The position numbers and the translations under genes were made by a program. This document shows, one piece after another, positions 1 through 64,000 of a stretch of 64,000 bases of DNA. The stretch's first letter is position 1, and the number at the start of each line of letters is the position of its first letter. The notes beneath the pieces are model-generated. The model made no database searches. It was given only the letters and a program-made list of their open reading frames with translations, and had not been told where the DNA came from. Source of the stretch: Amylibacter marinus (GTDB lineage Bacteria > Pseudomonadota > Alphaproteobacteria > Rhodobacterales > Rhodobacteraceae); the NCBI RefSeq assembly GCF_030160015.1, contig NZ_BSNN01000004.1, forward strand, positions 124,001-188,000, written 5' to 3'.

Positions 1-1360
1 TTCCGGCCGTAACTACAATCTTATCTTCATTTGTGGCGAAATCATGACTACGCGCGGCACGCGCAGCAGAAACAACAGCATGCTTAAACCGACCAACCTC
101 GCCAGTTTGAACGCAATGCAACCCCCAAACCAATCCCAAACGACGCGCAGTGCCGATTTTAGGTGTTAGGGCGATAATTGGCACTTTCGGGCGTTCGCGC
201 GCGGCCAACAATGCAGTGGTACCAGAGGATGAGAAACAACAGATGGCCTTTACCTCGGTTGTTTCTGCGATCTCGCGCGCCGCGGCTGTGATCGCATCCG
301 CAACTGTGTCGCGCGCGGTGCTGCGCGTCGCCTCTATGCCCGTGCGATATGTGGCGTCTGCCTCTACGGAAATAGCAACGGCATGCATGGTTTTCACGGC
401 CTCAATCGGGTATTTCCCCGCAGCTGATTCCGCAGACAGCATAACCGCATCAGCCCCATCATAAATCGCGGTCGCAACATCGGAAACCTCGGCGCGGGTA
501 GGCACAGGGCTTTCGATCATGCTCTCCATCATTTGGGTCGCCACGACCACAGGCTTACCTGCGCGGCGGCTAGCAGCAACCAAACGTTTTTGTATAGGCG
601 GCACATCTTGCACTGGCAACTCTACCCCCAGATCGCCGCGGGCAACCATCACGCCATCGGCGACGGCCAATACATCATCAAATGCTTTTACGCATGCAGG
701 TTTTTCGACCTTTACCATAATGGCCGCGCGGCCATCGGCAAGGGCACGCGCCTCTTCGACATCTTCTGGGCGCTGAACAAATGAAAGCGCCAGCCAGTCC
801 ACCCCAAGAGAACAGACAAATTCCAGATCTTTTTTATCTTTTTCTGTAAGCGCGGCCAAAGGCAAGATCAGCTCAGGTACATTTACACCCTTTTTATTGG
901 ATATCTCGCCACCAACCTTGACCTCGCATACCGCGTAATCAGGTCCAAACTCTTTAACCACGACACGCAACTTACCATCATTGATAAGAAGAGTCGCACC
1001 AACCTCTAGGGCCTCGAAAATCTCTTTATGTGGCAATTGAACGCGCGTCGCATCCCCTGGGGTGTCATCCAGATCAAATCTAAAATCCTGCCCTTCAACG
1101 ATGGTTTCTTTACCGTTTGCAAATACACCACAGCGCAACTTTGGCCCCTGAAGGTCGGCCAGAATACAAATAGGGCGCCCAAGGTCACGTTCGATATCGC
1201 GGATCATTTGGTAACGATCCCGCATATCCGAATGCGCACCATGGCTCATATTTAGGCGGAAAACATCAACACCTTCTTCGTACAGCTGTTTGATGATGCC
1301 ATAGGAGTCTGACGCTGGGCCCAAAGTGGCCACAACCTTTACGTTCCTCATTCTTCTCAT
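1..1360 (-). CDS. pyk: Pyruvate kinase (C-terminus cut by window edge)
   Basis: Glycolytic enzyme converting phosphoenolpyruvate and ADP to pyruvate and ATP in the cytoplasm. The reading frame is open from the ATG at 1360 to the window edge (453 codons). Near the N-terminus it shows FRLNMSHG and DLQGPKLR, both hallmarks of pyruvate kinase, and further on LALSFVQRPED. The last visible residues (KIVVTAG) are the usual C-terminal strand, so only some 20-25 residues should be missing compared with the usual ~480. The ATG at 1360 is preceded by AAGGGA at good spacing; a second ATG three codons later is possible. It reads leftward, away from the DUF1244 gene, with a 267-base intergenic region that holds the promoter and no gene I can see. 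Confidence 0.95.
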   Translation of the reverse strand, partial: MRRMRNVKVVATLGPASDSYGIIKQLYEEGVDVFRLNMSHGAHSDMRDRYQMIRDIERDLGRPICILADLQGPKLRCGVFANGKETIVEGQDFRFDLDDTPGDATRVQLPHKEIFEALEVGATLLINDGKLRVVVKEFGPDYAVCEVKVGGEISNKKGVNVPELILPLAALTEKDKKDLEFVCSLGVDWLALSFVQRPEDVEEARALADGRAAIMVKVEKPACVKAFDDVLAVADGVMVARGDLGVELPVQDVPPIQKRLVAASRRAGKPVVVATQMMESMIESPVPTRAEVSDVATAIYDGADAVMLSAESAAGKYPIEAVKTMHAVAISVEADATYRTGIEATRSTARDTVADAITAAAREIAETTEVKAICCFSSSGTTALLAARERPKVPIIALTPKIGTARRLGLVWGLHCVQTGEVGRFKHAVVSAARAARSHDFATNEDKIVVTAG

Positions 1361-1627
1361 GATAGTATCCCTTGCGCGAATTTATCGCGTCTACACGTCT
1401 TTTTAATACCTTGATCACCAAGGTCAAATTTTCAATTCTTAACTACCTAACGAATGTAACACGATTATGATAGCGCAAACGGTACAAAACCCAAAATATT
1501 CGCAAATTGGCGTCCGGCGCTGCAAAACCGCCTATAAATATAGCGCATTTGTGTAGATCGCACCGCTTGCGCTTCGCTTTCCGGCAGAGATATACTAACC
1601 AGAAATCCCCGACCTAAGGAGTGGCGC

Positions 1628-1921
1628 ATGGATCACCAAACACAGATAGAGCTAGAGGCCGCCGCATTTCGCCGCCTACAGGCGCACCTGAAAGAACGCA
1701 CCGATGTTCAGAATATCGACATGATGAACCTTGCAGGTTTTTGCCGAAACTGTCTATCGCGCTGGTATCAAGAGGCGGCCAATGAACAAGGTATCGAGAT
1801 GACCAAAGAGGAAGGTCGCGCGCATTTCTATGGCATGCCATTTTCCCAATGGAAGGCCCAACACCAGTCTGATGCGAACAGCGATCAAATGGCCGCATTC
1901 GAAAAGAGCCACCCGAAATAA
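1628..1921 (+). CDS. DUF1244 family protein
   Basis: A 97-residue cytoplasmic protein of unknown function, conserved in Alphaproteobacteria and some Gammaproteobacteria. The central block NIDMMNLAGFCRNCLSRWY, with two cysteines three residues apart, followed by GMPFSQWK, is the signature of this family, and the whole length fits it. The start is supported by a ribosome binding site (CTAAGGAG) just before the ATG. It stands alone, reading rightward between the divergent pyruvate kinase gene and the convergent D-amino acid operon. Family assignment is firm; biochemical role is not known to me. Confidence 0.9.
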   Translation: MDHQTQIELEAAAFRRLQAHLKERTDVQNIDMMNLAGFCRNCLSRWYQEAANEQGIEMTKEEGRAHFYGMPFSQWKAQHQSDANSDQMAAFEKSHPK

Positions 1922-1945
1922 TTGGGGCGGCTCTATGCCATTAGA

Positions 1946-2809
1946 TCAGATTGCAACTTTGCGCATTTCATCTAGGTAGATTTCGCGCAAACGCAGGGCA
2001 ACAGGGCCTGGCGCGCCATCCCCTAGGGTCTGACCGTCGATAGACACCACAGGCATCACAAATGCAGAGGCAGAGGTGGTAAAGGCTTCGTCCGCCGCCT
2101 TGGCCTCTTCAACGGTAAATGCCCGCTCTTCAATCTGCATCTGTGCTTCATTGGCAAAACGTAGAACTGCGGCGCGGGTAATGCCGTGCAGGATATCGTT
2201 GGATAGCTGACGCGTGATAATCACCCCGTCTTTTACGATATAGGCATTATTAGATGTGCCCTCGGTCACCGCACCATCCTCGACCAACCATGCATCATCT
2301 GCACCTGCGGCCTTGGCCATCATTTTGCCCATCGAAGGATAAAGCAATTGCACGGTCTTGATGTCGCGCCGCGCCCAACGCATGTCTGGGATAGAGATCA
2401 CCGACGCACCTTTTGCCGCTGCGGGGCTGTTGGCAAGGCCCGGTTTGTTTTGGGTAAACAGCACAATCGTGCGCGGCGTTTCCTCTGGGTCTGGAAATGC
2501 GAAATCGCGATCAGCCGGAGCCCCGCGGGTGATTTGCAAATAGACCAAGCCCTCTTCAATATTATTTCTCGAGACCAGCTGACGGTGGATTTCCAACAAT
2601 TCTTCTGTGGTAACAGGACTTGGCATATCCAATTCTGCCAACGAACGCGCCAGCCGCACAGCATGGCCATCAAAATCGACCAATTTTCCATCTAACACCG
2701 AGGTTACCTCGTAAACCCCATCGGCCATCAAAAACCCACGGTCAAATATGGATACCTTTGCTTGATCTTCGGGCAGGTATTCACCGTTTACGTATACTGT
2801 GCGTGTCAT
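1946..2809 (-). CDS. dat: D-amino-acid transaminase (class IV aminotransferase)
   Basis: PLP-dependent fold-type IV aminotransferase, 287 residues, the normal length. Sequence shows the N-terminal VYVNGEYLPEDQAKVSIFDRGF, the RRDIKT block holding the presumed PLP lysine, and the cofactor-binding VTEGTSNNAYIV segment. Class IV enzymes include branched-chain transaminase, aminodeoxychorismate lyase and D-amino-acid transaminase. The N-terminal form and the operon partners favour the last, which moves the amino group of D-amino acids onto 2-oxoglutarate to give D-glutamate. It is the last gene of a leftward operon, two bases after the dgcA-like gene, so its product D-glutamate could feed directly into the two enzymes encoded upstream. 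Confidence 0.82.
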   Translation of the reverse strand: MTRTVYVNGEYLPEDQAKVSIFDRGFLMADGVYEVTSVLDGKLVDFDGHAVRLARSLAELDMPSPVTTEELLEIHRQLVSRNNIEEGLVYLQITRGAPADRDFAFPDPEETPRTIVLFTQNKPGLANSPAAAKGASVISIPDMRWARRDIKTVQLLYPSMGKMMAKAAGADDAWLVEDGAVTEGTSNNAYIVKDGVIITRQLSNDILHGITRAAVLRFANEAQMQIEERAFTVEEAKAADEAFTTSASAFVMPVVSIDGQTLGDGAPGPVALRLREIYLDEMRKVAI

Positions 2810-2811
2810 TG

Positions 2812-3780
2812 TTATCCCCAGAGGTCGGGCCGCGGGGGGTGCACCCCTTTGGCGTCATAAAATAATTTGCTGGCACGGTCTTCGCCTAACAATAGCGGCC
2901 CGTCAAGATCAACCAGCGCCGCACCCTGTGCAATTAGCACCGCAGGCGCCATTGCCAAAGAAGACCCGACCATACAGCCAACCATAACCTCAAACCCAAG
3001 TGCGCGGGCCGCCGAGCGCAGACGCAAAGCCTCGGTCAGGCCGCCGGTCTTGTCCAGCTTGATATTAATCATGTCATATTTTCCCACCAGATCAGGCAGA
3101 CTGTCGCTGTCGTGACAGCTCTCATCAGCGCAAACAGGTAGAACACGTTCGATCTCGCGCAAGGCCTCATCAGCCCCTGCGGGCAAGGGCTGTTCCACCA
3201 TCGCAACCCCAAGATCAACCAATACCGGCGCTAGGGTTTGATAGAGCTCTGGCGTCCAGCCCTCATTCGCATCAACAATAATTTTAGCATCCAGTGCCCC
3301 CGCACGCACCGCGCGAATACGCTCAACATCCTGTGCACCACCGCCCAGCTTGGTTTTTAACAGCGGGCGAAAGGCATTCTTCGCCGCCTGTGCATTCATC
3401 GCCTCGGGCGTATCCAGCGATAGGGTGTAGGCCGTGATTTCAGCACTTGGTTCACTAAGCCCTGCCAATTGCCATACGGGTTGCCCCGCCTCTTTCGCCT
3501 CTAGATCCCACAGGGCGCAATCAACGGCATTGCGCGCAGCGCCCGCAGGTAACAGCCCCCCCAAATCTACGCGGCTAAACGCGCGCGGCAAGGACTGGAT
3601 TTCTGCCTGAACGGACGCCATGGTTTCACCGTAGCGCGCATAGGGCACGCATTCGCCCCGCCCCCGATGATCACCCCGCTCGATGGTCACCGTAAGAACA
3701 TTTGCCTCTGTGCGAGAACCACGCGAAATTGTAAAAACCTGCGCCAGCTGAAAGGCGTCGTGTGTTACTGAAATTTTCAT
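2812..3780 (-). CDS. dgcA: Enolase-superfamily epimerase: N-acetyl-D-glutamate racemase DgcA or dipeptide epimerase
   Basis: 322-residue member of the muconate-lactonizing-enzyme subgroup of the enolase superfamily. The KTK acid/base motif (LLKTKLGGG), the metal ligands in IIVDANEGW, MVEQPLP and VCADES, and the second-base lysine in DMINIKLDKTGG are all visible, so it should be active. Members are usually annotated L-Ala-D/L-Glu epimerase. A sub-branch next to a DUF1611 gene has been described as N-acetyl-D-glutamate racemase (DgcA) of marine D-glutamate degradation. Because the upstream neighbour (9-base gap) is a DUF1611/DgcN homologue and the downstream one a D-amino-acid transaminase, I favour DgcA; dipeptide epimerase for murein-peptide recycling is the alternative. 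Confidence 0.82.
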   Translation of the reverse strand: MKISVTHDAFQLAQVFTISRGSRTEANVLTVTIERGDHRGRGECVPYARYGETMASVQAEIQSLPRAFSRVDLGGLLPAGAARNAVDCALWDLEAKEAGQPVWQLAGLSEPSAEITAYTLSLDTPEAMNAQAAKNAFRPLLKTKLGGGAQDVERIRAVRAGALDAKIIVDANEGWTPELYQTLAPVLVDLGVAMVEQPLPAGADEALREIERVLPVCADESCHDSDSLPDLVGKYDMINIKLDKTGGLTEALRLRSAARALGFEVMVGCMVGSSLAMAPAVLIAQGAALVDLDGPLLLGEDRASKLFYDAKGVHPPRPDLWG

Positions 3781-3789
3781 GTGATCGAG

Positions 3790-4791
3790 TTAGCAGTTTT
3801 CCAAGGCGTCAACCAGACGTGCGGCACCATGGCGGAATGGATCAACAGTTGGCAACCCCAATTCCGCCTCTACCTTGGCCAAATAGGCTGTGGCATCGGC
3901 ATCAGAAAGGTGCTGGGTATTCACAGAAATCCCTACAACCTGAACACCTGGATTCACAACACGGGCCAAAACCAATGCTGTATCGCGCAGCTCTTCAAGG
4001 GTGGGCTGCTGATAATCAGGCAATCCTCGCATATGCTCGCGGGTGGGCTCATGGCACAGAATCAGCGCATCAGGCTGCCCCCCATGGATCAACGCCATAG
4101 TAACCCCGGAATAAGAGGCGTGATACAGGCTACCCTGCCCTTCGATCAAATCCCAATGATCCGCATCATTATCTGGTGTTAGGTATTCAACAGAGCCGGC
4201 CATGAAGTCCGCAATCACTGCATCCAGGGGCACACCATCGCCAGTGATCAAAATACCGGTTTGGCCGGTGGCGCGAAACGTAACCTTTGCGTTACGAGCG
4301 CGCATTTCTTTCTCCATCGCAAGGGCTGTATACATTTTACCCACAGAGCAATCGGTGCCAACGGCCAAGCATCGCTTACCACTACGCGGTTTTCCCGTAG
4401 CAATGGGATAGGCAACGGAGGGAATGCGCACATCATGTAGCGCACGGCCCTCTTTTTCTGCCTTCGCGACTAGATCCGCCTCGTCGCGCAATAGATTATG
4501 CAACCCCGAGGCGATATCCAACCCAGCTTCCAAGGCCTCGATGAGCACAGATTTCCATTCAGCACTGATAACACCGCCGCGGTTGGCCACGCCAATTACC
4601 AATGTCTTACAACCGGCTGCAACGGCCTCGGCTATTGATAGATCAGGCAGGCCCAGATCAGCCTTACAGCCATCCATGCGATATTGCCCCAAGCCCAATT
4701 CTGGGCGCCAATCTTTGATGCCCTGCGCAACCTTTGCTGCCAACGGATCGGGGGCATCCCCTAGAAACAATAGATATGGTGTATTAATCAT
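3790..4791 (-). CDS. dgcN: DUF1611 family protein, likely D-glutamate N-acetyltransferase DgcN
   Basis: 333-residue cytoplasmic protein of the DUF1611 family, with a P-loop-like GTDCSVGK near the middle (about residue 147) and the conserved EGQGSLYHASYSGVT block in the C-terminal half. Members of this family have been reported to acetylate D-glutamate with acetyl-CoA (DgcN), after which DgcA racemises the N-acetyl product and a deacetylase gives L-glutamate. First gene of the leftward dgcN-dgcA-transaminase operon. No dedicated deacetylase gene is seen nearby. The function is family-based and supported by the neighbours. The 132 bases upstream contain repeats described separately. Confidence 0.82.
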   Translation of the reverse strand: MINTPYLLFLGDAPDPLAAKVAQGIKDWRPELGLGQYRMDGCKADLGLPDLSIAEAVAAGCKTLVIGVANRGGVISAEWKSVLIEALEAGLDIASGLHNLLRDEADLVAKAEKEGRALHDVRIPSVAYPIATGKPRSGKRCLAVGTDCSVGKMYTALAMEKEMRARNAKVTFRATGQTGILITGDGVPLDAVIADFMAGSVEYLTPDNDADHWDLIEGQGSLYHASYSGVTMALIHGGQPDALILCHEPTREHMRGLPDYQQPTLEELRDTALVLARVVNPGVQVVGISVNTQHLSDADATAYLAKVEAELGLPTVDPFRHGAARLVDALENC

Positions 4792-4858
4792 GGCAGTCCT
4801 CGATTCAAAGTTCGCACGAAAAATGCCACGATGAAGATCGAAGTTTCTGCCTAGTTGC

Positions 4859-4918
4859 GCGCCAAATAGGTTAATTTTGCAAGATTATCCCAAACAGGCG
4901 GGATACTGCGCCAAATAG
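4859..4918. promoter_or_regulatory. Direct repeats upstream of the dgcN operon
   Basis: The 11-base sequence GCGCCAAATAG occurs twice in the same orientation, at 4859-4869 and 4908-4918, in the short region upstream of dgcN. Between them lies an interrupted inverted repeat ATCCC-N8-GGGAT (about 4887-4904). The arrangement resembles an activator or repressor site for the D-amino acid operon, but no regulator gene is adjacent, so this is inference only. Confidence 0.3.
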
Positions 4919-4923
4919 TTGCA

Positions 4924-5268
4924 CTAACCCAGCAATGCGATGGGTGCATCTTCTGTTAGCACGAAATCAACGGGTTGCTGCGATACAACATTTGTCAGGC
5001 GTTTGTACTCGTATTTGATAAAATCGCCCTGTTGTTCAGCAAAAACAATCAAACATTGATACAGGTGCTTTGGCCCATCAAAAACATCCACACGCCCGCG
5101 CAAGGCTGGCGCCATATCAACAGGCAGCGAGAAACCACCCTGCCAAGTTTCGTGAATACGCAGAACCTCTTCGTTGGCATGAACACATAGCCGGCTGCTG
5201 TTTCGCAGCGCCTTGGTTTGCGCCTTTTCCAAACCGGCCCGCACCTCTGGGGATAGAAAACTGTCCAT
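4924..5268 (-). CDS. Conserved hypothetical protein
   Basis: A 114-residue protein without signal peptide or membrane segment; no family recognised. It is fairly hydrophilic with mixed alpha/beta character (LRIHETWQGGFSL, YQCLIVFAEQQGDFIKYEYK). I start it at the ATG at 5268, which has GAGGG six bases upstream, rather than at an earlier TTG at 5283. It follows cobM on the same strand after 72 bases and may be the last gene of the cobalamin operon, though nothing in the sequence ties it to that pathway. Confidence 0.7.
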   Translation of the reverse strand: MDSFLSPEVRAGLEKAQTKALRNSSRLCVHANEEVLRIHETWQGGFSLPVDMAPALRGRVDVFDGPKHLYQCLIVFAEQQGDFIKYEYKRLTNVVSQQPVDFVLTEDAPIALLG

Positions 5269-5340
5269 TGTACCCTCGATCAACTTCTTAATTCATTATC
5301 TAGCGGTATACTCGCATAAACAAGTAACAAAAGAATTACA

Positions 5341-6132
5341 TCAAGTATTGTGGTCCTCTACCAAATCAATGCCCTTTACGGGGCGCAAAACATGCGGCGT
5401 ATTCGGATCATACAGCGCGCTATCCACAAAATCTTGGCTGGCCGCAAGTGCTGGCCCCACCATAATAAGGGCAGTGCGGGTGATCTTCTCTGCCCGTACC
5501 TTTTTACGGATATCGCTTAGGGTTCCTCGGATAATTTTTTGATCTGGCCAGCCCACGCGGTAACCAACGACCACCGGACAATCCGCACCGTAATGCGGCA
5601 CCAGCTGACGCTCTATCTCGCGCATGTTACGCACCGCCAAATGAATGGCCAGTGTTGCTCCGGTACGTCCAAAATTATCCAGTGTTTCGTGTTCTGGCAT
5701 CGATGTAGACTGCATCGACATACGTGTCAGTACGATCGATTGCGCGACCTCGGGGATGGTCAATTCTTGGCCCATCGCCGCCGCCATCGCCGCATAGGCG
5801 GGCACACCGGGAATGATCTCATAGGGGATATTATCGGCCTTCAGGCGGCGAATTTGCTCTGCAATTGCCCCATAAAGAGAGGGATCACCAGAATGAACCC
5901 GCGCCACATCTTCGCCGCGCCCATGGGCGGCCAGTATGTCTGCGTGGGTGTCATCCAATGTCATCACTGCCGTGTCCTTCACCACCGCATCCTTTGGCGC
6001 ACAGGCAACAACCGCCTCTGGCACCAAAGAGCCTGCATAAAGACACACAGGACAACGTTCGATCATACTCTTGGCCTTTAGGGTGATTAAATCCGGATCG
6101 CCCGGGCCTGCACCGATGAAATAAACGGTCAT
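5341..6132 (-). CDS. cobM: Precorrin-4 C11-methyltransferase
   Basis: SAM-dependent methyltransferase of corrin ring synthesis that methylates C11 of (cobalt-)precorrin-4. 263 residues. The N-terminal YFIGAGPGDPDLITLKA is the glycine-rich motif of the tetrapyrrole methylase family; VHSGDPSLYGA and YEIIPGVPAYAAMAAAMGQELTIPEV are characteristic of CobM/CbiF. Its start overlaps the end of the cbiG-cobJ fusion gene by four bases (ATGA), indicating translational coupling. In the early-cobalt route the same enzyme type is called CbiF; sequence alone does not separate the two. Confidence 0.93.
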   Translation of the reverse strand: MTVYFIGAGPGDPDLITLKAKSMIERCPVCLYAGSLVPEAVVACAPKDAVVKDTAVMTLDDTHADILAAHGRGEDVARVHSGDPSLYGAIAEQIRRLKADNIPYEIIPGVPAYAAMAAAMGQELTIPEVAQSIVLTRMSMQSTSMPEHETLDNFGRTGATLAIHLAVRNMREIERQLVPHYGADCPVVVGYRVGWPDQKIIRGTLSDIRKKVRAEKITRTALIMVGPALAASQDFVDSALYDPNTPHVLRPVKGIDLVEDHNT

Positions 6133-7925
6133 GACAAGTCTCCATCGATTTTACGTGCATATCCGCGCGGTGTATACATTCGCTCCCCGCGCCCCAGTTG
6201 CGCCAAGCGAGAATGCGAAGACCCGATTAAAACCACGGTCAACATATCGACTTCGTCCACCTCTAGCTCGGATAGTTTTCGATAACGGATGTGCTCTTCT
6301 GGTCGGCCTAATGAGCTGGCCAACATCACAGGCGTATCTGCAGGTCTGTGTTCTAGCAATATGTCCCGCGCCTCGGCCAGTAATGTGCGCCGCCTCTTTG
6401 AGACTGGATTATAAAAAGCAATGACGAAGTCGCCTTTGGCCGCCGCATGTAGGCGCTGTACGATGGTTTCGCGCGGCGTAAGCAAATCCGACAAGGAGAT
6501 CGCACAGAAATCATGCCCCAAGGGGGCCCCAGCGCGCGCGGCCGCCCCCTGAAGAGCGGAAACACCAGGGGTGCATTTCACTTCGACACGCTTGGCCGCA
6601 TCAGAAACGCCCAGCGCATCCGCGCCGCGATCCATCAATTCAAACACCAAGGCCCCCATGGCATAAATCCCTGCATCCCCCGAGCAGATCAGAGCCACGT
6701 TTTTACCCTTGCCCGCCTGCTCCAGCGCATATCGGCAACGTTCCTCTTCGCCGCCCAATGGGAAATCGCTGCGGATTTTACCCTTGGCCAAGGGGCCAAG
6801 CAGATCGATATATAACCCATAGCCAACCAGCTCTTCCGCCTCGGCCACCAGCGCCGATGCTTCGGGTGTTCTCCATGAGTGTTGGCCGGGGCCGATACCG
6901 ATAATCGACAATTTCCCAACACTACGCCCCCTAAGTTCGATGATCGGCGATGCGCTCCGTGCCAAGGCACAGGTGGCATTGGTGGTTTTTTGCTTCTCGA
7001 CAGTTAGCGACCCTTGGGCCAGAGCAATGGCTGATGCCTCGCTCACGCCATGGCACCCAACCTCGTCAAAAACCACATCAGATGGGTTTGCCAATTGTGG
7101 GGTTAGCGCCTCTAACTCTGCGGGTTCAAACACACGAAACGGCACGCCAAGGCGGCGCGCCACCTCGATAATCGCAGGCTCGTCTGCCTTTAATGTCAGC
7201 GACCCAACACAGGCAATTGCGCCCTGTGCAATATCCGCTTTTTTCAGGGTTTCTTGCACCAAATCCCACATCTCGTCAGCCCCACACCCACGTGCACATC
7301 CCAAGCCTAGCGCAAAGTGCTGCGGGTGATACACAAGGCTGTTCTCGCCGCCCTGGGCGGGATGCTCGCCCACAACCAAGCTAACCTTACCTTTCGGGTC
7401 ATGGGGCAGATCAAAAATATTCTCGCCCCTGATTTGTGCCCCGTCGCCAGATAGCAAAGCCGCCATTACCGATTTGGCATCGCACGGATTTTGCAACGCA
7501 TAGCCCAGCGGCGGCTCGTCCAACGCGGCCCCCATGGCCACATCCCCTGCAGTGGTCACAACCGCCTGCGCGGACAGGGCTTGGGCGATTTGGCGTGTCA
7601 AACGGTTTGCCCCGCGGTGCCCACCCAAGATAGGCACAACCGCAGATCCATCATCGGGTATCGACAGAACCGGCGGCTCGGTGGTTTTATCGGCGATCAA
7701 GGGCGCAACTGCGCGCACCAATATCCCCGTGGCACAGATGCCAATTATGGGGGTTTTCGCCGCAAACAACGTGCGCACGTAATCCAATGCGTTATCAAAT
7801 TCGGCGTCCGCATTTGCAACGCGCCCCGCGCGCCCATGCAGAGGCGCGCCAAGAATATCCGCCACCTTGCGGGCGGTTTTGTAGCCTGATTCTGACAGGC
7901 AAATTACTACTGGGGTTACAGCCAC
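6129..7925 (-). CDS. cobJ: CbiG-CobJ fusion: cobalt-precorrin-5A hydrolase + precorrin-3B C17-methyltransferase
   Basis: 598-residue two-enzyme fusion. Residues 1 to about 190 match the N-terminal and middle CbiG regions (IADKTTEPPVLSIPDDG, VPILGGHRGANRL). About 200-325 is the CbiG C-terminal/CobE domain (LALGLGCARGCGADEM). From about 338 it is a tetrapyrrole methylase of CobJ/CbiH type (LSIIGIGPGQ, ALICSGDAGIYAMG, FVIAFYNPVSKRR). CbiG opens the delta-lactone of cobalt-precorrin-5A, a step only required when ring contraction follows the oxygen-independent route. CobJ/CbiH methylates C17 and contracts the ring. The gene overlaps cobI by 10 bases and cobM by 4. Confidence 0.92.
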   Translation of the reverse strand: MAVTPVVICLSESGYKTARKVADILGAPLHGRAGRVANADAEFDNALDYVRTLFAAKTPIIGICATGILVRAVAPLIADKTTEPPVLSIPDDGSAVVPILGGHRGANRLTRQIAQALSAQAVVTTAGDVAMGAALDEPPLGYALQNPCDAKSVMAALLSGDGAQIRGENIFDLPHDPKGKVSLVVGEHPAQGGENSLVYHPQHFALGLGCARGCGADEMWDLVQETLKKADIAQGAIACVGSLTLKADEPAIIEVARRLGVPFRVFEPAELEALTPQLANPSDVVFDEVGCHGVSEASAIALAQGSLTVEKQKTTNATCALARSASPIIELRGRSVGKLSIIGIGPGQHSWRTPEASALVAEAEELVGYGLYIDLLGPLAKGKIRSDFPLGGEEERCRYALEQAGKGKNVALICSGDAGIYAMGALVFELMDRGADALGVSDAAKRVEVKCTPGVSALQGAAARAGAPLGHDFCAISLSDLLTPRETIVQRLHAAAKGDFVIAFYNPVSKRRRTLLAEARDILLEHRPADTPVMLASSLGRPEEHIRYRKLSELEVDEVDMLTVVLIGSSHSRLAQLGRGERMYTPRGYARKIDGDLS

Positions 7926-8617
7926 GGATCATTTCCTTTGGTAACAAGAATCATAGAGAAATAGGGTGCCTTTTCGGGGGCATCCTCTAGGGGTAGAACA
8001 ACCTGATTTGGCAGGCTGGCGCGTTCGATATAGTGCGCATATTGGGTCAGGCCTAATTCATCCAGCATCCGCTTGATTTTTGGCAAATGCCGGCCAACCT
8101 TCATTATTGCAAATGAATCTGATACCCCAATGCGCGCCACCAGTTCTTCTGTGGGCAAGGGGGCAGGAAGAATTGTCAAAACCTCGTTGCGCGAGGACAA
8201 TGGCGCAGCCACCGCGGCCGCGCAGGCCGAAATAGAGGTCACACCTGGGATCACCTCTGTGGTGAATTCACCGCTAAGACGCGCGAACAAATACATAAAG
8301 GATCCATAGAAAAAAGGATCTCCCTCGCAAAGCACCACAACGTTTAACCCCTCGCTTAGATACTGTGCGATGGTGCTTGCGCCCTGATCATAGGCCGCCT
8401 GCGCCGGTGCACGTGCAACCGCCATTGGGATCTCAATCGACAGTTCGATACAATCCTCGGGTATAAATTCCTGAGCAATGCTGCGCGCAAAACTATCGCC
8501 ACCGACCAATGCAGGGTATGCCACAACATCGGCCTCTTTGATCAGGCGCACGGTCTTTAGGGTGATTAGTTCTGGGTCGCCAGGGCCAAGCCCCAGCCCG
8601 TATAAAACACCACTCAT
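7916..8617 (-). CDS. cobI: Precorrin-2 C20-methyltransferase
   Basis: 233-residue SAM-dependent methyltransferase adding the C20 methyl group to (cobalt-)precorrin-2/factor II. Shows the N-terminal LYGLGLGPGDPELITLKTVR signature, the VLCEGDPFFYGSFMY loop and EVIPGVTSISACAA, which identify CobI/CbiL. Stop and start codons overlap with neighbours on both sides (four bases with cobL, ten with the cbiG-cobJ gene), consistent with one polycistronic mRNA. Specificity for metal-free or cobalt-containing substrate cannot be read from the sequence; the presence of CbiX upstream suggests the latter. Confidence 0.93.
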   Translation of the reverse strand: MSGVLYGLGLGPGDPELITLKTVRLIKEADVVAYPALVGGDSFARSIAQEFIPEDCIELSIEIPMAVARAPAQAAYDQGASTIAQYLSEGLNVVVLCEGDPFFYGSFMYLFARLSGEFTTEVIPGVTSISACAAAVAAPLSSRNEVLTILPAPLPTEELVARIGVSDSFAIMKVGRHLPKIKRMLDELGLTQYAHYIERASLPNQVVLPLEDAPEKAPYFSMILVTKGNDPWL

Positions 8618-9810
8618 CGTTTTATCAGACTAAGCTGTGTAACAGGCATCGCGGCGCGCCAGCCTGTAACAGCCCCCAGTGGTTCGGCGCGGCTGACCTG
8701 AATACGGGCCAGTTCGCCGCCATATTTCTGGAACAGTTGCAGCAGAATTTCCTCGCTTTCCAAGGTTACAGCATTGGCCACCAAACGCCCCAAGGGGCGC
8801 AACGCATCCCAGCAATGCTCAAACGTTTCCAGCGATAGCCCCCCGCCGATAAATATCGCGTCTGGGGCCTCTAGGCCCGTCAATGCCTCGGGCACGGTTC
8901 CATCCAGCAATTGCAGTTTGGGCACGCCCAAAGCCAGCGCATTGCTGGCCGCATAGGTGCGCCTGTCTGCCCGTGGCTCTATTCCAATAGCGCGTGCATA
9001 GCGCGCAGCGCGCATCCATTCCACGGCCACAGATCCACATCCACACCCCACATCCCACAGCAAGGCCCCGCGCATGGGCATCAGCTTGGCAACCGAAACC
9101 GCGCGCACCTCTTGTTTGGTCATCGTGCCGTCGCCTTGAAACAAATCATCCGCTAGGCCGGGCACACGGGGCAACAATGCGGCATCTGCCGCAGCAATAC
9201 ATTCAACGGCCAGCGTGTTAAACGCGGGCACAACGTGGTTCCAATCCTGTGCAAGCCCATCGAAGCGCGCCTCGTTTTCGCCCCCCATAGAAGCCAAAAC
9301 GGTCATGCGCGATTTGCCAAATCCGCGTGCGCTAAGGAAACCTGCGATCTGAGCGGGGGTTTCAGCACCCGTGGTCAAAATCAGCAAACGTTGGCTTGGT
9401 TGGATAAAGGCAATCATCTGTTCGACAGGACGACCATGAACCGTAAGGGTTTCTAAATCTGCCATCGACCAGCCCATGCGCGCCGCCGCCAATTGAAAGG
9501 CACCGACCTGCGGGTGGTAGGTAATCTCAGATGGAGCAATCTCGCGCCCGATGCGTGCGCCCACCGAATACCACAAAGGATCACCAGTAGCCAAAACCAC
9601 CACGCGCTTGCCCTTGTGCGATTTCAAAACGTCAATCAATGTATCAAAGGGGCTTGGCCATTCTAGGCGCTGTGCATTGATATGCACCAAGGATTGATGC
9701 CGTGCACCACCGACAATAACCTCAGCGGCCTCTACCACACTACGTGTGGCTGGTGTAAGGCCTGCCAACCCATCTTCGCCGATCCCGACAATGTGTAACC
9801 AGCTGCTCAT
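8614..9810 (-). CDS. cobL: Precorrin-6Y C5,15-methyltransferase (decarboxylating), CbiE-CbiT fusion
   Basis: 398-residue bifunctional enzyme that methylates C5 and C15 and removes the acetate carboxyl at C12 of precorrin-6B. The N-terminal half (1 to about 205) is a CbiE-type tetrapyrrole methylase (LHIVGIGEDGLAGL, LATGDPLWYSVG). The C-terminal half is a class I Rossmann methyltransferase of CbiT type (LLWDVGCGCGSVAVEWMR, AIFIGGGLS). Full length for the fused form. Its start overlaps the cobH stop by four bases. Confidence 0.93.
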   Translation of the reverse strand: MSSWLHIVGIGEDGLAGLTPATRSVVEAAEVIVGGARHQSLVHINAQRLEWPSPFDTLIDVLKSHKGKRVVVLATGDPLWYSVGARIGREIAPSEITYHPQVGAFQLAAARMGWSMADLETLTVHGRPVEQMIAFIQPSQRLLILTTGAETPAQIAGFLSARGFGKSRMTVLASMGGENEARFDGLAQDWNHVVPAFNTLAVECIAAADAALLPRVPGLADDLFQGDGTMTKQEVRAVSVAKLMPMRGALLWDVGCGCGSVAVEWMRAARYARAIGIEPRADRRTYAASNALALGVPKLQLLDGTVPEALTGLEAPDAIFIGGGLSLETFEHCWDALRPLGRLVANAVTLESEEILLQLFQKYGGELARIQVSRAEPLGAVTGWRAAMPVTQLSLIKR

Positions 9811-10451
9811 GTAGACAGCTCTGGTAGGCCAGCCGCCAGCGCATTTAACGCAGCAGAGGCAATGGCAGAACCACCGCGTCGCCCACGCAGCGCAATAAAT
9901 TCACAGCCCCGCGCATTGGCGGCAAGGGCGGCCTTGCTCTCGGCCGCACCAACAAACCCAACAGGGAAACCCAGAATACACGCAGGCTTTGGGAAGCCTT
10001 GGTCAATCAGTTCCAATAGGTGAAACAGTGCTGTTGGCGCATTACCAATCACCACAACCGACCCTGCGATATGAGGCTCCCATAGTTCAACTGCGGCGGC
10101 GGAACGGGTGTTTTCAATCGCCTGTGCACGGGCAGGCACCGTTTCATCATTCAATGTCACAATGACCGCATTGTCCGCAGGTAGATAGCGACGAATAATT
10201 CCCGCGCCCACCATTTCGCAATCACATAAGATCGGTGCCCCCCCGGCCAAGGCACGGCTACCAACGATGGCCGCGTCTGGGCTGTAGGCGATGCGATCTG
10301 CGACCTCGACCATCCCGCAGGCATGAATCAAGCGAATGGCAACGGCCTGCATTTCCGCAGAAAATCGATCCAGATTTGCCTCGGCACGTACGGTCGCAAA
10401 GCTGGCGGCGTAGATCGCCTTTGGGTCACGCTGATATCTGAGCTGGGTCAT
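9807..10451 (-). CDS. cobH: Precorrin-8X methylmutase
   Basis: 214-residue enzyme moving the methyl group from C11 to C12 to give hydrogenobyrinic acid (or the cobalt form, as CbiC). The catalytic histidine lies in RLIHACGMVEV; other family blocks are PILCDCEMVGAGI, GNAPTALFHLLEL and GFPVGFVGAAESK. Its ATG shares a base with the cbiX stop codon (TAATG). CobK/CbiJ, the reductase working two steps earlier, is not encoded beside it as it often is, and is not found in this window. Confidence 0.94.
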   Translation of the reverse strand: MTQLRYQRDPKAIYAASFATVRAEANLDRFSAEMQAVAIRLIHACGMVEVADRIAYSPDAAIVGSRALAGGAPILCDCEMVGAGIIRRYLPADNAVIVTLNDETVPARAQAIENTRSAAAVELWEPHIAGSVVVIGNAPTALFHLLELIDQGFPKPACILGFPVGFVGAAESKAALAANARGCEFIALRGRRGGSAIASAALNALAAGLPELST

Positions 10452-11554
10452 TATTTCTTACGCGCACTTTCGGGGCCCAAGGGATGCTTGGCATGGGGGT
10501 ATTCGGGATGGGCATGATCGTGATGGTGATGGTGATGCGCGTGGTCATGGTCGTGGTGATGATGGTGGTGGCCGTGATCATGGTGGTGATGATCCATATC
10601 CAAGCGGCATTCACCAGTGCAAAAATCTGCACATAACGCGCAATCTTCCACATTAGATCCAGGTGCAGATGCGCCTTGGCCTTCGACATGGTGATGATGA
10701 CTTTCTTGTACTGCGCCAACCTCGGATTCAAAGCCCAGTATCTGTGTTCGGTATTTACATGTGCCACATGTGGGTGGTGGGATTTCGCCCAACTGTTCGG
10801 TAATGCGTTCTACGAATGTTTCCAACACCTTGGGGTGGTCGCCTAGATATCCGGCCTTGATAAAGCTTAGGTCGGGGTATTTGTCCGCACATTTATCCGT
10901 AAAGCCATAAATCCTATCGATCAGAATGCCCGAAAACAGAAAATATGGGAAAACAATAACGCGCTTATAACCCAGCTTTGCCACATGATCGAGACAGGGT
11001 TCCACCAAGGGGAACGTGACCCCGGAATAGCCGACCTCGCACCAGCCGAACCCCATGCCTTCCCACAGCATACGCGCTATTTTAGAGACATTGGCGTTTG
11101 CATCCGGATCCGATGCGCCACGTCCAATAACCACCAATGCGGTCTCTTCCAACGGTAATTCACCATGCTCGGCATTGGCTGCGTCCACGGCCTCTTGCAC
11201 GCGACCAGCGGCAGCGGAAATCATTTTGGCATCCACGCCCAACTCTCGGCCATAGCTAACGTCTATCCCATGTTCGGCGGCATATGAATTCAACACAGTC
11301 GGAATATCATTTTTGGCGTGCATCGCGGCGAATAACATCCCCGGTACTGCGATGATTTTTGAACATCCCGCTTCGCGCAAATTATCCAACCCGACGCGAA
11401 TGACCGGATTAGCAAATTCTAAATACCCGTATTCGGTCATCCAATCCGCAGGCAACAGGGGGGGTAATTTTTCGGCCAATGTTGCGAATTCATCTACCGC
11501 AGACTGGCTACGTGACCCGTGCCCACAAATCATTACGCCTACTTTTTCAGACAT
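10451..11554 (-). CDS. cbiX: Sirohydrochlorin cobaltochelatase CbiX, long form with Fe-S and histidine-rich tail
   Basis: 367-residue chelatase that inserts cobalt into sirohydrochlorin, the entry step of the early-cobalt corrin pathway. Two CbiX-type repeats are visible. The first starts MICGHGSRSQSAVDEF with the metal-binding histidine; the second has VVIGRGASDPDAN and VFPYFLFSGILIDRI. The C-terminal extension carries CGTCKYR, then CALCADFCTGEC, then a stretch of about 45 residues that is more than half histidine. Such extensions are known from long-form CbiX proteins, where the cysteines bind an Fe-S centre and the histidines probably store or deliver metal. It appears to be the first enzyme of the operon, preceded two bases upstream by a small membrane protein gene. 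Confidence 0.92.
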   Translation of the reverse strand: MSEKVGVMICGHGSRSQSAVDEFATLAEKLPPLLPADWMTEYGYLEFANPVIRVGLDNLREAGCSKIIAVPGMLFAAMHAKNDIPTVLNSYAAEHGIDVSYGRELGVDAKMISAAAGRVQEAVDAANAEHGELPLEETALVVIGRGASDPDANANVSKIARMLWEGMGFGWCEVGYSGVTFPLVEPCLDHVAKLGYKRVIVFPYFLFSGILIDRIYGFTDKCADKYPDLSFIKAGYLGDHPKVLETFVERITEQLGEIPPPTCGTCKYRTQILGFESEVGAVQESHHHHVEGQGASAPGSNVEDCALCADFCTGECRLDMDHHHHDHGHHHHHHDHDHAHHHHHHDHAHPEYPHAKHPLGPESARKK

Positions 11555-11556
11555 TT

Positions 11557-11763
11557 CTATGCTTCCTGACTTTCGGTGGCTGGCTCTGATTCTTGGTCAG
11601 GTTTTTTGGATTTCTTACGTCCGGCCCATACGGCAACAGCGGCGGCTGCACCCAAGGCGGCGGCGGCGGCCCAATGGCTGTGGCCTGCCAGATCGCCCCA
11701 ATGCCCCACATGCGCATAGCTAGGTGCGGCTGATAAACATAGAAAAATTCCGAAAAAACGCAT
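11557..11763 (-). CDS. Small membrane protein (DUF6732-like) preceding cbiX
   Basis: 68-residue protein with an N-terminal signal peptide (MRFFGIFLCLSAAPSYA), a short histidine-containing periplasmic segment (HVGHWGDLAGHSHW), one transmembrane helix (AAAAALGAAAAVAVWAG) and a charged tail. I start it at the ATG at 11763, which has AAGGGGAAGG upstream; a longer frame exists but lacks a ribosome binding site. Similar small proteins sit next to cobalamin genes in Rhodobacteraceae. The histidines and the position beside a cobaltochelatase suggest a part in cobalt handling; this is inference. Confidence 0.72.
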   Translation of the reverse strand: MRFFGIFLCLSAAPSYAHVGHWGDLAGHSHWAAAAALGAAAAVAVWAGRKKSKKPDQESEPATESQEA

Positions 11764-11818
11764 AGACCTTCCCCTTATACAATACAAATGGAAAGGCATT
11801 CGCCCTGCTGACGATGTT

Positions 11819-11951
11819 GGCAAAGTCCCCTATTGGGTCGACCACTGCACAACGCACCTTTCCGGCCCAATTGGACTCGTCATCTGGGGGTTATAGGCCT
11901 TGGAAAATCTTGGTGCAACCATTTCCCGCCGCCCAGTTTCCAGAAACCGAC
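11819..11951 (-). promoter_or_regulatory. Possible degenerate cobalamin riboswitch in the cob operon leader
   Basis: The 230-base leader in front of the cbiX operon contains, in the order expected for a cobalamin riboswitch and read on the minus strand, GGTTTCTGGAAAC, GGGAAATGGTTGCACCA, a C5 run (TATAACCCCCAGAT), TTGGGCCGGAAAGGTGCG and a B12-box-like GGGGACTTTGCC. The strongest match is the GGGC-CGGAAAGG segment. The core CCGCAAC motif of canonical cobalamin riboswitches is absent and the B12 box is poor, so this is either a divergent element or chance. Confidence 0.3.
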
Positions 11952-11993
11952 ATTTCAGAAATCCTAATCAATCAATTCCCGAGCTTTGAACAA

Positions 11994-12389
11994 TTAGTAT
12001 CTGGGGCCCTGGGCGCTGGCCCCAAGGCCTGATTTCTCTCCATAATGTTGAACCATCGCGGCCAGATCCTCTAGAGGGACATCGCCGCTTACGCATCCGC
12101 GCGCATTGGGCAAGAGCTGAAAAATGGAGCCATCAGAAAAAAAGCTGCCAGAGGTGACAGCGATAATGGCGATATTGGGATTTCGGAATGCTGCAACATC
12201 AGTGACGGCCAATATATTGGGATCAGAGCTGGTGATATTTATAACCAAGACATCAAATGCCGTTTCGCCCAGCATGGAAATTGCATCCTCTTGGCGTGGC
12301 ACAAGATCGGCGTTCACGCCCTGACGGATCAGAAACCTTTGCCAGATCTCTCCGCGTCGGAGGTTGTTCTCAACGATAAGAACCCGCAT
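11994..12389 (-). CDS. Receiver-domain protein lacking the phosphorylation site
   Basis: About 131 residues forming a CheY-like receiver fold without an output domain. The first strand is RVLIVENN, where an acidic pair is expected but E-N is present. The strand that should end in the phospho-accepting aspartate reads FDVLVINIT, with asparagine in its place. The switch threonine position is kept (IIAVTSG), but the conserved lysine is not evident (GCVSGDV). This suggests a phosphorylation-independent pseudo-receiver. Start: the ATG at 12389 has GAGAGG nine bases upstream; the ATG at 12398 abuts that site and is less likely. It lies between the two divergent cobalamin operons; a link to cobalamin is not shown. 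Confidence 0.75.
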   Translation of the reverse strand: MRVLIVENNLRRGEIWQRFLIRQGVNADLVPRQEDAISMLGETAFDVLVINITSSDPNILAVTDVAAFRNPNIAIIAVTSGSFFSDGSIFQLLPNARGCVSGDVPLEDLAAMVQHYGEKSGLGASAQGPRY

Positions 12390-12540
12390 TTTGTTCATCC
12401 TCTCACCCCCCAGTCGCATTTCCCCTAAAATACTATTAAAAAAGATTGTTAATAAAAAACTAATTTTCAAGTGCTTCCAAAACTATTTGCCCTTTGAGGT
12501 AATTTTCTGCATGAAGTTTCTAACCACTTTGGAGCGAAGA

Positions 12541-12912
12541 ATGAGCTGTGTAATTACCGTATGCGAAACCTGTAGAACCGCTAACTGGGACGAAACCACC
12601 GATGAAAAACGATCCGGCGAGGTCTTGGCCGAATTGGTCGAACAACAGGCCGACGCGATGGAAGGCGTAGAGGTTCGGCGGCACAAATGCCTAATGGGGT
12701 GCGATTTCGCCTGTAATATTTCCCTGCAAGCGCCAGAAAAACTACACTATGTTCTTGGTAAGTTTGAGGCAAACGAGACCGATGCGCAGGGCATCGTTGA
12801 ATTCGCACAGCTATACAACACCAGTGAAACAGGCCAAGTGCCCTATCGCGACTGGCCCGAAGAAATAAAGGGGCATTTCCGCGCGCGTTTACCCCATTTG
12901 GGCGATAGCTGA
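12541..12912 (+). CDS. DUF1636 family metal-binding protein (cobalamin-locus associated)
   Basis: 123-residue cytoplasmic protein with a thioredoxin-like ferredoxin arrangement of cysteines: CVITVCETC at the N-terminus and KCLMGCDFAC near residue 60, a pattern suited to binding an Fe-S cluster or metal. DUF1636 proteins recur in cobalamin gene clusters of Alphaproteobacteria, but their role is unproven. The ATG at 12541 has GGAGCGAAG upstream; longer readings start inside the preceding intergenic region and were not chosen. Its stop overlaps the cobC start (TGATG), so it is the first gene of a DUF1636-cobC-cbiB operon. Confidence 0.85.
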   Translation: MSCVITVCETCRTANWDETTDEKRSGEVLAELVEQQADAMEGVEVRRHKCLMGCDFACNISLQAPEKLHYVLGKFEANETDAQGIVEFAQLYNTSETGQVPYRDWPEEIKGHFRARLPHLGDS

Positions 12913-13865
12913 TGTCTAAGGTTCGAGATCATGGTGGCGGTCTCGATGGCGCAATTGCGGCATATGGCGGTGATCGAGACAGTTGGATCGATCTATCAAC
13001 GGGCATCAATCCCCTGCCCTATCCAATACCGGACATTCCGGCCCGTTACTGGACAGATTTGCCTGACGCAGATGCTCAGAACCGGCTCATCGACGCGGCG
13101 AGACGGTTTTGGCAGGTTCCTGATGGAGTGGGCATCTTACCCACCGCAGGTGTTTCACAGTTAATTGCCGCACTGCCACGCGTGATGCCTGCGGGCGCTG
13201 TGCGTATTGATGCCCCCACCTATAACGAACACGCAGCCGCCTTTCGCCATGCGGGGTGGCGTAGTGATCCCAACGCAAATGCACGGGTCATTGTGCACCC
13301 AAACAATCCCGATGGGGTGATGCACACTCCCAGCCTTGATGAAGTTAACGCGCATGATCTGTTCATCATTGACGAGAGCTTTTGCGATACCTGCCCAGAA
13401 CATACACTGATGTCATATGCGGCGCACGAAGGGGTGATTGTTCTAAAAGGGTTGGGAAAGTTTTGGGGATTGGCTGGCCTGCGCCTAGGATTTGCTATGG
13501 CCCATCCAGCAATGATCGAACAGCTGTCAGAAATGATTGGGCCATGGGCTGTATCAGGGCCAGCGCAATTGGTAGGGGCAAGTGCCCTATCCGACCTTGT
13601 CTGGGCCAAACAAACGCGCAAGCGGCTAGCGCAGGATGCGCCGCGGCTGGATCAAATGATGATAGACGCCGGGAATTCCGTGATTGGGGGTACAAACCTG
13701 TTCCGCCTGTACCAAACACCCGACGCCACCAGAACAAACAGGTATTTAGCGCAAAATCGTATATGGTCTCGTTGTTTTCCCTATAGTAAGACTTGGGTAC
13801 GTCTGGGAATTCCTGGCCAAGATCAAGACTGGCAACGCCTGAGCAACGCATTGGATATATCATGA
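12912..13865 (+). CDS. cobC: CobC-type aminotransferase (threonine-phosphate decarboxylase-like)
   Basis: 317-residue PLP enzyme of aminotransferase class I/II, needed to supply or attach the aminopropanol arm of cobalamin. The N-terminal DHGGGLDGAIAAYGG and DLSTGINPLPYP are typical of CobC/CobD. The PLP lysine lies in LKGLGKFWGLAGLRLGF, and IIDESFCD supplies the pyridine-nitrogen aspartate. It overlaps its neighbours at both ends (1 base with DUF1636, 4 with cbiB), and acts with the CbiB product at the adenosylcobinamide step. Confidence 0.9.
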   Translation: MSKVRDHGGGLDGAIAAYGGDRDSWIDLSTGINPLPYPIPDIPARYWTDLPDADAQNRLIDAARRFWQVPDGVGILPTAGVSQLIAALPRVMPAGAVRIDAPTYNEHAAAFRHAGWRSDPNANARVIVHPNNPDGVMHTPSLDEVNAHDLFIIDESFCDTCPEHTLMSYAAHEGVIVLKGLGKFWGLAGLRLGFAMAHPAMIEQLSEMIGPWAVSGPAQLVGASALSDLVWAKQTRKRLAQDAPRLDQMMIDAGNSVIGGTNLFRLYQTPDATRTNRYLAQNRIWSRCFPYSKTWVRLGIPGQDQDWQRLSNALDIS

Positions 13866-14791
13866 CAAGTTTGCAGATCCTCCTTTTTGCTATGATACTG
13901 GATTATTTCATTGGTGATCCAGATTCCATCTGGCGCCGCTATCCCCACCCTGCGGTGATTTTTGGCAAGGCTGTCTCGATCCTAGAACAGCGATTGAACC
14001 GCGGGAACTTTCTGATTGCAAAAGGGATCTTTTCCATTTCCGCCTTGGCCATCTTAGGCGGTATTGCTGGGTATATCCTCCATGTGTTACCAGATTTCGG
14101 TATTATAGAACTGATCTTAACCGCAGTATTGCTTGCGCATAATTCACTAATAAAACATGTGCGCGCCGTAGGAGAGGCCCTGAGCCAAGACATCGTTTCC
14201 GGCCGTCGCGCGGTGGCACGCATTGTTGGGCGCGATACGGAAAACCTAGACGAGAGCGGAGTCGCACGTGCAGCGGTTGAAAGCGCCGCTGAGAATTTTT
14301 CCGATGCGGTCGTGGCACCCATCTTTTGGTTCTTGGTTTTGGGACTACCGGGCCTCTTCATCTATAAAATCGTGAACACCGCCGACAGCATGATCGGGCA
14401 TCGCACCGAACAATATGAAAAATTCGGCTTTGGTGCGGCCAAGCTTGATGACCTGTTGAATTGGATTCCCGCGCGGCTATGCGGAGCATTGTTTTGTGTC
14501 ATTTACAGATCACGCGAAAGCTTTGATATCATGGTAACCGACGCCCCTCTACATGCGTCGCCCAATGCTGGCTGGTCAGAGGCCGCCATGGCGGCCATTT
14601 TGGATGTAGCATTATCGGGGCCGCGCACCTATTTTGGCGGGCAGGTTCTAGAAAATGCCTATCTAAATCCGCAGGGACGTAAAGAAATGGTCACCGCAGA
14701 TATTTCCACCGCGCTGGGGGTGCTACAGCGCGCATGGCTTGCATTGGTCTCTTTCGTTGCCCTGCTCGTCTTTCTCGTTTGGCTGCTTTAA
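13862..14791 (+). CDS. cbiB: Adenosylcobinamide-phosphate synthase CbiB
   Basis: 309-residue integral membrane protein that joins adenosylcobyric acid to aminopropanol (phosphate). Conserved blocks: LDYFIGDPDSIWRRYPHPAVIFGK at the N-terminus (split here in two motifs, DYFIGDP and HPAVIFGK), the loop around SGRRAVARIVGRDTE, and DAPLHASPNAGWSEAAMA. About five hydrophobic segments are visible. I place the start at the ATG at 13862, overlapping the cobC stop; the protein then begins exactly as family members do. The symbol cobD is used for the same enzyme in the aerobic nomenclature. Its stop codon overlaps the stop of the convergent gene on the other strand. Confidence 0.93.
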   Translation: MTSLQILLFAMILDYFIGDPDSIWRRYPHPAVIFGKAVSILEQRLNRGNFLIAKGIFSISALAILGGIAGYILHVLPDFGIIELILTAVLLAHNSLIKHVRAVGEALSQDIVSGRRAVARIVGRDTENLDESGVARAAVESAAENFSDAVVAPIFWFLVLGLPGLFIYKIVNTADSMIGHRTEQYEKFGFGAAKLDDLLNWIPARLCGALFCVIYRSRESFDIMVTDAPLHASPNAGWSEAAMAAILDVALSGPRTYFGGQVLENAYLNPQGRKEMVTADISTALGVLQRAWLALVSFVALLVFLVWLL

Positions 14792-16362
14792 AGCTTGCGA
14801 ATAGCGCCCGTAACGGCGGCAGCCCCCAACGCCGTTACAACCCAGCCAGAAATTTTAACAAACCAGCGTAGCCACCATGCATGCCACCCCCAAGGAGAGC
14901 GAGAGGTAGAGGGCGCCCATGCGTCTTCTTGCCCGAAATTCACAATCGGAATCAACAAATCCGCCGCATAAGCCATGGCGTTAAACGTTTCATAATCTTG
15001 CCCAGCGCCACCGATACGTGACCAGTAAAGCGCAGGATTATCAGAATGGCTTTGGGTGGCCGAAATCCAATCTGCGGAAATCAGTATTGGGGCCGAATTT
15101 GGCGCCATATCCCCCGAAATCCAAACTTTGTGAAAAAACATGGCAAAAAGCGCCACTAATATCCCACCCCACAGCACTGCCCTTACTGGGCGGTACCCAT
15201 ACCCAATCAGCCCCCGCAACAGACCATCCGATAGCACCATCAATGGCAAACGCCAGCGGCTATGTCCCGAGGCGCGCAACACCGCCCTATCCTCAGCTCG
15301 TTGCAATTTCTCTTTGCGCATTAAAACATCATTGGCATCATTTCGATGCCCTAGCTTGTTCAAAATACTGGCCAAATGCTCGAAGGGCTGGGCAGAAAAG
15401 CCGATATGTTGCGGCCTGCGTTCCAACCACTCTAGCCGATCAGCAAGTGCTGTGCTGCTTTGAGTTGACAGACCATCGTATTCAAACCCATCCAAGCGCA
15501 ATGGATACCTGATGGTTTCACCAACCGGTTCATCATTTAGCCGACGCGCCACAGCGTTTGATAGATTCACCATTCCCTGAGAAATTTGGTTATCCCGTAT
15601 ATACAAAACCCCACCAATCGATCCGCGACTCAGGGAAATAGCTGTTGGGGCATTTTGTCGATGTCTGTCATTCACCATTTTCTGCGTATTTATGCTTGGC
15701 GCGGCAGAAAGGGCGCAATTACAACAATAGAAATCTCTAGAAACGCTGATTGATGACATTTCGATCGTGCCATCTACAGTCAGTTCCGAGCTTTTATCAT
15801 CGAACGGATAGTCGCCTAGATAAACCGATCCGCCCACCCTTAGTGAGGTAGCAAATATACCAAACCCGCTATCGCTGGCAATTTTCGCACCACAAATTTG
15901 TAGATCACCGCTAATTTGCGCGTTTGGCATCGCAATCTCGTCACTGGATCTGAAATCAGCACGCAAATATACCGAGCCCTCAAACACGCAGTTGTCGGCA
16001 TGCATGCCCGGCAAATGAGTCCCCGTAAAGAACACCCCCCGCATGCGCGCATTTACAAACGATGGAGCCTCGTCAAACCAACATCTGCCGAAAGATAGAT
16101 CGACGGGACAGTCTGCCCCCTGTAGATCAAGCGTTCCAGTGATGCGCGCACCACGCAACAGTATTCCCTTTGAGTGTAACTTGGAGCTCTGATCACCACC
16201 GGATATCAAATGACGAATAAAATCGGCACGTACCGAAACATCTGCGTCGCCATCAGATGGCATTCCCGCCTCTGAAACGGTAACGCGACTCCCTATTCGG
16301 GCACCATCAAGCAACATTTGCTCGGCTCTAGAAAGTGGAGAAAAATCTTTTAGACTATGCAT
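14788..16362 (-). CDS. Membrane protein with beta-helix-like (pentapeptide-type) N-terminal region
   Basis: 524-residue protein of unknown function. Roughly residues 65-300 contain recurring short strands such as LLRGARITGTLDLQGAD, LSFGRCWF and ISGDLQICGAKI, resembling a pentapeptide-type right-handed beta-helix. Then follow a charged helical stretch (about 335-375) and two transmembrane segments (AVLWGGILVALFAMFF near 390 and WVVTALGAAAVTGAI at the C-terminus). No enzyme motif was recognised. The stop codon overlaps that of cbiB head-to-head. It lies just downstream (51 bases) of the HlyD-type gene on the same strand and could be the last gene of that export operon. Confidence 0.72.
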   Translation of the reverse strand: MHSLKDFSPLSRAEQMLLDGARIGSRVTVSEAGMPSDGDADVSVRADFIRHLISGGDQSSKLHSKGILLRGARITGTLDLQGADCPVDLSFGRCWFDEAPSFVNARMRGVFFTGTHLPGMHADNCVFEGSVYLRADFRSSDEIAMPNAQISGDLQICGAKIASDSGFGIFATSLRVGGSVYLGDYPFDDKSSELTVDGTIEMSSISVSRDFYCCNCALSAAPSINTQKMVNDRHRQNAPTAISLSRGSIGGVLYIRDNQISQGMVNLSNAVARRLNDEPVGETIRYPLRLDGFEYDGLSTQSSTALADRLEWLERRPQHIGFSAQPFEHLASILNKLGHRNDANDVLMRKEKLQRAEDRAVLRASGHSRWRLPLMVLSDGLLRGLIGYGYRPVRAVLWGGILVALFAMFFHKVWISGDMAPNSAPILISADWISATQSHSDNPALYWSRIGGAGQDYETFNAMAYAADLLIPIVNFGQEDAWAPSTSRSPWGWHAWWLRWFVKISGWVVTALGAAAVTGAIRKL

Positions 16363-16413
16363 AACTGGTTTTTGACACGCCCAAGCCTACAGTGCAAGCA
16401 GGGGCAGCAGTCA

Positions 16414-17793
16414 TTAGATTTCCAGTGTGATAGAATCAGTGCGATGCGCCCAAAGATTTTTCAGCGTTGTCCCAAACGTGTGCAGTGCATTCTCGGATTT
16501 GATTGATATCAGCGCTTCCGATCTTTCCCCCAAGCCATTCAGAGAATGATCCCCGAGAAGTAAGTCTCTCTTGTTCAAATCTTCTCGCTTCAAGCGAATA
16601 CTTACCACCCGCTTATTATCAGAGACCTTCAAAACCTTTTCAACTGTTGCGGGCACCCAGACGGGCTTAGGAAGGCCTCCGGAGAGTTGCACCTGCACAG
16701 GTTGACCCTCGGCAATAGAGGGAAACTGTGCCAATGTTATACGGCTGGTCACTTCGAAATCGGTAGTCAAAGGGGCGATCTCTAGTACATAGGCCCCTGC
16801 TGCAACTTTACGACCAGATTCTTTGATGCGCATGCGCTGGACACGCCCAGATATCGACGCATAGATAAACTTGTCACGCAGAATATCCTCCATTCTAGTA
16901 AGTTCCGCTTGGGCAAGAACCATTTGGTCTGAAATCTCAGCTAACTCTGTGATGATCGCCTGCTGACGATCCATCTCAGATTGCTTCTGCTCAGCGATCA
17001 AATTCGCATAGTTCTGTTTAGCCTGCGTGGATTTTATCGAATTCTCTAGCACCTTTCTTAGCCCTGCCATCTCTTCGAATTCCTCGCGCAGGTCTGGAGA
17101 ATTTTCCAAGGCACCCAACTTTTCACGCATCAAAGCATCTGTTTGGGTCAGACGAGAGAAGAGCGCTGCGACATCTTGTGCCGATTTAAGTTTCGATTGA
17201 TCCAATGCTCTGGCCAGTTTGCGTTTCTCGAGCAAACTTTGGCAATCCGAAAGACCACGTTGCATTTCACTTACCTGTTGCAACCGCCCCATCACCGTTT
17301 TTAGCGACTGGTTCAAAACAAGAGTATCTTGCCCAATTTGCAATGCTCTTAAACATTGGGTTCGTAGCAGGTGTTTCGCCACTGTTTGACGAGCAGATCG
17401 TAATTCCTCCGCAACATCTTTGGTCTGCAAGGAAGCAAGTATTTGTCCTTCGCGGACAACTTCGCCTTCGGTTACAAGCACATCGTGAATAATGCCACCC
17501 CGCTTGTGCTGAACTGGGGTAGATTGTTCAATGGCCTGTAACACCCCTGGAACACGCAGCGTATGAGTAACCTGAATCGCTTGTAATGAGAGATACATTG
17601 CGGCAATTGAAACGAGCGCGGCAATAGAACCGATCCCCAACATAAAAACCGCAAAAATATGACGCTTTGCGATCGTTTTGAACCCCCTTGCCGATGCCAC
17701 CTGCGGGCTGGCTTTTGGCTTGGCGACCTGGCTTTTTTCAACCACTTCTTTGGAGGAGCGTTTCAATTTAGCCCCCTGCAAGAAGTTTTTCAT
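16414..17793 (-). CDS. HlyD-family membrane fusion protein (type I secretion-like)
   Basis: 459-residue periplasmic adaptor. One transmembrane helix (FAVFMLGIGSIAALVSIAAMY) follows a basic cytoplasmic N-terminus. A biotinyl-lipoyl-like half (KRGGIIHDVLVTEGEVVREG) is followed by long coiled coils (about 135-305), then the second lipoyl half (ISGRVQRMRIKESGRKV) and a C-terminal beta-barrel. This is the order found in HlyD/PrtE/LapC proteins, which bridge an inner-membrane ABC exporter and an outer-membrane TolC-type channel. I chose the ATG at 17793, inside the end of the ABC gene (26-base overlap); the longer reading lacks support. No TolC-like gene is in the window. Confidence 0.87.
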   Translation of the reverse strand: MKNFLQGAKLKRSSKEVVEKSQVAKPKASPQVASARGFKTIAKRHIFAVFMLGIGSIAALVSIAAMYLSLQAIQVTHTLRVPGVLQAIEQSTPVQHKRGGIIHDVLVTEGEVVREGQILASLQTKDVAEELRSARQTVAKHLLRTQCLRALQIGQDTLVLNQSLKTVMGRLQQVSEMQRGLSDCQSLLEKRKLARALDQSKLKSAQDVAALFSRLTQTDALMREKLGALENSPDLREEFEEMAGLRKVLENSIKSTQAKQNYANLIAEQKQSEMDRQQAIITELAEISDQMVLAQAELTRMEDILRDKFIYASISGRVQRMRIKESGRKVAAGAYVLEIAPLTTDFEVTSRITLAQFPSIAEGQPVQVQLSGGLPKPVWVPATVEKVLKVSDNKRVVSIRLKREDLNKRDLLLGDHSLNGLGERSEALISIKSENALHTFGTTLKNLWAHRTDSITLEI

Positions 17794-19723
17794 CAGAAGT
17801 AGATCGATCCTCGCTAAAGCGGACAGCACATTGGCGGTACCCCTCGCGCAGGGTTTGTTCGAAACCATCACTCTGAGATATTACACGATTGAAATCAGGA
17901 TTGTTTTTTGCATCCATCTGCTCGGCCCCCAAAACGTCACCACGATCATGCATCGTGATAAACACTTCATGAGGCCCTAGGCGCACATCAAACAGAATTT
18001 CATCGTTGTTGCCCATCACTTGGTCACGCGGGGTAAAAAACAACATATCCTGAGCCGTCTGTTTGACGCGCTGCTTAAGTTCCTCGTCCATTCCTTGCGG
18101 GAACTGAGCTTCGAGCCAAAGAGTTAGGCGGAAGGCTTCTCGCTTGGTGGGCATAAACGATACCCTGACCCATCGTTGATGGTGGCGTTGCAGAACCTCT
18201 TCCATCGGGCCACGATCGGTTACCTCACCACGTTCTAATTTCACCAGTTCGTCGGCAACAGACATCAGATACTCATCGTCTGTAGCCAGAACAACAATTT
18301 TTCCCTCTGTTTTTGCCCGTAGAATCAACGCCATTAGAGCAGAGCGAGAAGCCTTATCGAGATAGGTTTCTGGCTGATCTAACACCAAGATATCGCTGTC
18401 CATCCAGAATGCGCGGGCGAGCGAAGTAATTTGCCCCTGAGCTGCATAATTTTGATCAATACTGTCGTTCAAAAAGTCTTTCTCTCTGAAAACATCTTCA
18501 AACGGATCAAGCTTGCGCAGTAACTCAATCGCGGGCAAGGGTGTTGCTGTTGGGTCAAAGCAGGTTACATTTTCTACGACTGTACCCTCTAGGGCAATTG
18601 GTGGAATCGCCGAGTAACTAAGCGAATTCATCCGGCCATGATTGCGCCCCCAATTGCGATCTTTGTAGGTGATCTTTCCTTCACTAAATTGCCCAGTCGC
18701 AATGGCCCGTAGAATTTCCGATTTTCCCGATCCAGAGGGCCCAATCAACGCAAGGCATAGACCCTGAAATAGATCAGCAGAAAATGGTGCAAAGCCTTTG
18801 TCCTCGAGATCAACAATCGATAGCAAGGCCATGGCGTTTTCGTCCGTCTTCGATTTGCTATCGAGGGCCTGCCCGTTTTCGATAAGGGACATGAAAGACA
18901 GATCAGGCTTAGCCGGTTTCAATGCTTGAACTTGGTAGAAGCGAACAAATACCGCTGTAATGTATTGATTTAGGAATACCACAGCCAGCATAGTCCCAAG
19001 CGTGATAGCACCTGATATCTGTAACCATGCTGCAACTGCAATCGTTGCGATCGCAGAAGAAAATTGGATAAAGTTCAACCACGTCGTTTGAGCCACAGAT
19101 TGAAAATCAGGTTGCTCCTTTGACGCTATTTTTCCTTCGGCCGCTTGTTGCAGGTATGCTGGGCCTAGCCCCGCGGCATCTGCGATAATGGGATCCGCAT
19201 CCTGACCTTTGATCGTGCCATGGGTATTGGCCTGATGTGGCTTACGCAATCTCCAAACCAGATACAGTGTCGCCGCAACGCTAAAAACAATCAACGAGAT
19301 CAAGGGATGTAAGAACGCAAGTATCACGCCCCAGAACAAGGCAAAGCAACTGTCCTGATAGAGAACCAATCCACGTACATTTGTCAAATAGGTTTCTAAC
19401 GCACGCATTCTAAGCAGATCGATCAAGCAAACCGAGACCGCCGTCCCAACACCCAATGCCGCCAGCGACCAAAGAGATGCCGCAGATTCAGACGGGATAA
19501 GCCGATCAACAATCAAAAGAGCTATTCCTGGGATACCCAGCGCCAATAAGCTGGAAAAGAAGCCCAGAGCTCCGCTGATTGCACGCACCCAGACAGGAGG
19601 CGCATCAGTTGCTTTGCGCATAAATTGTTCATTCTCTTGAAGATACTTTTCCCAAGACCGACGCCAATCTGGTACCGACAAAAGGCCACTTATTGACGGA
19701 GCTGCTTCTGATTTATTGTTCAT
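17768..19723 (-). CDS. ABC exporter-like protein with degenerate ATPase and an RsbW-like C-terminal extension
   Basis: 651 residues. About 45-265 holds six membrane segments of the type I secretion exporter kind, with the first cytoplasmic loop much shorter than usual. Residues 300-510 form a nucleotide-binding domain in which only Walker A is intact (GPSGSGKS, 328-335). The Q-loop glutamine is missing (SAIPPIALEGT), the LSGGQ signature is replaced by AAQGQITSL, Walker B reads ILVLDQPE with glutamine at the catalytic glutamate (residue 450), and the switch histidine is replaced in VLATDDE. Residues 517-651 are an extra domain that by eye aligns with the RsbW-like kinase encoded at 23513-23971, ending in VFITMHDRGD (compare IEIFIKDSGD). 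Next to the HlyD-type gene, with which it probably forms a complex. Confidence 0.85.
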   Translation of the reverse strand: MNNKSEAAPSISGLLSVPDWRRSWEKYLQENEQFMRKATDAPPVWVRAISGALGFFSSLLALGIPGIALLIVDRLIPSESAASLWSLAALGVGTAVSVCLIDLLRMRALETYLTNVRGLVLYQDSCFALFWGVILAFLHPLISLIVFSVAATLYLVWRLRKPHQANTHGTIKGQDADPIIADAAGLGPAYLQQAAEGKIASKEQPDFQSVAQTTWLNFIQFSSAIATIAVAAWLQISGAITLGTMLAVVFLNQYITAVFVRFYQVQALKPAKPDLSFMSLIENGQALDSKSKTDENAMALLSIVDLEDKGFAPFSADLFQGLCLALIGPSGSGKSEILRAIATGQFSEGKITYKDRNWGRNHGRMNSLSYSAIPPIALEGTVVENVTCFDPTATPLPAIELLRKLDPFEDVFREKDFLNDSIDQNYAAQGQITSLARAFWMDSDILVLDQPETYLDKASRSALMALILRAKTEGKIVVLATDDEYLMSVADELVKLERGEVTDRGPMEEVLQRHHQRWVRVSFMPTKREAFRLTLWLEAQFPQGMDEELKQRVKQTAQDMLFFTPRDQVMGNNDEILFDVRLGPHEVFITMHDRGDVLGAEQMDAKNNPDFNRVISQSDGFEQTLREGYRQCAVRFSEDRSTSDEKLLAGG

Positions 19724-19780
19724 TGTGCTCTCTCAAGTTTCTGTCCTTGCTCAACTCGCCTTTTTGACGCGCGCGTTCGA

Positions 19781-21553
19781 CTACTGCGCATTTTTCTGGC
19801 TCTCTGACTTCAAGACTTCGTTGATATAATCCGACAGGGTTACGAACTCTGGCTCTTCATCGGGTATTGGTTTCACGGTCGTTTCGACAGCTACTGGCTC
19901 TGCAATAGGTTGCACATCCGCTGTTCCCCCTTGAAGCTCCTGAAGCAGTTGTGACACCAAATCCGTTTGCGGGTCGGTTTTAGCGCTAGGCAGACTGCTA
20001 TCCACTGACACCACATTATCCGAGGGCGTTACCTCAGGGCGACCAAGCCTTTCCAGCAGGAGTTTTTCTAGCGGGCTCATTTCAACTTCTGCAACAGGTT
20101 GCGGAAGCGCCGTCGGTGTCACCGCCATCGACGGTAGCGTATTTTTAGAAGGCGCTAACCCACCCGAATTTTGCGCAGTTCGCGTCATCATCCAACGCAG
20201 ACTGCTCAGCTCAGTTTGATACTCGTGTCGCAGATCCTGCAACGCTGTTTCTAAAACGTATATACGTTTTTGCATCTCTAAAACCTCGTGCGTAGAAACC
20301 GCAGACATCGGTTGCGCTGCTTGCGAAAACTGTCCGCCACTGCCAAGAGCCTGCGCGTTTGATACTGTATTCTCAGGGATCGGAACCAACTTATCTGCCG
20401 CGCTAAACCCGCTGGGGATTGGTAGGCTGCGCCCCTGCGCCTGCTCAGCAAAGCTTTGCCCAAAGTCATCTGTGGTCTGCTCTGCTATTGCACCTGACTG
20501 GGCAGTCGCTAGATCCGCAGCGTTATTTTGGCTTTGCAAATTCGCCAACTGAGTTTGCAGGGCCAAAATCTGCTCTTGAACGGGGTCAATGGCAGATGCG
20601 TTCAAACCGCTTGCGCTAGGCACTGGTAATCCTGTATTTTGAGCGAACGCTCCTTGCGCCTGAATGGGGTTTTGCACTTGGAATCCATTAATATTAGATG
20701 TAGCAGCAAAACTTGGCTGTTGAAAAGCGGCTCCCTGTACACCAAACTGTGGGTTCTGCCCGTAGGGAATTTGCTGGAATTGAGCATTTACCTGTTGTTG
20801 TCCAGCATTTGTTTGCTGAGAAAATGTCGTTACTGCCTGTTGCGGACCGGTATTCGGACTGTTCCACAAATCAGGTTGTGTTAACCCACCAGCAGTTTGC
20901 TGCAACCCTTGGGCGGGAACCGGCCACCCCCGTGGGAAAACCCGCGAGTTCTGCCCCTGTGCGACCCAACGTAGATATGTAACGACCGCTGAAAACCCAG
21001 AAAGAGAAATCGTTTGAACCGTTTCGACCTGTCGCTTTACAATCAAATCTGCACTGCTGGCAAGCAGAGTTTCCAATCTTGCGTCCAGAGGCTCAAGGAT
21101 CGTCGGCGGAACGGGCAATTCACTCTTACGATCCGTTAGGAAGAAACTGTCCTCTGGGGTAATCCCTGGAAGGCGGATTTGAATTTGCCCCGCAGATGTA
21201 AGACCTATTTCGATACTTTCCTTTTTTGCCAAACAGGCGGTCGAACTTTCAGCACAAATCACCTCGAACACATCCTCATCTAATCTCGGACTAGAGCTAA
21301 ACCTTGCATAGCCGTCCGGATCAAAACGAAAATATACTTTATCGACAAATCCTTCTTGAAATGTTGGCCAGCCAAATGAGCCGCGGATAGCCTGCTCTGC
21401 CTCTCTAGCGCCGATAGCAAACAGAACGGATGTATCCAAAATTTGGGTGGTATTGCTGATCCCCTGCTGCTGCGCCGATTGCCCAGAAACCGTATTGGGT
21501 AATGCCACGATCGGAAGGATAAGCACCATCAAAGCTTTCGTTAAGTTCTTCAT
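19781..21553 (-). CDS. Secreted Q/N-rich protein of unknown function
   Basis: 590 residues with a cleavable signal peptide (MKNLTKALMVLILPIVALPNTVSGQ). Residues about 30-190 look like a folded domain (FGWPTFQEGFVDKVYFRFDP). About 215-360 is low complexity, extremely rich in Gln, Asn, Ala and Phe. A short coiled coil (EMQKRIYVLETALQDLRHEY, near residue 430) and a Pro/Val/Thr-rich acidic tail follow. No family recognised. Its start overlaps the stop of the DUF3131 gene by four bases (ATGA) and the ABC gene follows after 57 bases, so the product should act with the export machinery in the periplasm or outer membrane. Confidence 0.8.
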   Translation of the reverse strand: MKNLTKALMVLILPIVALPNTVSGQSAQQQGISNTTQILDTSVLFAIGAREAEQAIRGSFGWPTFQEGFVDKVYFRFDPDGYARFSSSPRLDEDVFEVICAESSTACLAKKESIEIGLTSAGQIQIRLPGITPEDSFFLTDRKSELPVPPTILEPLDARLETLLASSADLIVKRQVETVQTISLSGFSAVVTYLRWVAQGQNSRVFPRGWPVPAQGLQQTAGGLTQPDLWNSPNTGPQQAVTTFSQQTNAGQQQVNAQFQQIPYGQNPQFGVQGAAFQQPSFAATSNINGFQVQNPIQAQGAFAQNTGLPVPSASGLNASAIDPVQEQILALQTQLANLQSQNNAADLATAQSGAIAEQTTDDFGQSFAEQAQGRSLPIPSGFSAADKLVPIPENTVSNAQALGSGGQFSQAAQPMSAVSTHEVLEMQKRIYVLETALQDLRHEYQTELSSLRWMMTRTAQNSGGLAPSKNTLPSMAVTPTALPQPVAEVEMSPLEKLLLERLGRPEVTPSDNVVSVDSSLPSAKTDPQTDLVSQLLQELQGGTADVQPIAEPVAVETTVKPIPDEEPEFVTLSDYINEVLKSESQKNAQ

Positions 21554-23385
21554 TGTGTTTCCTCTAATTGTGCAGGGTGTCTATAGGCAGGTAACCAGTC
21601 TGCTTCTTGTGGCGGGTCGGGTAGATTTTTGCGAATCCGGATATCTCGATCGCGATACCGAGTGTACCAAACCTCTGAGCCGCCATTCCCAGGGGTTAGA
21701 ATCTTACCTTGAACCTTGTGAAGCAAAGACGCCAAAAGAATGCCGTTGTTGTTTGCAGTTTGGATCTCAATATGTCCGTTACCACCCTCATATAGCCCTT
21801 CGTAGAATCCACGCTCAGGGTCGAACAATTCGATCACAGCATCATATAGAATATCCGTATAGTAACTCTCCCATAGAGACCAAAGGCCGAAGGCCGCCTT
21901 TGTAGCGATTGCAGCATGATCAGGAGAATAATCTCCACGCGGGGTTACGGTATTCCAAGGATACCCGTCAGAGAAAATGGTGTCATAGGTGAAATAGGGA
22001 GGGCCCTTCACATTGTGTTCTGAGCGAGCGGTCATGAACCCTTCGCGCTCAAAACGGTTATGTTGTACCTGATAAATTCGATCTGCAAATTCTGCGCGCC
22101 AGCCATCCGAATGCAGGTGATCTGAGGTCACATCATCATGCGGCATATCCCAATCTAGCTCTAATCCATCTAAGAGATAACTTTCTGTTACTACATAATT
22201 TTGCGAGTGAAAAACTCGCGGATCGCGCCCATCATATGGAACCCGCACGTCAAAGATGTTCGTCGTAAGAAATGGTTCGGCGCGATGTGCAAAATACGGC
22301 TTAAATCCCCAAAGCGCAAACCCCTTGGCCGCATACTCTTCATATCCCAAACGTCCCTCTTGGGTATAAATTGTTTCTTTGGTTTCCTTATCGACCGCGG
22401 CTCCCCACATGATGCCTTCTTCGTCGACAACGTGCGTGTAATCCCATTTCAGCAACATATTATCGATTGTGTTCGCCAAATAAGGATAGCGATTGCGGCA
22501 GATGCGCATCCAAACCATAAATCGGCCAATATCTAGGGCAGAGAACCCAATTTCACCTGGTTTATTTGTATAGTCTACCTGAGCGCCGGTTTTCGTATGA
22601 TACACCTTGTTTGGCATTTCATTCCGGAACAACTTCAATCCCTTAATAGTAGTCAAAAGCTGGATCAAGCGTTTGTCGAATTCAGGTTTCTCAATTAGGC
22701 ACAGCTCATAGGCCGCGACCAAACCGCTAACATATGATGCTGTATCCCAGAGTGTTGTGGAGGGGTAGCTACCCACAGAATTAGCCAATCCTGTTGTTTC
22801 TTGAGTGAACTTCTCGAAGTAGCCCCAAGCAACTTTGGCTGCCAGCATTTCACGCTCATTTAACATACCGCGTCGCGCTTTGTAGCGGCGCACAAACCCA
22901 TTTGTTTCCGTATAACCAGGTTGAAAATCCGGCTCGTTTTCAGCAAGTTTTTCGAAGTAATCCTCTGGCATGTCACACATGCGTGGCGGCTTTACCGTTG
23001 CTTTGGCTCCAGTCTGAGTGCTTAGCGTTTGCGCAGGCAAAGAGCCCTTTAGCAGGTTTGGTAATTCGTGTTCTGCCGCATTCTTAAGATTTACCTGCGA
23101 TGCAGCACTTTTATCTGCCTGAAACTCTGTACCGTCTGGCAGGTCAGACGATGAAACCAAAGAATATTCAGGGTTGTTCCGCAAGAACTCAGATGCAATC
23201 CCATCGGTTTCCGCGCGACGTAGCGCAGCGGCATGCGCCAATTCCTGCTGTTGGCGAAGCTCTGCAGAATTGTGTGAAATTGTTTCACTAACCTTACTGC
23301 CAAGCGTTACAAGAACAGCGCCAGCCACACCCAAGAAGCAAATAACAAAGGCTCCGATTGCAATTTTTTCAATGTGCTGGGTCAT
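21550..23385 (-). CDS. Membrane-anchored DUF3131 protein (predicted alpha/alpha-toroid, glycan-related)
   Basis: 611 residues: an N-terminal transmembrane anchor (IGAFVICFLGVAGAVLVTLG), a variable linker to about residue 150, then a long DUF3131 domain. Recognised by TTLWDTASYVSGLVAAYELC, EMPNKVYHT, GFSALDIGRFMVWMRIC and the late PDHAAIATKAAFGLWSLW. DUF3131 is predicted to fold as an (alpha/alpha) toroid related to glucoamylase/beta-glucanase-like domains and occurs near exopolysaccharide genes. The periplasmic domain may bind or cut a glycan; activity is not demonstrable from sequence. First gene of the four-gene export cluster, preceded by a 127-base gap after the RsbW-like gene. Confidence 0.83.
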   Translation of the reverse strand: MTQHIEKIAIGAFVICFLGVAGAVLVTLGSKVSETISHNSAELRQQQELAHAAALRRAETDGIASEFLRNNPEYSLVSSSDLPDGTEFQADKSAASQVNLKNAAEHELPNLLKGSLPAQTLSTQTGAKATVKPPRMCDMPEDYFEKLAENEPDFQPGYTETNGFVRRYKARRGMLNEREMLAAKVAWGYFEKFTQETTGLANSVGSYPSTTLWDTASYVSGLVAAYELCLIEKPEFDKRLIQLLTTIKGLKLFRNEMPNKVYHTKTGAQVDYTNKPGEIGFSALDIGRFMVWMRICRNRYPYLANTIDNMLLKWDYTHVVDEEGIMWGAAVDKETKETIYTQEGRLGYEEYAAKGFALWGFKPYFAHRAEPFLTTNIFDVRVPYDGRDPRVFHSQNYVVTESYLLDGLELDWDMPHDDVTSDHLHSDGWRAEFADRIYQVQHNRFEREGFMTARSEHNVKGPPYFTYDTIFSDGYPWNTVTPRGDYSPDHAAIATKAAFGLWSLWESYYTDILYDAVIELFDPERGFYEGLYEGGNGHIEIQTANNNGILLASLLHKVQGKILTPGNGGSEVWYTRYRDRDIRIRKNLPDPPQEADWLPAYRHPAQLEETQ

Positions 23386-23512
23386 GAATTCTCACTTTTA
23401 TCTACGTGCCTTGATTGTGAAGTCTTTAGAAATTTACTAACATTCGGAACGTAAAGAATGCTCTAATTAGATAAATACTTCTCTTGAAACTTATCGATAA
23501 TTTGAATCAATT

Positions 23513-23971
23513 CTAATGATTGCTGTCGGCATTACTATTAACGGCAATGGACAACTGAAGACTGTTTTTCCCATCTGTATAACTGTAATAAATATCCTTG
23601 GTCAGAGCCTGAATCATCATCCATCCGAAACCACCTTCAGGCAGATCCTCTAGATCCAAAGTCAATGGATCCAATGGTTTCTTTTGAGGCACCCCAGGGA
23701 ATTGATCACCCGAATCCTTGATGAAAATTTCTATTGATGCTTCGGTTTGCTGAAGCTCAAGTGCGATATCCTTGTCTGGTTGATACTTGTAGGCGTGCTC
23801 AACAACATTGTTGAGCGCCTCAGCCAAGACGATTTCACAGTTTTGGACTGCATCCTCGTCTGGCACAGTTTTCCGAAGCCAAACAGCGGCCTCGGCAACG
23901 GTAGATGTAATGCGGCTCTGCTCACTTTTGAATTCAGAGCGGAAAACAGGTGGGGAAATACGAAAATTCAC
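23513..23971 (-). CDS. RsbW-like anti-sigma regulatory factor / serine kinase (HATPase_c_2)
   Basis: 152-residue GHKL-fold ATP-binding protein. N-box ALAEALNNVVEHAYK is seen as VLAEALNNVVEHAYK (residues 48-62), G1 box as KDSGDQFPG and G2 as EGGFGWMMI, so ATP binding should be intact. Proteins of this type phosphorylate a partner STAS protein and sequester a sigma factor or another target. The STAS partner is encoded five bases upstream. No sigma factor or PP2C phosphatase gene is nearby, so the output may be the export locus itself rather than transcription. Confidence 0.9.
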   Translation of the reverse strand: MNFRISPPVFRSEFKSEQSRITSTVAEAAVWLRKTVPDEDAVQNCEIVLAEALNNVVEHAYKYQPDKDIALELQQTEASIEIFIKDSGDQFPGVPQKKPLDPLTLDLEDLPEGGFGWMMIQALTKDIYYSYTDGKNSLQLSIAVNSNADSNH

Positions 23972-23976
23972 GTGGA

Positions 23977-24324
23977 TTAACCTGCCATATCTTGATCGCT
24001 GGCCAGCGCGCTAGCGGCATCCACCGCGATACTAAACACGCTGTCCATTCTCGTAAGTTTAAACACTTTATCTACGGTTGGCGTGAGACCACAAATTTCA
24101 AATGTTTTGTCGGCCCCCATATATTTCATATGTGCAACCACTGCACCTAGGCCAGACGAATCCATGAAATCGACCTGAGACATATCCAAGATCATATGCT
24201 CGGTTCCATCGTCGACCAATTCTTTCAATGCGGATTTAAATCGCACCGCAAGTGCGGCGTCCAAACGCGACTCCTGCAATGTCACCAACAGCTTTCCATC
24301 GTGGTTTGTCGTTTCAAAGTTCAT
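23977..24324 (-). CDS. STAS-domain anti-anti-sigma factor
   Basis: 115-residue single-domain STAS protein of the SpoIIAA/RsbV type. The segment VDFMDSSGLGAVVAHMK carries the conserved serine (about residue 56-57) that the partner kinase phosphorylates. Full length and normal fold pattern. Encoded three bases after the acyltransferase and five before the RsbW-like kinase, so the three are probably co-transcribed. In partner-switch systems the unphosphorylated STAS protein binds the kinase and frees its target. Confidence 0.92.
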   Translation of the reverse strand: MNFETTNHDGKLLVTLQESRLDAALAVRFKSALKELVDDGTEHMILDMSQVDFMDSSGLGAVVAHMKYMGADKTFEICGLTPTVDKVFKLTRMDSVFSIAVDAASALASDQDMAG

Positions 24325-24327
24325 TTC

Positions 24328-25485
24328 TCACTCCTTCAAGAGTTTACTTCTGTTTAAAAATTCGGGACGCTTGAACGCTGGCAAACGACCAAGTCCAACG
24401 GTCCAAGCCAACGAGCGCGTTTTGCCCAACATCCAGACAAACACCGCAGCACCAAGGATCGCTCCCCCAGTTTTAAGAGCAACAAATAAAGAGGGGCTTA
24501 ATTTCTGATGCCAAAGTGCTATTTCCAACAGGTCAAGGAAAATGGGATGCACAAGATAGATACCAAAACTATAGGGCGCCATTGTCGAAATCACGGGCGG
24601 CCAGTTCGCATTCATCGCGGCCATGCATATCCCAAATAGCGCCACAGGCATCAAAAAATCCGCCCAATAAGCGGGGGTAAAATTATATTGCCAGTTCCCG
24701 TGCAAAATAACGCGATGTGAATAAACCAGTTTCACCGTAAACAGCAGCAAAGCTAGATAAATCGAGGCCCAGAACAGCTGCCGCAAGGCCTGCTCAGAGG
24801 GTCTAGATTTTAAAAAGCCATAAAAACTGGCAGCGACTATTCCGTATCCCGCATAGGTGAACAGCTTAACCCCGCGCACCAGATATTCGAACCCCATCAT
24901 ATCTTTTAGGGTGCTCCAAATCCAGACATCCACCTCTCGCTTACAAAACAAACAAACCAAAATAATTGCACCTAACGCAGGCCGATCAACCGCTACTCGA
25001 TATAAGGGAAAAAACAAAACCAGCCCAAATAGTGTAGGCAGGAAATGCATGTGATACTGTACATTGCCTAGTAAAAAGTAGCTGGCCCAGCTACTGGGCT
25101 GGCTAAGCTCATGCCAAATCACGCCATCATAGGAAAAATGGCCCGCCTTGATGAGCCGGTAAAACGCGAAAAACACCACCCAAAAGGCAAATGGCACCAA
25201 CAATCTGCGCGCCTGTTCCTTGATCGTTGCGCCATAGCCGCGCTCGCGATTATCAAGCGACATAACCAACAGGAACAAAGAAATAATCAAAAACAGCTCT
25301 GTGCGTGCGGTATAGATCACAGCGCGAAACAGAACCGGGCCAACACGCTCTGCGATCTCAAATTCAGGAAATGGCTGACCTGCAGTGTCAGAACTGGCAT
25401 GCAAGCCAACCATCGAAACGCCCGCCATAAGCCGAAGACAATCCAGCCAAACCATTCTGGACGGTGCGTGTTTCATTTTGTTCAT
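24328..25485 (-). CDS. Acyltransferase family 3 membrane protein
   Basis: 385-residue integral membrane protein with about ten hydrophobic segments. The N-terminal RMVWLDCLRLMAGVSMVGLHAS carries the arginine and histidine typical of family 3 O-acyltransferases, which acetylate or succinylate sugars on exopolysaccharides, lipopolysaccharide or periplasmic glucans. I use the ATG at 25485, which has GGAGG at good spacing; an upstream reading to 25530 crosses the promoter. First gene of the acyltransferase-STAS-RsbW group, divergent from the OmpA-like gene. Co-localisation with a DUF3131 protein supports a role in glycan modification. Confidence 0.85.
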   Translation of the reverse strand: MNKMKHAPSRMVWLDCLRLMAGVSMVGLHASSDTAGQPFPEFEIAERVGPVLFRAVIYTARTELFLIISLFLLVMSLDNRERGYGATIKEQARRLLVPFAFWVVFFAFYRLIKAGHFSYDGVIWHELSQPSSWASYFLLGNVQYHMHFLPTLFGLVLFFPLYRVAVDRPALGAIILVCLFCKREVDVWIWSTLKDMMGFEYLVRGVKLFTYAGYGIVAASFYGFLKSRPSEQALRQLFWASIYLALLLFTVKLVYSHRVILHGNWQYNFTPAYWADFLMPVALFGICMAAMNANWPPVISTMAPYSFGIYLVHPIFLDLLEIALWHQKLSPSLFVALKTGGAILGAAVFVWMLGKTRSLAWTVGLGRLPAFKRPEFLNRSKLLKE

Positions 25486-25629
25486 GTAGACCTCCGACTT
25501 TTGTCTGTGGTCGCACAAAATTCCTACCAAAACCTTTTTCTCTAAAATTTTTCACACCCTGCAAGTGTAAACACATCGTTAGACACTCTGGGGTAACTCT
25601 AACAGGGCAACGAAACCAAAGGATGTATC

Positions 25630-26301
25630 ATGTATCGCCCAAGTATTATTTTTACGGCTATGGTGCTGGGTGCCACGCCATCCATGGCGCAGGTCCAAAC
25701 CGAGCTGCCCATTGATGCCAGCAACTGCGCCATCGCCAAGGTGTTAAATCTTGCCCCCCCGAAGGGGTGCCTGACCGTTCCATTGGGGCAAACTAAGGGA
25801 ATCGTCATTCGGTTAAATGGCAAATTGAAAAATAACGCCACCGCCCAAACCACCGAAACCATCATTGTAAAACCCCCATCAAAACAACCCAAAGTAGCGG
25901 TTCAAAAAGGTAGCGTAGACCATGTAGACCATAAGGCCGCCAAATCAGAGAACGGGTATTTCATTCATTTCGCCCTGAATTCCTTTGATCTGGAACCTGA
26001 ATACAAAGAGCATCTAACCAGATTATCAACGGTGCTCAGCTCCAGTGCGCTGGGCAGTGCCTGTTTGCGAATCACCGGACATACTGACAGCTCTGGTGCA
26101 CCCGAATACAATAAAAAACTCTCGCAAAAACGTGCGGTGATGGTGGCAACCTACCTTGCCGAGACGGGCAAAGTGGATCCTAAGCGTATACAAATCTCGG
26201 CCGCAGGAGAGGATGCGTTACTACCTGACATTCCACCAAGTGATGCACGCAATCGCCGTGTAGAATTTTTAACCAAGGACGCCACTGATGGATGCACCTA
26301 A
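25630..26301 (+). CDS. Secreted OmpA-family peptidoglycan-binding protein
   Basis: 223 residues: signal peptide ending SMAQ, about 75 residues of variable sequence, then an OmpA C-terminal domain from about residue 110 (FALNSFDLEPEYKEHL, ITGHTDSSGAPEYNKKLSQKRA, DARNRRVEF), including the Asp and Arg that grip diaminopimelate. No beta-barrel or lipobox is visible, so it is likely a periplasmic wall-binding protein. The next gene, a secreted caspase-like protein, starts 14 bases before this one ends, implying coupled translation and possibly a joint function at the cell wall. Confidence 0.88.
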   Translation: MYRPSIIFTAMVLGATPSMAQVQTELPIDASNCAIAKVLNLAPPKGCLTVPLGQTKGIVIRLNGKLKNNATAQTTETIIVKPPSKQPKVAVQKGSVDHVDHKAAKSENGYFIHFALNSFDLEPEYKEHLTRLSTVLSSSALGSACLRITGHTDSSGAPEYNKKLSQKRAVMVATYLAETGKVDPKRIQISAAGEDALLPDIPPSDARNRRVEFLTKDATDGCT

Positions 26302-27274
26302 CCCTCTGATTTGGCTTAGGGCCCTTTTCCTGACGCTGACCTTAGCGGTATCTACCACTGCGGGGCTGGCCCAAGAGGCACGCCTTGCGTTGGTGATTGG
26401 CAACGCCCAATACCAATCTCTACCCCAATTAAAGAACCCGCAGTATGATGCGGAAACTATCTCTGAAACCTTGGCCAGTTTGGGGTTCACGGTCTTGCTG
26501 GCGACAAACGTCAATCAAAAAGAATTGAAAACTGCCCTACGCGCATTTGAATTGCGCAGCCAGAAATCTGATGTCACCGCGGTGTATTTTTCTGGCCACG
26601 GCGCAGCGATCAATGGGCAGAACGTTCTGTTTGGTGTTGATTTCAATCCCGCAGAAATAGCGTCAGATAACACGCTAACCAGTGTAAAAGATATTCAAGC
26701 GGCCCAATCAACAAATAGCAAAATCAATATGATCTTCTTCGATGCCTGTAGAGAGCCGATTACAATTGAATCCGCAAATCGCAGCATACGATTTGATCCC
26801 TTGGCGCCCAGAATTCCACCAATTGGCACAATAATCTCATTTGCATCCACAACTGGTGCAGCCGCCTTTGATGGGACAGGGGGGCATAGCCTTTTCACTG
26901 GTGCGCTGTTGGACAACCTGCGCACCGAAAACACAGACATCGAGGTTGTTTTGCGCGCTGTCCGGCGTGATGTGATTGTAAATTCAGATGGCACCCAGAT
27001 TCCTCAAACGGCATCCGGGCTCGTATCAAATTTCTACATTAATCCCACCGAAGATGCCTACCTGAATGATGCGATCAACACTGGTGCTATACAAAGCTCG
27101 CTTCAGCAATCAGGGTTCAGAAGAAAACCGATTCTATCGGAAATATCGCATGGCTTTCAGGCACCGGTAGATGTACCGAAATCTCAGAAAATACGCGCTG
27201 AATTAATAGCCGAAATCTGCGAACGCCTGGCTGATCCTCTTCCGGCGGCCTGTCTGAAGGATGGACAACCTTAA
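26288..27274 (+). CDS. Secreted caspase-family (peptidase C14, metacaspase-like) protein
   Basis: 328 residues with a signal peptide (LFLTLTLAVSTTAGLAQ) followed by a p20-type caspase fold: ARLALVIGNAQYQSLPQLKNP, the catalytic histidine in YFSGHGA (residue 104) and the catalytic cysteine in FFDACREP (residue 154). Both residues are present, so peptidase activity is plausible; metacaspase-like enzymes usually prefer Arg or Lys before the cut site. The C-terminal ~90 residues have no recognised domain. A predicted periplasmic location is notable because caspase-like proteins are better known from the cytoplasm. Overlaps the OmpA-like gene by 14 bases. Confidence 0.9.
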   Translation: MDAPNPLIWLRALFLTLTLAVSTTAGLAQEARLALVIGNAQYQSLPQLKNPQYDAETISETLASLGFTVLLATNVNQKELKTALRAFELRSQKSDVTAVYFSGHGAAINGQNVLFGVDFNPAEIASDNTLTSVKDIQAAQSTNSKINMIFFDACREPITIESANRSIRFDPLAPRIPPIGTIISFASTTGAAAFDGTGGHSLFTGALLDNLRTENTDIEVVLRAVRRDVIVNSDGTQIPQTASGLVSNFYINPTEDAYLNDAINTGAIQSSLQQSGFRRKPILSEISHGFQAPVDVPKSQKIRAELIAEICERLADPLPAACLKDGQP

Positions 27275-27463
27275 AATGCACCCCGTAATCCGCGCTTTTC
27301 CGCTCATTTTTCTGTTTACACCTCGTTTTCCCCTAAACCCTCTTAAAAACAAGGGGTTTACGGCATTTTTTGCTTGGCCTTCCTGTGTTTTATCTACAAT
27401 ATCTGCTCATTAACGCCTATTTCCGTAATAGATTTAGAGTTCAACATAAAAGGAAGAGCAGCA

Positions 27464-27754
27464 ATGACACAAAAACCTATGACAAAAACTCAACTTGTTT
27501 CAGCCCTTGCAGATGCATGTGGTTCAGACAAAGCAACCGCAAACCAAACTCTAGAAGCTTTGGCTGGTATTGTATCCAAAGAGGTAGCCGCCGGTGGCGC
27601 AGTAACTCTACCAGGTCTTGGAAAATTCCAATGCCGCGCACGCCCAGAGCGTATGGTTCGCAACCCTGCAACAGGTGAGCAGATTCAAAAACCAGCAGAT
27701 CGCGTTGCTAAAGTAACAATTGCAAAAGCGTTGAAAGACGTAATCAATACCTAA
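27464..27754 (+). CDS. hup: HU-family DNA-binding protein
   Basis: 96-residue histone-like protein. TKTQLVSALADACGSDKATANQ is the HU helical N-terminus in shortened form (KTQLVSALAD), and VTLPGLGKFQCRARPERMVRNPATGE forms the saddle and DNA-binding arm (GLGKF, RNPATGE). The ATG at 27464 follows AGGAAGAGCAGCA and gives the normal HU length; longer readings begin upstream of this site. It is a single gene with its own promoter region (27275-27463) and a strong terminator right after. HU compacts the nucleoid and bends DNA. Confidence 0.93.
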   Translation: MTQKPMTKTQLVSALADACGSDKATANQTLEALAGIVSKEVAAGGAVTLPGLGKFQCRARPERMVRNPATGEQIQKPADRVAKVTIAKALKDVINT

Positions 27755-27776
27755 TCGGTATAAATATCTGAATACC

Positions 27777-27801
27777 AAGGCCGCCATTGGCGGCCTTTTT
27801 T
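27777..27801 (+). terminator. Rho-independent terminator of the HU gene
   Basis: Perfect nine-base stem AAGGCCGCC-ATT-GGCGGCCTT followed by a run of T. It lies 22 bases after the HU stop codon and before the convergent aroC gene, and can stop transcription from the left. Confidence 0.95.
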
Positions 27802-27813
27802 ATGAGCCTTTTG

Positions 27814-28917
27814 CTAACCAATCGGGCCTTGGTTTTCACCAACCTGTCCGCGGTGTAGCAACAAATGATCTAAAATCACGCAGGCCATCATTGCCTCACC
27901 TACCGGTACCGCTCGGATACCCACACAGGGGTCATGGCGCCCAACTGTGATGATTTCGGTGTTTTCACCTGATTTGGTGATTGTTTTCCGTGTGCTGAGA
28001 ATCGATGAAGTTGGCTTAACCGCAAAACGGCAAACCAGATCCTGCCCTGTGGAAATTCCGCCTAGAATACCACCAGCGTGATTTGATGAAAACTCCGGCC
28101 CATCTGGCCCCATTGATATCTCATCGGCATTCTGTCGCCCTGTCAAACTGGCCGCGGCCATACCATCACCAATTTCCACGCCCTTTACGGCATTGATCGA
28201 CATCATTGCGGTGGCAATATCCGTATCAATCTTTCCATAGACAGGAGCGCCTAATCCTGCAGGGACATTTCGTGCAACCACTTCGATAATCGCACCAACA
28301 CTGTTGTGATCCTCTTTGCGTAGCCATGTTAGATACTCTTCCCATTCTTGTGCGGCCACGGAATCTGGGCACCAAAAATCATTTTGGTGGATGGCTTCGC
28401 TATCGAATCGAGAGCGATCAATTTTCCGATCACCCATTTGAACCATATATCCGCTGATCTCGATATTTGGGGCGATCTGTTTAATGGCCTCGCGCGCGAC
28501 TCCACCGGCCGCTACACGCGCGGCAGTTTCGCGGGCAGAGGATCGCCCGCCGCCACGATAATCACGGATGCCGTATTTCTGCCAATAGGTAATATCCGCA
28601 TGACCAGGGCGGAATTTATTCATTATGTCTGAATAATCCTTTGAGCGTTGATCGGTGTTTTCAATCATAAGTTGAATTGGCATGCCTGTGGTTTTCCCCT
28701 CAAAAACCCCAGACATAATCCGGACCAAATCCGCTTCGCGGCGCTGAGTGGTATTTTTATTTTGCCCCGGTTTGCGCTGATTCAACCAGACCTGGATCAG
28801 ATCTGCATCCAAGGTTACATTTGGCGGGCAACCATCAACCGTGGCCCCTAAAGCGGGGCCATGGCTTTCGCCCCATGTGGTTACCGTGAACATTCGACCG
28901 AAAGAATTTGTGGACAT
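27814..28917 (-). CDS. aroC: Chorismate synthase
   Basis: 367-residue FMN-dependent enzyme that makes chorismate from 5-enolpyruvylshikimate 3-phosphate, the last common step of aromatic amino acid synthesis. Signatures: [14 protein letters not shown] at the N-terminus, [20 protein letters not shown] in the centre (seen as [18 protein letters not shown]) and [18 protein letters not shown]. The ATG at 28917 has a TAAGGAGAT ribosome site. It is convergent with the HU gene and divergent from the thiamine transporter operon. Confidence 0.96.
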
Positions 28918-29010
28918 AAACCATCTCCTTAGCTTGGCCTTGCATATCCTATGCATCCCTCAAACGAAAGCCATCGCTTGCGCATTTTTATATATACATT
29001 ATTGTTAACC

Positions 29011-29090
29011 ATACCTCGGGGAGGCCACGGCCTGAGACTTTTGAGAACCCGTTGAACCTGAACCGGATAGAACCGGCGTAGGGAAGGTAT
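29011..29090 (+). promoter_or_regulatory. TPP riboswitch (THI element)
   Basis: ATACCTCGGGGAGGCC, CCTGAGA, AACCCGTTGAACCTGA, CCGGATAGAACCGGCGTAGGGAA and the closing AGGTAT form the conserved thiamine pyrophosphate riboswitch, with the CTGAGA pyrimidine-binding loop and GCGTAGGGAA nearly canonical (longest piece given as GGATAGAACC plus GGCGTAGGGAA). The first and last segments pair as helix P1. It lies 46 bases before the thiB start, so thiamine import should be shut off when TPP is plentiful. Confidence 0.96.
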
Positions 29091-29136
29091 CGGTTGCACC
29101 GACCCGACTTACGCGTGTAGCCCATTGGAGAATATT

Positions 29137-30141
29137 ATGACACCCAAATTACTTCTTGCTGCAGGCATTTCACTAACCTTTGCCAGCACCGCAATTGCGG
29201 ACGATAAACCTGAACTTATCGTTTATACTTATGATAGTTTTGTATCTGATTGGGGCCCTGGGCCCGCTGTTGAAAAAGCATTCGAGGCGCAGTGCGACTG
29301 TGATTTAAAACTTGTAGCGGCCGGCGATGGCGCATCGCTTTTGACTCGCATTCAACTAGAGGGGATCCGCACAGACGCCGATCTAGTTCTTGGCCTAGAT
29401 ACAAATTTAACCGCCCGCGCCAAAAGTACGGATCTATTTGCCCCGCTCGTTGAGCGTCCCGCAGTTCTGGATGTGCCGATCACATGGCAAGACGACACAT
29501 TTCTCCCCTATGATTGGGGCTACTTTGCCTTTGTTTACGACAATACCAAACTGGAAAATGCACCAACTAGTTTTGATGATCTAATAGCCAAGCCAGATGA
29601 TTTCAAAATAGTGATCCAAGATCCAAGATCCTCATCACCTGGTCTGGGGTTGCTGATGTGGGTTAAGGCGGTCTATGGCAATCGCGCCCCAGAAATCTGG
29701 GAAGGTCTCGCCCCTAAAATCCTAACCGTTACTAAGGGTTGGTCAGAAGCCTATGGCATGTTCCTAGAGGGCGAGGCCGATATGGTTCTGTCCTATACCA
29801 CATCACCCGCCTACCACCTGATCGCCGAAGATGATGCCAGCAAATCGGCGGCCGCATTTGACGAAGGCCATTACCTACAGATCGAGGTAGCGGGCAAATT
29901 GAAGTCATCCGATCAACCAGAGTTGGCCGATGCATTCTTGAAATTCATGACATCTGATGCCTTCCAAGATATCATCCCGACCACAAATTGGATGTATCCT
30001 GCCGTGTTCCCCAGCACTGGTTTGCCCAAGGGTTTTAACCAATTGATAACCCCAAGCAACAGCCTGATTGTTCCTGCAGAACAGGCCGACGCAATTCGAG
30101 ACGAGGCACTCGCTGAATGGCTTACCGCGCTCAGCCAATAA
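29137..30141 (+). CDS. thiB: Thiamine ABC transporter, periplasmic binding protein
   Basis: 334-residue periplasmic binding protein with a signal peptide (KLLLAAGISLTFASTAIA). ELIVYTYDSFVSDWGPG and the KLVAAGDGASLLTRIQLEG segment (here KLVAAGDGASLLTRI) are typical of ThiB, as is GWSEAYGMFLEGEADMVLSY. It binds thiamine and its phosphates and passes them to ThiP. I prefer the ATG at 29137, preceded by TTGGAG, over a TTG at 29125. First gene of the riboswitch-controlled thiBPQ operon. Confidence 0.95.
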   Translation: MTPKLLLAAGISLTFASTAIADDKPELIVYTYDSFVSDWGPGPAVEKAFEAQCDCDLKLVAAGDGASLLTRIQLEGIRTDADLVLGLDTNLTARAKSTDLFAPLVERPAVLDVPITWQDDTFLPYDWGYFAFVYDNTKLENAPTSFDDLIAKPDDFKIVIQDPRSSSPGLGLLMWVKAVYGNRAPEIWEGLAPKILTVTKGWSEAYGMFLEGEADMVLSYTTSPAYHLIAEDDASKSAAAFDEGHYLQIEVAGKLKSSDQPELADAFLKFMTSDAFQDIIPTTNWMYPAVFPSTGLPKGFNQLITPSNSLIVPAEQADAIRDEALAEWLTALSQ

Positions 30142-31703
30142 GGCCAATCCACTTTGTTTTCGGGGGCAGCGCATTTGTGCTGCTCCTTTTTCTAACACTT
30201 GGCACAACCCTAGCTGTTTGGGCGCGCGCCGATGTTTCGTCAAACCTTACAGTCGCCGATTGGGCCGCAATAAAATTCTCGATCACACAGGCTTTTGTAT
30301 CAGCAATTATTAGCATCGCAGTCGCAATCCCCACCGCGCGCGCCCTAGCACGACGTAAATTCATGGGGCGGTCCTTTATTCTAACACTCCTTGGCGCCCC
30401 ATTTATTCTACCGTCCATCGTGGCTGTTCTGGGCCTGATAGCAGTGTGGGGGCGCGCCGGCTATATCAACAGCTTCCTAGAAGCAATTAGCCAAGACCGC
30501 ATTGACATCTATGGGTTTGGCGGAGTTGTTTTGGCACATATTTTTTTCAACATCCCACTCGCAACACGCCTAATTTTACAGGGGTGGATGTCTATCCCAG
30601 CAGAACATTTTCGCGTTGCCGCCCAACTGGGCATGTCCACATCCGATATCTCCACCCGCCTAGAACGTCCGATGCTGCGCGCCGTTATTCCTGGGGCATT
30701 TTTGTTGATATTTCTGCTGTGTATTTCCAGCTTTGCGGTGGCCCTTGCCTTGGGGGGTGGCCCCATGGCCACGACAATCGAGCTGGCCATTTATAACGCA
30801 CTGCGCTTTGAATTTGATCTCTCAAAAGCATCTCAATTAGCCCTTATACAGTTCGGAATTTGCGCCTTTATCGGCACAATCGCAATGTTCATCTCCCAAC
30901 CCATGAAATTTTCTCAAGGGTTGGACAGAGCGCCGGAACGCTGGGACTCGAAGGCACTGCGGTATAGAATCTTTGACTTTTCTGTTCTGTTCTTAGTCTG
31001 CGGTTTTCTGTTTTTGCCGTTGCTAACGATTTTTTTGCGTGGCATCGGCCCCGCCTTCTCTTTGCCCTTTCAGGTATGGGGTGCGGCTGTGAATTCGGTT
31101 CTGGTGGCAGTTTTTTCGGCGTTGATAGCCGTGGGGATGGCACTGGCGATGTCGATGCTAATCATCAGGATCGCCCAGAAAAAACGACGTATCAGTCGCA
31201 TAATGGAGGTAATCGGTTTCCTCACCCTTGCCACGTCGCCTTTTGTCATTGGCACTGGTTTATTTGTCATCACTTTCCCCTTTATTTCGCCCTTCTCTAT
31301 CGCCTTGCCTGTAACCGCCTTGGTGAATGCGGCCATGGCCCTGCCATTTTGTCTTCGCGTTGTTTTGCCTGCTATGATCCGCGCCGAGGATCATTATGGC
31401 CGGCTTGCAGATAGCCTTGGCATGCAAACATGGGCGCGGTTTCGATTGGCCATCTGGCCACGGCTGCGCAGACCAACAGGATTCGCAGCGGGGCTGGCGG
31501 CCGCATTATCCATGGGAGATCTTGGCGTAATTACATTGTTCGCTCCGCCTGAATTAGAAACCCTGCCCTTGGTGATGTACCGCTTGATGTCAAACTATCA
31601 ACTGTCCAGCGCCGCTGGCGTTGCGCTATTATTAATCCTGCTGAGCATTACGCTATTTTGGATTTTCGACCAAGGAGGCCGTGTTGAGCATAACATTCGA
31701 TAA
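30117..31703 (+). CDS. thiP: Thiamine ABC transporter permease
   Basis: 528-residue membrane protein made of two fused permease halves with about twelve transmembrane segments. Each half has an EAA-type loop, seen in FRVAAQLGMSTSDISTRLERP and YGRLADSLGMQTWARFRLAIWP (given in part: AAQLGMSTSDI, DSLGMQTWARF). It forms the channel for thiamine. The start at 30117 lies 25 bases inside thiB, so the two are translationally coupled. Confidence 0.95.
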   Translation: MAYRAQPIRPIHFVFGGSAFVLLLFLTLGTTLAVWARADVSSNLTVADWAAIKFSITQAFVSAIISIAVAIPTARALARRKFMGRSFILTLLGAPFILPSIVAVLGLIAVWGRAGYINSFLEAISQDRIDIYGFGGVVLAHIFFNIPLATRLILQGWMSIPAEHFRVAAQLGMSTSDISTRLERPMLRAVIPGAFLLIFLLCISSFAVALALGGGPMATTIELAIYNALRFEFDLSKASQLALIQFGICAFIGTIAMFISQPMKFSQGLDRAPERWDSKALRYRIFDFSVLFLVCGFLFLPLLTIFLRGIGPAFSLPFQVWGAAVNSVLVAVFSALIAVGMALAMSMLIIRIAQKKRRISRIMEVIGFLTLATSPFVIGTGLFVITFPFISPFSIALPVTALVNAAMALPFCLRVVLPAMIRAEDHYGRLADSLGMQTWARFRLAIWPRLRRPTGFAAGLAAALSMGDLGVITLFAPPELETLPLVMYRLMSNYQLSSAAGVALLLILLSITLFWIFDQGGRVEHNIR

Positions 31704-32382
31704 CGTCAAAATCAGTCAGGGCAGCTTTACGCTGGAGGCAAATTTCACCATAGACCCTGGGCACAAGGTCGCCTTGCTTGGCCCCTCTGGTGGCGGGAAA
31801 TCCACGCTTCTATCGGCAATTGCAGGCTTCAAATCCATTGATCACGGGCGGATCTTGTTCGGGGGGGCAGACATTACAGAAATGGCCCCCGCCGCACGTC
31901 CCGTCGCGCTATTGTTTCAGGATCACAACCTGTTCCCGCATCTTACAGCTGAACAAAATATCGCCCTTGGTATTCGCCCCAACCTGCGGCTCAATGCGCA
32001 GGAGTGGGAAACAGTGGCACAGGCAATTTCGCGCGTCGGATTAGACGGACTGGGGGCCAAAACCCCCGCAGAGTTATCCGGTGGTCAACAGCAACGCATT
32101 GCACTAGCGCGGTGTTTGTTACGGGAAAAACCATTGTTATGCCTAGACGAACCATTCGCCGCCCTTGGCCCTGCCCTTAAACATGAAATGCTTGATTTGG
32201 TTGGCGAAATCGTCGATGCCACCAACGCATCTATGCTAATGGTTACACACCAACCAGAGGATGCGATTTACATTGCTGATCAAACGGTACTGGTTGCGGA
32301 TGGGGTCGCGATGGCGCCAATGAACACCCAGAATCTCATGGCTGATCCACCCGCTGTATTGGCCCAATATTTGGGCCGCTAA
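31681..32382 (+). CDS. thiQ: Thiamine ABC transporter ATP-binding protein
   Basis: 233-residue ATPase with all motifs intact: Walker A GPSGGGKST, signature LSGGQQQRIALARCLL, Walker B LLCLDEPFAALGP and the switch histidine in MLMVTHQ. It powers ThiP. The start is a GTG at 31681 or the TTG next to it, after GGAGG, overlapping the end of thiP by 23 bases. It ends one base before the stop of the convergent gene at 32383. Confidence 0.95.
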   Translation: MLSITFDNVKISQGSFTLEANFTIDPGHKVALLGPSGGGKSTLLSAIAGFKSIDHGRILFGGADITEMAPAARPVALLFQDHNLFPHLTAEQNIALGIRPNLRLNAQEWETVAQAISRVGLDGLGAKTPAELSGGQQQRIALARCLLREKPLLCLDEPFAALGPALKHEMLDLVGEIVDATNASMLMVTHQPEDAIYIADQTVLVADGVAMAPMNTQNLMADPPAVLAQYLGR

Positions 32383-33366
32383 TTAGCGCAGGGCCCGAAT
32401 AGCCTCGATGTAATAGGAACGTCCCGTTAACCAAGCATCTGGGCCAAATGTCAATTTTGGCACCAACAATTCTATCACAAAGCCACTATCCAACGTCGAG
32501 ACATAGCCTGTGAAGAGCTGCCCAGAGCCAGACTCAGCGCTTAAGATTGTTTGGCTATCGTTTTGGCTAAGAACGGCTGAACGTAACTTCAGGTTCTTTA
32601 GCTTTTTCTTAAATATCATTGTGTTATCGGCGTGGTCTGCATCATCGGATGTCTTCACAATCATCACAATAGAGCTACCCGTAACCTCTGGGCCATTGGT
32701 GATCACACGAACTTCTTTACCGTCTTTGGATGAATTATGCACACTAAAGGTTTCTGGAACCATGAAGCTTTGACCAGCAATAGTGATCTCTTTTTTGGCA
32801 TCCAACCCACCCCAGCCCGGGGCGTCTAGTTCCAATGATCCAGCGGCGATTACCACCAAATCCTGGCTTTCTAGGGTGCTCCCGATAATCAAGTAGCCGG
32901 TATTCCCAGCAATCGCTACATAGGCCAAGGCCGTGGTTGAATTACCGTCAATGGGCAGATAGGTCATCTCGCCAAGGCGCTCACCAGCATAGTTCTTAGA
33001 GATTTTTGCGGAGACTGAATTCAACCCCGAAATTTCAGCATATAGATCCAGCCAGTCAATTGGATGAAAGTCATAATTCACATCAAAAGCGATAACTGAA
33101 ACCTGAGCGGGGCCATCTGAAATTTTTAACAGGCGCCTCCCGTTCACCAGTAACGGGTTTTTAACCGAGGCATCGCCAGATACGGTTTTTACCTCTGCAT
33201 CTTTTGGAACAGAGAATTCAACCCCTAGCTCGCTGTTCTCGATACGCTTGAACAGCACACTGTCATACGGATCGTTTTCGGCCATAGCTGCACCTGTAAA
33301 GCTTGTGATTGCCAATGACAGAGCCACTGCGAAGGTAGAAAATAATTTCACGTTCTTATCGCCCAT
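32383..33366 (-). CDS. Secreted protein of unknown function (paralogue 1)
   Basis: 327 residues with a signal peptide ending TGAAMA. No known domain recognised. It is a clear paralogue of the next gene upstream: both share the pattern hVEFsVPkDA near the start (GVEFSVPKDAEV against NVQFNLPADAQV), FHPIDWLDLYAEI against IHHVDWLSAYARF, and end alike (WLTGRSYYIEAIRALR against WLSGRYYYVNTQQSLR). Two similar halves may be present within each protein. It abuts the thiQ stop without intergenic space. The likely location is the periplasm. Confidence 0.78.
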   Translation of the reverse strand: MGDKNVKLFSTFAVALSLAITSFTGAAMAENDPYDSVLFKRIENSELGVEFSVPKDAEVKTVSGDASVKNPLLVNGRRLLKISDGPAQVSVIAFDVNYDFHPIDWLDLYAEISGLNSVSAKISKNYAGERLGEMTYLPIDGNSTTALAYVAIAGNTGYLIIGSTLESQDLVVIAAGSLELDAPGWGGLDAKKEITIAGQSFMVPETFSVHNSSKDGKEVRVITNGPEVTGSSIVMIVKTSDDADHADNTMIFKKKLKNLKLRSAVLSQNDSQTILSAESGSGQLFTGYVSTLDSGFVIELLVPKLTFGPDAWLTGRSYYIEAIRALR

Positions 33367-33468
33367 ACGTAATCTTTACTATGGGCGAATATTTTGAAAC
33401 CTGTTCATTTCGCACCCTATCAAGCACCTTCGCTAAGTGCTCGATAGGTAACTTCACGCTGCGCAATT

Positions 33469-34437
33469 CTATCTTAAGGATTGCTGGGTGTTTACATAGT
33501 AATAGCGGCCAGAGAGCCATCCCAATGGGTCTTCATTAAGGGCGGGAAATATTGCAGACACAGAGTACGAACCAAAGGATTTAATCGTGCCGGTAAACTC
33601 CACCCCAGTCGAAGCCAACAGATGAAACGAGGTCTCAGTTTCAGAGTTGGATGCGGGTTTCCGCTTAAACCCAGCACTGTCTAATTCATCGATAAAGGAC
33701 TGGGTGTTGTCTTGGTGCGAGCTATTCAGCCCAGATTTAATGGTGTAGATAAATCTGGAATCTTCAATCTTAGCCTTATTTGAAATCAACTTACCTGTAC
33801 GTTTACCATTGGCGATATCGCGCGCCACAAAGGCATCATTAAAATACATAGATTTCCCATCCAATTGAACCAATTTCTTTGGCTCATATTGGCCCCAAAC
33901 AGCACCCTTGGCGTTGAATGAAGATGCGATACCTTTAAGCAATGGCTCTGCATTCAGCGTAACCCCTTGAAGTAAATACCCTTTACCGCCAGCAAATGCG
34001 AGCAATGCTGGAACTTTTTGGTCAGGGTTAGAGGCGCGTGCAAACTTGGCATAACCAAAGCGTAATCCATCCTTGCCATTGAGCGTTTTTAGATCAGTGA
34101 CCTTTAGCTTCGCAAAGCGTGCATAGGCAGATAGCCAATCCACATGGTGTATATCGCGTGGAATAGTGAAATCCGTAATTTTCACCTTCATGCTTTTCCA
34201 TTGAATTAATGCGATCTGCTTACCATCTACCAAAAAGGCATTGTCGACCTGTTTGACTGGGCTCGTTTCACTTACTTGGGCATCGGCCGGTAGATTGAAT
34301 TGTACATTGGTTCGCGTATCAGCAAATTGGACCATTTCAACACCCCCAGCAGTTTGCGCATGTATACCATGTACACCGAAACCTAATGCAATCGAAGCGC
34401 TCAACACGGCGGTTCTAGCTATTTTTTTTATTTTCAT
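33469..34437 (-). CDS. Secreted protein of unknown function (paralogue 2)
   Basis: 322 residues with a signal peptide (VLSASIALGFGVHGIHAQ). Tandem paralogue of the gene at 32383-33366, with which it shares length, DWL-YA and C-terminal WLSGRYYY motifs, but overall identity by eye is low, so the duplication is old. Encoded 19 bases after a TadE-like gene on the same strand and possibly co-transcribed with it. No enzyme motif seen. The roughly 100-base gap to the first paralogue contains only a weak inverted repeat (AGCAC...GTGCT). Confidence 0.78.
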   Translation of the reverse strand: MKIKKIARTAVLSASIALGFGVHGIHAQTAGGVEMVQFADTRTNVQFNLPADAQVSETSPVKQVDNAFLVDGKQIALIQWKSMKVKITDFTIPRDIHHVDWLSAYARFAKLKVTDLKTLNGKDGLRFGYAKFARASNPDQKVPALLAFAGGKGYLLQGVTLNAEPLLKGIASSFNAKGAVWGQYEPKKLVQLDGKSMYFNDAFVARDIANGKRTGKLISNKAKIEDSRFIYTIKSGLNSSHQDNTQSFIDELDSAGFKRKPASNSETETSFHLLASTGVEFTGTIKSFGSYSVSAIFPALNEDPLGWLSGRYYYVNTQQSLR

Positions 34438-34456
34438 CGTCTAATCTCTTTCATAA

Positions 34457-35827
34457 TTACCACAGAGGTGGCCAACTTATTGTGATTGATCCGCCAATAC
34501 CCGCGCCCAGACCCAGCGCAGCAGCTACATTCCCGCCGATAGTAATACCACTCGAAGAGATTGAAAACTCTCCCGATGCAGATGCATTTGCCCCTACCGC
34601 GGCAGAAGCGTTGCCCTCTGCAGTAATCGACCAACCACCGGCCTCAAGGGTACCGCTAATTGCGCCCTCAGCCTCAATTATATTTGCGCCAATGCCTGCA
34701 CTACCCTCAGCAGTTACCGAACCTTCAGCCCAATTGGCCTCTAACGCGGCAGAAACCTCTGCTTCCACCTCAAGGATGTCGATTTCACCGGTGCCATTGC
34801 CAGTCAATGCGCCATCAAGAGAACTATGCTCTACCTCGCCAGACAGCTCATATACGCTCGCTTCGCCATTTGCTCCAACTTCCAAGGTCGCTGTGCCTTC
34901 TTCTAAATTCACCATCGCAGAGCCATCGGCAGAGGTTTCCCAAGACCCCAGATCCCCCTCTAGAGAGGCAACGGTGTTCTCACCCTCGTATGAAGCAAGT
35001 TGAGTGCCCTCTGATTCAGAAGAGAAAAAATTGCAGTCCACGCCAAATTCTGATGAGCTGTTCGTGGCATCGGGGGTGCTTGGATTCCCAGATTGGCTGC
35101 CATATCCTGTTTGTGTTGCCGCACCAGAGAATGTGTCTCCGCTACCAAATACACCTGCAGAACAATCTGTACTGCTGGCAGCTACCTCAGTAGCGCTCGA
35201 CTCAACCGGTGTCTCAGTGGATGCAGGAGAATCGTCTGTACAATCCGGAGCTGATGGATAAACGTTGGGAAACAGTAGCCTTTGATCTTCTGTGAACTCC
35301 TCACAAACCCTTTTATCGTGACCTTCGCTCCAATGAACCTCATCAAAGGTCCAGAAGTCGGCATTGGGCACCATAATCTGAGAAGGCGTGGCGGTAATGC
35401 CTAGAGAGCCTGCTATCCCACCACCGCCATCTCCTAACTCGAGTGTTTTGAAGGTAATGACATTACTTTTTCCCGAGTAAAGCTTGTGTTCGGCCTCATC
35501 TTTCATATCGCGTGTGAAATCCGAAAAATCGGGATTCGTAACGGCATCCATTTTTGTCCAAAAGTGCTCCTCTGCATCAAGGCTTTCTTGGCCATCTTGG
35601 CTAGAGCAAACGATCGGTGTGAGCGAATTCACCCCGACACTTCCGGTGACGTTCACGGGTGACCAGTAACTGCTTGAGCAAGAATTGCTGAGCGCTTCAT
35701 TCCGCGCACTGGTTCGTTGAGCCCAAACTGCCTCTAGATGAGATTCAGAATACCGGTACAGATAGGCCGTGGGTGCAAAGAAAAATGAAAGGAATAAAAC
35801 CAACCACACGGATTCATATGATACCAT
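34457..35827 (-). CDS. TadE-like pseudopilin-type protein with Gly/Ala/Ser/Glu-rich C-terminal region
   Basis: 456 residues from the first ATG. The N-terminus MVSYESVWLVLFLSFFFAP resembles the hydrophobic helix of TadE/TadF pseudopilins. Residues to about 205 match the paralogue at 36111 (DFSDFTRDMKDEAEHK, WTFDEVHWSEGHDK, QRLLFPNVYPSA). From about 210 it becomes a long Ser/Thr/Gly/Glu-rich region, ending in repeated short beta-like units (GSAGIGANIIEAEGAISG, NASAAVGANASASGEFS) and WPPLW. The frame stays open upstream of the ATG; an ATT at 35878 with AAGGGGGA seven bases before it would restore the 17-residue cytoplasmic leader seen in the paralogue. The protein is probably inserted in the inner membrane with the bulk outside. 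Confidence 0.8.
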   Translation of the reverse strand: MVSYESVWLVLFLSFFFAPTAYLYRYSESHLEAVWAQRTSARNEALSNSCSSSYWSPVNVTGSVGVNSLTPIVCSSQDGQESLDAEEHFWTKMDAVTNPDFSDFTRDMKDEAEHKLYSGKSNVITFKTLELGDGGGGIAGSLGITATPSQIMVPNADFWTFDEVHWSEGHDKRVCEEFTEDQRLLFPNVYPSAPDCTDDSPASTETPVESSATEVAASSTDCSAGVFGSGDTFSGAATQTGYGSQSGNPSTPDATNSSSEFGVDCNFFSSESEGTQLASYEGENTVASLEGDLGSWETSADGSAMVNLEEGTATLEVGANGEASVYELSGEVEHSSLDGALTGNGTGEIDILEVEAEVSAALEANWAEGSVTAEGSAGIGANIIEAEGAISGTLEAGGWSITAEGNASAAVGANASASGEFSISSSGITIGGNVAAALGLGAGIGGSITISWPPLW

Positions 35828-36057
35828 TGCTCGGTTATCTCGCGCAAAATTCTGCGCCTGCGTAATAAAATATTTAATCGGATCGTCCCCCTTATAATGG
35901 GAACTTTACATCATCTTAACTATATTGAATCAAGCCATAATATCGCCCTTAGCGTGCATTTGATCGCAACAATTATTCTTCAAGTAATTATATGTAATTT
36001 TTAAAATATAGACGGATTATTTATGAATTAGATGCAACACCCCCCTGAAAATACAAA

Positions 36058-36087
36058 CGGCCCAAGCCTGCTGTCGCAGGAGGGCCG
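36058..36087 (-). terminator. Terminator downstream of the second TadE-like gene
   Basis: Read on the minus strand, CGGCCC pairs with GGGCCG and an inner CCTGC pairs with GCAGG, followed by TTTGTATTTT. It starts 24 bases after the stop at 36111, so each TadE-like gene is likely transcribed separately. Confidence 0.8.
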
Positions 36088-36110
36088 CTTTTACAATTCA
36101 AGGAGTTAGA

Positions 36111-37010
36111 TTAGGGGTTGTTCGCTGCGGCCTCTGCCGCCGCCGCATCTGCCGCCGCTTGCGAATCAGCCGCAGATTGGTTGGCCGCATCCGCCGCTGC
36201 AGAAGCAGCATCCCCGCCACCCGCATTTGCCGCCGCATCCTGGCTGGCGTTAACAGCATCTGTTTGCTCGGTAGAGTTCCCAGAGGTATTCAACCCGTCC
36301 ACACTGCTAGCGTCGCCCGCGTGGCTTGACGTTGGCTGTGATCCGCTGGGTTCGTCACCTGCACCACCAGTACCTTCGGCCGATGGGTAAACCTCGGGGA
36401 AAAGCAAGCGTTGGTTCTTGGTGAACTTCGACCAGACGATTTTGTCATGGCCTTCGCGCCAATGCACCTTGTCAAATGTCCAGAAATTGGAGTTCGGCAC
36501 CAACAAATTAGATTCGGTATATGTTCCAGGAATACGGAAATTACTAATGATATCCCCATTGCCATCCCCCAGATCAAGCATCTTGGTGGTCAGGATAGAT
36601 GTATCACCCTTAAAGGTCTTGTGCTCGGCTTCGTCCTTCATATCCCGGTTAAAGTCAGAAAATGGTGATTGAACGGCGGTATCCATCTTTTTCCAAAAAT
36701 AATCATTTTGACTGGAGAAGTAGTTTTGGCCATCTTGGCTGCCGCAGACTGTGGCTGTGATCGCATGGCTTCCTAGCCCACCTGTAACAGGCAGAGGGTT
36801 AAACCAACTGCTGGAACAAGAGCTGTTAATCGAGTTATTGCGCGCGGCGGTGCGCTGTGCCCAGACCCCGTGCAAAAATGTTTCGGATGTGCGGTATAGA
36901 TACGCAGTGGGTGCAAAAAAGAACGACAGGAACAGCATCAACCAAATCGCCTCGAATGAAACCATTCCTTTGGTATCATTAACGTAGTTTTTCAAAATCC
37001 GATTTTTCAT
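36111..37010 (-). CDS. TadE-like pseudopilin-type protein with Ala-rich C-terminal tail
   Basis: 299 residues. MKNRILKNYVNDTKGMVSF is a basic leader followed by the hydrophobic helix EAIWLMLFLSFFFAPTAYLY, the architecture of TadE-like proteins. The region to about 225 matches the paralogue at 34457 (DFNRDMKDEAEHK, WTFDKVHWREGHDK, RLLFPEVYPSAEG). The tail is entirely different: an alanine-rich helical stretch (DAASAAADAANQSAADSQ). Start at 37010 with TGAGGG at good spacing. No tad secretion genes are nearby. Preceded by about 200 AT-rich bases upstream, which include the petC terminator. Confidence 0.82.
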   Translation of the reverse strand: MKNRILKNYVNDTKGMVSFEAIWLMLFLSFFFAPTAYLYRTSETFLHGVWAQRTAARNNSINSSCSSSWFNPLPVTGGLGSHAITATVCGSQDGQNYFSSQNDYFWKKMDTAVQSPFSDFNRDMKDEAEHKTFKGDTSILTTKMLDLGDGNGDIISNFRIPGTYTESNLLVPNSNFWTFDKVHWREGHDKIVWSKFTKNQRLLFPEVYPSAEGTGGAGDEPSGSQPTSSHAGDASSVDGLNTSGNSTEQTDAVNASQDAAANAGGGDAASAAADAANQSAADSQAAADAAAAEAAANNP

Positions 37011-37163
37011 ATTGCCCTCACTTACCATTACTCGCTGGTTAAGAATAACGTTGCCTCTGGAATCGAAATTACATTGCACACAGAAGCATTTAGGAAACCA
37101 ATACTATAAAATCACAATGAATTCATAAAAAAATCCAAAAACAGTGCAGATTATCACTGATAC

Positions 37164-37192
37164 AAAAAAGGGGGCGCCAATCTGGCACCCCC
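37164..37192 (-). terminator. Terminator of the petABC operon
   Basis: On the minus strand, GGGGGTGCCA-GAT-TGGCGCCCCC forms a stem with one C-A mismatch followed by TTTTTTG. It lies about 20 bases after the petC stop. Confidence 0.9.
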
Positions 37193-37213
37193 AATTTCAA
37201 AAATGACTTAGGA

Positions 37214-37999
37214 TCACTTATACTTAACTTTTCTCCAAAGAGACTTGTTGGTCAGGTACAGCAAAACCGACAGCAGCAACAGCATCCCCACAGACACAAA
37301 GCCCAGCTTTTGGCGCGCCATCATCTTAGGCTCGGCTGTCCACATCAAAAACGCGGCAACGTCCTCTGCTAGGTGATGGGGGTCTGTGCCATCATGGCCA
37401 TCTGCAAATTCCAGCTCTTGGTCCGCCAATGGTGGTGCCATGGCAATCCAACCACCAGGAAAGGCCGTGTTTTCATAAAAAACCTGACCTGCTTGCTCTT
37501 TTTCCTTGCCGGTATAACCGGTCAGAATAGAGGCGATATATTCCGCGCCCCCCATACCCTTGGTGATTTGGTTGATACCCAAACCATATGGGCCATGGAA
37601 CCCAGCGCGCGCCTTTGCCATCAAGGATAGATCTGGGATGTGGCTCTCGCTTGATGTGGGGAATTTATCCGAGGGCTTCGCCGTGCGGAAATCATCGATC
37701 TCGGGATCGAAAACATCATGCTCAGCGGCAAATGCCTTTACCTGATCGGCTGTAAGATGCGGCCCACCTTCATCACCAAGGGTGCGAAAAGCCACGAATT
37801 TCAAACCATGGCAGGCGGCGCAAACATCTTTGTAGATGATCAGGCCACGTTGCAACTGGTGCTGGTCAAATTTGCCAAATGGGGTCTCAAAAGAGAAATC
37901 CACATCTTCGATGTGACCCTCGCCACCGGCCGCGAATGCACCCGTTGCGACGGATACAGCAACCAAAGCACTAAAGGCTGTGTTCATGAATTTTTTCAT
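37214..37999 (-). CDS. petC: Cytochrome c1 of the bc1 complex
   Basis: 261-residue haem protein of respiratory complex III. Signal peptide ([13 protein letters not shown]), haem motif CAACH in [14 protein letters not shown], the distal methionine region WIAMAPPL and one C-terminal membrane anchor ([16 protein letters not shown]). It passes electrons from the Rieske centre to soluble or membrane cytochrome c. Last gene of the petABC operon, 11 bases after petB, with a terminator following. Confidence 0.96.
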
Positions 38000-38010
38000 T
38001 GCTATAGTCC

Positions 38011-39300
38011 TTATTTCGCTGGCTTAGATTTTGATGCATATTTCGCATCAAAGTCAGCTTCGATAGTTTCGGGCACGGGTTTGGTTTTCTCTGTCCAACC
38101 CAATACTGGCAAGATGACCAGAAAGTATGCGAACCAGTAGATCGCACCGATCAAAGAAATCAGCGGAACCAAGCCCTCGGCTGGGCGAGCGCCACACCAC
38201 ATCAACACCATGAAATCCAGTCCCAAAATCCAGAATGCAATTTTGAATTTTGGGCGGAAACGGCCAGAACGCACAGGTGACGTATCTGTCCAAGGCGCCA
38301 GCGCCATTACAGCAATCGAACCAAACATGGCCAACACGCCAAGGAATTTCGCATCCAAGAACAACACATCAAAGGTGATCGCACGCAGGATCGCATAGAA
38401 CGGTAGGTAGTACCATTCAGGCACAATGTGCGCAGGCGTCGATAGCGGATTCGCTGGGATATAGTTGTCAGGGTGGCCAAGGTAGTTTGGCATATATCCA
38501 ACAATCGCCATGAAGATAGTCATAATAACAGCCAGCGCGAACAAATCCTTGATCACAAAATATGGCCAGAACGGTACGGTATCTTTCTCGGCCTCAGCCT
38601 TAGATTTGCGTCTAACCTCAACACCAGATGGGTTGTTGTTACCTGTCGAGTGGAATGCCCAGATATGCACAGCAACCAAGCCAACAATCACAAATGGCAA
38701 CAAGTAGTGCAAAGAGAAGAAGCGGTTCAGCGTGGCATTATCCACCGCCGGCCCACCCAGCAACCATTCTTGCAAAATCGGCCCAACACCCGGGATCGCG
38801 CCAAATAGGCCCGTGATAACCGTAGCACCCCAGAAGGACATCTGACCCCAAGGCAATACATAACCCAAGAAACCAGTGGCCATCATCATCAGGTAGATCA
38901 GCATACCAACAATCCACGTGATTTCACGTGGTGCTTTGTATGAACCATAGTACAGGCCACGGAAAATATGTGCATAAACCGCAATAAAGAACAAAGACGC
39001 CCCATTTGCATGCATATACCGGATAGCCCAGCCACCGTTTACATCCCGCATAATGTGCTCGACACTGGCAAAGGCCAGATCAACATGCGGCGTATAATGC
39101 ATCGCCAAAACAACGCCGGTGATGATTTGCAACACCAAGCAGAACGTCAAAATGATACCCCAGATCCACATCCAATTCAGATTCTTGGGTGTTGGGATCA
39201 TCAATGTATCATACACAAGGGATACAACAGGCAGACGTGTGTGTAGCCATTTTCCAAAGCCAGTTTTTGGCTCGTAGTGATCGTGTGGAATTCCAGCCAT
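38011..39300 (-). CDS. petB: Cytochrome b of the bc1 complex
   Basis: 429-residue membrane protein with eight to nine helices carrying two b haems and both quinol sites. The four haem histidines sit in [12 protein letters not shown] / VYAHIFRG and SLHYLLPF / [22 protein letters not shown] is the PEWY motif of the quinol oxidation site. Encoded between the Rieske and c1 genes in the usual order with 11-base gaps. The complex pumps protons between ubiquinol and cytochrome c. Confidence 0.97.
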
Positions 39301-39311
39301 GATCTTTCCCC

Positions 39312-39857
39312 CTAGCCCAGTTTAATTGTGGTTGCGTTGATAAAGCTTGCAATAGGTACCGGCAAGTTTTCAGGTGCGGGGCCTTTGCGAATACGACCAG
39401 CGGTATCATAATGCGATCCGTGACACGGGCAGAACCAACCGCCAAAATCACCGGCATCTCCCAAGGGAACACAGCCAAGGTGCGTACATACACCCATCAT
39501 CACCAGCCATTCGCCAGCTTCGTCAAGGGTGCGGTTTTCATCCAACGCGTCCGTGTCAGGCTTGTTGGCATTACGGTCACTCGTGTCGGGTAGCTCATCA
39601 ATGCTTACATCGCGCGCGGCTGCAATTTCATCAGCAGAACGACGGCGAATAAACACGGGCTTGCCCAACCACTTTACGGTGATCTGTGTGCCTGGTGCGA
39701 CACCCGAAATATCCACCTCGATCGAGGACAATGCCTGCACATCGGCACTTGGGTTCATTTGATTAATCAGCGGCCAAACGGCAGCGCCACCTACGACAGC
39801 ACCTGTTGATGCGGTTGCGACATATAAAAAATCGCGACGGTTTCCATTCTCGGACAC
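39312..39857 (-). CDS. petA: Rieske iron-sulfur protein of the bc1 complex
   Basis: 181-residue subunit. The N-terminus [24 protein letters not shown] has a twin-arginine-like RRDFL followed by the membrane anchor (given here as [18 protein letters not shown]). The cluster-binding boxes are [10 protein letters not shown] and CPCHGSHYD, supplying the two cysteines, two histidines and the disulfide. It carries electrons from quinol to cytochrome c1. First gene of petABC. Confidence 0.97.
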
Positions 39858-39963
39858 GAATGCGTCTCCCTTGCCTTGCCCCTACGTTGGGCTTAGTACC
39901 AAAATCAATCAGACGGAATCTGACTACTTCGCGCGGTTTACACGCAGAGGTGCCTTTCGTCTA

Positions 39964-39979
39964 GCGGCCTTTTGGCCGC
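39964..39979. repeat. Inverted repeat between petA and trmL
   Basis: GCGGCC-TTTT-GGCCGC, a perfect six-base stem with a T4 loop, in the 144-base divergent region between petA and trmL, 22 bases before the trmL start. It could be a hairpin in the trmL leader or a protein site; no T-run follows on either strand, so it is not a clear terminator. Confidence 0.5.
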
Positions 39980-40001
39980 AGTTAGCAATAGAGAGCCAAA
40001 A

Positions 40002-40442
40002 ATGCGTCTAGCCGTATACCAACCAGACATTGCCCCGAACCTTGGCGCGATGATTCGACTATCAGCCTGTTTCGGAATTCCCCTCGATATTATCGAACCT
40101 TGCGGTTTTCCGTTGTCGCTAAAGGCCCTGCGTAGGTCCGCCATGGATTATGCTGATATCGCCGATATGACCCGCCACAATTCGTGGCAAAAATACCTCA
40201 TCAATCGCCCCAAGGGACGCTTGGTTTTGCTGACAACCAAGGCAGATGATCTTTTATGGGATTTCAAATTCCACCCAGATGATACTATACTGATGGGGCG
40301 CGAAAGTGCAGGCGTGCCCGAGGATGTGCACAACACCTGTGATGCGCATGTAAAACTGCCAATGTTTGGGGCGGCTCGCTCCCTGAACGTGGCCATGACC
40401 GCCGGTATGGCGGTTAGCGAAGGATTACGGCAAACCAGATGA
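40002..40442 (+). CDS. trmL: tRNA (cytidine/uridine-34 2'-O)-methyltransferase TrmL
   Basis: 146-residue SPOUT-class methyltransferase that methylates the wobble ribose of certain tRNA-Leu. N-terminus RLAVYQPDIAPNLGAMIRL, then LIMGRESAGVPEDVH (seen as LMGRESAGVPEDVH) and the knot-forming PMFGAARSLNVAMTAGMAV place it in the family at the normal small size. I start at the ATG at 40002, which fits homologues; an earlier in-frame start would add ten residues. Its stop overlaps the next start (ATGA). Confidence 0.93.
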   Translation: MRLAVYQPDIAPNLGAMIRLSACFGIPLDIIEPCGFPLSLKALRRSAMDYADIADMTRHNSWQKYLINRPKGRLVLLTTKADDLLWDFKFHPDDTILMGRESAGVPEDVHNTCDAHVKLPMFGAARSLNVAMTAGMAVSEGLRQTR

Positions 40443-40795
40443 ACCGCGCAGAATTCAACAGCTTTTGCAAATCTCTGCCCCAGACCACACATGTGGTGCA
40501 ATGGGGCAATTCCGATGTGTGGAAAGTGGGGGGCAAACTCTTCGCGGTGTGCGGCTGGAATGGCGACGCAGACGCCTTTACCTTCAAGGTCAGCGATATC
40601 GCCTTTGAGGTTTTACAAGAATTGCCGGGCATCCGCCCCGCCCCCTACCTAGCGTCGCGCGGGATGAAATGGCTACAGCAATTTGATGAGGGCGGCTTGA
40701 CCGATGAGGAGCTGAAAAACCACATCCAGTATTCCTACGACTTGGTGGTCGCCAAGCTCACCAAAAAATTGCGCGCAGAACTGGGGCTGGGCTAA
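40439..40795 (+). CDS. MmcQ/YjbR family protein
   Basis: 118-residue protein of the YjbR/MmcQ (CyaY-like fold) family, often called DNA-binding although the function is not settled. Characteristic features are the tryptophan-rich WGNSDVWKVGGKLFAVCGW, FTFKVSDIAFEVL and the C-terminal YDLVVAKLTKKLR helix. Starts four bases before the trmL stop, so the two are co-expressed. Its stop overlaps the stop of the convergent small gene. Confidence 0.88.
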   Translation: MNRAEFNSFCKSLPQTTHVVQWGNSDVWKVGGKLFAVCGWNGDADAFTFKVSDIAFEVLQELPGIRPAPYLASRGMKWLQQFDEGGLTDEELKNHIQYSYDLVVAKLTKKLRAELGLG

Positions 40796-41052
40796 AGCCG
40801 CTTGACGCGGATGCGCCCCAAGGCCGCCGCATCAATGACAATACCAGCATTGGTGCCGCGCCAGCGCAACTCTCGTCTCCAGCGCGATGCCAGATTAACC
40901 TGATCACCAGCTGCGTCGCGGTGCAGACTGGTACCCTCGGCCACGCGATCAAGACAATCCTCGCTACGCTGGTCGCGCGCCGATATCTTGATATTCTTGG
41001 CCAACGATACGGCGCTAACCGCCAGCGCCAGCGGGATAATTGGGAATGCCAT
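40792..41052 (-). CDS. Small hypothetical protein with hydrophobic N-terminus
   Basis: 86 residues. The N-terminus FPIIPLALAVSAVSLAKNI is a single hydrophobic helix, followed by a basic, arginine-rich body (SRWRRELRWRGTNAG). Family not recognised. The start is well supported by AGGAGG seven bases upstream. Its stop overlaps that of the convergent MmcQ gene by four bases. It follows the PaiB-like gene after nine bases on the same strand. Confidence 0.65.
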   Translation of the reverse strand: MAFPIIPLALAVSAVSLAKNIKISARDQRSEDCLDRVAEGTSLHRDAAGDQVNLASRWRRELRWRGTNAGIVIDAAALGRIRVKRL

Positions 41053-41061
41053 AGGTACCTC

Positions 41062-41688
41062 CTAGGTTGGCGGATCTTGCATAAATGCGCTTAGTTCATC
41101 CAATTCTACACCAATTCCGCTGGTTTTAACAGCCTGCGCCGCCCTTAGGCGCACCCCCTCGTCTTTGTTCTGGCCTAATTTCCAAGTGCTGGTGACCTCT
41201 GTAATCTCCATCTTCACTGGCACAATCATCCGCGTCATCCGCTCTAGGGTATCTGGTTGCATCTTGCGGCTATGCCATACTGGCTTGGGGGCAAGGCGCT
41301 CTTCCATTACCTGCGATGTATCATCGATAACTTGCTGAAGATCCTCGGCGGGCAACAACGATAGGAGCCCAAGTAGATGCACCGAGACATAGTTCCACGT
41401 GGGCACTTGATCTGGGATCTCGTACCAATCTGGGCTGATATAGCCATCTGGCCCCGACACCGCCATCACCGCCTGTAGGGGCTGGGTTAGCAAGCGTGCA
41501 ATTGGATTAGAGCGCATCAGATGGGCGCGCAGCTCCGTTCCCGCTTCATTCAGCACAAATGGAATATGCACGAGACAAGGCGGATGGTTCCCGCCGCCAT
41601 TCACCCCCAACACCCCAAACCCACGCTTGCGGGCCAGTTCAATGTTCTTAGCCTTGGTCTGTTTGTGAAAGCTGGGGGCTTGATACAT
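41062..41688 (-). CDS. PaiB-family FMN-binding protein
   Basis: 208 residues. MYQAPSFHK at the N-terminus, HIPFVLNEAG, the SPDWYE / VPTWNYVSVHLLG pair and MIVPVKMEITEV are typical of the PaiB family, split-barrel flavin-binding proteins annotated as negative transcriptional regulators. I use the ATG at 41688, which gives the usual N-terminus and lies inside the end of the glutathione transferase gene (41-base overlap). The role in this organism is unknown. Confidence 0.85.
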   Translation of the reverse strand: MYQAPSFHKQTKAKNIELARKRGFGVLGVNGGGNHPPCLVHIPFVLNEAGTELRAHLMRSNPIARLLTQPLQAVMAVSGPDGYISPDWYEIPDQVPTWNYVSVHLLGLLSLLPAEDLQQVIDDTSQVMEERLAPKPVWHSRKMQPDTLERMTRMIVPVKMEITEVTSTWKLGQNKDEGVRLRAAQAVKTSGIGVELDELSAFMQDPPT

Positions 41689-42325
41689 GGGGGATATCCT
41701 CTGCAATCGGCATTTCAGTTACCCCGTCACCCTTCTGCCATTTGGGATATTTGTCCATGATTACATTGTACCCATACCATTCCACGAAATCCTGGTACCA
41801 CGCAATAACACGGCCAAAAGGTTGCGCCATAAACCACGGGCGATCCACATGTGCAAACTGGCGGATAAAGGGTGCAATGCCAATATCTGCAAAGCCGCGC
41901 TGATCGCCAGATAGATAGGGGGTTGCGCCTAATAACTGATCCAGTTCTGCGATAAAGATACAGGCCTTGTCCAAGGCTTGGTCTCTGGAAGTATCTTTGA
42001 ACCGGTCTGGGTATTTATAACGATCCAGCCACGGTTTGAATTCAAGATCACAGCGCTGTACCAATGTACGCTCGGCCTCCGTTACGGGCCGATCACGATA
42101 AGCCCAGCACATGATATCAAAGCTCTCGTCGATCACCTGCCCATCAGGTAAAACCATGACCGGCACAGTGCCCTTGGGCGATGTTTCCAACAGCTCTGCT
42201 GGTTTATCGCGAAAAATCACCTCGCGCAGCGCTACGCGGTGCCCCATCTGTGAAAGCGCAATACGCGCGCGCATAGCATAGGGGCAGCGGCGAAAACTAT
42301 ATAAAACAGGTAAGGTCTGTGTCAT
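41648..42325 (-). CDS. Glutathione S-transferase family protein
   Basis: 225 residues: an N-terminal thioredoxin-like domain (VLYSFRRCPYAMRARIAL, with CPYA as the active-site-like motif, and VPVMVLPDGQVIDES for glutathione gamma-glutamyl binding), and an all-helical C-terminal domain (GFADIGIAPFIRQFAHVD). The cysteine in CPYA suggests a Cys-type enzyme of thiol-transfer or lyase kind. The substrate cannot be predicted. Starts four bases before the mtaB stop, so it is part of the leftward dapF-mtaB-gst-paiB run. Confidence 0.88.
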   Translation of the reverse strand: MTQTLPVLYSFRRCPYAMRARIALSQMGHRVALREVIFRDKPAELLETSPKGTVPVMVLPDGQVIDESFDIMCWAYRDRPVTEAERTLVQRCDLEFKPWLDRYKYPDRFKDTSRDQALDKACIFIAELDQLLGATPYLSGDQRGFADIGIAPFIRQFAHVDRPWFMAQPFGRVIAWYQDFVEWYGYNVIMDKYPKWQKGDGVTEMPIAEDIPHVSSPQLSQTDQG

Positions 42326-43581
42326 GCGATCAGCTGCTTTTCACTATGTGATTTAATCAGTGCCGGTACAATCGCCCCCTTAGGTTGATCCACATCGAAA
42401 ATCACCTCGGTAAAGCCTTCGGTGCGGCCCATGCGCGCATTTTCCATCAAAACCTGATGCTTGAGCCCAATCTGCCCCTGTAGGTGACGCGAAACCGCAT
42501 CGGCCCCAGCACTGCGCAGGCGCGCAGCGCGGGCCTTTATCTCGCCCCGGTCCAATTGGGGCATACGCGCGGCAGGTGTACCTGTGCGTGGTGAAAATGG
42601 GAAAACATGTAACCACGTCAATCCACAATCATCGATCAACTTCAAGGAATTTTCAAACATCTCGTCAGTTTCGGTTGGAAATCCCGCAATTATATCTGCG
42701 CCATATACGATATCAGGGCGGGCCTTTCGCATATCGGTGCAAAATTTAATGGCATCCTCGCGCGAATGGCGCCGCTTCATACGCTTTAGGATCATGTTAT
42801 CACCCGCCTGCAGTGACAGATGAAGATGCGGCATCAGGCGGTGTTCAGATGCGATCGCATCAATCAACGCGGGATCGGCCTCGATACTGTCGATAGAGCT
42901 GATCCGCAATCTAGGCAGATCTGGCACCAGCTTTAAAATACGTTGAACCAAATCGCCCAGCTTTGGTTGACGTGGCAGGTCTGCACCCCAGCTGGTGATG
43001 TCGACGCCCGTAAGTACAACCTCGTTAAACCCAGAATTCACCAAACGTTTAATCTGATCTACGACCACCCCCGCCGCAACGGATCGCGAATTACCACGGC
43101 CATAGGGAATAATACAAAAGGTACAGCGATGATCACACCCGTTTTGCACCTGAACATAGGCGCGACTACGTGTGCCAAAGCCATCTATCAGATGCCCCGC
43201 TGTTTCTTGCACGGACATAATGTCGTCCACCTGAACCTTTTCTTGATCCCCCAGAAACATGCCGTTTTGGTTCAAGCCCTGCCATGTATCCAATTGCATC
43301 TTCTCGGTATTGCCGACCACACGATCAACCTCGTCCATCTGTGCAAAGGTTTCAGGCTCTATCTGCGCGGCACAACCTGTCACCACCACCTGTGCCTCTG
43401 GATTATCGCGGTGCAGCTTTCTTATCTCTTGTTTAGATTTGCGCACCGCCTCGGCGGTAACAGCGCAGGTATTGACCACGATCATGTTATTCAGGCCCGC
43501 CTGTGCCGCCAGGTCCTTCATTGCCTCGGTCTCATAGGCGTTTAATCGGCATCCCTGTGTCGAAAAAATCGGTGGTTTCAT
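42322..43581 (-). CDS. mtaB: tRNA t6A37 methylthiotransferase MtaB
   Basis: 419-residue radical-SAM enzyme converting t6A at position 37 of tRNA to ms2t6A. The N-terminal domain holds the cluster cysteines (FSTQGCRLNAYE, VNTCAVT, VVTGCAAQ), the radical SAM site is NGCDHRCTFCIIPYGRG, and GADIIAGFPTETDEMFE is a SAM-binding element. The C-terminal TRAM region is short. Start overlaps the dapF stop (ATGA). Confidence 0.93.
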   Translation of the reverse strand: MKPPIFSTQGCRLNAYETEAMKDLAAQAGLNNMIVVNTCAVTAEAVRKSKQEIRKLHRDNPEAQVVVTGCAAQIEPETFAQMDEVDRVVGNTEKMQLDTWQGLNQNGMFLGDQEKVQVDDIMSVQETAGHLIDGFGTRSRAYVQVQNGCDHRCTFCIIPYGRGNSRSVAAGVVVDQIKRLVNSGFNEVVLTGVDITSWGADLPRQPKLGDLVQRILKLVPDLPRLRISSIDSIEADPALIDAIASEHRLMPHLHLSLQAGDNMILKRMKRRHSREDAIKFCTDMRKARPDIVYGADIIAGFPTETDEMFENSLKLIDDCGLTWLHVFPFSPRTGTPAARMPQLDRGEIKARAARLRSAGADAVSRHLQGQIGLKHQVLMENARMGRTEGFTEVIFDVDQPKGAIVPALIKSHSEKQLIA

Positions 43582-44420
43582 AGCGATGCCTCTAGGAATT
43601 CGGGCGCAAGCACGCCGCTAAAGACCAGCTGAGTCGCACCCGTCATCCACACGCCATCTGCGCGCCAATCGATATCCAGAACGCCGCCGTCTAGCTCTAT
43701 GCGTACTTTGCGCTCGGTTAATCCTTTGCGATGTGCAACCACCGCAACGGCACATGCCCCAGATCCACAGGCCAAGGTAACACCTGCACCACGTTCAAAC
43801 GTGCGCTGACGAATGGTACTGCGATCCAAGACTTGAATAAATTCTACGTTGGTTTTCTCTGGGAACAGGGGGTGGGATTCTATGGCCGCGCCCTGCGCCT
43901 CTAAATCCACCGATGCCAAATCATCCACCACAAAAACACAATGTGGATTGCCCATGCCCGCAGCCCCGGGCGAGCCATCAATGGGCAGGCTGATCAAATC
44001 CTCGTCTTGTGCCAGTGGCACATCTTGCCACGATAACTGTGGGTGTCCCATATTTACGCTAATCCGGCCATCAGCCCCCCGCAGTGCCTGCAACAACCCA
44101 TTGCCAGAGCGCAGGGTGATTTCCTCCTGACCGGCCTCGTCCATCAACAGCTGTGCGATACAGCGGGTGGCATTGCCACAGGCATTGGACAGTGAGCCAT
44201 CAGAATTCCAGAATACCATCGCCGCATCCGCATCCCCTGCGGAGGTCAGAACCACCAGTTGATCATATCCCACGCCAAAATGACGCTCGCCGATGGCGCG
44301 GGCCAGTTCGGGCGTTAGGGGCGATTCTTCTGCGCGTGCGTCAATGATCACGAAATCATTGCCAAGACCGTGCATTTTTAAAAATGGCAAGCCATTTGGG
44401 TATGTAAAACTCTGTTGCAT
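43578..44420 (-). CDS. dapF: Diaminopimelate epimerase
   Basis: 280-residue enzyme interconverting LL- and meso-diaminopimelate for lysine and peptidoglycan synthesis. FLKMHGLGNDFVIID at the N-terminus and the two catalytic cysteines in NACGNATRC and LACGSGACA identify it. I place the start at the ATG at 44420, closer to family length than the upstream non-ATG option; its ribosome site is weak. First gene of the dapF-mtaB-gst-paiB group, upstream of which tRNA-Lys is encoded on the other strand. Confidence 0.95.
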   Translation of the reverse strand: MQQSFTYPNGLPFLKMHGLGNDFVIIDARAEESPLTPELARAIGERHFGVGYDQLVVLTSAGDADAAMVFWNSDGSLSNACGNATRCIAQLLMDEAGQEEITLRSGNGLLQALRGADGRISVNMGHPQLSWQDVPLAQDEDLISLPIDGSPGAAGMGNPHCVFVVDDLASVDLEAQGAAIESHPLFPEKTNVEFIQVLDRSTIRQRTFERGAGVTLACGSGACAVAVVAHRKGLTERKVRIELDGGVLDIDWRADGVWMTGATQLVFSGVLAPEFLEASL

Positions 44421-44526
44421 GGGCCTGATATAGACCAGTGGGAACAATCATTCCAGTAACGTAAAAAAATATCCGATTTAGGCTTGACCCCAACCGCTGT
44501 CAGGCCTAAACCGCGCCACACAGTGT

Positions 44527-44602
44527 GGGCCGGTAGCTCAGTTGGTAGAGCAACTGACTTTTAATCAGTAGGTCTCGGGTTCGAGCCCCGACCGGCTCAC
44601 CA
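44527..44602 (+). tRNA. tRNA-Lys (anticodon UUU)
   Basis: A complete cloverleaf: acceptor GGGCCGG pairs with CCGGCTC (one G-U pair), D-arm with AGCTCAGTTGGTAGAGC, anticodon stem ACTGA/TCAGT around CTTTTAA with anticodon TTT, T-loop GTTCGAGCC, and an encoded CCA end. No integrase-like gene or duplicated tRNA end is visible beside it. Confidence 0.98.
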
Positions 44603-44699
44603 CTTTCCTTATAGCGAATATCAAAATTCAATTAGTTAGGGCAGTGGTGTTCATTTGGTAAACCCACATCCGCTCCTTTTCCACTTTTCTGCAATCCCC

Positions 44700-44762
44700 T
44701 TAGGGAATCTTCAAAAGATTCTTGGTGATTTCACTCACCTTTTCTGGATTACAAAGTGGCAT
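44700..44762 (-). CDS. Possible 20-residue small protein
   Basis: In the 229-base AT-rich stretch after tRNA-Lys, the minus strand has an exceptionally good ribosome site (AGGAGGAGAAC) directly before ATG, followed by a 20-codon frame (MPLCNPEKVSEITKNLLKIP, then TAA). The coding is too short to judge by composition. It could be a small protein, a leader peptide or the remnant of a longer gene whose frame was lost. Confidence 0.35.
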   Translation of the reverse strand: MPLCNPEKVSEITKNLLKIP

Positions 44763-44831
44763 GTTCTCCTCCTAAATGTTCAATTAGAGTGCCTATGAAA
44801 ATAAATTTATGGGCATATTTTAGGAAAAAAA

Positions 44832-45086
44832 ATGAACCTTTTAAAAACAACACTTATTTCGACATGTATGATCATCCCCAACGTTGCATCTGCACAAATA
44901 AATTGCGAGCCTCCTACCCAACTGATTTGCTGGGGTGGCTATCAATGTTTCTGCGATTCCATTCGCGAGATTGAAGTAAAGGGCGTGAACATTCTGATTC
45001 TCAGCAATCCTGATGTGCTAAAGCCTGTGAAAGTCGATGCCGAGCTACAGGAAGCGATTAAAAAGGCCCAAAGCCGTCGCAAATAA
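44832..45086 (+). CDS. Small secreted cysteine-containing protein, unknown
   Basis: 84 residues: a signal peptide (MNLLKTTLISTCMIIPNVASA) and a 63-residue mature part with four closely spaced cysteines (INCEPP, ICWGGYQCFCDS) that could form two disulfides, ending in a lysine/arginine-rich helix. The ribosome site AGGA is about seven bases before the ATG. No family recognised. It stands alone next to the tRNA in a comparatively AT-rich patch. Confidence 0.6.
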   Translation: MNLLKTTLISTCMIIPNVASAQINCEPPTQLICWGGYQCFCDSIREIEVKGVNILILSNPDVLKPVKVDAELQEAIKKAQSRRK

Positions 45087-45124
45087 TTTGCCATCACATA
45101 AGCAAATGCCCTTGTAGCATAAGT

Positions 45125-45156
45125 CCTTGGCTGGCCCCTAGGGGATCCAGCCAAGG
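45125..45156. terminator. Strong hairpin between convergent genes
   Basis: CCTTGGCTGG and CCAGCCAAGG form a perfect ten-base stem, with the palindrome CCCCTAGGGG in the loop. It lies between the stop of the small secreted protein and the stop of the enoyl-CoA hydratase gene, a position fitting a bidirectional terminator, although neither side has a good T-run. Confidence 0.6.
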
Positions 45157-45167
45157 AATGATTCGAA

Positions 45168-45938
45168 CTAGCGGCCCTTAAAGTTCGCTTTGCGTTTTTC
45201 AATAAAGGCTTGCATGCCTTCTTTCTGATCTTCTGTTGCAAACAACGAATGGAAAACGCGACGCTCAAACAATAGTCCCTCGCCAAGGCTGACCTCGTCG
45301 GCGCGATTTACCGCGTCGCGCGCAAGTGCCGCCACGGGCTTTGAATATCCTGCTATTGTTTGCGCAGCCTCTAGGGCCGTTGATACCACGCTATCATCAC
45401 TTACGACACGGGCGACCAAGCCGCTACGCTCGGCCTCTGCCGCATCCATCATGCGTCCCGTTAGATGCATATCCATTGATTTTGCACGACCGATTAGTTT
45501 GGTCATGCGCTGTGATCCACCCATGCCTGCGATCACACCCAACTTTATCTCTGGTTGGCCAAACTTAGCGCCTTCGCCTGCGATAATGAAATCACACATC
45601 ATGGCCAATTCACACCCGCCGCCCAACGCAAATCCGTTAACGGCGGCGATCTTGGGGGTACGCAAATTCACAAAGGCATCCCATTCCGAGAAAAAGTCCT
45701 CAGCGGCCATATCCATATAGCTCTTTTCGGCCATCACCTTGATATCCGCACCAGCGGCAAAGGCGCGTTCGTTACCGGTAATAACAAAACAGCCGATCTC
45801 TGGATCGCGATCTAAGGGGGTCAATTCTTCGACGATGCGCCTGCCGGTTTCTGGGCTTAAGGCATTTAGTTGCTCTGGGCGATTCAAGCGCAGCAAAACC
45901 ACCGCGCCTTGGCGTTCTACTTCAATTATATCGGACAT
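45168..45938 (-). CDS. Enoyl-CoA hydratase
   Basis: 256-residue crotonase. The oxyanion-hole segments AFAAGADIKVMAE and AVNGFALGGGCELAMMCD and the catalytic glutamates in FGQPEIKLGVIAGMGGSQR are intact, so it should hydrate short trans-2-enoyl-CoA esters. In this valine cluster the expected substrate is methacrylyl-CoA, giving 3-hydroxyisobutyryl-CoA for the hydrolase encoded just upstream; general beta-oxidation is also possible. Last gene of the leftward run starting at the thiolase or beyond; nine bases separate it from the hydrolase gene. Confidence 0.92.
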   Translation of the reverse strand: MSDIIEVERQGAVVLLRLNRPEQLNALSPETGRRIVEELTPLDRDPEIGCFVITGNERAFAAGADIKVMAEKSYMDMAAEDFFSEWDAFVNLRTPKIAAVNGFALGGGCELAMMCDFIIAGEGAKFGQPEIKLGVIAGMGGSQRMTKLIGRAKSMDMHLTGRMMDAAEAERSGLVARVVSDDSVVSTALEAAQTIAGYSKPVAALARDAVNRADEVSLGEGLLFERRVFHSLFATEDQKEGMQAFIEKRKANFKGR

Positions 45939-45947
45939 CGTAGTCTC

Positions 45948-46991
45948 CTAATTTTCTGGACTAAACTGAAAGTCGCCGCCCTGTGCGGGGGCATGGATTG
46001 CGGCCGTTAATGTTGCGGGCACACTATCCAATGTGGCATATTTCCACCGTGGATTGCGGTCTTTGTCAATCACAGCTGCGCGTACGCCCTCAATGAACTC
46101 TCCATCATTTAACGCCATGCGACAGGTACGGTATTCAAGACGCAGCGCATCCACCAAGGTATTGCGCCCCTGTGCGGTACGAATAGCATCAAAGGTTACC
46201 ATCAAAGACAAAGGCGCCCCATTTTGTAGCGCCTTGTACGCAGCTTCGGCCAAGGCGCTATCGCTAGATTGGCAGGCCTTCATGATTTGCGCAACGCTGG
46301 CGTGGCCGAACAGATCGCGTAATTCAGACCAGTTGCTCTGCAAATCCGATGGCCCTGGATCTGTGACATATTTTTCAATCACAGCAACATCACCCGTGGT
46401 GGAAAGTTCTTCTATTAGCGCGGGCAGCTGATCCGATGGTACGAAATAATCGGCCAGCCCCGCATAGAGACAATCCGCGCCCGACAGCCGCGCACCGGTT
46501 AACCCAGCATAAAGTCCCAGATCATGAGGTACCTGTGCCAACAAATGGGTTCCGCCCACATCAGGCAATAGCCCAATAGCGCATTCCGGCATTGCCAGCA
46601 TCGTGCGCTCGGTGACAATGCGGTGCGATCCATGGGCGGTAATTCCAACTCCTCCGCCCATGACGATTTTGTCCATAATGGCAACATAGGGTTTTGAATA
46701 GGTATCGATCGTGGCGTTCAAACGATACTCGTCCAGCCAGAAATCAAAGGCCTTTTCAGACTCGCCAGCCAAGGCATTGTTGTAGATGCTCTTGATATCT
46801 CCGCCCGCACAAAAAGCCTTTTCGCCCACACTGTCGACAATCACCAAATCGACATCGTCTGCCTTAGCCCAGCGCCTCAAGGCATCCTCTAGTAAGATGC
46901 ACATCTCATGGCCAAGCGCGTTCAACGCCTCGGGGCGGTTTAGCGTTGCAATGCCCGCGCGCCCGCGCGTTTCTGTTAGCATATGGCTCAT
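45948..46991 (-). CDS. 3-Hydroxyisobutyryl-CoA hydrolase
   Basis: 347-residue crotonase-fold hydrolase releasing 3-hydroxyisobutyrate in valine degradation. Typical features are GEKAFCAGGDIKSIYN, VAIMDKIVMGGGVGIT, MPECAIGLLPDVGGTH and the long C-terminal half (FDAIRTAQ, LRLEYRTCRMAL) that separates it from ordinary hydratases. The start overlaps the acyl-CoA dehydrogenase stop (ATGA). 3-Hydroxyisobutyrate dehydrogenase is not encoded in the window. Confidence 0.93.
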   Translation of the reverse strand: MSHMLTETRGRAGIATLNRPEALNALGHEMCILLEDALRRWAKADDVDLVIVDSVGEKAFCAGGDIKSIYNNALAGESEKAFDFWLDEYRLNATIDTYSKPYVAIMDKIVMGGGVGITAHGSHRIVTERTMLAMPECAIGLLPDVGGTHLLAQVPHDLGLYAGLTGARLSGADCLYAGLADYFVPSDQLPALIEELSTTGDVAVIEKYVTDPGPSDLQSNWSELRDLFGHASVAQIMKACQSSDSALAEAAYKALQNGAPLSLMVTFDAIRTAQGRNTLVDALRLEYRTCRMALNDGEFIEGVRAAVIDKDRNPRWKYATLDSVPATLTAAIHAPAQGGDFQFSPEN

Positions 46992-48139
46992 GAGCGGTCT
47001 CTTTCCATCAGCACTGCGCGGCTGATAATCATCCGCATGATTTGATTGGTTCCTTCAAGGATCTGATGCACACGCATATCGCGTACCAGCTTTTCAATAC
47101 CGTAATCCTCTAGATAGCCATAGCCCCCCAACATCTGCAGGGCATCATTGGCTACGTCAAAACAATGATCCGTGACAAACAATTTGGCCATAGCGCAATG
47201 CTTGGTAGCATCAGGCGCTTTGTTGTCCAACTTCCAAGCAGCTTGGCGCAAGAATACCCGCGCGGCCTGTAGCTTGGTTTCCATCTCAGCCAGTTTAAAT
47301 TGCAATGCTTGGAATTGATCAAGGCTTTGGCCAAATGCCTGTCTTTCGCCCATGTATTTGGTGGCGATGGACATGGCCTGTGATGCCGCACCCAAAGAAC
47401 AAGAGGCAATATTTAGCCGCCCTCCATCCAAGCCCTCCATCGCATAGTTAAATCCACGCCCCTCTTCACCCAACAAGTGGTCGGCTGGCACCTGACAGGC
47501 ATCCATTTGAACCTGAGCGGTCGGCTGGGACTTCCATCCCATCTTATGCTCGGCTGCGCCAAAGGATAGGCCATCTGCGCCATCGGGAACCGCCAGTGTT
47601 GAAATACCTTTGGGGCCTTGGTCGCCCGTGCGTGACATCACCAAATACAAATCCGCATAGCCGCCGCCCGAGATAAAGGCCTTGTTGCCAGTTAGGGCAA
47701 AACCATCATCGGTTTTCTCTGCCTTGGTGCGCAGTGCTGCCGCATCAGATCCCGATCCAGGTTCGGTCAGGCAATATGCTGCATAAGCCTGTAGCGAGGT
47801 CAGGCGCTCTAGCCAAGCATCCTTGAAGGATGCGGTGGCATATTTGGCCACCATATTTGTGCACATATTGTGGATGGAAATAAAGGCCGCAACACTAGGG
47901 CATGCCATGGACAGACCTTCGAAAATCAGCGTGGCATCTAGGCGCGATAGGCCCGTACCGCCCAGCTCTTCTGGGACATAGATCGCCCCAAATCCCAGCT
48001 CGCCAGCGGCCGCCAGCACTTCGCGCGGGATTTCCCCCGCCTTGTCCCAAGCATAGGCATGCGGAGCGATTTGTTCCTGACCAAACGCATAGGCGGTTTC
48101 AAAATACAGGTTCTGTTCTTCACTCAAATCAAAATACAT
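46988..48139 (-). CDS. Isobutyryl-CoA dehydrogenase-like acyl-CoA dehydrogenase
   Basis: 383-residue FAD enzyme. YCLTEPGSGSDAAALRTKA is the FAD/substrate motif (shown as TEPGSGSDAAAL), the catalytic glutamate lies in ILEGTNQIMRMI, and FISIHNMCTNMVA is typical of the ACAD8-like branch acting on isobutyryl-CoA. With the hydrolase and hydratase downstream this gives the core of valine catabolism. Nineteen bases follow the thiolase gene. Confidence 0.9.
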   Translation of the reverse strand: MYFDLSEEQNLYFETAYAFGQEQIAPHAYAWDKAGEIPREVLAAAGELGFGAIYVPEELGGTGLSRLDATLIFEGLSMACPSVAAFISIHNMCTNMVAKYATASFKDAWLERLTSLQAYAAYCLTEPGSGSDAAALRTKAEKTDDGFALTGNKAFISGGGYADLYLVMSRTGDQGPKGISTLAVPDGADGLSFGAAEHKMGWKSQPTAQVQMDACQVPADHLLGEEGRGFNYAMEGLDGGRLNIASCSLGAASQAMSIATKYMGERQAFGQSLDQFQALQFKLAEMETKLQAARVFLRQAAWKLDNKAPDATKHCAMAKLFVTDHCFDVANDALQMLGGYGYLEDYGIEKLVRDMRVHQILEGTNQIMRMIISRAVLMERDRS

Positions 48140-48157
48140 GTTTTCTCCGATGCTACA

Positions 48158-49339
48158 CTATGCGCGTTCAATTGCGATGGCGGTACCTTCGCCGCCACCA
48201 ATGCAAATTGCGGCAACGCCGCGTTTCAGTCCGCGCTTTTCCAGGGCATTCAACAACGTAACGATAATGCGTGTACCAGATGCGCCAATCGGGTGGCCCA
48301 GCGCACAGGCGCCACCATTGACGTTAACAATATCGCGCGACAAACCCATTTCCTGCATAAAGGCCATTGGCACCACGGCAAAAGCCTCGTTGACCTCCCA
48401 CAAGTCAACATCCTCGACATCCCAGCCGATTTTTTTCAGCAATTTTTGCGCAGCAGGCACAGGTGCCGTGGTGAACCATTCTGGTTCTTGCGCATGGCTA
48501 GCATGGCCCACAATTGTTGCGCGCACAGCAAGGTTTTTCTGTTCTGCAACGGTGGCACTGGTTACCACGACCGCCGCCGCACCATCCGAGATAGACGAGG
48601 AATTTGCCGCCGTAACGGTACCATCCTTGGCAAAGGCCGGGCGCAAGGTCGGAATTTTCTCTGGGCGGGCCTTGGCTGGCTGCTCGTCCGCATCTACCAG
48701 CGTTTCACCCTTGCGAGTGCGCACCGCAAAGGGGGTGATTTCCCCAGCAAATGCGTCGTTTTTCTGAGCCTCTAGCGCATTTGAAAGCGAGCGTAGGGCG
48801 AATTCATCCTGATCCTCGCGGGTGAACTGGTATTTTGCCGCTGTGCGTTCTGCGAAATGCCCCATCAGGGCACCAGCCTCATAGGCGTCTTCCAGACCAT
48901 CCAAGAACATATGATCCTTCATCTCAACATGCCCCAGACGCGCACCGCTGCGGGTTTTCACAGAAAGGTAGGGCGCTTGGGTCATGTTTTCCATGCCTCC
49001 TGCCACCATCACGTCTTGAGATCCGGCGATGATTTGATCATGGGCGGTCATCACTGTTTTCATGCCAGACCCACAGACCTTGTTCACCGTGGTACAGGGG
49101 GTGGCCAATGGCAACCCCGCCCCCAATGCCGCCTGCCGAGCAGGGGCTTGGCCTAATCCGGCCGGCAACACACAGCCCATCAGCACCTCGCCAATATCCT
49201 CGGCTTGGACACCTGCATTTTCTAGCGCGCCCTTAATCGCCGCTGCACCCAATTTCGGGGAATCTACTGATGCGAAATCACCCTGAAATCCCCCCATCGG
49301 AGTTCGCGCCGCGCCTACAATTACAATCGGATTTGTCAT
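48158..49339 (-). CDS. Acetyl-CoA C-acyltransferase (thiolase)
   Basis: 393-residue thiolase, full length. The nucleophilic cysteine is in TVNKVCGSGMKTVM, and the C-terminal histidine and cysteine are in NGGACALGHPIGASG and AICIGGGEG. It cleaves 3-ketoacyl-CoA or condenses two acetyl-CoA. Placed between the leucine and valine genes it may split acetoacetyl-CoA formed after HMG-CoA lyase, or 2-methylacetoacetyl-CoA from isoleucine. Overlaps the upstream hydratase stop by four bases. Confidence 0.94.
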   Translation of the reverse strand: MTNPIVIVGAARTPMGGFQGDFASVDSPKLGAAAIKGALENAGVQAEDIGEVLMGCVLPAGLGQAPARQAALGAGLPLATPCTTVNKVCGSGMKTVMTAHDQIIAGSQDVMVAGGMENMTQAPYLSVKTRSGARLGHVEMKDHMFLDGLEDAYEAGALMGHFAERTAAKYQFTREDQDEFALRSLSNALEAQKNDAFAGEITPFAVRTRKGETLVDADEQPAKARPEKIPTLRPAFAKDGTVTAANSSSISDGAAAVVVTSATVAEQKNLAVRATIVGHASHAQEPEWFTTAPVPAAQKLLKKIGWDVEDVDLWEVNEAFAVVPMAFMQEMGLSRDIVNVNGGACALGHPIGASGTRIIVTLLNALEKRGLKRGVAAICIGGGEGTAIAIERA

Positions 49340-50100
49340 TTAGTTTTCTCCAAGAATTCTGTGATACGTGTTTGTGCTTCTTCGGTTTCCCAACAATCGG
49401 CTAGGGCCTCGGTGGTTATGCGCATATCCTCTGCATCATCTTGCGCCGAGAGTTGGCGCAATAGCGCCTTGGCCTGTGCCACGGCATTTGGTGCGGTTTG
49501 CAGCATGGGCGCGATTTCTTGTTCCAACGCCCCCTCCATATCGCCGCGGGCGACAATTTTGCTGACCAATCCGATATCCTGCGCCATGGATGTATTCATT
49601 ACCTTTCCAGTAAAGAATACCCGCCGCGCTGCTGCCATGCCTATGCGTCGCAGGACGAACGGGCCAATGGTTGCCGGAATTAGCCCCAGCTTAGTTTCCG
49701 TTAGGGCGAATTTCAAATCTGGCTCGGCCAAGACAACATCGCAGACCGACATCATTCCCAGCCCACCGCCAAATGCATTCCCTTGAACACAGCCGATTAG
49801 GGGCTTGGGCAACTGGTCAAGGCTGGCCAACATGCCCGCCAATACCTGCGCCTGTTCCATTTTTCCTGCGCGATCCGAAGCCAATTGTTCGCGCATCCAG
49901 TTCAAATCTGCCCCCGCACAAAAGCTACGCCCCTGGGCCGCCAAAACCACCACACGCACCGCTTCATCTTGTGCCAGATTTATGGCGGCGTGGGTCAAAT
50001 CTTGCATCATTTCGCTGGATAATGCGTTATGCTTCTCACTGCGTGCCAAGGTGATTTTCCCAACACCGCGTTGATCAGTGGTTACCTCGATCATCGACAT
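49336..50100 (-). CDS. liuC: Methylglutaconyl-CoA hydratase
   Basis: 254-residue crotonase, likely the leucine-pathway enzyme turning 3-methylglutaconyl-CoA into HMG-CoA. GRSFCAGADLNWMREQ and VQGNAFGGGLGMMSVCD form the oxyanion hole, and FALTETKLGLIPATIGPFVL holds a catalytic glutamate. The NWM following GADL and the FGGGLG form are typical of LiuC-type enzymes. I start it at the ATG at 50100 with AAGGAG before it. It lies between the genes for HMG-CoA lyase and thiolase. Confidence 0.88.
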   Translation of the reverse strand: MSMIEVTTDQRGVGKITLARSEKHNALSSEMMQDLTHAAINLAQDEAVRVVVLAAQGRSFCAGADLNWMREQLASDRAGKMEQAQVLAGMLASLDQLPKPLIGCVQGNAFGGGLGMMSVCDVVLAEPDLKFALTETKLGLIPATIGPFVLRRIGMAAARRVFFTGKVMNTSMAQDIGLVSKIVARGDMEGALEQEIAPMLQTAPNAVAQAKALLRQLSAQDDAEDMRITTEALADCWETEEAQTRITEFLEKTK

Positions 50101-50101
50101 T

Positions 50102-50968
50102 TCACTGCTCCTTTTCACTGGCTATTGCGGTCGCTATAAATTGCTCTGCTTGGATTAATGCATCGCGATCAAGACCTGTGTCCCACCCCTTGTCGCTAAG
50201 CATATCAAACAGAGATAGGGTAGACAGGTTGCCCTTTGCACCAGGTGCGTATGGGCACCCGCCCAATCCCCCAATGGCGCTGTCAAAGACGCGCAATCCA
50301 TAATCCAGCGAGGCCTCTACATTGACCAGCGCATTGCCATCTGTGTCATGATAGTGGCCCGCCAATAGCGCGCCATCGATATCACGCGCCACCACATCCA
50401 ACAGTCTGCGGATATCGTCGCTGCCGCCTTTGCCAATTGTATCGCCCAGCGAAATTTCATGGCACCCCATATCCAGCATCTGAAGCGCCACATCGCGCAC
50501 CGCATCTGGCTGAATGGTGCCCTCATATGGGCAGGCCACCACACAAGAGACATACCCCCGCAGGCCAATGCCCGCGCTCAATGCCGCCTCAGACACCGGC
50601 CTAAACCGCGCAAGGCTTTCCTTGATCGAGCAGTTGATGTTTTTCTGACTAAAACTTTCTGATGCGGCGCCAAAAATTGCCGCGCTATCCGCCCGCGCCT
50701 CTAGGGCCGCGGTTAATCCACGCATGTTGGGGGTAAGAACCGAATAGGTTACATCATCTACACGCGAAATACCCGCCATTACCTCGGCGGCATCGGCCAT
50801 CTGTGGCACCCACTTCGGGGAAACAAAACTGGTGGCCTCGATCTGGCGTAAACCAGATCGTGACAGCAAATCAATCAACGCGATTTTTTGCGCGGCTGGC
50901 ACAAGATTGCTCTCGTTTTGCAACCCATCTCTGGGGCCGACCTCGAAAATGGTAACGGTGTCGCTCAT
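50102..50968 (-). CDS. liuE: Hydroxymethylglutaryl-CoA lyase
   Basis: 288-residue TIM-barrel lyase of the HMGL family that splits HMG-CoA into acetoacetate and acetyl-CoA, the last step of leucine catabolism. EVGPRDGLQNE holds metal and catalytic residues, ATSFVSPKWVPQMADA is diagnostic, GHYHDTDGNALVN supplies the metal histidines, and IGGLGGCPYAPGAKGN contains the catalytic cysteine. Overlaps the methylcrotonyl-CoA carboxylase alpha gene by four bases. Confidence 0.95.
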   Translation of the reverse strand: MSDTVTIFEVGPRDGLQNESNLVPAAQKIALIDLLSRSGLRQIEATSFVSPKWVPQMADAAEVMAGISRVDDVTYSVLTPNMRGLTAALEARADSAAIFGAASESFSQKNINCSIKESLARFRPVSEAALSAGIGLRGYVSCVVACPYEGTIQPDAVRDVALQMLDMGCHEISLGDTIGKGGSDDIRRLLDVVARDIDGALLAGHYHDTDGNALVNVEASLDYGLRVFDSAIGGLGGCPYAPGAKGNLSTLSLFDMLSDKGWDTGLDRDALIQAEQFIATAIASEKEQ

Positions 50969-52926
50969 TCCTCGGCCTCGCTTAATACCAAGAGATCGGC
51001 ACCATCATCCACCGCAGAGCCTGCCGTGCAGAACACCTCGTTGATCACGCCATCAAACGGAGCCTTGATCACATGTTCCATTTTCATCGCCTCGACCACG
51101 ACCAAGGGCGTATCTTGGGTAACCTCTTGTCCGGCCTTAACCAGAACCGAGGTAATTGTTCCCGTCATTGGTGCGCGAATTTGGCCAGAACCCTGACCAT
51201 CATCGCCCGCCTGCATTAGGGCGTCAAAGGCGGTGAAATCATATTGGCATCCAGCGGTTTTAACTGTGATAGATGAGCCATGCCTTGCCCATAGAGTTTG
51301 GTGCTTTTGCCCATCCTCATTTGCGGTCATTTGGTTGTCCACCGATTGGATCTGATCCAATATGATCGTTTCATCAGACGTTAGCACAGTGATCTGACCG
51401 TTTTCTTCAAACTGCAACTTAAGAGCGATAATCTCGTCCTCGTGCATTAACTGAAATGTTTGCACCCCTTGGCCCCACTGACGCCAACCCAACGTTGGGC
51501 TGGTCAGATCAATACCCGATAGATGCACACAGGCCGTAAGCAAGGCCAGAGCACTGGGCGGGCGATAGCTAACCAGCTGTGCCAAATCACGATCAATTAG
51601 ACCCGTATCCAACTGCGCCGCACCAAACTTTTCTGAGCCATTTAGAGCGGTCAGAAAATCCACATTTGTTTTAGGACCCAAGCACAGGGTACCCTTTAGG
51701 CCTGCATCTAGCTGGGCAATTGCTTGGGCTCGGGTTGGCGCATGGGTGACCAGCTTGGCGATCATAGGATCGTAGTAGGGGCTGACCAAATCACCTGCTT
51801 CTACCCCCGTTTCCACACGGCATCCTGTACCAAATTGCAGTACATTCAATGGGCCAGGAGTTGGCTTAAACTGATCCCGTGGATCCTCGGCATAGATACG
51901 TGCTTCTAATGCATGGCCGGAAATTTCCAGTTGATCCTGAGCCTTGGGCATTGGCGCACCACTGGCCACCATCAGCTGCCACTCGACCAAATCTTGGCCC
52001 GTGATTTCCTCGGTTACCGGGTGTTCTACCTGTAGGCGGGTGTTCATTTCCATGAACCAGAACCCATCCTTGCGCAGCGGCCCAGATCCATCAACGATAA
52101 ATTCGATCGTGCCCGCGCCTACATAGTCAATTTGGCGTGCAGCATTTATGGCCGCTGTTGTCATCGCATCGCGTACATCCAGCGGCATATCGGGCGCCGG
52201 GGCCTCTTCGATCACTTTTTGGTGGCGGCGCTGAAGCGAACAATCCCGCTCGAACAAATGCACCACATTGCCATGGGTATCGCCAAAAACCTGTACCTCG
52301 ATGTGACGCGGGGCGGTTATGAATTTTTCAATCAATACATGGCTGTCACCAAAGCTGGCCTGCCCTTCGCTAGCGGCTGAAGCCAAAGCGGCGGCGAAAT
52401 CCGCAGGTTTCTCGACCAAGCGCATGCCCTTGCCCCCGCCCCCAGCGCGGGCCTTGATCATCACAGGATACCCAATCTTTTCGGCCTCTTGCGCCAGAAA
52501 GGATGCCTCTTGTTCTGCGCCGTGATACCCGGGCACAACGGGAACGCCTGCTTGTTCCATCAGGCGCTTTGCCTCATCCTTTAGGCCCATCTTGCGAATG
52601 GATTCGGGGCTTGGGCCCACAAAGACCAAACCCGCATCGGCTACGGCCTGAGCGAAATCTGGGTTCTCGGACAAAAACCCATACCCGGGGTGAATCGCCT
52701 GAGCGCCGGTATCCAATGCCGCCTGTATAATACGGGCCCCCAACAAATAGCTGTCACTGGCGGCTGAACCACCAATATGAACCGCCTGATCCGCCATACG
52801 CACATGTCTGCTCTGGGCATCAGCATCAGAATATACCGCAACGGTATTGATCCGCATTTTCTGCGCTGTTTCAAAGATGCGGCAGGCAATTTCACCGCGG
52901 TTCGCCACCAAAATTTTCGTAAACAT
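50965..52926 (-). CDS. liuD: Methylcrotonoyl-CoA carboxylase, biotin-containing alpha subunit
   Basis: About 653 residues: biotin carboxylase domain (ILVANRGEIACRIFETA, the ATP-grasp loop MIKARAGGGGKGMR, and EMNTRLQVEHPVTE), a linking domain, and a C-terminal biotinyl domain with the target lysine in VVEAMKMEHVIKAP. Works with the beta subunit encoded immediately upstream to carboxylate 3-methylcrotonyl-CoA. I prefer the ATG at 52926, which has AGGGG at six bases, to the one at 52932 that touches the site. Confidence 0.94.
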   Translation of the reverse strand: MFTKILVANRGEIACRIFETAQKMRINTVAVYSDADAQSRHVRMADQAVHIGGSAASDSYLLGARIIQAALDTGAQAIHPGYGFLSENPDFAQAVADAGLVFVGPSPESIRKMGLKDEAKRLMEQAGVPVVPGYHGAEQEASFLAQEAEKIGYPVMIKARAGGGGKGMRLVEKPADFAAALASAASEGQASFGDSHVLIEKFITAPRHIEVQVFGDTHGNVVHLFERDCSLQRRHQKVIEEAPAPDMPLDVRDAMTTAAINAARQIDYVGAGTIEFIVDGSGPLRKDGFWFMEMNTRLQVEHPVTEEITGQDLVEWQLMVASGAPMPKAQDQLEISGHALEARIYAEDPRDQFKPTPGPLNVLQFGTGCRVETGVEAGDLVSPYYDPMIAKLVTHAPTRAQAIAQLDAGLKGTLCLGPKTNVDFLTALNGSEKFGAAQLDTGLIDRDLAQLVSYRPPSALALLTACVHLSGIDLTSPTLGWRQWGQGVQTFQLMHEDEIIALKLQFEENGQITVLTSDETIILDQIQSVDNQMTANEDGQKHQTLWARHGSSITVKTAGCQYDFTAFDALMQAGDDGQGSGQIRAPMTGTITSVLVKAGQEVTQDTPLVVVEAMKMEHVIKAPFDGVINEVFCTAGSAVDDGADLLVLSEAEE

Positions 52927-52935
52927 AGCCATCCC

Positions 52936-54540
52936 CTACATCCGAAACACGCCAAAGGCGGTGTCTGAAATTGATTGATTCAATGCAGCGCGCAAGGACA
53001 GCGCAACAACATCACGTGTTTTTCTAGGGTCAATAATCCCATCATCCCAAAGGCGTGCCGAGGCATAAACCGGGGTTGATTGTTCTTCAAATTGATCCAG
53101 TATCGGCTGTTTCAGGGCCACTTCTTGTGCATCGCTAAACGTGCCACCCTTGGCCTCGATCGCCGTTCTGGTCACGGTCGCCATCACGCCTGCCGCCTGT
53201 TCACCCCCCATCACCGAAATTTTGGAATTGGGCCACATCCACATAAACCTAGGGCTAAAGGCGCGCCCACACATCCCGTAGTTGCCCGCGCCATAAGACC
53301 CGCCGACCACCACCGTGACCTTTGGTACATTGGCACAAGAAACAGCGGCCACCAGTTTCGCCCCATCCTTGGCGATACCACCTGCCTCGTATTTTTGGCC
53401 AACCATAAAGCCCGTGATATTTTGCAGGAACAACAGCGGGGTTTTGCGCTTGCAACATAACTGAATGAAATGCGCTCCTTTTTGGCTGCTTTCGGAAAAC
53501 AGCACGCCGTTGTTGGCGATAATTCCAACCCGCATTCCATCAATATAGGCAAATCCGCAAATCAGGGTGGTGCCAAACCGCGCTTTGAACTCTTCGAATT
53601 CTGATCCATCCACAATACGGGCGATGATTTCGCGCACATCAAATGGGGTTTTTGCATCCTTGGGAACTACGCCCAACAGTTCATCGCGATCGTAGGCTGG
53701 CTCGACCGCAGGGCGGCGCCCCTCGATCTCCGCGACCGGTTCGAGATTGCCAACGATTTCGCGGGCCAGCGCCAACGCATGACCATCATCTTCGGCCAAA
53801 TAATCGGCCACACCAGATAGGCGCGTGTGGGTATCACCGCCACCCAATGTTTCGGCGTCAACCACCGCACCGGTTGCCTCTTTCACAAGGGGCGGGCCCG
53901 CTAGGAAAATGGTACCCTGTTCCTTTACAATGATTGTCTGATCAGACATCGCCGGTACATAAGCCCCCCCTGCGGTACAAGACCCCATCACCACGGCGAT
54001 TTGCGTAATGCCTTTGGCGCTCATGCGGGCCTGATTGAAGAAAATGCGGCCAAAATGCTCTTTGTCAGGGAATACTTCATCTTGATTAGGCAGGTTCGCA
54101 CCGCCACTATCAACCAGGTATATGCAGGGCAGGTTATTCTCTTCGGCGATCTCTTGGGCACGCAGATGCTTTTTCACAGTTAGGGGGAAATAGGTCCCGC
54201 CCTTCACAGTGGCATCGTTGCACAGGATCATACACATGCGCCCCATCACTTGACCAATACCAGCGATCACACCAGCAGAGGGTAGATCTGTATCATAGAC
54301 GCCCTCGGCGGCAAAAAGCCCAACCTCTAGGAACTCGGATCCTGCATCCAACAGCCCCGCTACACGGTCGCGCGGTAACAATTTTCCCCGTGCTACATGG
54401 CGATCTCGGGAGGATTGCCGCCCCCCCAAGGAAATGCGCTGGGCAATTTGCGAAATCGCATCCAGATGTTTTTGGTTAGCCGCAGTGTTTTCATGGAACT
54501 CCTGCGATTGGGGTGAAATTTTCGAAATTAATTTCGCCAT
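52936..54540 (-). CDS. liuB: Methylcrotonoyl-CoA carboxylase, beta subunit
   Basis: 534-residue carboxyltransferase subunit. Two crotonase-like halves are visible: [22 protein letters not shown] and [19 protein letters not shown] in the first, and [20 protein letters not shown] and [18 protein letters not shown] in the second. [19 protein letters not shown] near the end (seen as [17 protein letters not shown]) is typical for MccB. Encoded between the alpha subunit and an acyl-CoA synthetase gene. Confidence 0.95.
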
Positions 54541-54541
54541 C

Positions 54542-56137
54542 TCAATTCTCCGCCTCTGCGCATGCGCGCTGTTTCAAGATTTTTCGTATTATTTTGCCTG
54601 TAATGGTCATAGGCAGATCCTCTACAAAGCTGACTTCTCTGGGATACTCGTGCGCCGCTAGGCGTGAGCGCACCCAGTCTTTCAATTCCTGCTCCAAATT
54701 GGAGTTGGCTTTGAAATCAGGATGAATTTTCACATATGCCTTCACGATCTCGCCGCGGCTTTCATCTGGCTTGCCCACCACGGCCGCCATCAAAACCGCA
54801 GGATGACCAAGTAGGCAATTTTCTATCATGCTAGGGCCGATACGATAGCCAGCCGAGCTGATCACATCATCATCGCGACCAAGGAAGTAGACAAAGCCAT
54901 CGCGCAATACGCCGCGATCTCCGGTCAACATCCAATCTGATGAGTATTTATCGGATGTCGCTATTGGGTTTTTCCAATATTTCAGCATCATAGATGGGCT
55001 ATCGCGGTGAACGGCGATTTCGCCCTCTTCCATGGTTTCATTCCCATCCGCATCCAGCACTGAAACCCGATGGCCAATCACCGCCCTGCCTGTAGAGCCA
55101 GCGGGTGTTTCATAAATATCCCCACATGCGCTAACCGTCATGTTGCATTCGGTTTGCCCATAAAATTCGTTGATTTCTAGCCCTAGCGCCGTGCGTCCCC
55201 ATGCCAACAGCTCTTCGCCCAGCGGCTCACCACCAGAGGCAACCGAGCGCAGCCCCTTGATCTGTGTCTGTTCCGATTTCAACACTTTCAGAACCGTAGG
55301 TGGGAAAAATACGTTGCGCACCGCATTTTCCTCGATCAACTGTTTGCAGGCCTGGGCATCAAATTTCGCCATACGTTTGGCAACGACAGATATCCCATGA
55401 TGCAGAGCAGGCATCAAAACATCTAACAGACCCCCGATCCATGCCCAATCCGCGGGTGTCCAGAAACGATCCGATGCTTGGGGGAGAAAGTTATGGCTCA
55501 TCTCAACACCAGGTAAATGGCCCAACAGAACACGCTGCGCCAACAACGCGCCTTTGGGGTCACCCGTTGTTCCCGAGGTATAAATCAACAATGCAGGGTC
55601 TTCGGCGCTGGTCTGTTCAGGTACAAAATTACGCAACGCTGGGCGATCCGCCATTGTCTCTGGGATTATCACATGCGCTAGATCGGGCAACTGTCTGCGA
55701 ATACCAAGGATATTTTGCGCAAAATCTGGTTCGCTGACCACCACTTTTGCGGCGGAGTCGCTCAACCTCATTTTCAATGCCTCTGCGCGAAATAGGCCAA
55801 ATAGGGGCATTGAAATCGCGCCGAGCTTCCAGATGGCGATATGCGCCGCAGCAGTCCATGCAGATTGGCTGCGCAAGACACCCACGGGATCACCAAAGCC
55901 GATGCCCTTGGCCCGCAATTCCATGGCCAAGGTATCCGACATTTTTTTTAACTGCGCAAAGGTGATGCGAGACCCACACTCTAGATCAATGATCGCCACC
56001 CGCTCAGGATCCGTCGCCGCCCATTTATCACAGACATCAACACCCATGTTATAGGCATGCGGAATGTCCCAGCGAAAATCAGCGTGCAAGTGATCAAGAG
56101 AGGTAGGCTGTCCCAGCATCTTAGGGAGCTGTTTCAT
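54542..56137 (-). CDS. Acyl-CoA synthetase (AMP-forming)
   Basis: 531-residue adenylate-forming ligase. The P-loop [51 protein letters not shown] and the C-terminal lysine motif [13 protein letters not shown] are all present, so it should be active. It resembles medium/short-chain acyl-CoA or acetoacetate-activating enzymes. In the leucine cluster it may activate isovalerate or acetoacetate; the substrate is not certain. The start at 56137 overlaps the isovaleryl-CoA dehydrogenase end by 17 bases. Confidence 0.88.
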
Positions 56138-57287
56138 TAAACAGTTCACGCCCAATCAACATGCGTCGAATTTCAGATGTGCCAGCGCCAATCTCATAGA
56201 GCTTGGCGTCGCGCAACAGTCGCCCTGTTGCATAGTCGTTGATGTAACCATTTCCACCAAGACATTGGATGGAATCCAGCGCCACCTGCGTGGCCTTCTC
56301 GGCGGCGTACAATATGCACCCTGCGCTATCTTTGCGCGATGTTTCGCCGCGATCACAGCCCTGCGCCACCGCATAAACATAGGCCCTGCATGCATTCATG
56401 GTGGTATACATATCGGCCAGTTTACCCTGCATCAGTTGAAATGTTCCGATCGGCTTTCCGAATTGCTCGCGCTCGTGCACATAGGGAACCACGATATCCA
56501 ATGCCGCGGCCATAATGCCAATTGGCCCCGCCGCCAGCGTTACGCGTTCGTAATCCAGACCTGACATCAAGACGTTTACGCCCTTGCCTTCCTCAGCCAG
56601 AATATTTTCAAACGGCACAAAACAATCCTGGAAAACCAGCTCACAGGTATTAGATCCGCGCATGCCCAGCTTGTCTAACTTTTGCGCTGTAGAGAAACCC
56701 TCCATGCCGCGTTCAATCAAAAAGGCGGTGATTCCCTTGGGGCCAGCATCCGGATCAGTTTTTGCATAGACAATTAGCGTGCTTGCATCTGGGCCATTGG
56801 TGATCCACATTTTATTGCCATTCAGAACGAACCCGTCGTTTTTCTTGTCTGCGCGCAACTTCATCGAAACCACATCGGACCCGGCACCTGGCTCGGACAT
56901 TGCTAATGATCCAACATGTTCGCCCGAAATTAGCTTTGGCAGGTATTTTTGCTTTTGCTCTGGGGTGCCCCAGCGGTTGATCTGATTAACACATAGGTTG
57001 GAATGCGCGCCATAAGACAGTCCAACAGACGCGCTGGCGCGGCTGATTTCCTCGATCGCGATACAATGAGCCAAGTAGCCCATATCCACGCCACCGTCTT
57101 CTTCTGGGACAGTAATCCCATGCAGGCCCAATGCGCCCATCTTTTCCCATAGATCCATGGGGAACTCATTGCTGGCGTCAATTTCGGCGGCGCGTGGTGC
57201 GATTTCATCTGCCGCAAATCTGCGCACAGTTTCACGCAACGCGTCAATGTCGTCACCTAGGTTAAAATTCATCGTTGCATCAAACAT
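56121..57287 (-). CDS. ivd: Isovaleryl-CoA dehydrogenase
   Basis: 388-residue FAD enzyme of leucine degradation. [30 protein letters not shown], and the glutamate in [16 protein letters not shown], the position used as catalytic base in this branch of the family, identify it. [23 protein letters not shown] is also characteristic (shown as [16 protein letters not shown]). I use the ATG at 57287 with AAGGAGA upstream. It overlaps the end of the TetR gene by eight bases, so regulator and enzymes are one transcript. Confidence 0.95.
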
Positions 57288-57894
57288 CACTGTCTCCTTG
57301 GTGGATATACCCAACACTGCGTAGGGTCATTGCCACATAAAAATCTTCGATTTGCGCCTGTGTCAGGCGACCTTTGGCGCGGTACCATGTATTTACCCCG
57401 ATCAAGGAGCCTAGCACCGACATGGCGGCTACATGAGCATCTTCGACATCAAAAATACCGCTCTCTTCTCCATCACGGATAATCTTTCGCACCACATCTT
57501 CGTAGGCGCGTCTTTTGCCCTCAATCAGGCGATGGCTGCGTGGCTCTAGCGAGCGCAATTCCATAAATGAGATAAAGACGTCATCGCCGCGCACGATGTT
57601 ATAGCCGATGTGATAGCGCACGAACTGTTCCAGTTGTTCTGCGGGATTTAGATCAGATGCATCCAAGGCATCCCAGCTGCCCTGTAGGCCATCCATATGA
57701 TCTGACATTAGACGCACTAGGATTTGCTGTTTGTTCGCAAAGTGATTGTAGATAGCCCCCACATTCACTCCGACCGCGCCAGCAATCATACGCATCGAAA
57801 CAGCAGAATATCCGCGCTGAGCGATCAGCGGTAACGCCTCTCTCAGGATGCGTTCCGCTGTCCTTCTTCCATCTGATCCCTTGATGCGCGCCAT
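57280..57894 (-). CDS. TetR-family regulator of the leucine degradation operon
   Basis: 204 residues. The N-terminal helix-turn-helix is typical: [22 protein letters not shown], then [21 protein letters not shown] (given as [19 protein letters not shown]). The C-terminal ligand domain resembles regulators of acyl-CoA metabolism. First gene of the ivd-liu run, so it probably represses its own operon and is released by an acyl-CoA intermediate. Its binding site is likely the palindrome 14 bases upstream. Confidence 0.9.
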
Positions 57895-57907
57895 GGTTAC
57901 CCATTAA

Positions 57908-57931
57908 TTAAATGAACGTTCGTTCTTTTAA
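57908..57931. promoter_or_regulatory. Palindromic operator upstream of the TetR gene
   Basis: TTAAATGAACG-TT-CGTTCTTTTAA: two 11-base arms around a TT centre matching at ten of eleven positions. It lies 14-37 bases upstream of the TetR start, the usual place for autoregulation. The GAACG core resembles sites of TetR-type regulators of fatty and branched acid degradation. Confidence 0.75.
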
Positions 57932-57983
57932 ATAGATCGAAAGAATTGCAGAGTCAACCCTTTCGTCTACAGGTTATATGCGC

Positions 57984-59207
57984 TTAAAAATCTCTTAGAT
58001 CTGCAATCACTAGGCCATCGTTCGGCAAACTGCCTTTGGCACATAGTGTAATATCTGCACGCAGCTTCAAAACTGCTTGTGCGGATTGAGCAAATTCGGA
58101 TGATTCTTCTGTGTCCGTCTCTAGGCACAGGGTCAGGTGATCATTGCGACCATCGTGACGCACTTCGGCCCGGGCCTTCGCGACCTCGGGGTGACGCGCG
58201 ACAAATTGGGCAATTTGTTCCGGGCGTACAAACATACCCTTCACCTTGGTTGCCTGATCTGCGCGCCCCTTCCAACCGGAAATCCTCATGTTGGTACGAC
58301 CACAGGCACTAACGCCAGATACGACCGAGGACAAATCACCAGTGGCAAATCGCAGAAGCGGATAATCAGGATTCAAACTGGTCACCAGAACTTCGCCTAT
58401 CTCGCCATCCGCGACGGGAATACCCGTTCCCGGCATTACGATTTCGACAATAACGCCTTCGTCTACAACCAATCCATCATCTGCAATGGTTTCATAGGCC
58501 ACATTGCCCAAATCCGCCGTCGCATAGGCCTGAAGGCATTTGATCCCTCGATCACTATAGGTTTTGCGCAGCTGCGGAAACAGTGGGCCACCGCTGACGG
58601 CTGCCTTGGTGATCTTAGACAGATCAAGCCCTAGCTCGTCGCCCTTCGACAATATCGAATTCAGGTAATCGGGGGTTCCCACATAGGTGGTTACCCCCAA
58701 GTCGGCCGCTGCCCTTGCCTGAAGCTCTGTCTGCCCAGGGCCCGCAGGAAAGACCGTAGCACCTACCGCACTAGCGGCATTTTCAAACATCATGCCAGCT
58801 GGGGTAAAGTGATAGGAAAATGTATTTTGCACCACATCACCTGCGCCAATATCAAGCGCAGACAGAAACCGCGCGAACCGCCACCAATCTGTGTTCCGCT
58901 GACCCATTTCATAAATCGGGCCAGGGGATTGAAACACTTGGTGTATGCTGTCCATACCAACCGCCTCATATCCCCCAAAGGGGGGAATGGACTGTTGCGC
59001 ATGAACTAACGCAGATTTGCGTAGAACCGGTAATTCAGCCAGTGCCTCGCGCGAGTTAATCGATGCAGGATCAAAGCCTTGGAGCGTATCACCATAACCG
59101 CGCGAGTTTTTTTGGGCATTAGCCACTTGGCGCGGCAGATCTTGCGCCAGATCTTGAGCACGTTGGTCCTCAGATCTGGTTTCTAAATCACTGTAATAAC
59201 GCCCCAT
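57984..59207 (-). CDS. Phenylacetate-CoA ligase-like AMP-binding protein
   Basis: 407-residue adenylate-forming enzyme of the PaaK branch. Features: FSYHFTPAGMMFENAASAVG, VSGGPLFPQLRKTY, ATADLGNVAYET, YPLLRFATGDLSSV and the C-terminal GWKGRADQATKVKGMFVRPEQI. The usual nucleotide loop (SSGTTG) is replaced by VFQSPGPIYEMG, as in several PaaK-like proteins linked to Liv transporters. The ATG at 59207 overlaps the livF stop (TAATG). It probably activates the carboxylic acid brought in by the transporter; aromatic acids are a reasonable guess. Confidence 0.83.
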   Translation of the reverse strand: MGRYYSDLETRSEDQRAQDLAQDLPRQVANAQKNSRGYGDTLQGFDPASINSREALAELPVLRKSALVHAQQSIPPFGGYEAVGMDSIHQVFQSPGPIYEMGQRNTDWWRFARFLSALDIGAGDVVQNTFSYHFTPAGMMFENAASAVGATVFPAGPGQTELQARAAADLGVTTYVGTPDYLNSILSKGDELGLDLSKITKAAVSGGPLFPQLRKTYSDRGIKCLQAYATADLGNVAYETIADDGLVVDEGVIVEIVMPGTGIPVADGEIGEVLVTSLNPDYPLLRFATGDLSSVVSGVSACGRTNMRISGWKGRADQATKVKGMFVRPEQIAQFVARHPEVAKARAEVRHDGRNDHLTLCLETDTEESSEFAQSAQAVLKLRADITLCAKGSLPNDGLVIADLRDF

Positions 59208-60031
59208 TAGCTGAGCCACCTTTTGCGACGACGATAGGATCTAACATCCCTAAACGATTTGCGGCCGTCGTCTGACATACCTAGATAAAACTCTTTTACG
59301 TCGGGATTTTCGCGCAACTCGTCGGCAGGGCCATCCATAACCACGCGCCCGGATTCCAAAATATAGCCATAATGCGCAAAACGCAGCGCCACATTGGTAT
59401 TTTGCTCCGCCAGTAGAAACGAAACACCCTCGCGTTCGTTCAAATCCTTAACGATCCCAAATATCTCTTCGACCAACTGCGGTGCCAGTCCCATGCTAGG
59501 CTCGTCCAGCAGCACTGTCTCTGGTCGGGACATCAATGCACGCCCGATGGCACACATTTGTTGTTCACCACCCGAGGTATAGCCTGCTTGGCTTTTGCGT
59601 CGTTCGCGCAAGCGCGGGAAATATTCATAGACCATTTCCAAATCTTTAGCGATTTCACCGCGTCCAGCGCCACGTGTATAGGCACCAGTCATCAGATTCT
59701 CTTCAATGGTCAGGTGCTCGAAACAATGACGGCCCTCCATCACCTGAATCACGCCTTTTTTCACCAAGGCGGAAGGATTTAGATCGGCAACAGGTGCATT
59801 GCGATAGCTGATGCTTCCCTTGGTCACCTCGCCACGCTCTGAGTGTAGAAGGTTTGAAATAGCTTTCAGGGTTGTGGTTTTCCCCGCGCCATTGCCGCCC
59901 AATAGGGCCGTAATGCCGCCTTTGGGTACAGAAAGGCTTACACCTTTAAGCACAAGAATAACGTGATTATAAATCACCTCGATATTGTTCACTTCGAGCA
60001 GTGTCTCGGTGGGTTCGGTCGTGTCCAGCAC
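59207..60031 (-). CDS. livF: Branched-chain amino acid-type ABC transporter ATPase LivF
   Basis: 274 residues. Walker A LLGGNGAGKTTTLK, signature TSGGEQQMCAIGRAL, Walker B VLLDEPSMGLAP and EQNTN in place of the switch-histidine neighbourhood as in other LivF proteins. It carries a basic tail of about 25 residues (DVRSYRRRKRW). Downstream of the binding-protein gene and separated from it by a perfect hairpin. Confidence 0.92.
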   Translation of the reverse strand: MLDTTEPTETLLEVNNIEVIYNHVILVLKGVSLSVPKGGITALLGGNGAGKTTTLKAISNLLHSERGEVTKGSISYRNAPVADLNPSALVKKGVIQVMEGRHCFEHLTIEENLMTGAYTRGAGRGEIAKDLEMVYEYFPRLRERRKSQAGYTSGGEQQMCAIGRALMSRPETVLLDEPSMGLAPQLVEEIFGIVKDLNEREGVSFLLAEQNTNVALRFAHYGYILESGRVVMDGPADELRENPDVKEFYLGMSDDGRKSFRDVRSYRRRKRWLS

Positions 60032-60053
60032 AGTATCCTACTCCTTTATCAGA

Positions 60054-60078
60054 GGTCTTGGCCACTATGGCCAAGACC
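60054..60078 (-). terminator. Hairpin between the binding-protein gene and livF
   Basis: GGTCTTGGCC and GGCCAAGACC form a perfect ten-base stem with a five-base loop, nine bases after the binding-protein stop. No T-run follows, so it probably stabilises or partly terminates the message, allowing more binding protein than ATPase to be made. Confidence 0.75.
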
Positions 60079-60086
60079 GGTTATTA

Positions 60087-61373
60087 TTAGTTACAGCTCT
60101 CTGAGATGTTGTTCTCTGCGGCAAAGGCGGAGCTGTCTTCCATGATCAGCTTGCCGATAACCTCCATATCAGAGGGGCCATAATCACTGATCAATGACCA
60201 TGTCTTGTCAGTGGCATTCCATTGCTGAACTGCACCTAGACCAGGGCCACCGTGATTTTCACAGGTAACGGTGAATTCAGGGCCGAAACCAGGCATGCCT
60301 AATGCCGCCATTTTCGCCTCTGTCATTTCAAGCGCTTCCATTCCATCACGCATCTGTGCAGGGTTAATTTCTGCAACGCCGTGAAGGGCCTGTGCTGTTT
60401 TGGCCGCTTCTACAGCCAACATAGCCGCGTACATTCCGCGGTTATACAAAACTGTACCCAGCTGATCGCCAGCACCTGCGGCAGTACCCGCATCGACTAC
60501 GTACTTGCGCAAATCATCGAACACTGGGAAATCGTCGCCCACTGCGTGCATCGCCAAAGCTTTGTAGCCATTTGCGCCTTCGCCTGCGGGGACAACATCC
60601 ACCTCAGAACCTGACCACCAAACGCCGATGAAATTATCCATAGGGAAGCGAATGTTCGCAGCTTCTTGAATCGCGACTTGGTTCATCACGCCCCAGCCCC
60701 ACATCAACACGTAGTCAGGCTTTTCACGACGGATTTGCAGCCACTGTGATTTTTGCTCCTGGCCAGGATGATCAACCGCTAGCAAGCTTAGATCATAGCC
60801 ATGCTTTTTAGCCAGCTCTTCCAAGGTGCGAATTGGCTCTTTGCCGTAGGCAGAGTTGTGGTACAGCAACGCAATCTTCTTACCTTTAATGTCACCACCA
60901 TTTTCATCCAAGATGTGGTTCACGGCCAATGATGCACCGTTCCAATAGTTGGCAGGGTAGTTAAAGATGTTAGAGAACACTTTGCCGTTTGCGGCAGATG
61001 TACGACCATAGCCCATAGAGTGTACGGGAATTCCATCGGCAGTTGCCTTTGGGATCAACTGATAAGTGATACCCGTAGACAGCGGCTGATAGACCAATGC
61101 GCCTTCACCTTTGGTGCTTTCATAGCATTCCACACCTTTTTCGGTGTTATAGCCAGTTTCGCATTTTACCACACGCGCAGGAACCCCCCCGATTCCTCCG
61201 TCACGGGCATTTACCAATGTGAAGTAATCCTCATACCCATCAGCGAAGGGGATACCATTCGCCGCATAGGGGCCAGTACGATAGCTAAGCGATGGAAAAA
61301 CGAGATCCGCCATCACGGGTGCTGCGGCCATAGTTACCGCCACGGCTGCAGCGGCTAGTTTGGTTATTCTCAT
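60087..61373 (-). CDS. Liv-type ABC transporter substrate-binding protein
   Basis: 428-residue periplasmic protein with a signal peptide (AAAAVAVTMAAAPVMA) and a type I binding fold: GIPFADGYEDYFTLVNARDGG, GYNTEKGVECYESTKG, KIALLYHNSAYGKEPIRTLEE. It belongs to a longer subgroup than classic LivJ/LivK, often found beside CoA-ligase genes and suspected to bind aromatic or other organic acids. The ATG at 61373 has GGGAGGA upstream; a longer reading lacks a signal peptide at its start. Confidence 0.9.
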   Translation of the reverse strand: MRITKLAAAAVAVTMAAAPVMADLVFPSLSYRTGPYAANGIPFADGYEDYFTLVNARDGGIGGVPARVVKCETGYNTEKGVECYESTKGEGALVYQPLSTGITYQLIPKATADGIPVHSMGYGRTSAANGKVFSNIFNYPANYWNGASLAVNHILDENGGDIKGKKIALLYHNSAYGKEPIRTLEELAKKHGYDLSLLAVDHPGQEQKSQWLQIRREKPDYVLMWGWGVMNQVAIQEAANIRFPMDNFIGVWWSGSEVDVVPAGEGANGYKALAMHAVGDDFPVFDDLRKYVVDAGTAAGAGDQLGTVLYNRGMYAAMLAVEAAKTAQALHGVAEINPAQMRDGMEALEMTEAKMAALGMPGFGPEFTVTCENHGGPGLGAVQQWNATDKTWSLISDYGPSDMEVIGKLIMEDSSAFAAENNISESCN

Positions 61374-61432
61374 GTCTTTATCCTCCCTGATTTTGACATA
61401 TCTTATTGCGCGACTTGCGCTGTTTGTTCTTA

Positions 61433-62509
61433 TTAGTGTGGGAACGGCCACAGTCTGAGCTTCTCTTTGGCAATCCGCCAAAGCATCGCCAGCCCATGAG
61501 GCTCCACAATTAGGAACACCACGATCAGACCTCCGACGATGACAAACTCGAAATGTGCTGCGATATCCGTAGGAAAGCCAAACTGCCCTACCATGATATT
61601 TTTCAGCAGTACCGGCATCAGCACCATAAATGCAGCCCCAGCGAACGAGCCAAAAATAGATCCTAGCCCGCCGATGATAATCATAAACAAGACCAAGAAG
61701 GATTTGTTAATCCCAAAGGCCTCGCCCACCTCGGCCGCACCCAAATACACCGCAAACAACAGCGCCCCTGAAACCCCGATATAAAACGAGCTAACACCGA
61801 AGGCAGTAAGCTTGGTTTTCAGCGGGTTCACCCCGATGATCTCGGCAGCGATATCCATATCGCGAATGGCCATCCATTTGCGCCCATTCGCACCGCGAGT
61901 TAGGTTGCGCGCGGCCCAAGCCAGTACCACAACAAACACAAGGCAGAACAGATAGCTAATTGCGGGCACCGCATTGGCACCTGTGACCGCTTGGCCAAAT
62001 AGGGTGCGCTCTGGTGCTGAAATTTGACCTGATGCTGAGTAGTTGTAGAACCATGGCACCTTGTTGAACAGCCAGACTAGGAAAAACTGGGCCGCCAGTG
62101 TGGCAACCGCCAGATAGAAGCCTTTAATCCGCAGACTTGGCAGACCAAACAACATCCCCACAAGGGCCGTGATACCACCAGACAATAGGATCACGAATAC
62201 GATGTTTAGGTCTGGGAAGGCCGTCATAAGCTTGTAGGATGCATAAGCGCCCACAGCCATAAAACCACCCGTTCCTAGGCTGACCTGACCGCAATATCCT
62301 GTCAGGATATTCAATCCCAAGGCCGCGATCACATAGATCAGGAATGGTAAAACAACCGCATTTGCCCAGTAATCGTTTATGAAAAACGGTACCGCCAGAA
62401 AGGCTAGGGCCAAGGTTATAAAGTAGCCCCATCTATCCAATGCGATTGGAAACGTTTGTTGGTCCTTTGCATAGGTTGTCTTAAACTCACCTGCTTCGCG
62501 ATAGAACAT
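61433..62509 (-). CDS. livM: Liv-type ABC transporter permease LivM
   Basis: 358-residue inner-membrane permease with about nine to ten helices. IYVIAALGLNILTGYCGQVSLG, MLFGLPSLRIKGFYLAVATLA and SFAGAAFMVLMP are LivM hallmarks, along with the cytoplasmic coupling segment GRKWMAIRDMDIAAEIIGV. Partners with LivH; starts two bases after the livH stop. Confidence 0.93.
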   Translation of the reverse strand: MFYREAGEFKTTYAKDQQTFPIALDRWGYFITLALAFLAVPFFINDYWANAVVLPFLIYVIAALGLNILTGYCGQVSLGTGGFMAVGAYASYKLMTAFPDLNIVFVILLSGGITALVGMLFGLPSLRIKGFYLAVATLAAQFFLVWLFNKVPWFYNYSASGQISAPERTLFGQAVTGANAVPAISYLFCLVFVVVLAWAARNLTRGANGRKWMAIRDMDIAAEIIGVNPLKTKLTAFGVSSFYIGVSGALLFAVYLGAAEVGEAFGINKSFLVLFMIIIGGLGSIFGSFAGAAFMVLMPVLLKNIMVGQFGFPTDIAAHFEFVIVGGLIVVFLIVEPHGLAMLWRIAKEKLRLWPFPH

Positions 62510-62511
62510 GA

Positions 62512-63510
62512 TTATACCCTCTCAATGATTTTTTCGCCAAACAGGCCTTGGGGACGGAACACTAGGAACAACAGCGCCAGCATATAGGCAAACCAGTTCT
62601 CCGTAGCCCCCCCAAGAAAGGGCGCCCCGATTAGAAATTCAAACATCTTTTCACCGACCCCAATGATCAATCCACCAATGATTGCCCCAGGGATAGAAGT
62701 GAAGCCACCCAACATCAAAACCGGCAATGCCTTTAGGGCGATCAACGATAGCGAGAACTGTACCCCCGATTTCGAGCCCCACATGATCCCAGCAATCAAT
62801 GCCACGAACCCAGCGATTGACCAGACAATCACCCAGATAGCCCGCAGGGATATACCTACCGATAGCGCCGCCTGATGATCATCGGCCACCGCACGCAGGG
62901 CGCGGCCTGTTTTGGTGTATTGCGAGAACACAACCAACGAAGCCACCAAGATGATCGCACAAACCGTGGCCCAGATGTCTAGGTTATCTAGGTAGAACCC
63001 ATAGAAACCATCCCCACCTAAAGTAGCGGTTTTTTCCTCGAGCCAGAAATTACCACCCTGTGGAATGCCGATATCCAGCTTCTTGATTTCAGACCCCCAC
63101 ATTAGATCGCCAAAACCTTCCATGAAATAGGCCAGCCCAATGGTGGCCATAAACAGAATAATCGGCTCTTGGTTAACCAAATGCTTCAGGATAAATTTCT
63201 CGACCAAGAAGGCGAATAGGATCATCACCATAAGAGTGAAAATCAATGCCAGTATCGTGGGCATTTTCCACCCAAAATGATGCAGCTCTGTGCCGAATAC
63301 AGCATTTATCAAATGCGCAAACGGGATCTGCCCTGACTGAAACCCAACCAAGGTTAGGGCCGCGAACAGGGCCATAACGCCCTGCGCATAATTGAAAATT
63401 CCAGAGGCCTTGAAAATCAAAACAAAACCCAAAGCAACCAGTGAATACATCACCCCAGCCATCAGCCCGTTTAGGAAGACCTCGACACCAAAATAAAATC
63501 CAGCGCTCAT
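62512..63510 (-). CDS. livH: Liv-type ABC transporter permease LivH
   Basis: 332-residue inner-membrane permease. LNGLMAGVMYSLVALGFVLIFKASGIFNYAQG is the classic LivH start (longest quoted piece MYSLVALGFVLIFKASGIFN), followed by TGRALRAVADDHQAALSVGI, the EAA-like coupling loop, and GGFTSIPGAIIGGLIIGV. Forms the channel with LivM. Encoded 36 bases after the LivG-type ATPase gene. Confidence 0.94.
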   Translation of the reverse strand: MSAGFYFGVEVFLNGLMAGVMYSLVALGFVLIFKASGIFNYAQGVMALFAALTLVGFQSGQIPFAHLINAVFGTELHHFGWKMPTILALIFTLMVMILFAFLVEKFILKHLVNQEPIILFMATIGLAYFMEGFGDLMWGSEIKKLDIGIPQGGNFWLEEKTATLGGDGFYGFYLDNLDIWATVCAIILVASLVVFSQYTKTGRALRAVADDHQAALSVGISLRAIWVIVWSIAGFVALIAGIMWGSKSGVQFSLSLIALKALPVLMLGGFTSIPGAIIGGLIIGVGEKMFEFLIGAPFLGGATENWFAYMLALLFLVFRPQGLFGEKIIERV

Positions 63511-63546
63511 AACATCGCCCCGTATCTATAGTTATTTTTCAAGTTC

Positions 63547-64000
63547 TTAGTCATGCGCAACCCCCAAATAGGCATCAATTACATTCTGATTGGTGCGCAC
63601 CTCTTCTGGGGTGCCATCACCAATTTTCTTGCCATAATCCATCACCACAACACGATCAGCGATATCCATCACCACCCCCATGTCATGTTCAATCAGGGCA
63701 ATTGTCGTGCCAAATTCATCATTCACATCCAGAATAAATCTCGACATGTCTTCTTTTTCTTCAACATTCATTCCCGCCATTGGCTCATCCAGCAACAATA
63801 GCTTTGGCTCTGCGGCCAGTGCACGGGCAAGCTCTACTCGCTTTTGTAACCCATAAGGCAGGCGGCCAACCGGCGTTTTACGAATGGCCTGAATTTCGAG
63901 AAAGTCGATTATTTTTTCGACGACTTCGCGATTCTTCACCTCGTCGCGTTCAGAAGCACCCCACCAAACCATCTGGCGCAACAGGCCCGATTTCATATGG
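63547..64000 (-). CDS. livG: ABC transporter ATPase LivG (N-terminus beyond window)
   Basis: The last ~150 residues of a LivG-type ATPase; the frame is open to the right edge. Visible parts are the signature region LPYGLQKRVELARALA, Walker B KLLLLDEPMAGMNVEEKEDM, the switch histidine in IALIEHDMGVVM and the ending VIDAYLGV typical of LivG. The Walker A part lies outside the window. First visible gene of the Liv-type transporter operon here. Confidence 0.93.
   Translation of the reverse strand, partial: HMKSGLLRQMVWWGASERDEVKNREVVEKIIDFLEIQAIRKTPVGRLPYGLQKRVELARALAAEPKLLLLDEPMAGMNVEEKEDMSRFILDVNDEFGTTIALIEHDMGVVMDIADRVVVMDYGKKIGDGTPEEVRTNQNVIDAYLGVAHD

What the first reader, a model, noticed from the sequence alone, without database searches (positions are those of the whole stretch)
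17771..18175. RsbW-like domain apparently fused to the C-terminus of the ABC protein
Residues 517-651 follow the ATPase domain and are absent from ordinary exporters. By eye they align with the 152-residue RsbW-like kinase of the same locus: a WL pair, then about 60 residues, then a strand ending in DRGD against DSGD (VFITMHDRGD and IEIFIKDSGD). The N-box asparagine is missing, so the domain would not bind ATP normally. A degenerate kinase domain on the exporter could be a docking site for the STAS protein, tying partner switching to export rather than to a sigma factor.
Basis: partly seen in the sequence, partly recalled or inferred. Interest (0 to 1): 0.75.

Follow-up and report, generated by a model that had tools for sequence, protein, structure and literature searches.

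The report
Dead kinase-like domain on an exporter
An ABC-exporter-like protein in a bacterial surface-sugar gene cluster carries, at its end, what looks like a broken copy of the kinase used in a well-known protein switch, which suggests that the switch may act directly on the surface machinery instead of on genes.

Summary
Residues about 513-651 of the ABC protein (17771-18187, minus strand) form a conserved domain that Pfam misses. A profile of 34 tails matches 31 RsbW-type kinases (Prob 74.6, P 2.7e-5; best decoy outside the ABC family P 0.057). A single-sequence AlphaFold2 model of the tail has SpoIIAB/RsbW/UsfX-complex chains at PDB ranks 1-15; a longer, poorer model did not reproduce this. 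The ATP site is gone: N-box Asn in 0 of 34 tails. The ABC ATPase is degenerate too: catalytic Glu and canonical H-loop His in 0 of 24 orthologs, but 10 of 10 in PrtD-like paralogs with related tails. The locus belongs to a DUF3131/cellulose-synthase-like polysaccharide system. A PP2C/STAS/RsbW switch, resembling RbaVWY of Rhodobacter capsulatus, lies beside related loci in 6 of 6 annotated plasmid records opened. A STAS domain is encoded in 21 of 21 checkable DUF3131-type tail loci, also where the kinase was not found. STAS docking on the tail is the leading mechanism (about 0.45). Binding is untested, the paralog loci have no STAS nearby, and the switch also accompanies loci without such an ABC.

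The parts
17771..18187 (-). C-terminal RsbW/HATPase_c_2-type domain of the ABC protein (residues about 513-651), ATP site lost
   Evidence: hhalign; AF2 and Foldseek (weak replicate); motif counts
17768..19723 (-). ABC protein related to type I secretion ATPases; Walker A kept, catalytic Glu is Gln, no H-loop His
16414..17871 (-). HlyD-type adaptor (ORF start uncertain; the listed ORF overlaps the end of the ABC gene)
   Evidence: PF13437; TIGR01843 81.6 bits, below its cut-off of 208.65
19781..21553 (-). protein without a convincing family match; related ORF in all 23 fetched DUF3131-type loci ('OMl')
21550..23385 (-). DUF3131 protein
   Evidence: PF11329 E 1.1e-110
23513..23971 (-). RsbW-type serine kinase with N-box and G2 box intact
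   Evidence: PF13581; 12 of 12 aligned partners have both boxes
23977..24324 (-). STAS protein with the D-S-S-G motif (phospho-site recalled from SpoIIAA/RsbV)
   Evidence: PF01740; D-S-S-G invariant in 12 of 12
24328..25530 (-). acyltransferase 3, first gene of the row
   Evidence: PF01757
14788..16362 (-). pentapeptide-repeat-like protein behind the HlyD gene
   Evidence: weak PF13576 (23 bits, cut-off 27); relatives in 4 of 12 fetched genus loci
25630..27274 (+). divergent OmpA and caspase-like (Peptidase_C14) gene pair bordering the locus
   Evidence: PF00691, PF00656; in 11 of 12 fetched genus loci

Best explanation
The tail is a catalytically dead RsbW/SpoIIAB-type domain on a degenerate type I secretion-like ABC protein. 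That protein belongs to a DUF3131/cellulose-synthase-like polysaccharide system that is accompanied by a partner switch (REC-PP2C phosphatase, STAS protein, RsbW kinase). Most likely the tail is a receptor for a STAS domain: when the phosphatase wins, unphosphorylated STAS leaves the kinase and binds the dead copy, switching the ABC/HlyD assembly directly; when the kinase wins, phospho-STAS cannot bind. In related genera the STAS domain is fused to a nucleotidyltransferase and lacks Ser at the phospho-site, so docking there would be constitutive and would tether that enzyme to the membrane complex. Supported here by sequence: fold, loss of the ATP site, place in the polysaccharide locus, STAS beside it. 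Inferred: binding, its dependence on phosphorylation, and any effect on transport. Rough odds: fold 0.9, non-catalytic 0.95, switch acts on this polysaccharide system 0.8, STAS binds the tail 0.45.
For: Profile match Prob 74.6, P 2.7e-5 over 102 columns; PDB ranks 1-15 all from anti-sigma kinase structures (chain identity and text); element order E-H-H-E-E-(H)-(H)-E. N-box Asn 0 of 34; G1 Asp kept in 13 of 13 window-genus tails. STAS gene in 12 of 12 checkable window-genus loci (L030 cut by a contig end) and STAS-nucleotidyltransferase next to the acyltransferase in 9 of 9 checkable other-genus loci, including G076 and G446, where no stand-alone STAS (E 0.01), RsbW (E 1e-8) or PP2C (E 1e-8) was found. 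STAS-RsbW lie inside the ABC operon in the window genus, but elsewhere in other genera and in ABC-less G412 and G395. The glycosyltransferase and second DUF3131 gene lie between REC-PP2C and Hpt in 6 of 6 ABC-bearing window-genus genomes examined, and intact there in 0 of 6 ABC-less genus members that have the PP2C. Literature: the targets of SypA and RbaV are unknown (PMC4517449, PMC8256260, PMC3999984; passages); the STAS protein MlaB binds an ABC ATPase (PMC7367683; passages).
Against: No binding was tested and no co-fold was possible. A related tail sits on PrtD-like exporters with no STAS or RsbW in the fetched stretches (10 of 10 loci). G076 and G446 keep both tailed ABCs without the kinase and phosphatase; only a fused STAS remains. 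The switch accompanies DUF3131 loci without a visible tailed ABC in 6 of 6 annotated plasmid records opened, so STAS must have another target there. In 8 of 8 other-genus genomes examined PP2C is not next to the glycosyltransferase, so that coupling is particular to the window genus. The longer AF2 fragment gave unrelated top hits, with anti-sigma kinases at ranks 7, 15, 32, 43 and 49 of the 50 rows shown. Foldseek E-values were 0.08-1.1, none below 0.001. The paralog tails alone do not match RsbW significantly (P 0.12, 0.054).
Confidence: 0.5

Rival explanations
1. The tail is a structural dimerisation or coupling domain. ABC exporters are dimers and SpoIIAB/RsbW-type domains form dimers (recalled), so two tails would clamp the two ATPase domains; the partner switch is irrelevant to it.
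For: A related tail is on PrtD-like exporters whose fetched loci hold no STAS or RsbW (10 of 10), and tails persist where kinase and phosphatase were not found. The C-terminal extension of MlaF also makes a dimer handshake (PMC7367683, passages).
Against: Does not explain why a STAS domain is encoded in 21 of 21 checkable DUF3131-type loci, with or without the kinase beside it.
Confidence: 0.3
2. The tail pairs with the RsbW kinase itself as a mixed dimer and holds it at the membrane, so the ABC protein tunes the switch rather than being tuned by it.
For: Same fold, and the kinase gene lies in the operon in 12 of 12 checkable window-genus loci.
Against: In 11 other-genus loci no kinase gene lies in the fetched stretch; it is elsewhere in nine of those genomes and was not found in two.
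Confidence: 0.1
3. The tail recognises the exported substrate or a chaperone; the likeness to RsbW is an ancient fold relationship without functional meaning.
For: All ten paralog loci read hold a relative of the RTX-repeat protein (50-66% identity; split in two frames in L061).
Against: The ABC of the DUF3131 locus is degenerate, and no RTX gene was recognised in the window locus.
Confidence: 0.12
4. The resemblance to RsbW is chance; the tail is an unrelated alpha/beta domain.
For: One usable AF2 model with pLDDT 56 and a weak replicate; Pfam HATPase_c_2 at E 0.082 in 1 of 32 tails only.
Against: Unguided profile match well ahead of the decoys, the reverse search also puts the tail slice first, and the Foldseek top 15 are all one family.
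Confidence: 0.08

Closest known systems
RsbW/SpoIIAB anti-sigma serine kinases (Pfam HATPase_c_2, PF13581)
   Same: Order of strands and helices in the model, profile match, D-x-G at the G1 position in the window genus
   Different: Fused to an ABC protein; N-box Asn, His and G2 box lost; below Pfam detection
RbaV/RbaW/RbaY of Rhodobacter capsulatus (PMC3999984; section 15 and passages)
   Same: STAS protein, RsbW-type kinase and REC-PP2C phosphatase, no sigma-factor gene near rbaVW; target of RbaV unidentified
   Different: In the window genus the STAS and kinase genes lie in the DUF3131/ABC operon and the phosphatase gene next to a glycosyltransferase; orthology was not tested with R. capsulatus sequences
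SypA/SypE of Vibrio fischeri (PMC4517449; passages)
   Same: STAS protein controlled by a serine kinase/phosphatase in a polysaccharide locus; an unknown downstream partner is proposed
   Different: No RsbW-type domain on an ABC protein in the passages I saw; kinase and phosphatase are one protein
MlaB-MlaF (PMC7367683; passages)
   Same: A STAS protein acts directly on an ABC ATPase that has a C-terminal extension
   Different: The extension is about 25 residues and not an RsbW-type domain; Mla phospholipid system
PrtD-type type I secretion ABC exporters (TIGR01842)
   Same: ABC domain, HlyD-type partner gene, related ATPase sequence
   Different: Window protein scores 82 bits against a cut-off of 510; catalytic Glu and H-loop His lost
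ABC exporters with one degenerate nucleotide site (PMC7756269; search listing and start of abstract only)
   Same: Degenerate catalytic motifs
   Different: No intact second half was recognised in the locus; the tailed paralog was not found in G120 and G424, which have the degenerate protein

Membership tests
HATPase_c_2 / RsbW-SpoIIAB fold | Fold: strand, two helices, two strands, C-terminal helix and strand of the anti-sigma kinase domain | tested here: met
   elements and ranks 1-15; the longer fragment was weak, so moderate strength
HATPase_c_2 / RsbW-SpoIIAB fold | Score above the Pfam gathering cut-off | tested here: not met
   No match for the window tail; 1 of 32 tails at E 0.082
Active RsbW-type serine kinase | N-box Asn and His | tested here: not met
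   Asn 0 of 34, His 0 of 34 at the aligned columns
Active RsbW-type serine kinase | G2 box / ATP lid (G-x-G) | tested here: not met
   0 of 34 tails match the G2 pattern, 12 of 12 partners do
Partner switch (RsbVW type) | STAS protein with the D-S-S-G phospho-site motif | tested here: met
   Invariant in 12 of 12; phosphorylation itself not tested
Partner switch (RsbVW type) | Kinase with intact ATP motifs | tested here: met
   12 of 12
Partner switch (RsbVW type) | PP2C phosphatase | tested here: met
   One REC-SpoIIE protein in G000, about 54 kb beyond the window
Partner switch (RsbVW type) | Sigma factor as the released partner | not tested
   No dedicated search; none recognised among the genes read beside the switch
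PrtD-type type I secretion ABC exporter | NCBIfam TIGR01842 cut-off | tested here: not met
   82 against 510 bits; the paralog L060 also stays below it (369 bits)
PrtD-type type I secretion ABC exporter | Catalytic Glu and H-loop His | tested here: not met
   Glu 0 of 24; His at the canonical column 0 of 24 (two have His one place later)
PrtD-type type I secretion ABC exporter | HlyD-type adaptor gene beside it | tested here: met
STAS-regulated ABC (MlaB-MlaF) | Physical STAS-ABC contact | not testable with these tools
   No co-folding available

The most novel reading that the evidence does not exclude
A dead copy of the partner-switch kinase, fused to degenerate polysaccharide-locus ABC proteins and to RTX exporters of the same cells, is the missing target of the STAS protein: one phospho-switch sets two surface-export machines directly, by decoy-kinase docking, with no change in transcription.
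Probability: 0.3. Interest if true: 0.85.

Novelty: new variant of a known kind. Interest (0 to 1): 0.62.

Why it matters
Several STAS proteins (SypA, RbaV) work through targets that the papers seen call unknown. A dead RsbW-type domain on a membrane protein of a polysaccharide locus is a concrete candidate target that ordinary binding assays can test. It would also be an ABC protein in which both nucleotide-using domains have been turned into non-catalytic parts, and a case of partner switching acting on surface machinery instead of transcription.

Tried and rejected
Pfam on the tail and HMM searches of PDB sequences with tail profiles gave nothing useful. The search for related loci in genome contigs found only two distant ABC proteins, 22-25% identical over the ATPase part. 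Profile comparison of the paralog tails alone with RsbW was not significant.

A heterodimer of the degenerate ABC with the intact tailed paralog was considered and rejected as obligatory: in G120 and G424 the paralog tail was not found. 'STAS, RsbW and PP2C always accompany the tail' was tested and fails for G076 and G446. Tail outside the family: 3 of 289 class genomes matched, two of the same family (one of them G000) and one 40-residue match at E 0.005 that I do not credit. In one search an eleventh genome (G558) has a 39-residue match that I do not credit either. Plasmids hold no match to the whole ABC at E 1e-15. Paper searches for an ABC-RsbW fusion or a dead RsbW receptor listed no such report; that library lacks most subscription journals.

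In one search the single-sequence rank test favours the tails (Mann-Whitney 1.6e-15 against decoys), but the 34 tails are related, so I do not use that number as a probability. Its decoy set was not clean: it held one RsbW protein, one protein that looks like a sensor kinase, and (in the reverse test) one tailed ABC. Single tails score low there (best 6.6 bits, E 0.73).

Full report
What is there. ORF 17768-19723 (-) encodes 651 aa with an ABC ATPase domain at 314-451 and nothing that Pfam recognises behind it. In the window the row reads acyltransferase, STAS, RsbW-type kinase, DUF3131, an unrecognised protein, ABC, HlyD-type adaptor, pentapeptide-like protein, bordered by divergent OmpA and caspase-like genes. 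The whole ABC is found in 14 of 33 genomes of the genus, the window's own included. Of the 13 others, 12 were fetched with neighbours (L026-L037; L023, cut by a contig end, was left out), and 11 of the 12 show STAS and RsbW in the same place; the twelfth (L030) is cut by its contig end inside DUF3131.

Is the tail RsbW-like? Unguided hhalign of 16 tails against 12 RsbW partners aligns WL to WL, helix to N-box helix and HDRGD to KDSGD, P 0.0099. With 32 tails P is 0.00082, and with 34 tails against 31 RsbW-type domains Prob 74.6, P 2.7e-5, 102 columns. Decoys were 88 slices of up to about 150 columns from 24 protein families of the loci, 8 of them from the ABC family itself (count); some of the other families are frames that may not be genes. 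Among the 80 others the best P is 0.057, and the RsbW profile beats all 80, and STAS, for the window-type tails and for all tails. Searched the other way, the RsbW profile puts the ABC-tail slice first among the 88 (P 2.4e-4). Against: the tails of the paralogs alone give P 0.12 and 0.054, and Pfam sees HATPase_c_2 in only 1 of 32 tails, at E 0.082.

Structure. A single-sequence AlphaFold2 model of the window tail has mean pLDDT 56.3 and pTM 0.52, with E7-11 H15-28 H35-50 E64-70 E74-81, two short helices and a last strand E119-123. Foldseek against 350,542 PDB chains gives 61 matches up to E 10, none below 0.001; ranks 1 to 15 are all chains from SpoIIAB, RsbV/RsbW or UsfX structures (E 0.078 to 1.1, probability up to 0.96), and rows 16 to 50, the rest of those shown, have probability 0.13 or less. 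1l0o_A, 1th8_A and 1tid_A are named as the anti-sigma factor, and 1thn and 6m36/6m37 share these or the RsbW sequence. For the other chains of the complexes I infer from chain length that the kinase is the one matched (RsbV has 103 residues and RsfB 124 there); 6m36_E, with 100 residues, is the least certain. A second model with 22 more N-terminal residues was poorer (pLDDT 52.2); its top hits are unrelated and anti-sigma kinases appear at ranks 7, 15, 32, 43 and 49 of the 50 rows shown. I read this as moderate support that agrees with the profile evidence.

The domain is dead. In 34 aligned tails the N-box Asn column holds L, F, V, I, T or A, never N; the His column never holds H; the N-box acidic residue is kept (20 E, 14 D); the G1 Asp is kept in 13 of 13 window-genus tails and lost in 10 of 10 paralogs; no tail matches the G2-box pattern, which 12 of 12 RsbW partners do.

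The ABC is degenerate too. In 24 of 24 proteins of this type (13 window-genus, 11 of other genera) the catalytic Glu after Walker B is replaced and the canonical H-loop His is missing (two have a His one place later), while Walker A keeps GK[S/T]. In 10 of 10 paralogs both residues are present (one is a truncated frame without Walker A). The window protein scores 82 bits against a cut-off of 510 for PrtD-type exporters.

The tail is not confined to this locus. A related tail sits on a PrtD-like exporter in the same genome (G000:C1), between an RTX-repeat protein and an HlyD-type gene, and on nine further paralogs read here (L061-L066 and L075; L178 and L179). All ten loci hold a relative of that RTX protein (50-66% identity; in L061 in two frames), and none shows a STAS or RsbW match among its ORFs. 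In the order, paralog tails are in 10 of 244 genomes (an eleventh, 39-residue match is not credited), and nine of these ten also have the DUF3131-locus tail; tails of either kind are in 12 of 390. Only a few genera are involved, so this association is not independent of descent.

The system around it. In other genera (11 loci: L038-L040, L067-L074) the degenerate ABC lies divergent to DUF3131; in nine of the eleven a glycosyltransferase 2 and a second DUF3131 gene are near, and in G230 and G553 they are not in the stretches fetched. In G000 these two genes lie about 100 kb from the ABC, with the glycosyltransferase cellulose-synthase-like (TIGR03030, 198 bits, below its cut-off). They lie between a REC-PP2C gene and an Hpt gene in 6 of 6 ABC-bearing window-genus genomes examined (G000, G120, G401, G421, G423, G424). 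Of eleven ABC-less genus members searched, six have the PP2C at E 1e-8. Four of these (G394, G395, G404, G412) have PP2C and Hpt side by side, one (G405) has glycosyltransferase fragments between them, and one (G418) has shorter glycosyltransferase and DUF3131 pieces beside PP2C. In 8 of 8 other-genus genomes examined no glycosyltransferase stands beside PP2C, and Hpt does in seven. The STAS-RsbW pair lies beside a thiolase-like gene (recognised by eye) in five of seven other-genus loci and in G412 of the window genus, but not visibly in L168, L172 or G395; in the ABC-bearing window-genus loci it is inside the ABC operon. So both halves of the switch have been brought next to this system in the window genus. 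A tblastn of the DUF3131 protein against plasmids matched 16 records; I opened seven. Six are annotated there (Pseudooceanicola algae, Paracoccus seriniphilus, Rhodobacteraceae SC52, Pantoea agglomerans, Pantoea sp. Nvir, Chimaeribacter arupi). All six carry a PP2C, a STAS and an ATP-binding protein beside DUF3131 and a glycosyltransferase, and none lists an ABC gene of this kind; that the ATP-binding protein is RsbW-like was checked by profile in three. The seventh record has no annotation in that stretch.

STAS and the tail. Of 12 other-genus genomes searched, 10 have a stand-alone STAS and an RsbW elsewhere; in G076 and G446 neither was found (E 0.01 and 1e-8), nor PP2C (1e-8), yet both tailed ABCs are there. 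But in nine of the eleven other-genus loci (all that are checkable) the gene next to the acyltransferase encodes a STAS domain fused to a nucleotidyltransferase (the latter poorly conserved in L218), G076 and G446 included. By eye, the phospho-site position there is R, R, R, F, E, F, N, T and F, so never Ser. In the window genus a stand-alone STAS is in 12 of 12 checkable loci and follows the acyltransferase in 11; in L031 no acyltransferase was found. This is the main argument for a STAS-tail contact; whether STAS follows the tail or merely the polysaccharide locus was not separated.

Mechanism. Shown by sequence: dead RsbW-type domain, degenerate ABC, neighbourhood. Inferred: unphosphorylated STAS docks on the tail and changes the ABC/HlyD assembly; the kinase prevents it; PP2C under Hpt/REC control restores it. 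Known parallels: RbaVWY, where no sigma factor bound RbaW in two-hybrid tests (PMC3999984: section 15 and passages), SypA (PMC4517449 passages; review PMC8256260 passages, which allows that unknown partners may include sigma factors) and MlaB-MlaF (PMC7367683 passages). That the window proteins are orthologs of RbaV, RbaW and RbaY is inferred from domain content and taxonomy of relatives, not from their sequences. That SpoIIAB/RsbW dimerise is recalled.

Verdict. Observation confirmed; interpretation partly supported; a domain architecture for which the searches named under Tried and rejected listed no report, and which makes an open question about partner switching testable.

Noticed in passing
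window 17768-19723; orthologs L026-L040, L067-L074: The ABC ATPase has lost the catalytic Glu and canonical H-loop His in 24 of 24 proteins but keeps Walker A: a conserved pseudo-ABC protein.
   Followed up: yes
L060:8923-10992 (G000:C1): PrtD-like exporter with intact motifs and a related tail, between an 814-aa RTX-repeat protein and an HlyD-type gene, in the window's own genome; RTX relatives in all ten paralog loci read.
   Followed up: partly
L180:3536-10141; L197-L201: Hpt, second DUF3131, cellulose-synthase-like glycosyltransferase, REC-PP2C and a peptidoglycan-binding-domain protein form a second block of the system, about 100 kb from the ABC operon in G000.
   Followed up: yes
L206:9112-10147; L207:4668-8688: In two genus members without the ABC, glycosyltransferase fragments or shortened pieces lie beside PP2C, as if the block were decaying.
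   Followed up: no
L073:2983-4479, L072, L069, L038, L040/L220, L214, L215, L218, L219: STAS domain fused to a nucleotidyltransferase, without Ser at the usual phospho-site, next to the acyltransferase gene in other genera.
   Followed up: partly
L222-L224, L226-L228: PP2C, STAS and an RsbW-like or ATP-binding protein beside DUF3131/glycosyltransferase loci also in Pantoea and Chimaeribacter, so this pairing crosses classes.
   Followed up: partly
L224:21508-25338 (SC52 plasmid): Two genes annotated as calcium-binding proteins lie next to a DUF3131 locus; possibly RTX-type, in line with the co-occurrence of RTX exporters and this locus.
   Followed up: no
window 25630-27274: OmpA plus caspase-like (Peptidase_C14) gene pair borders the operon divergently in 11 of 12 fetched window-genus loci; its role is unexplained.
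   Followed up: no
window 19781-21553: 590-aa protein with no convincing family match; relatives in all fetched DUF3131-type loci, often matching only over the N-terminal part.
   Followed up: no
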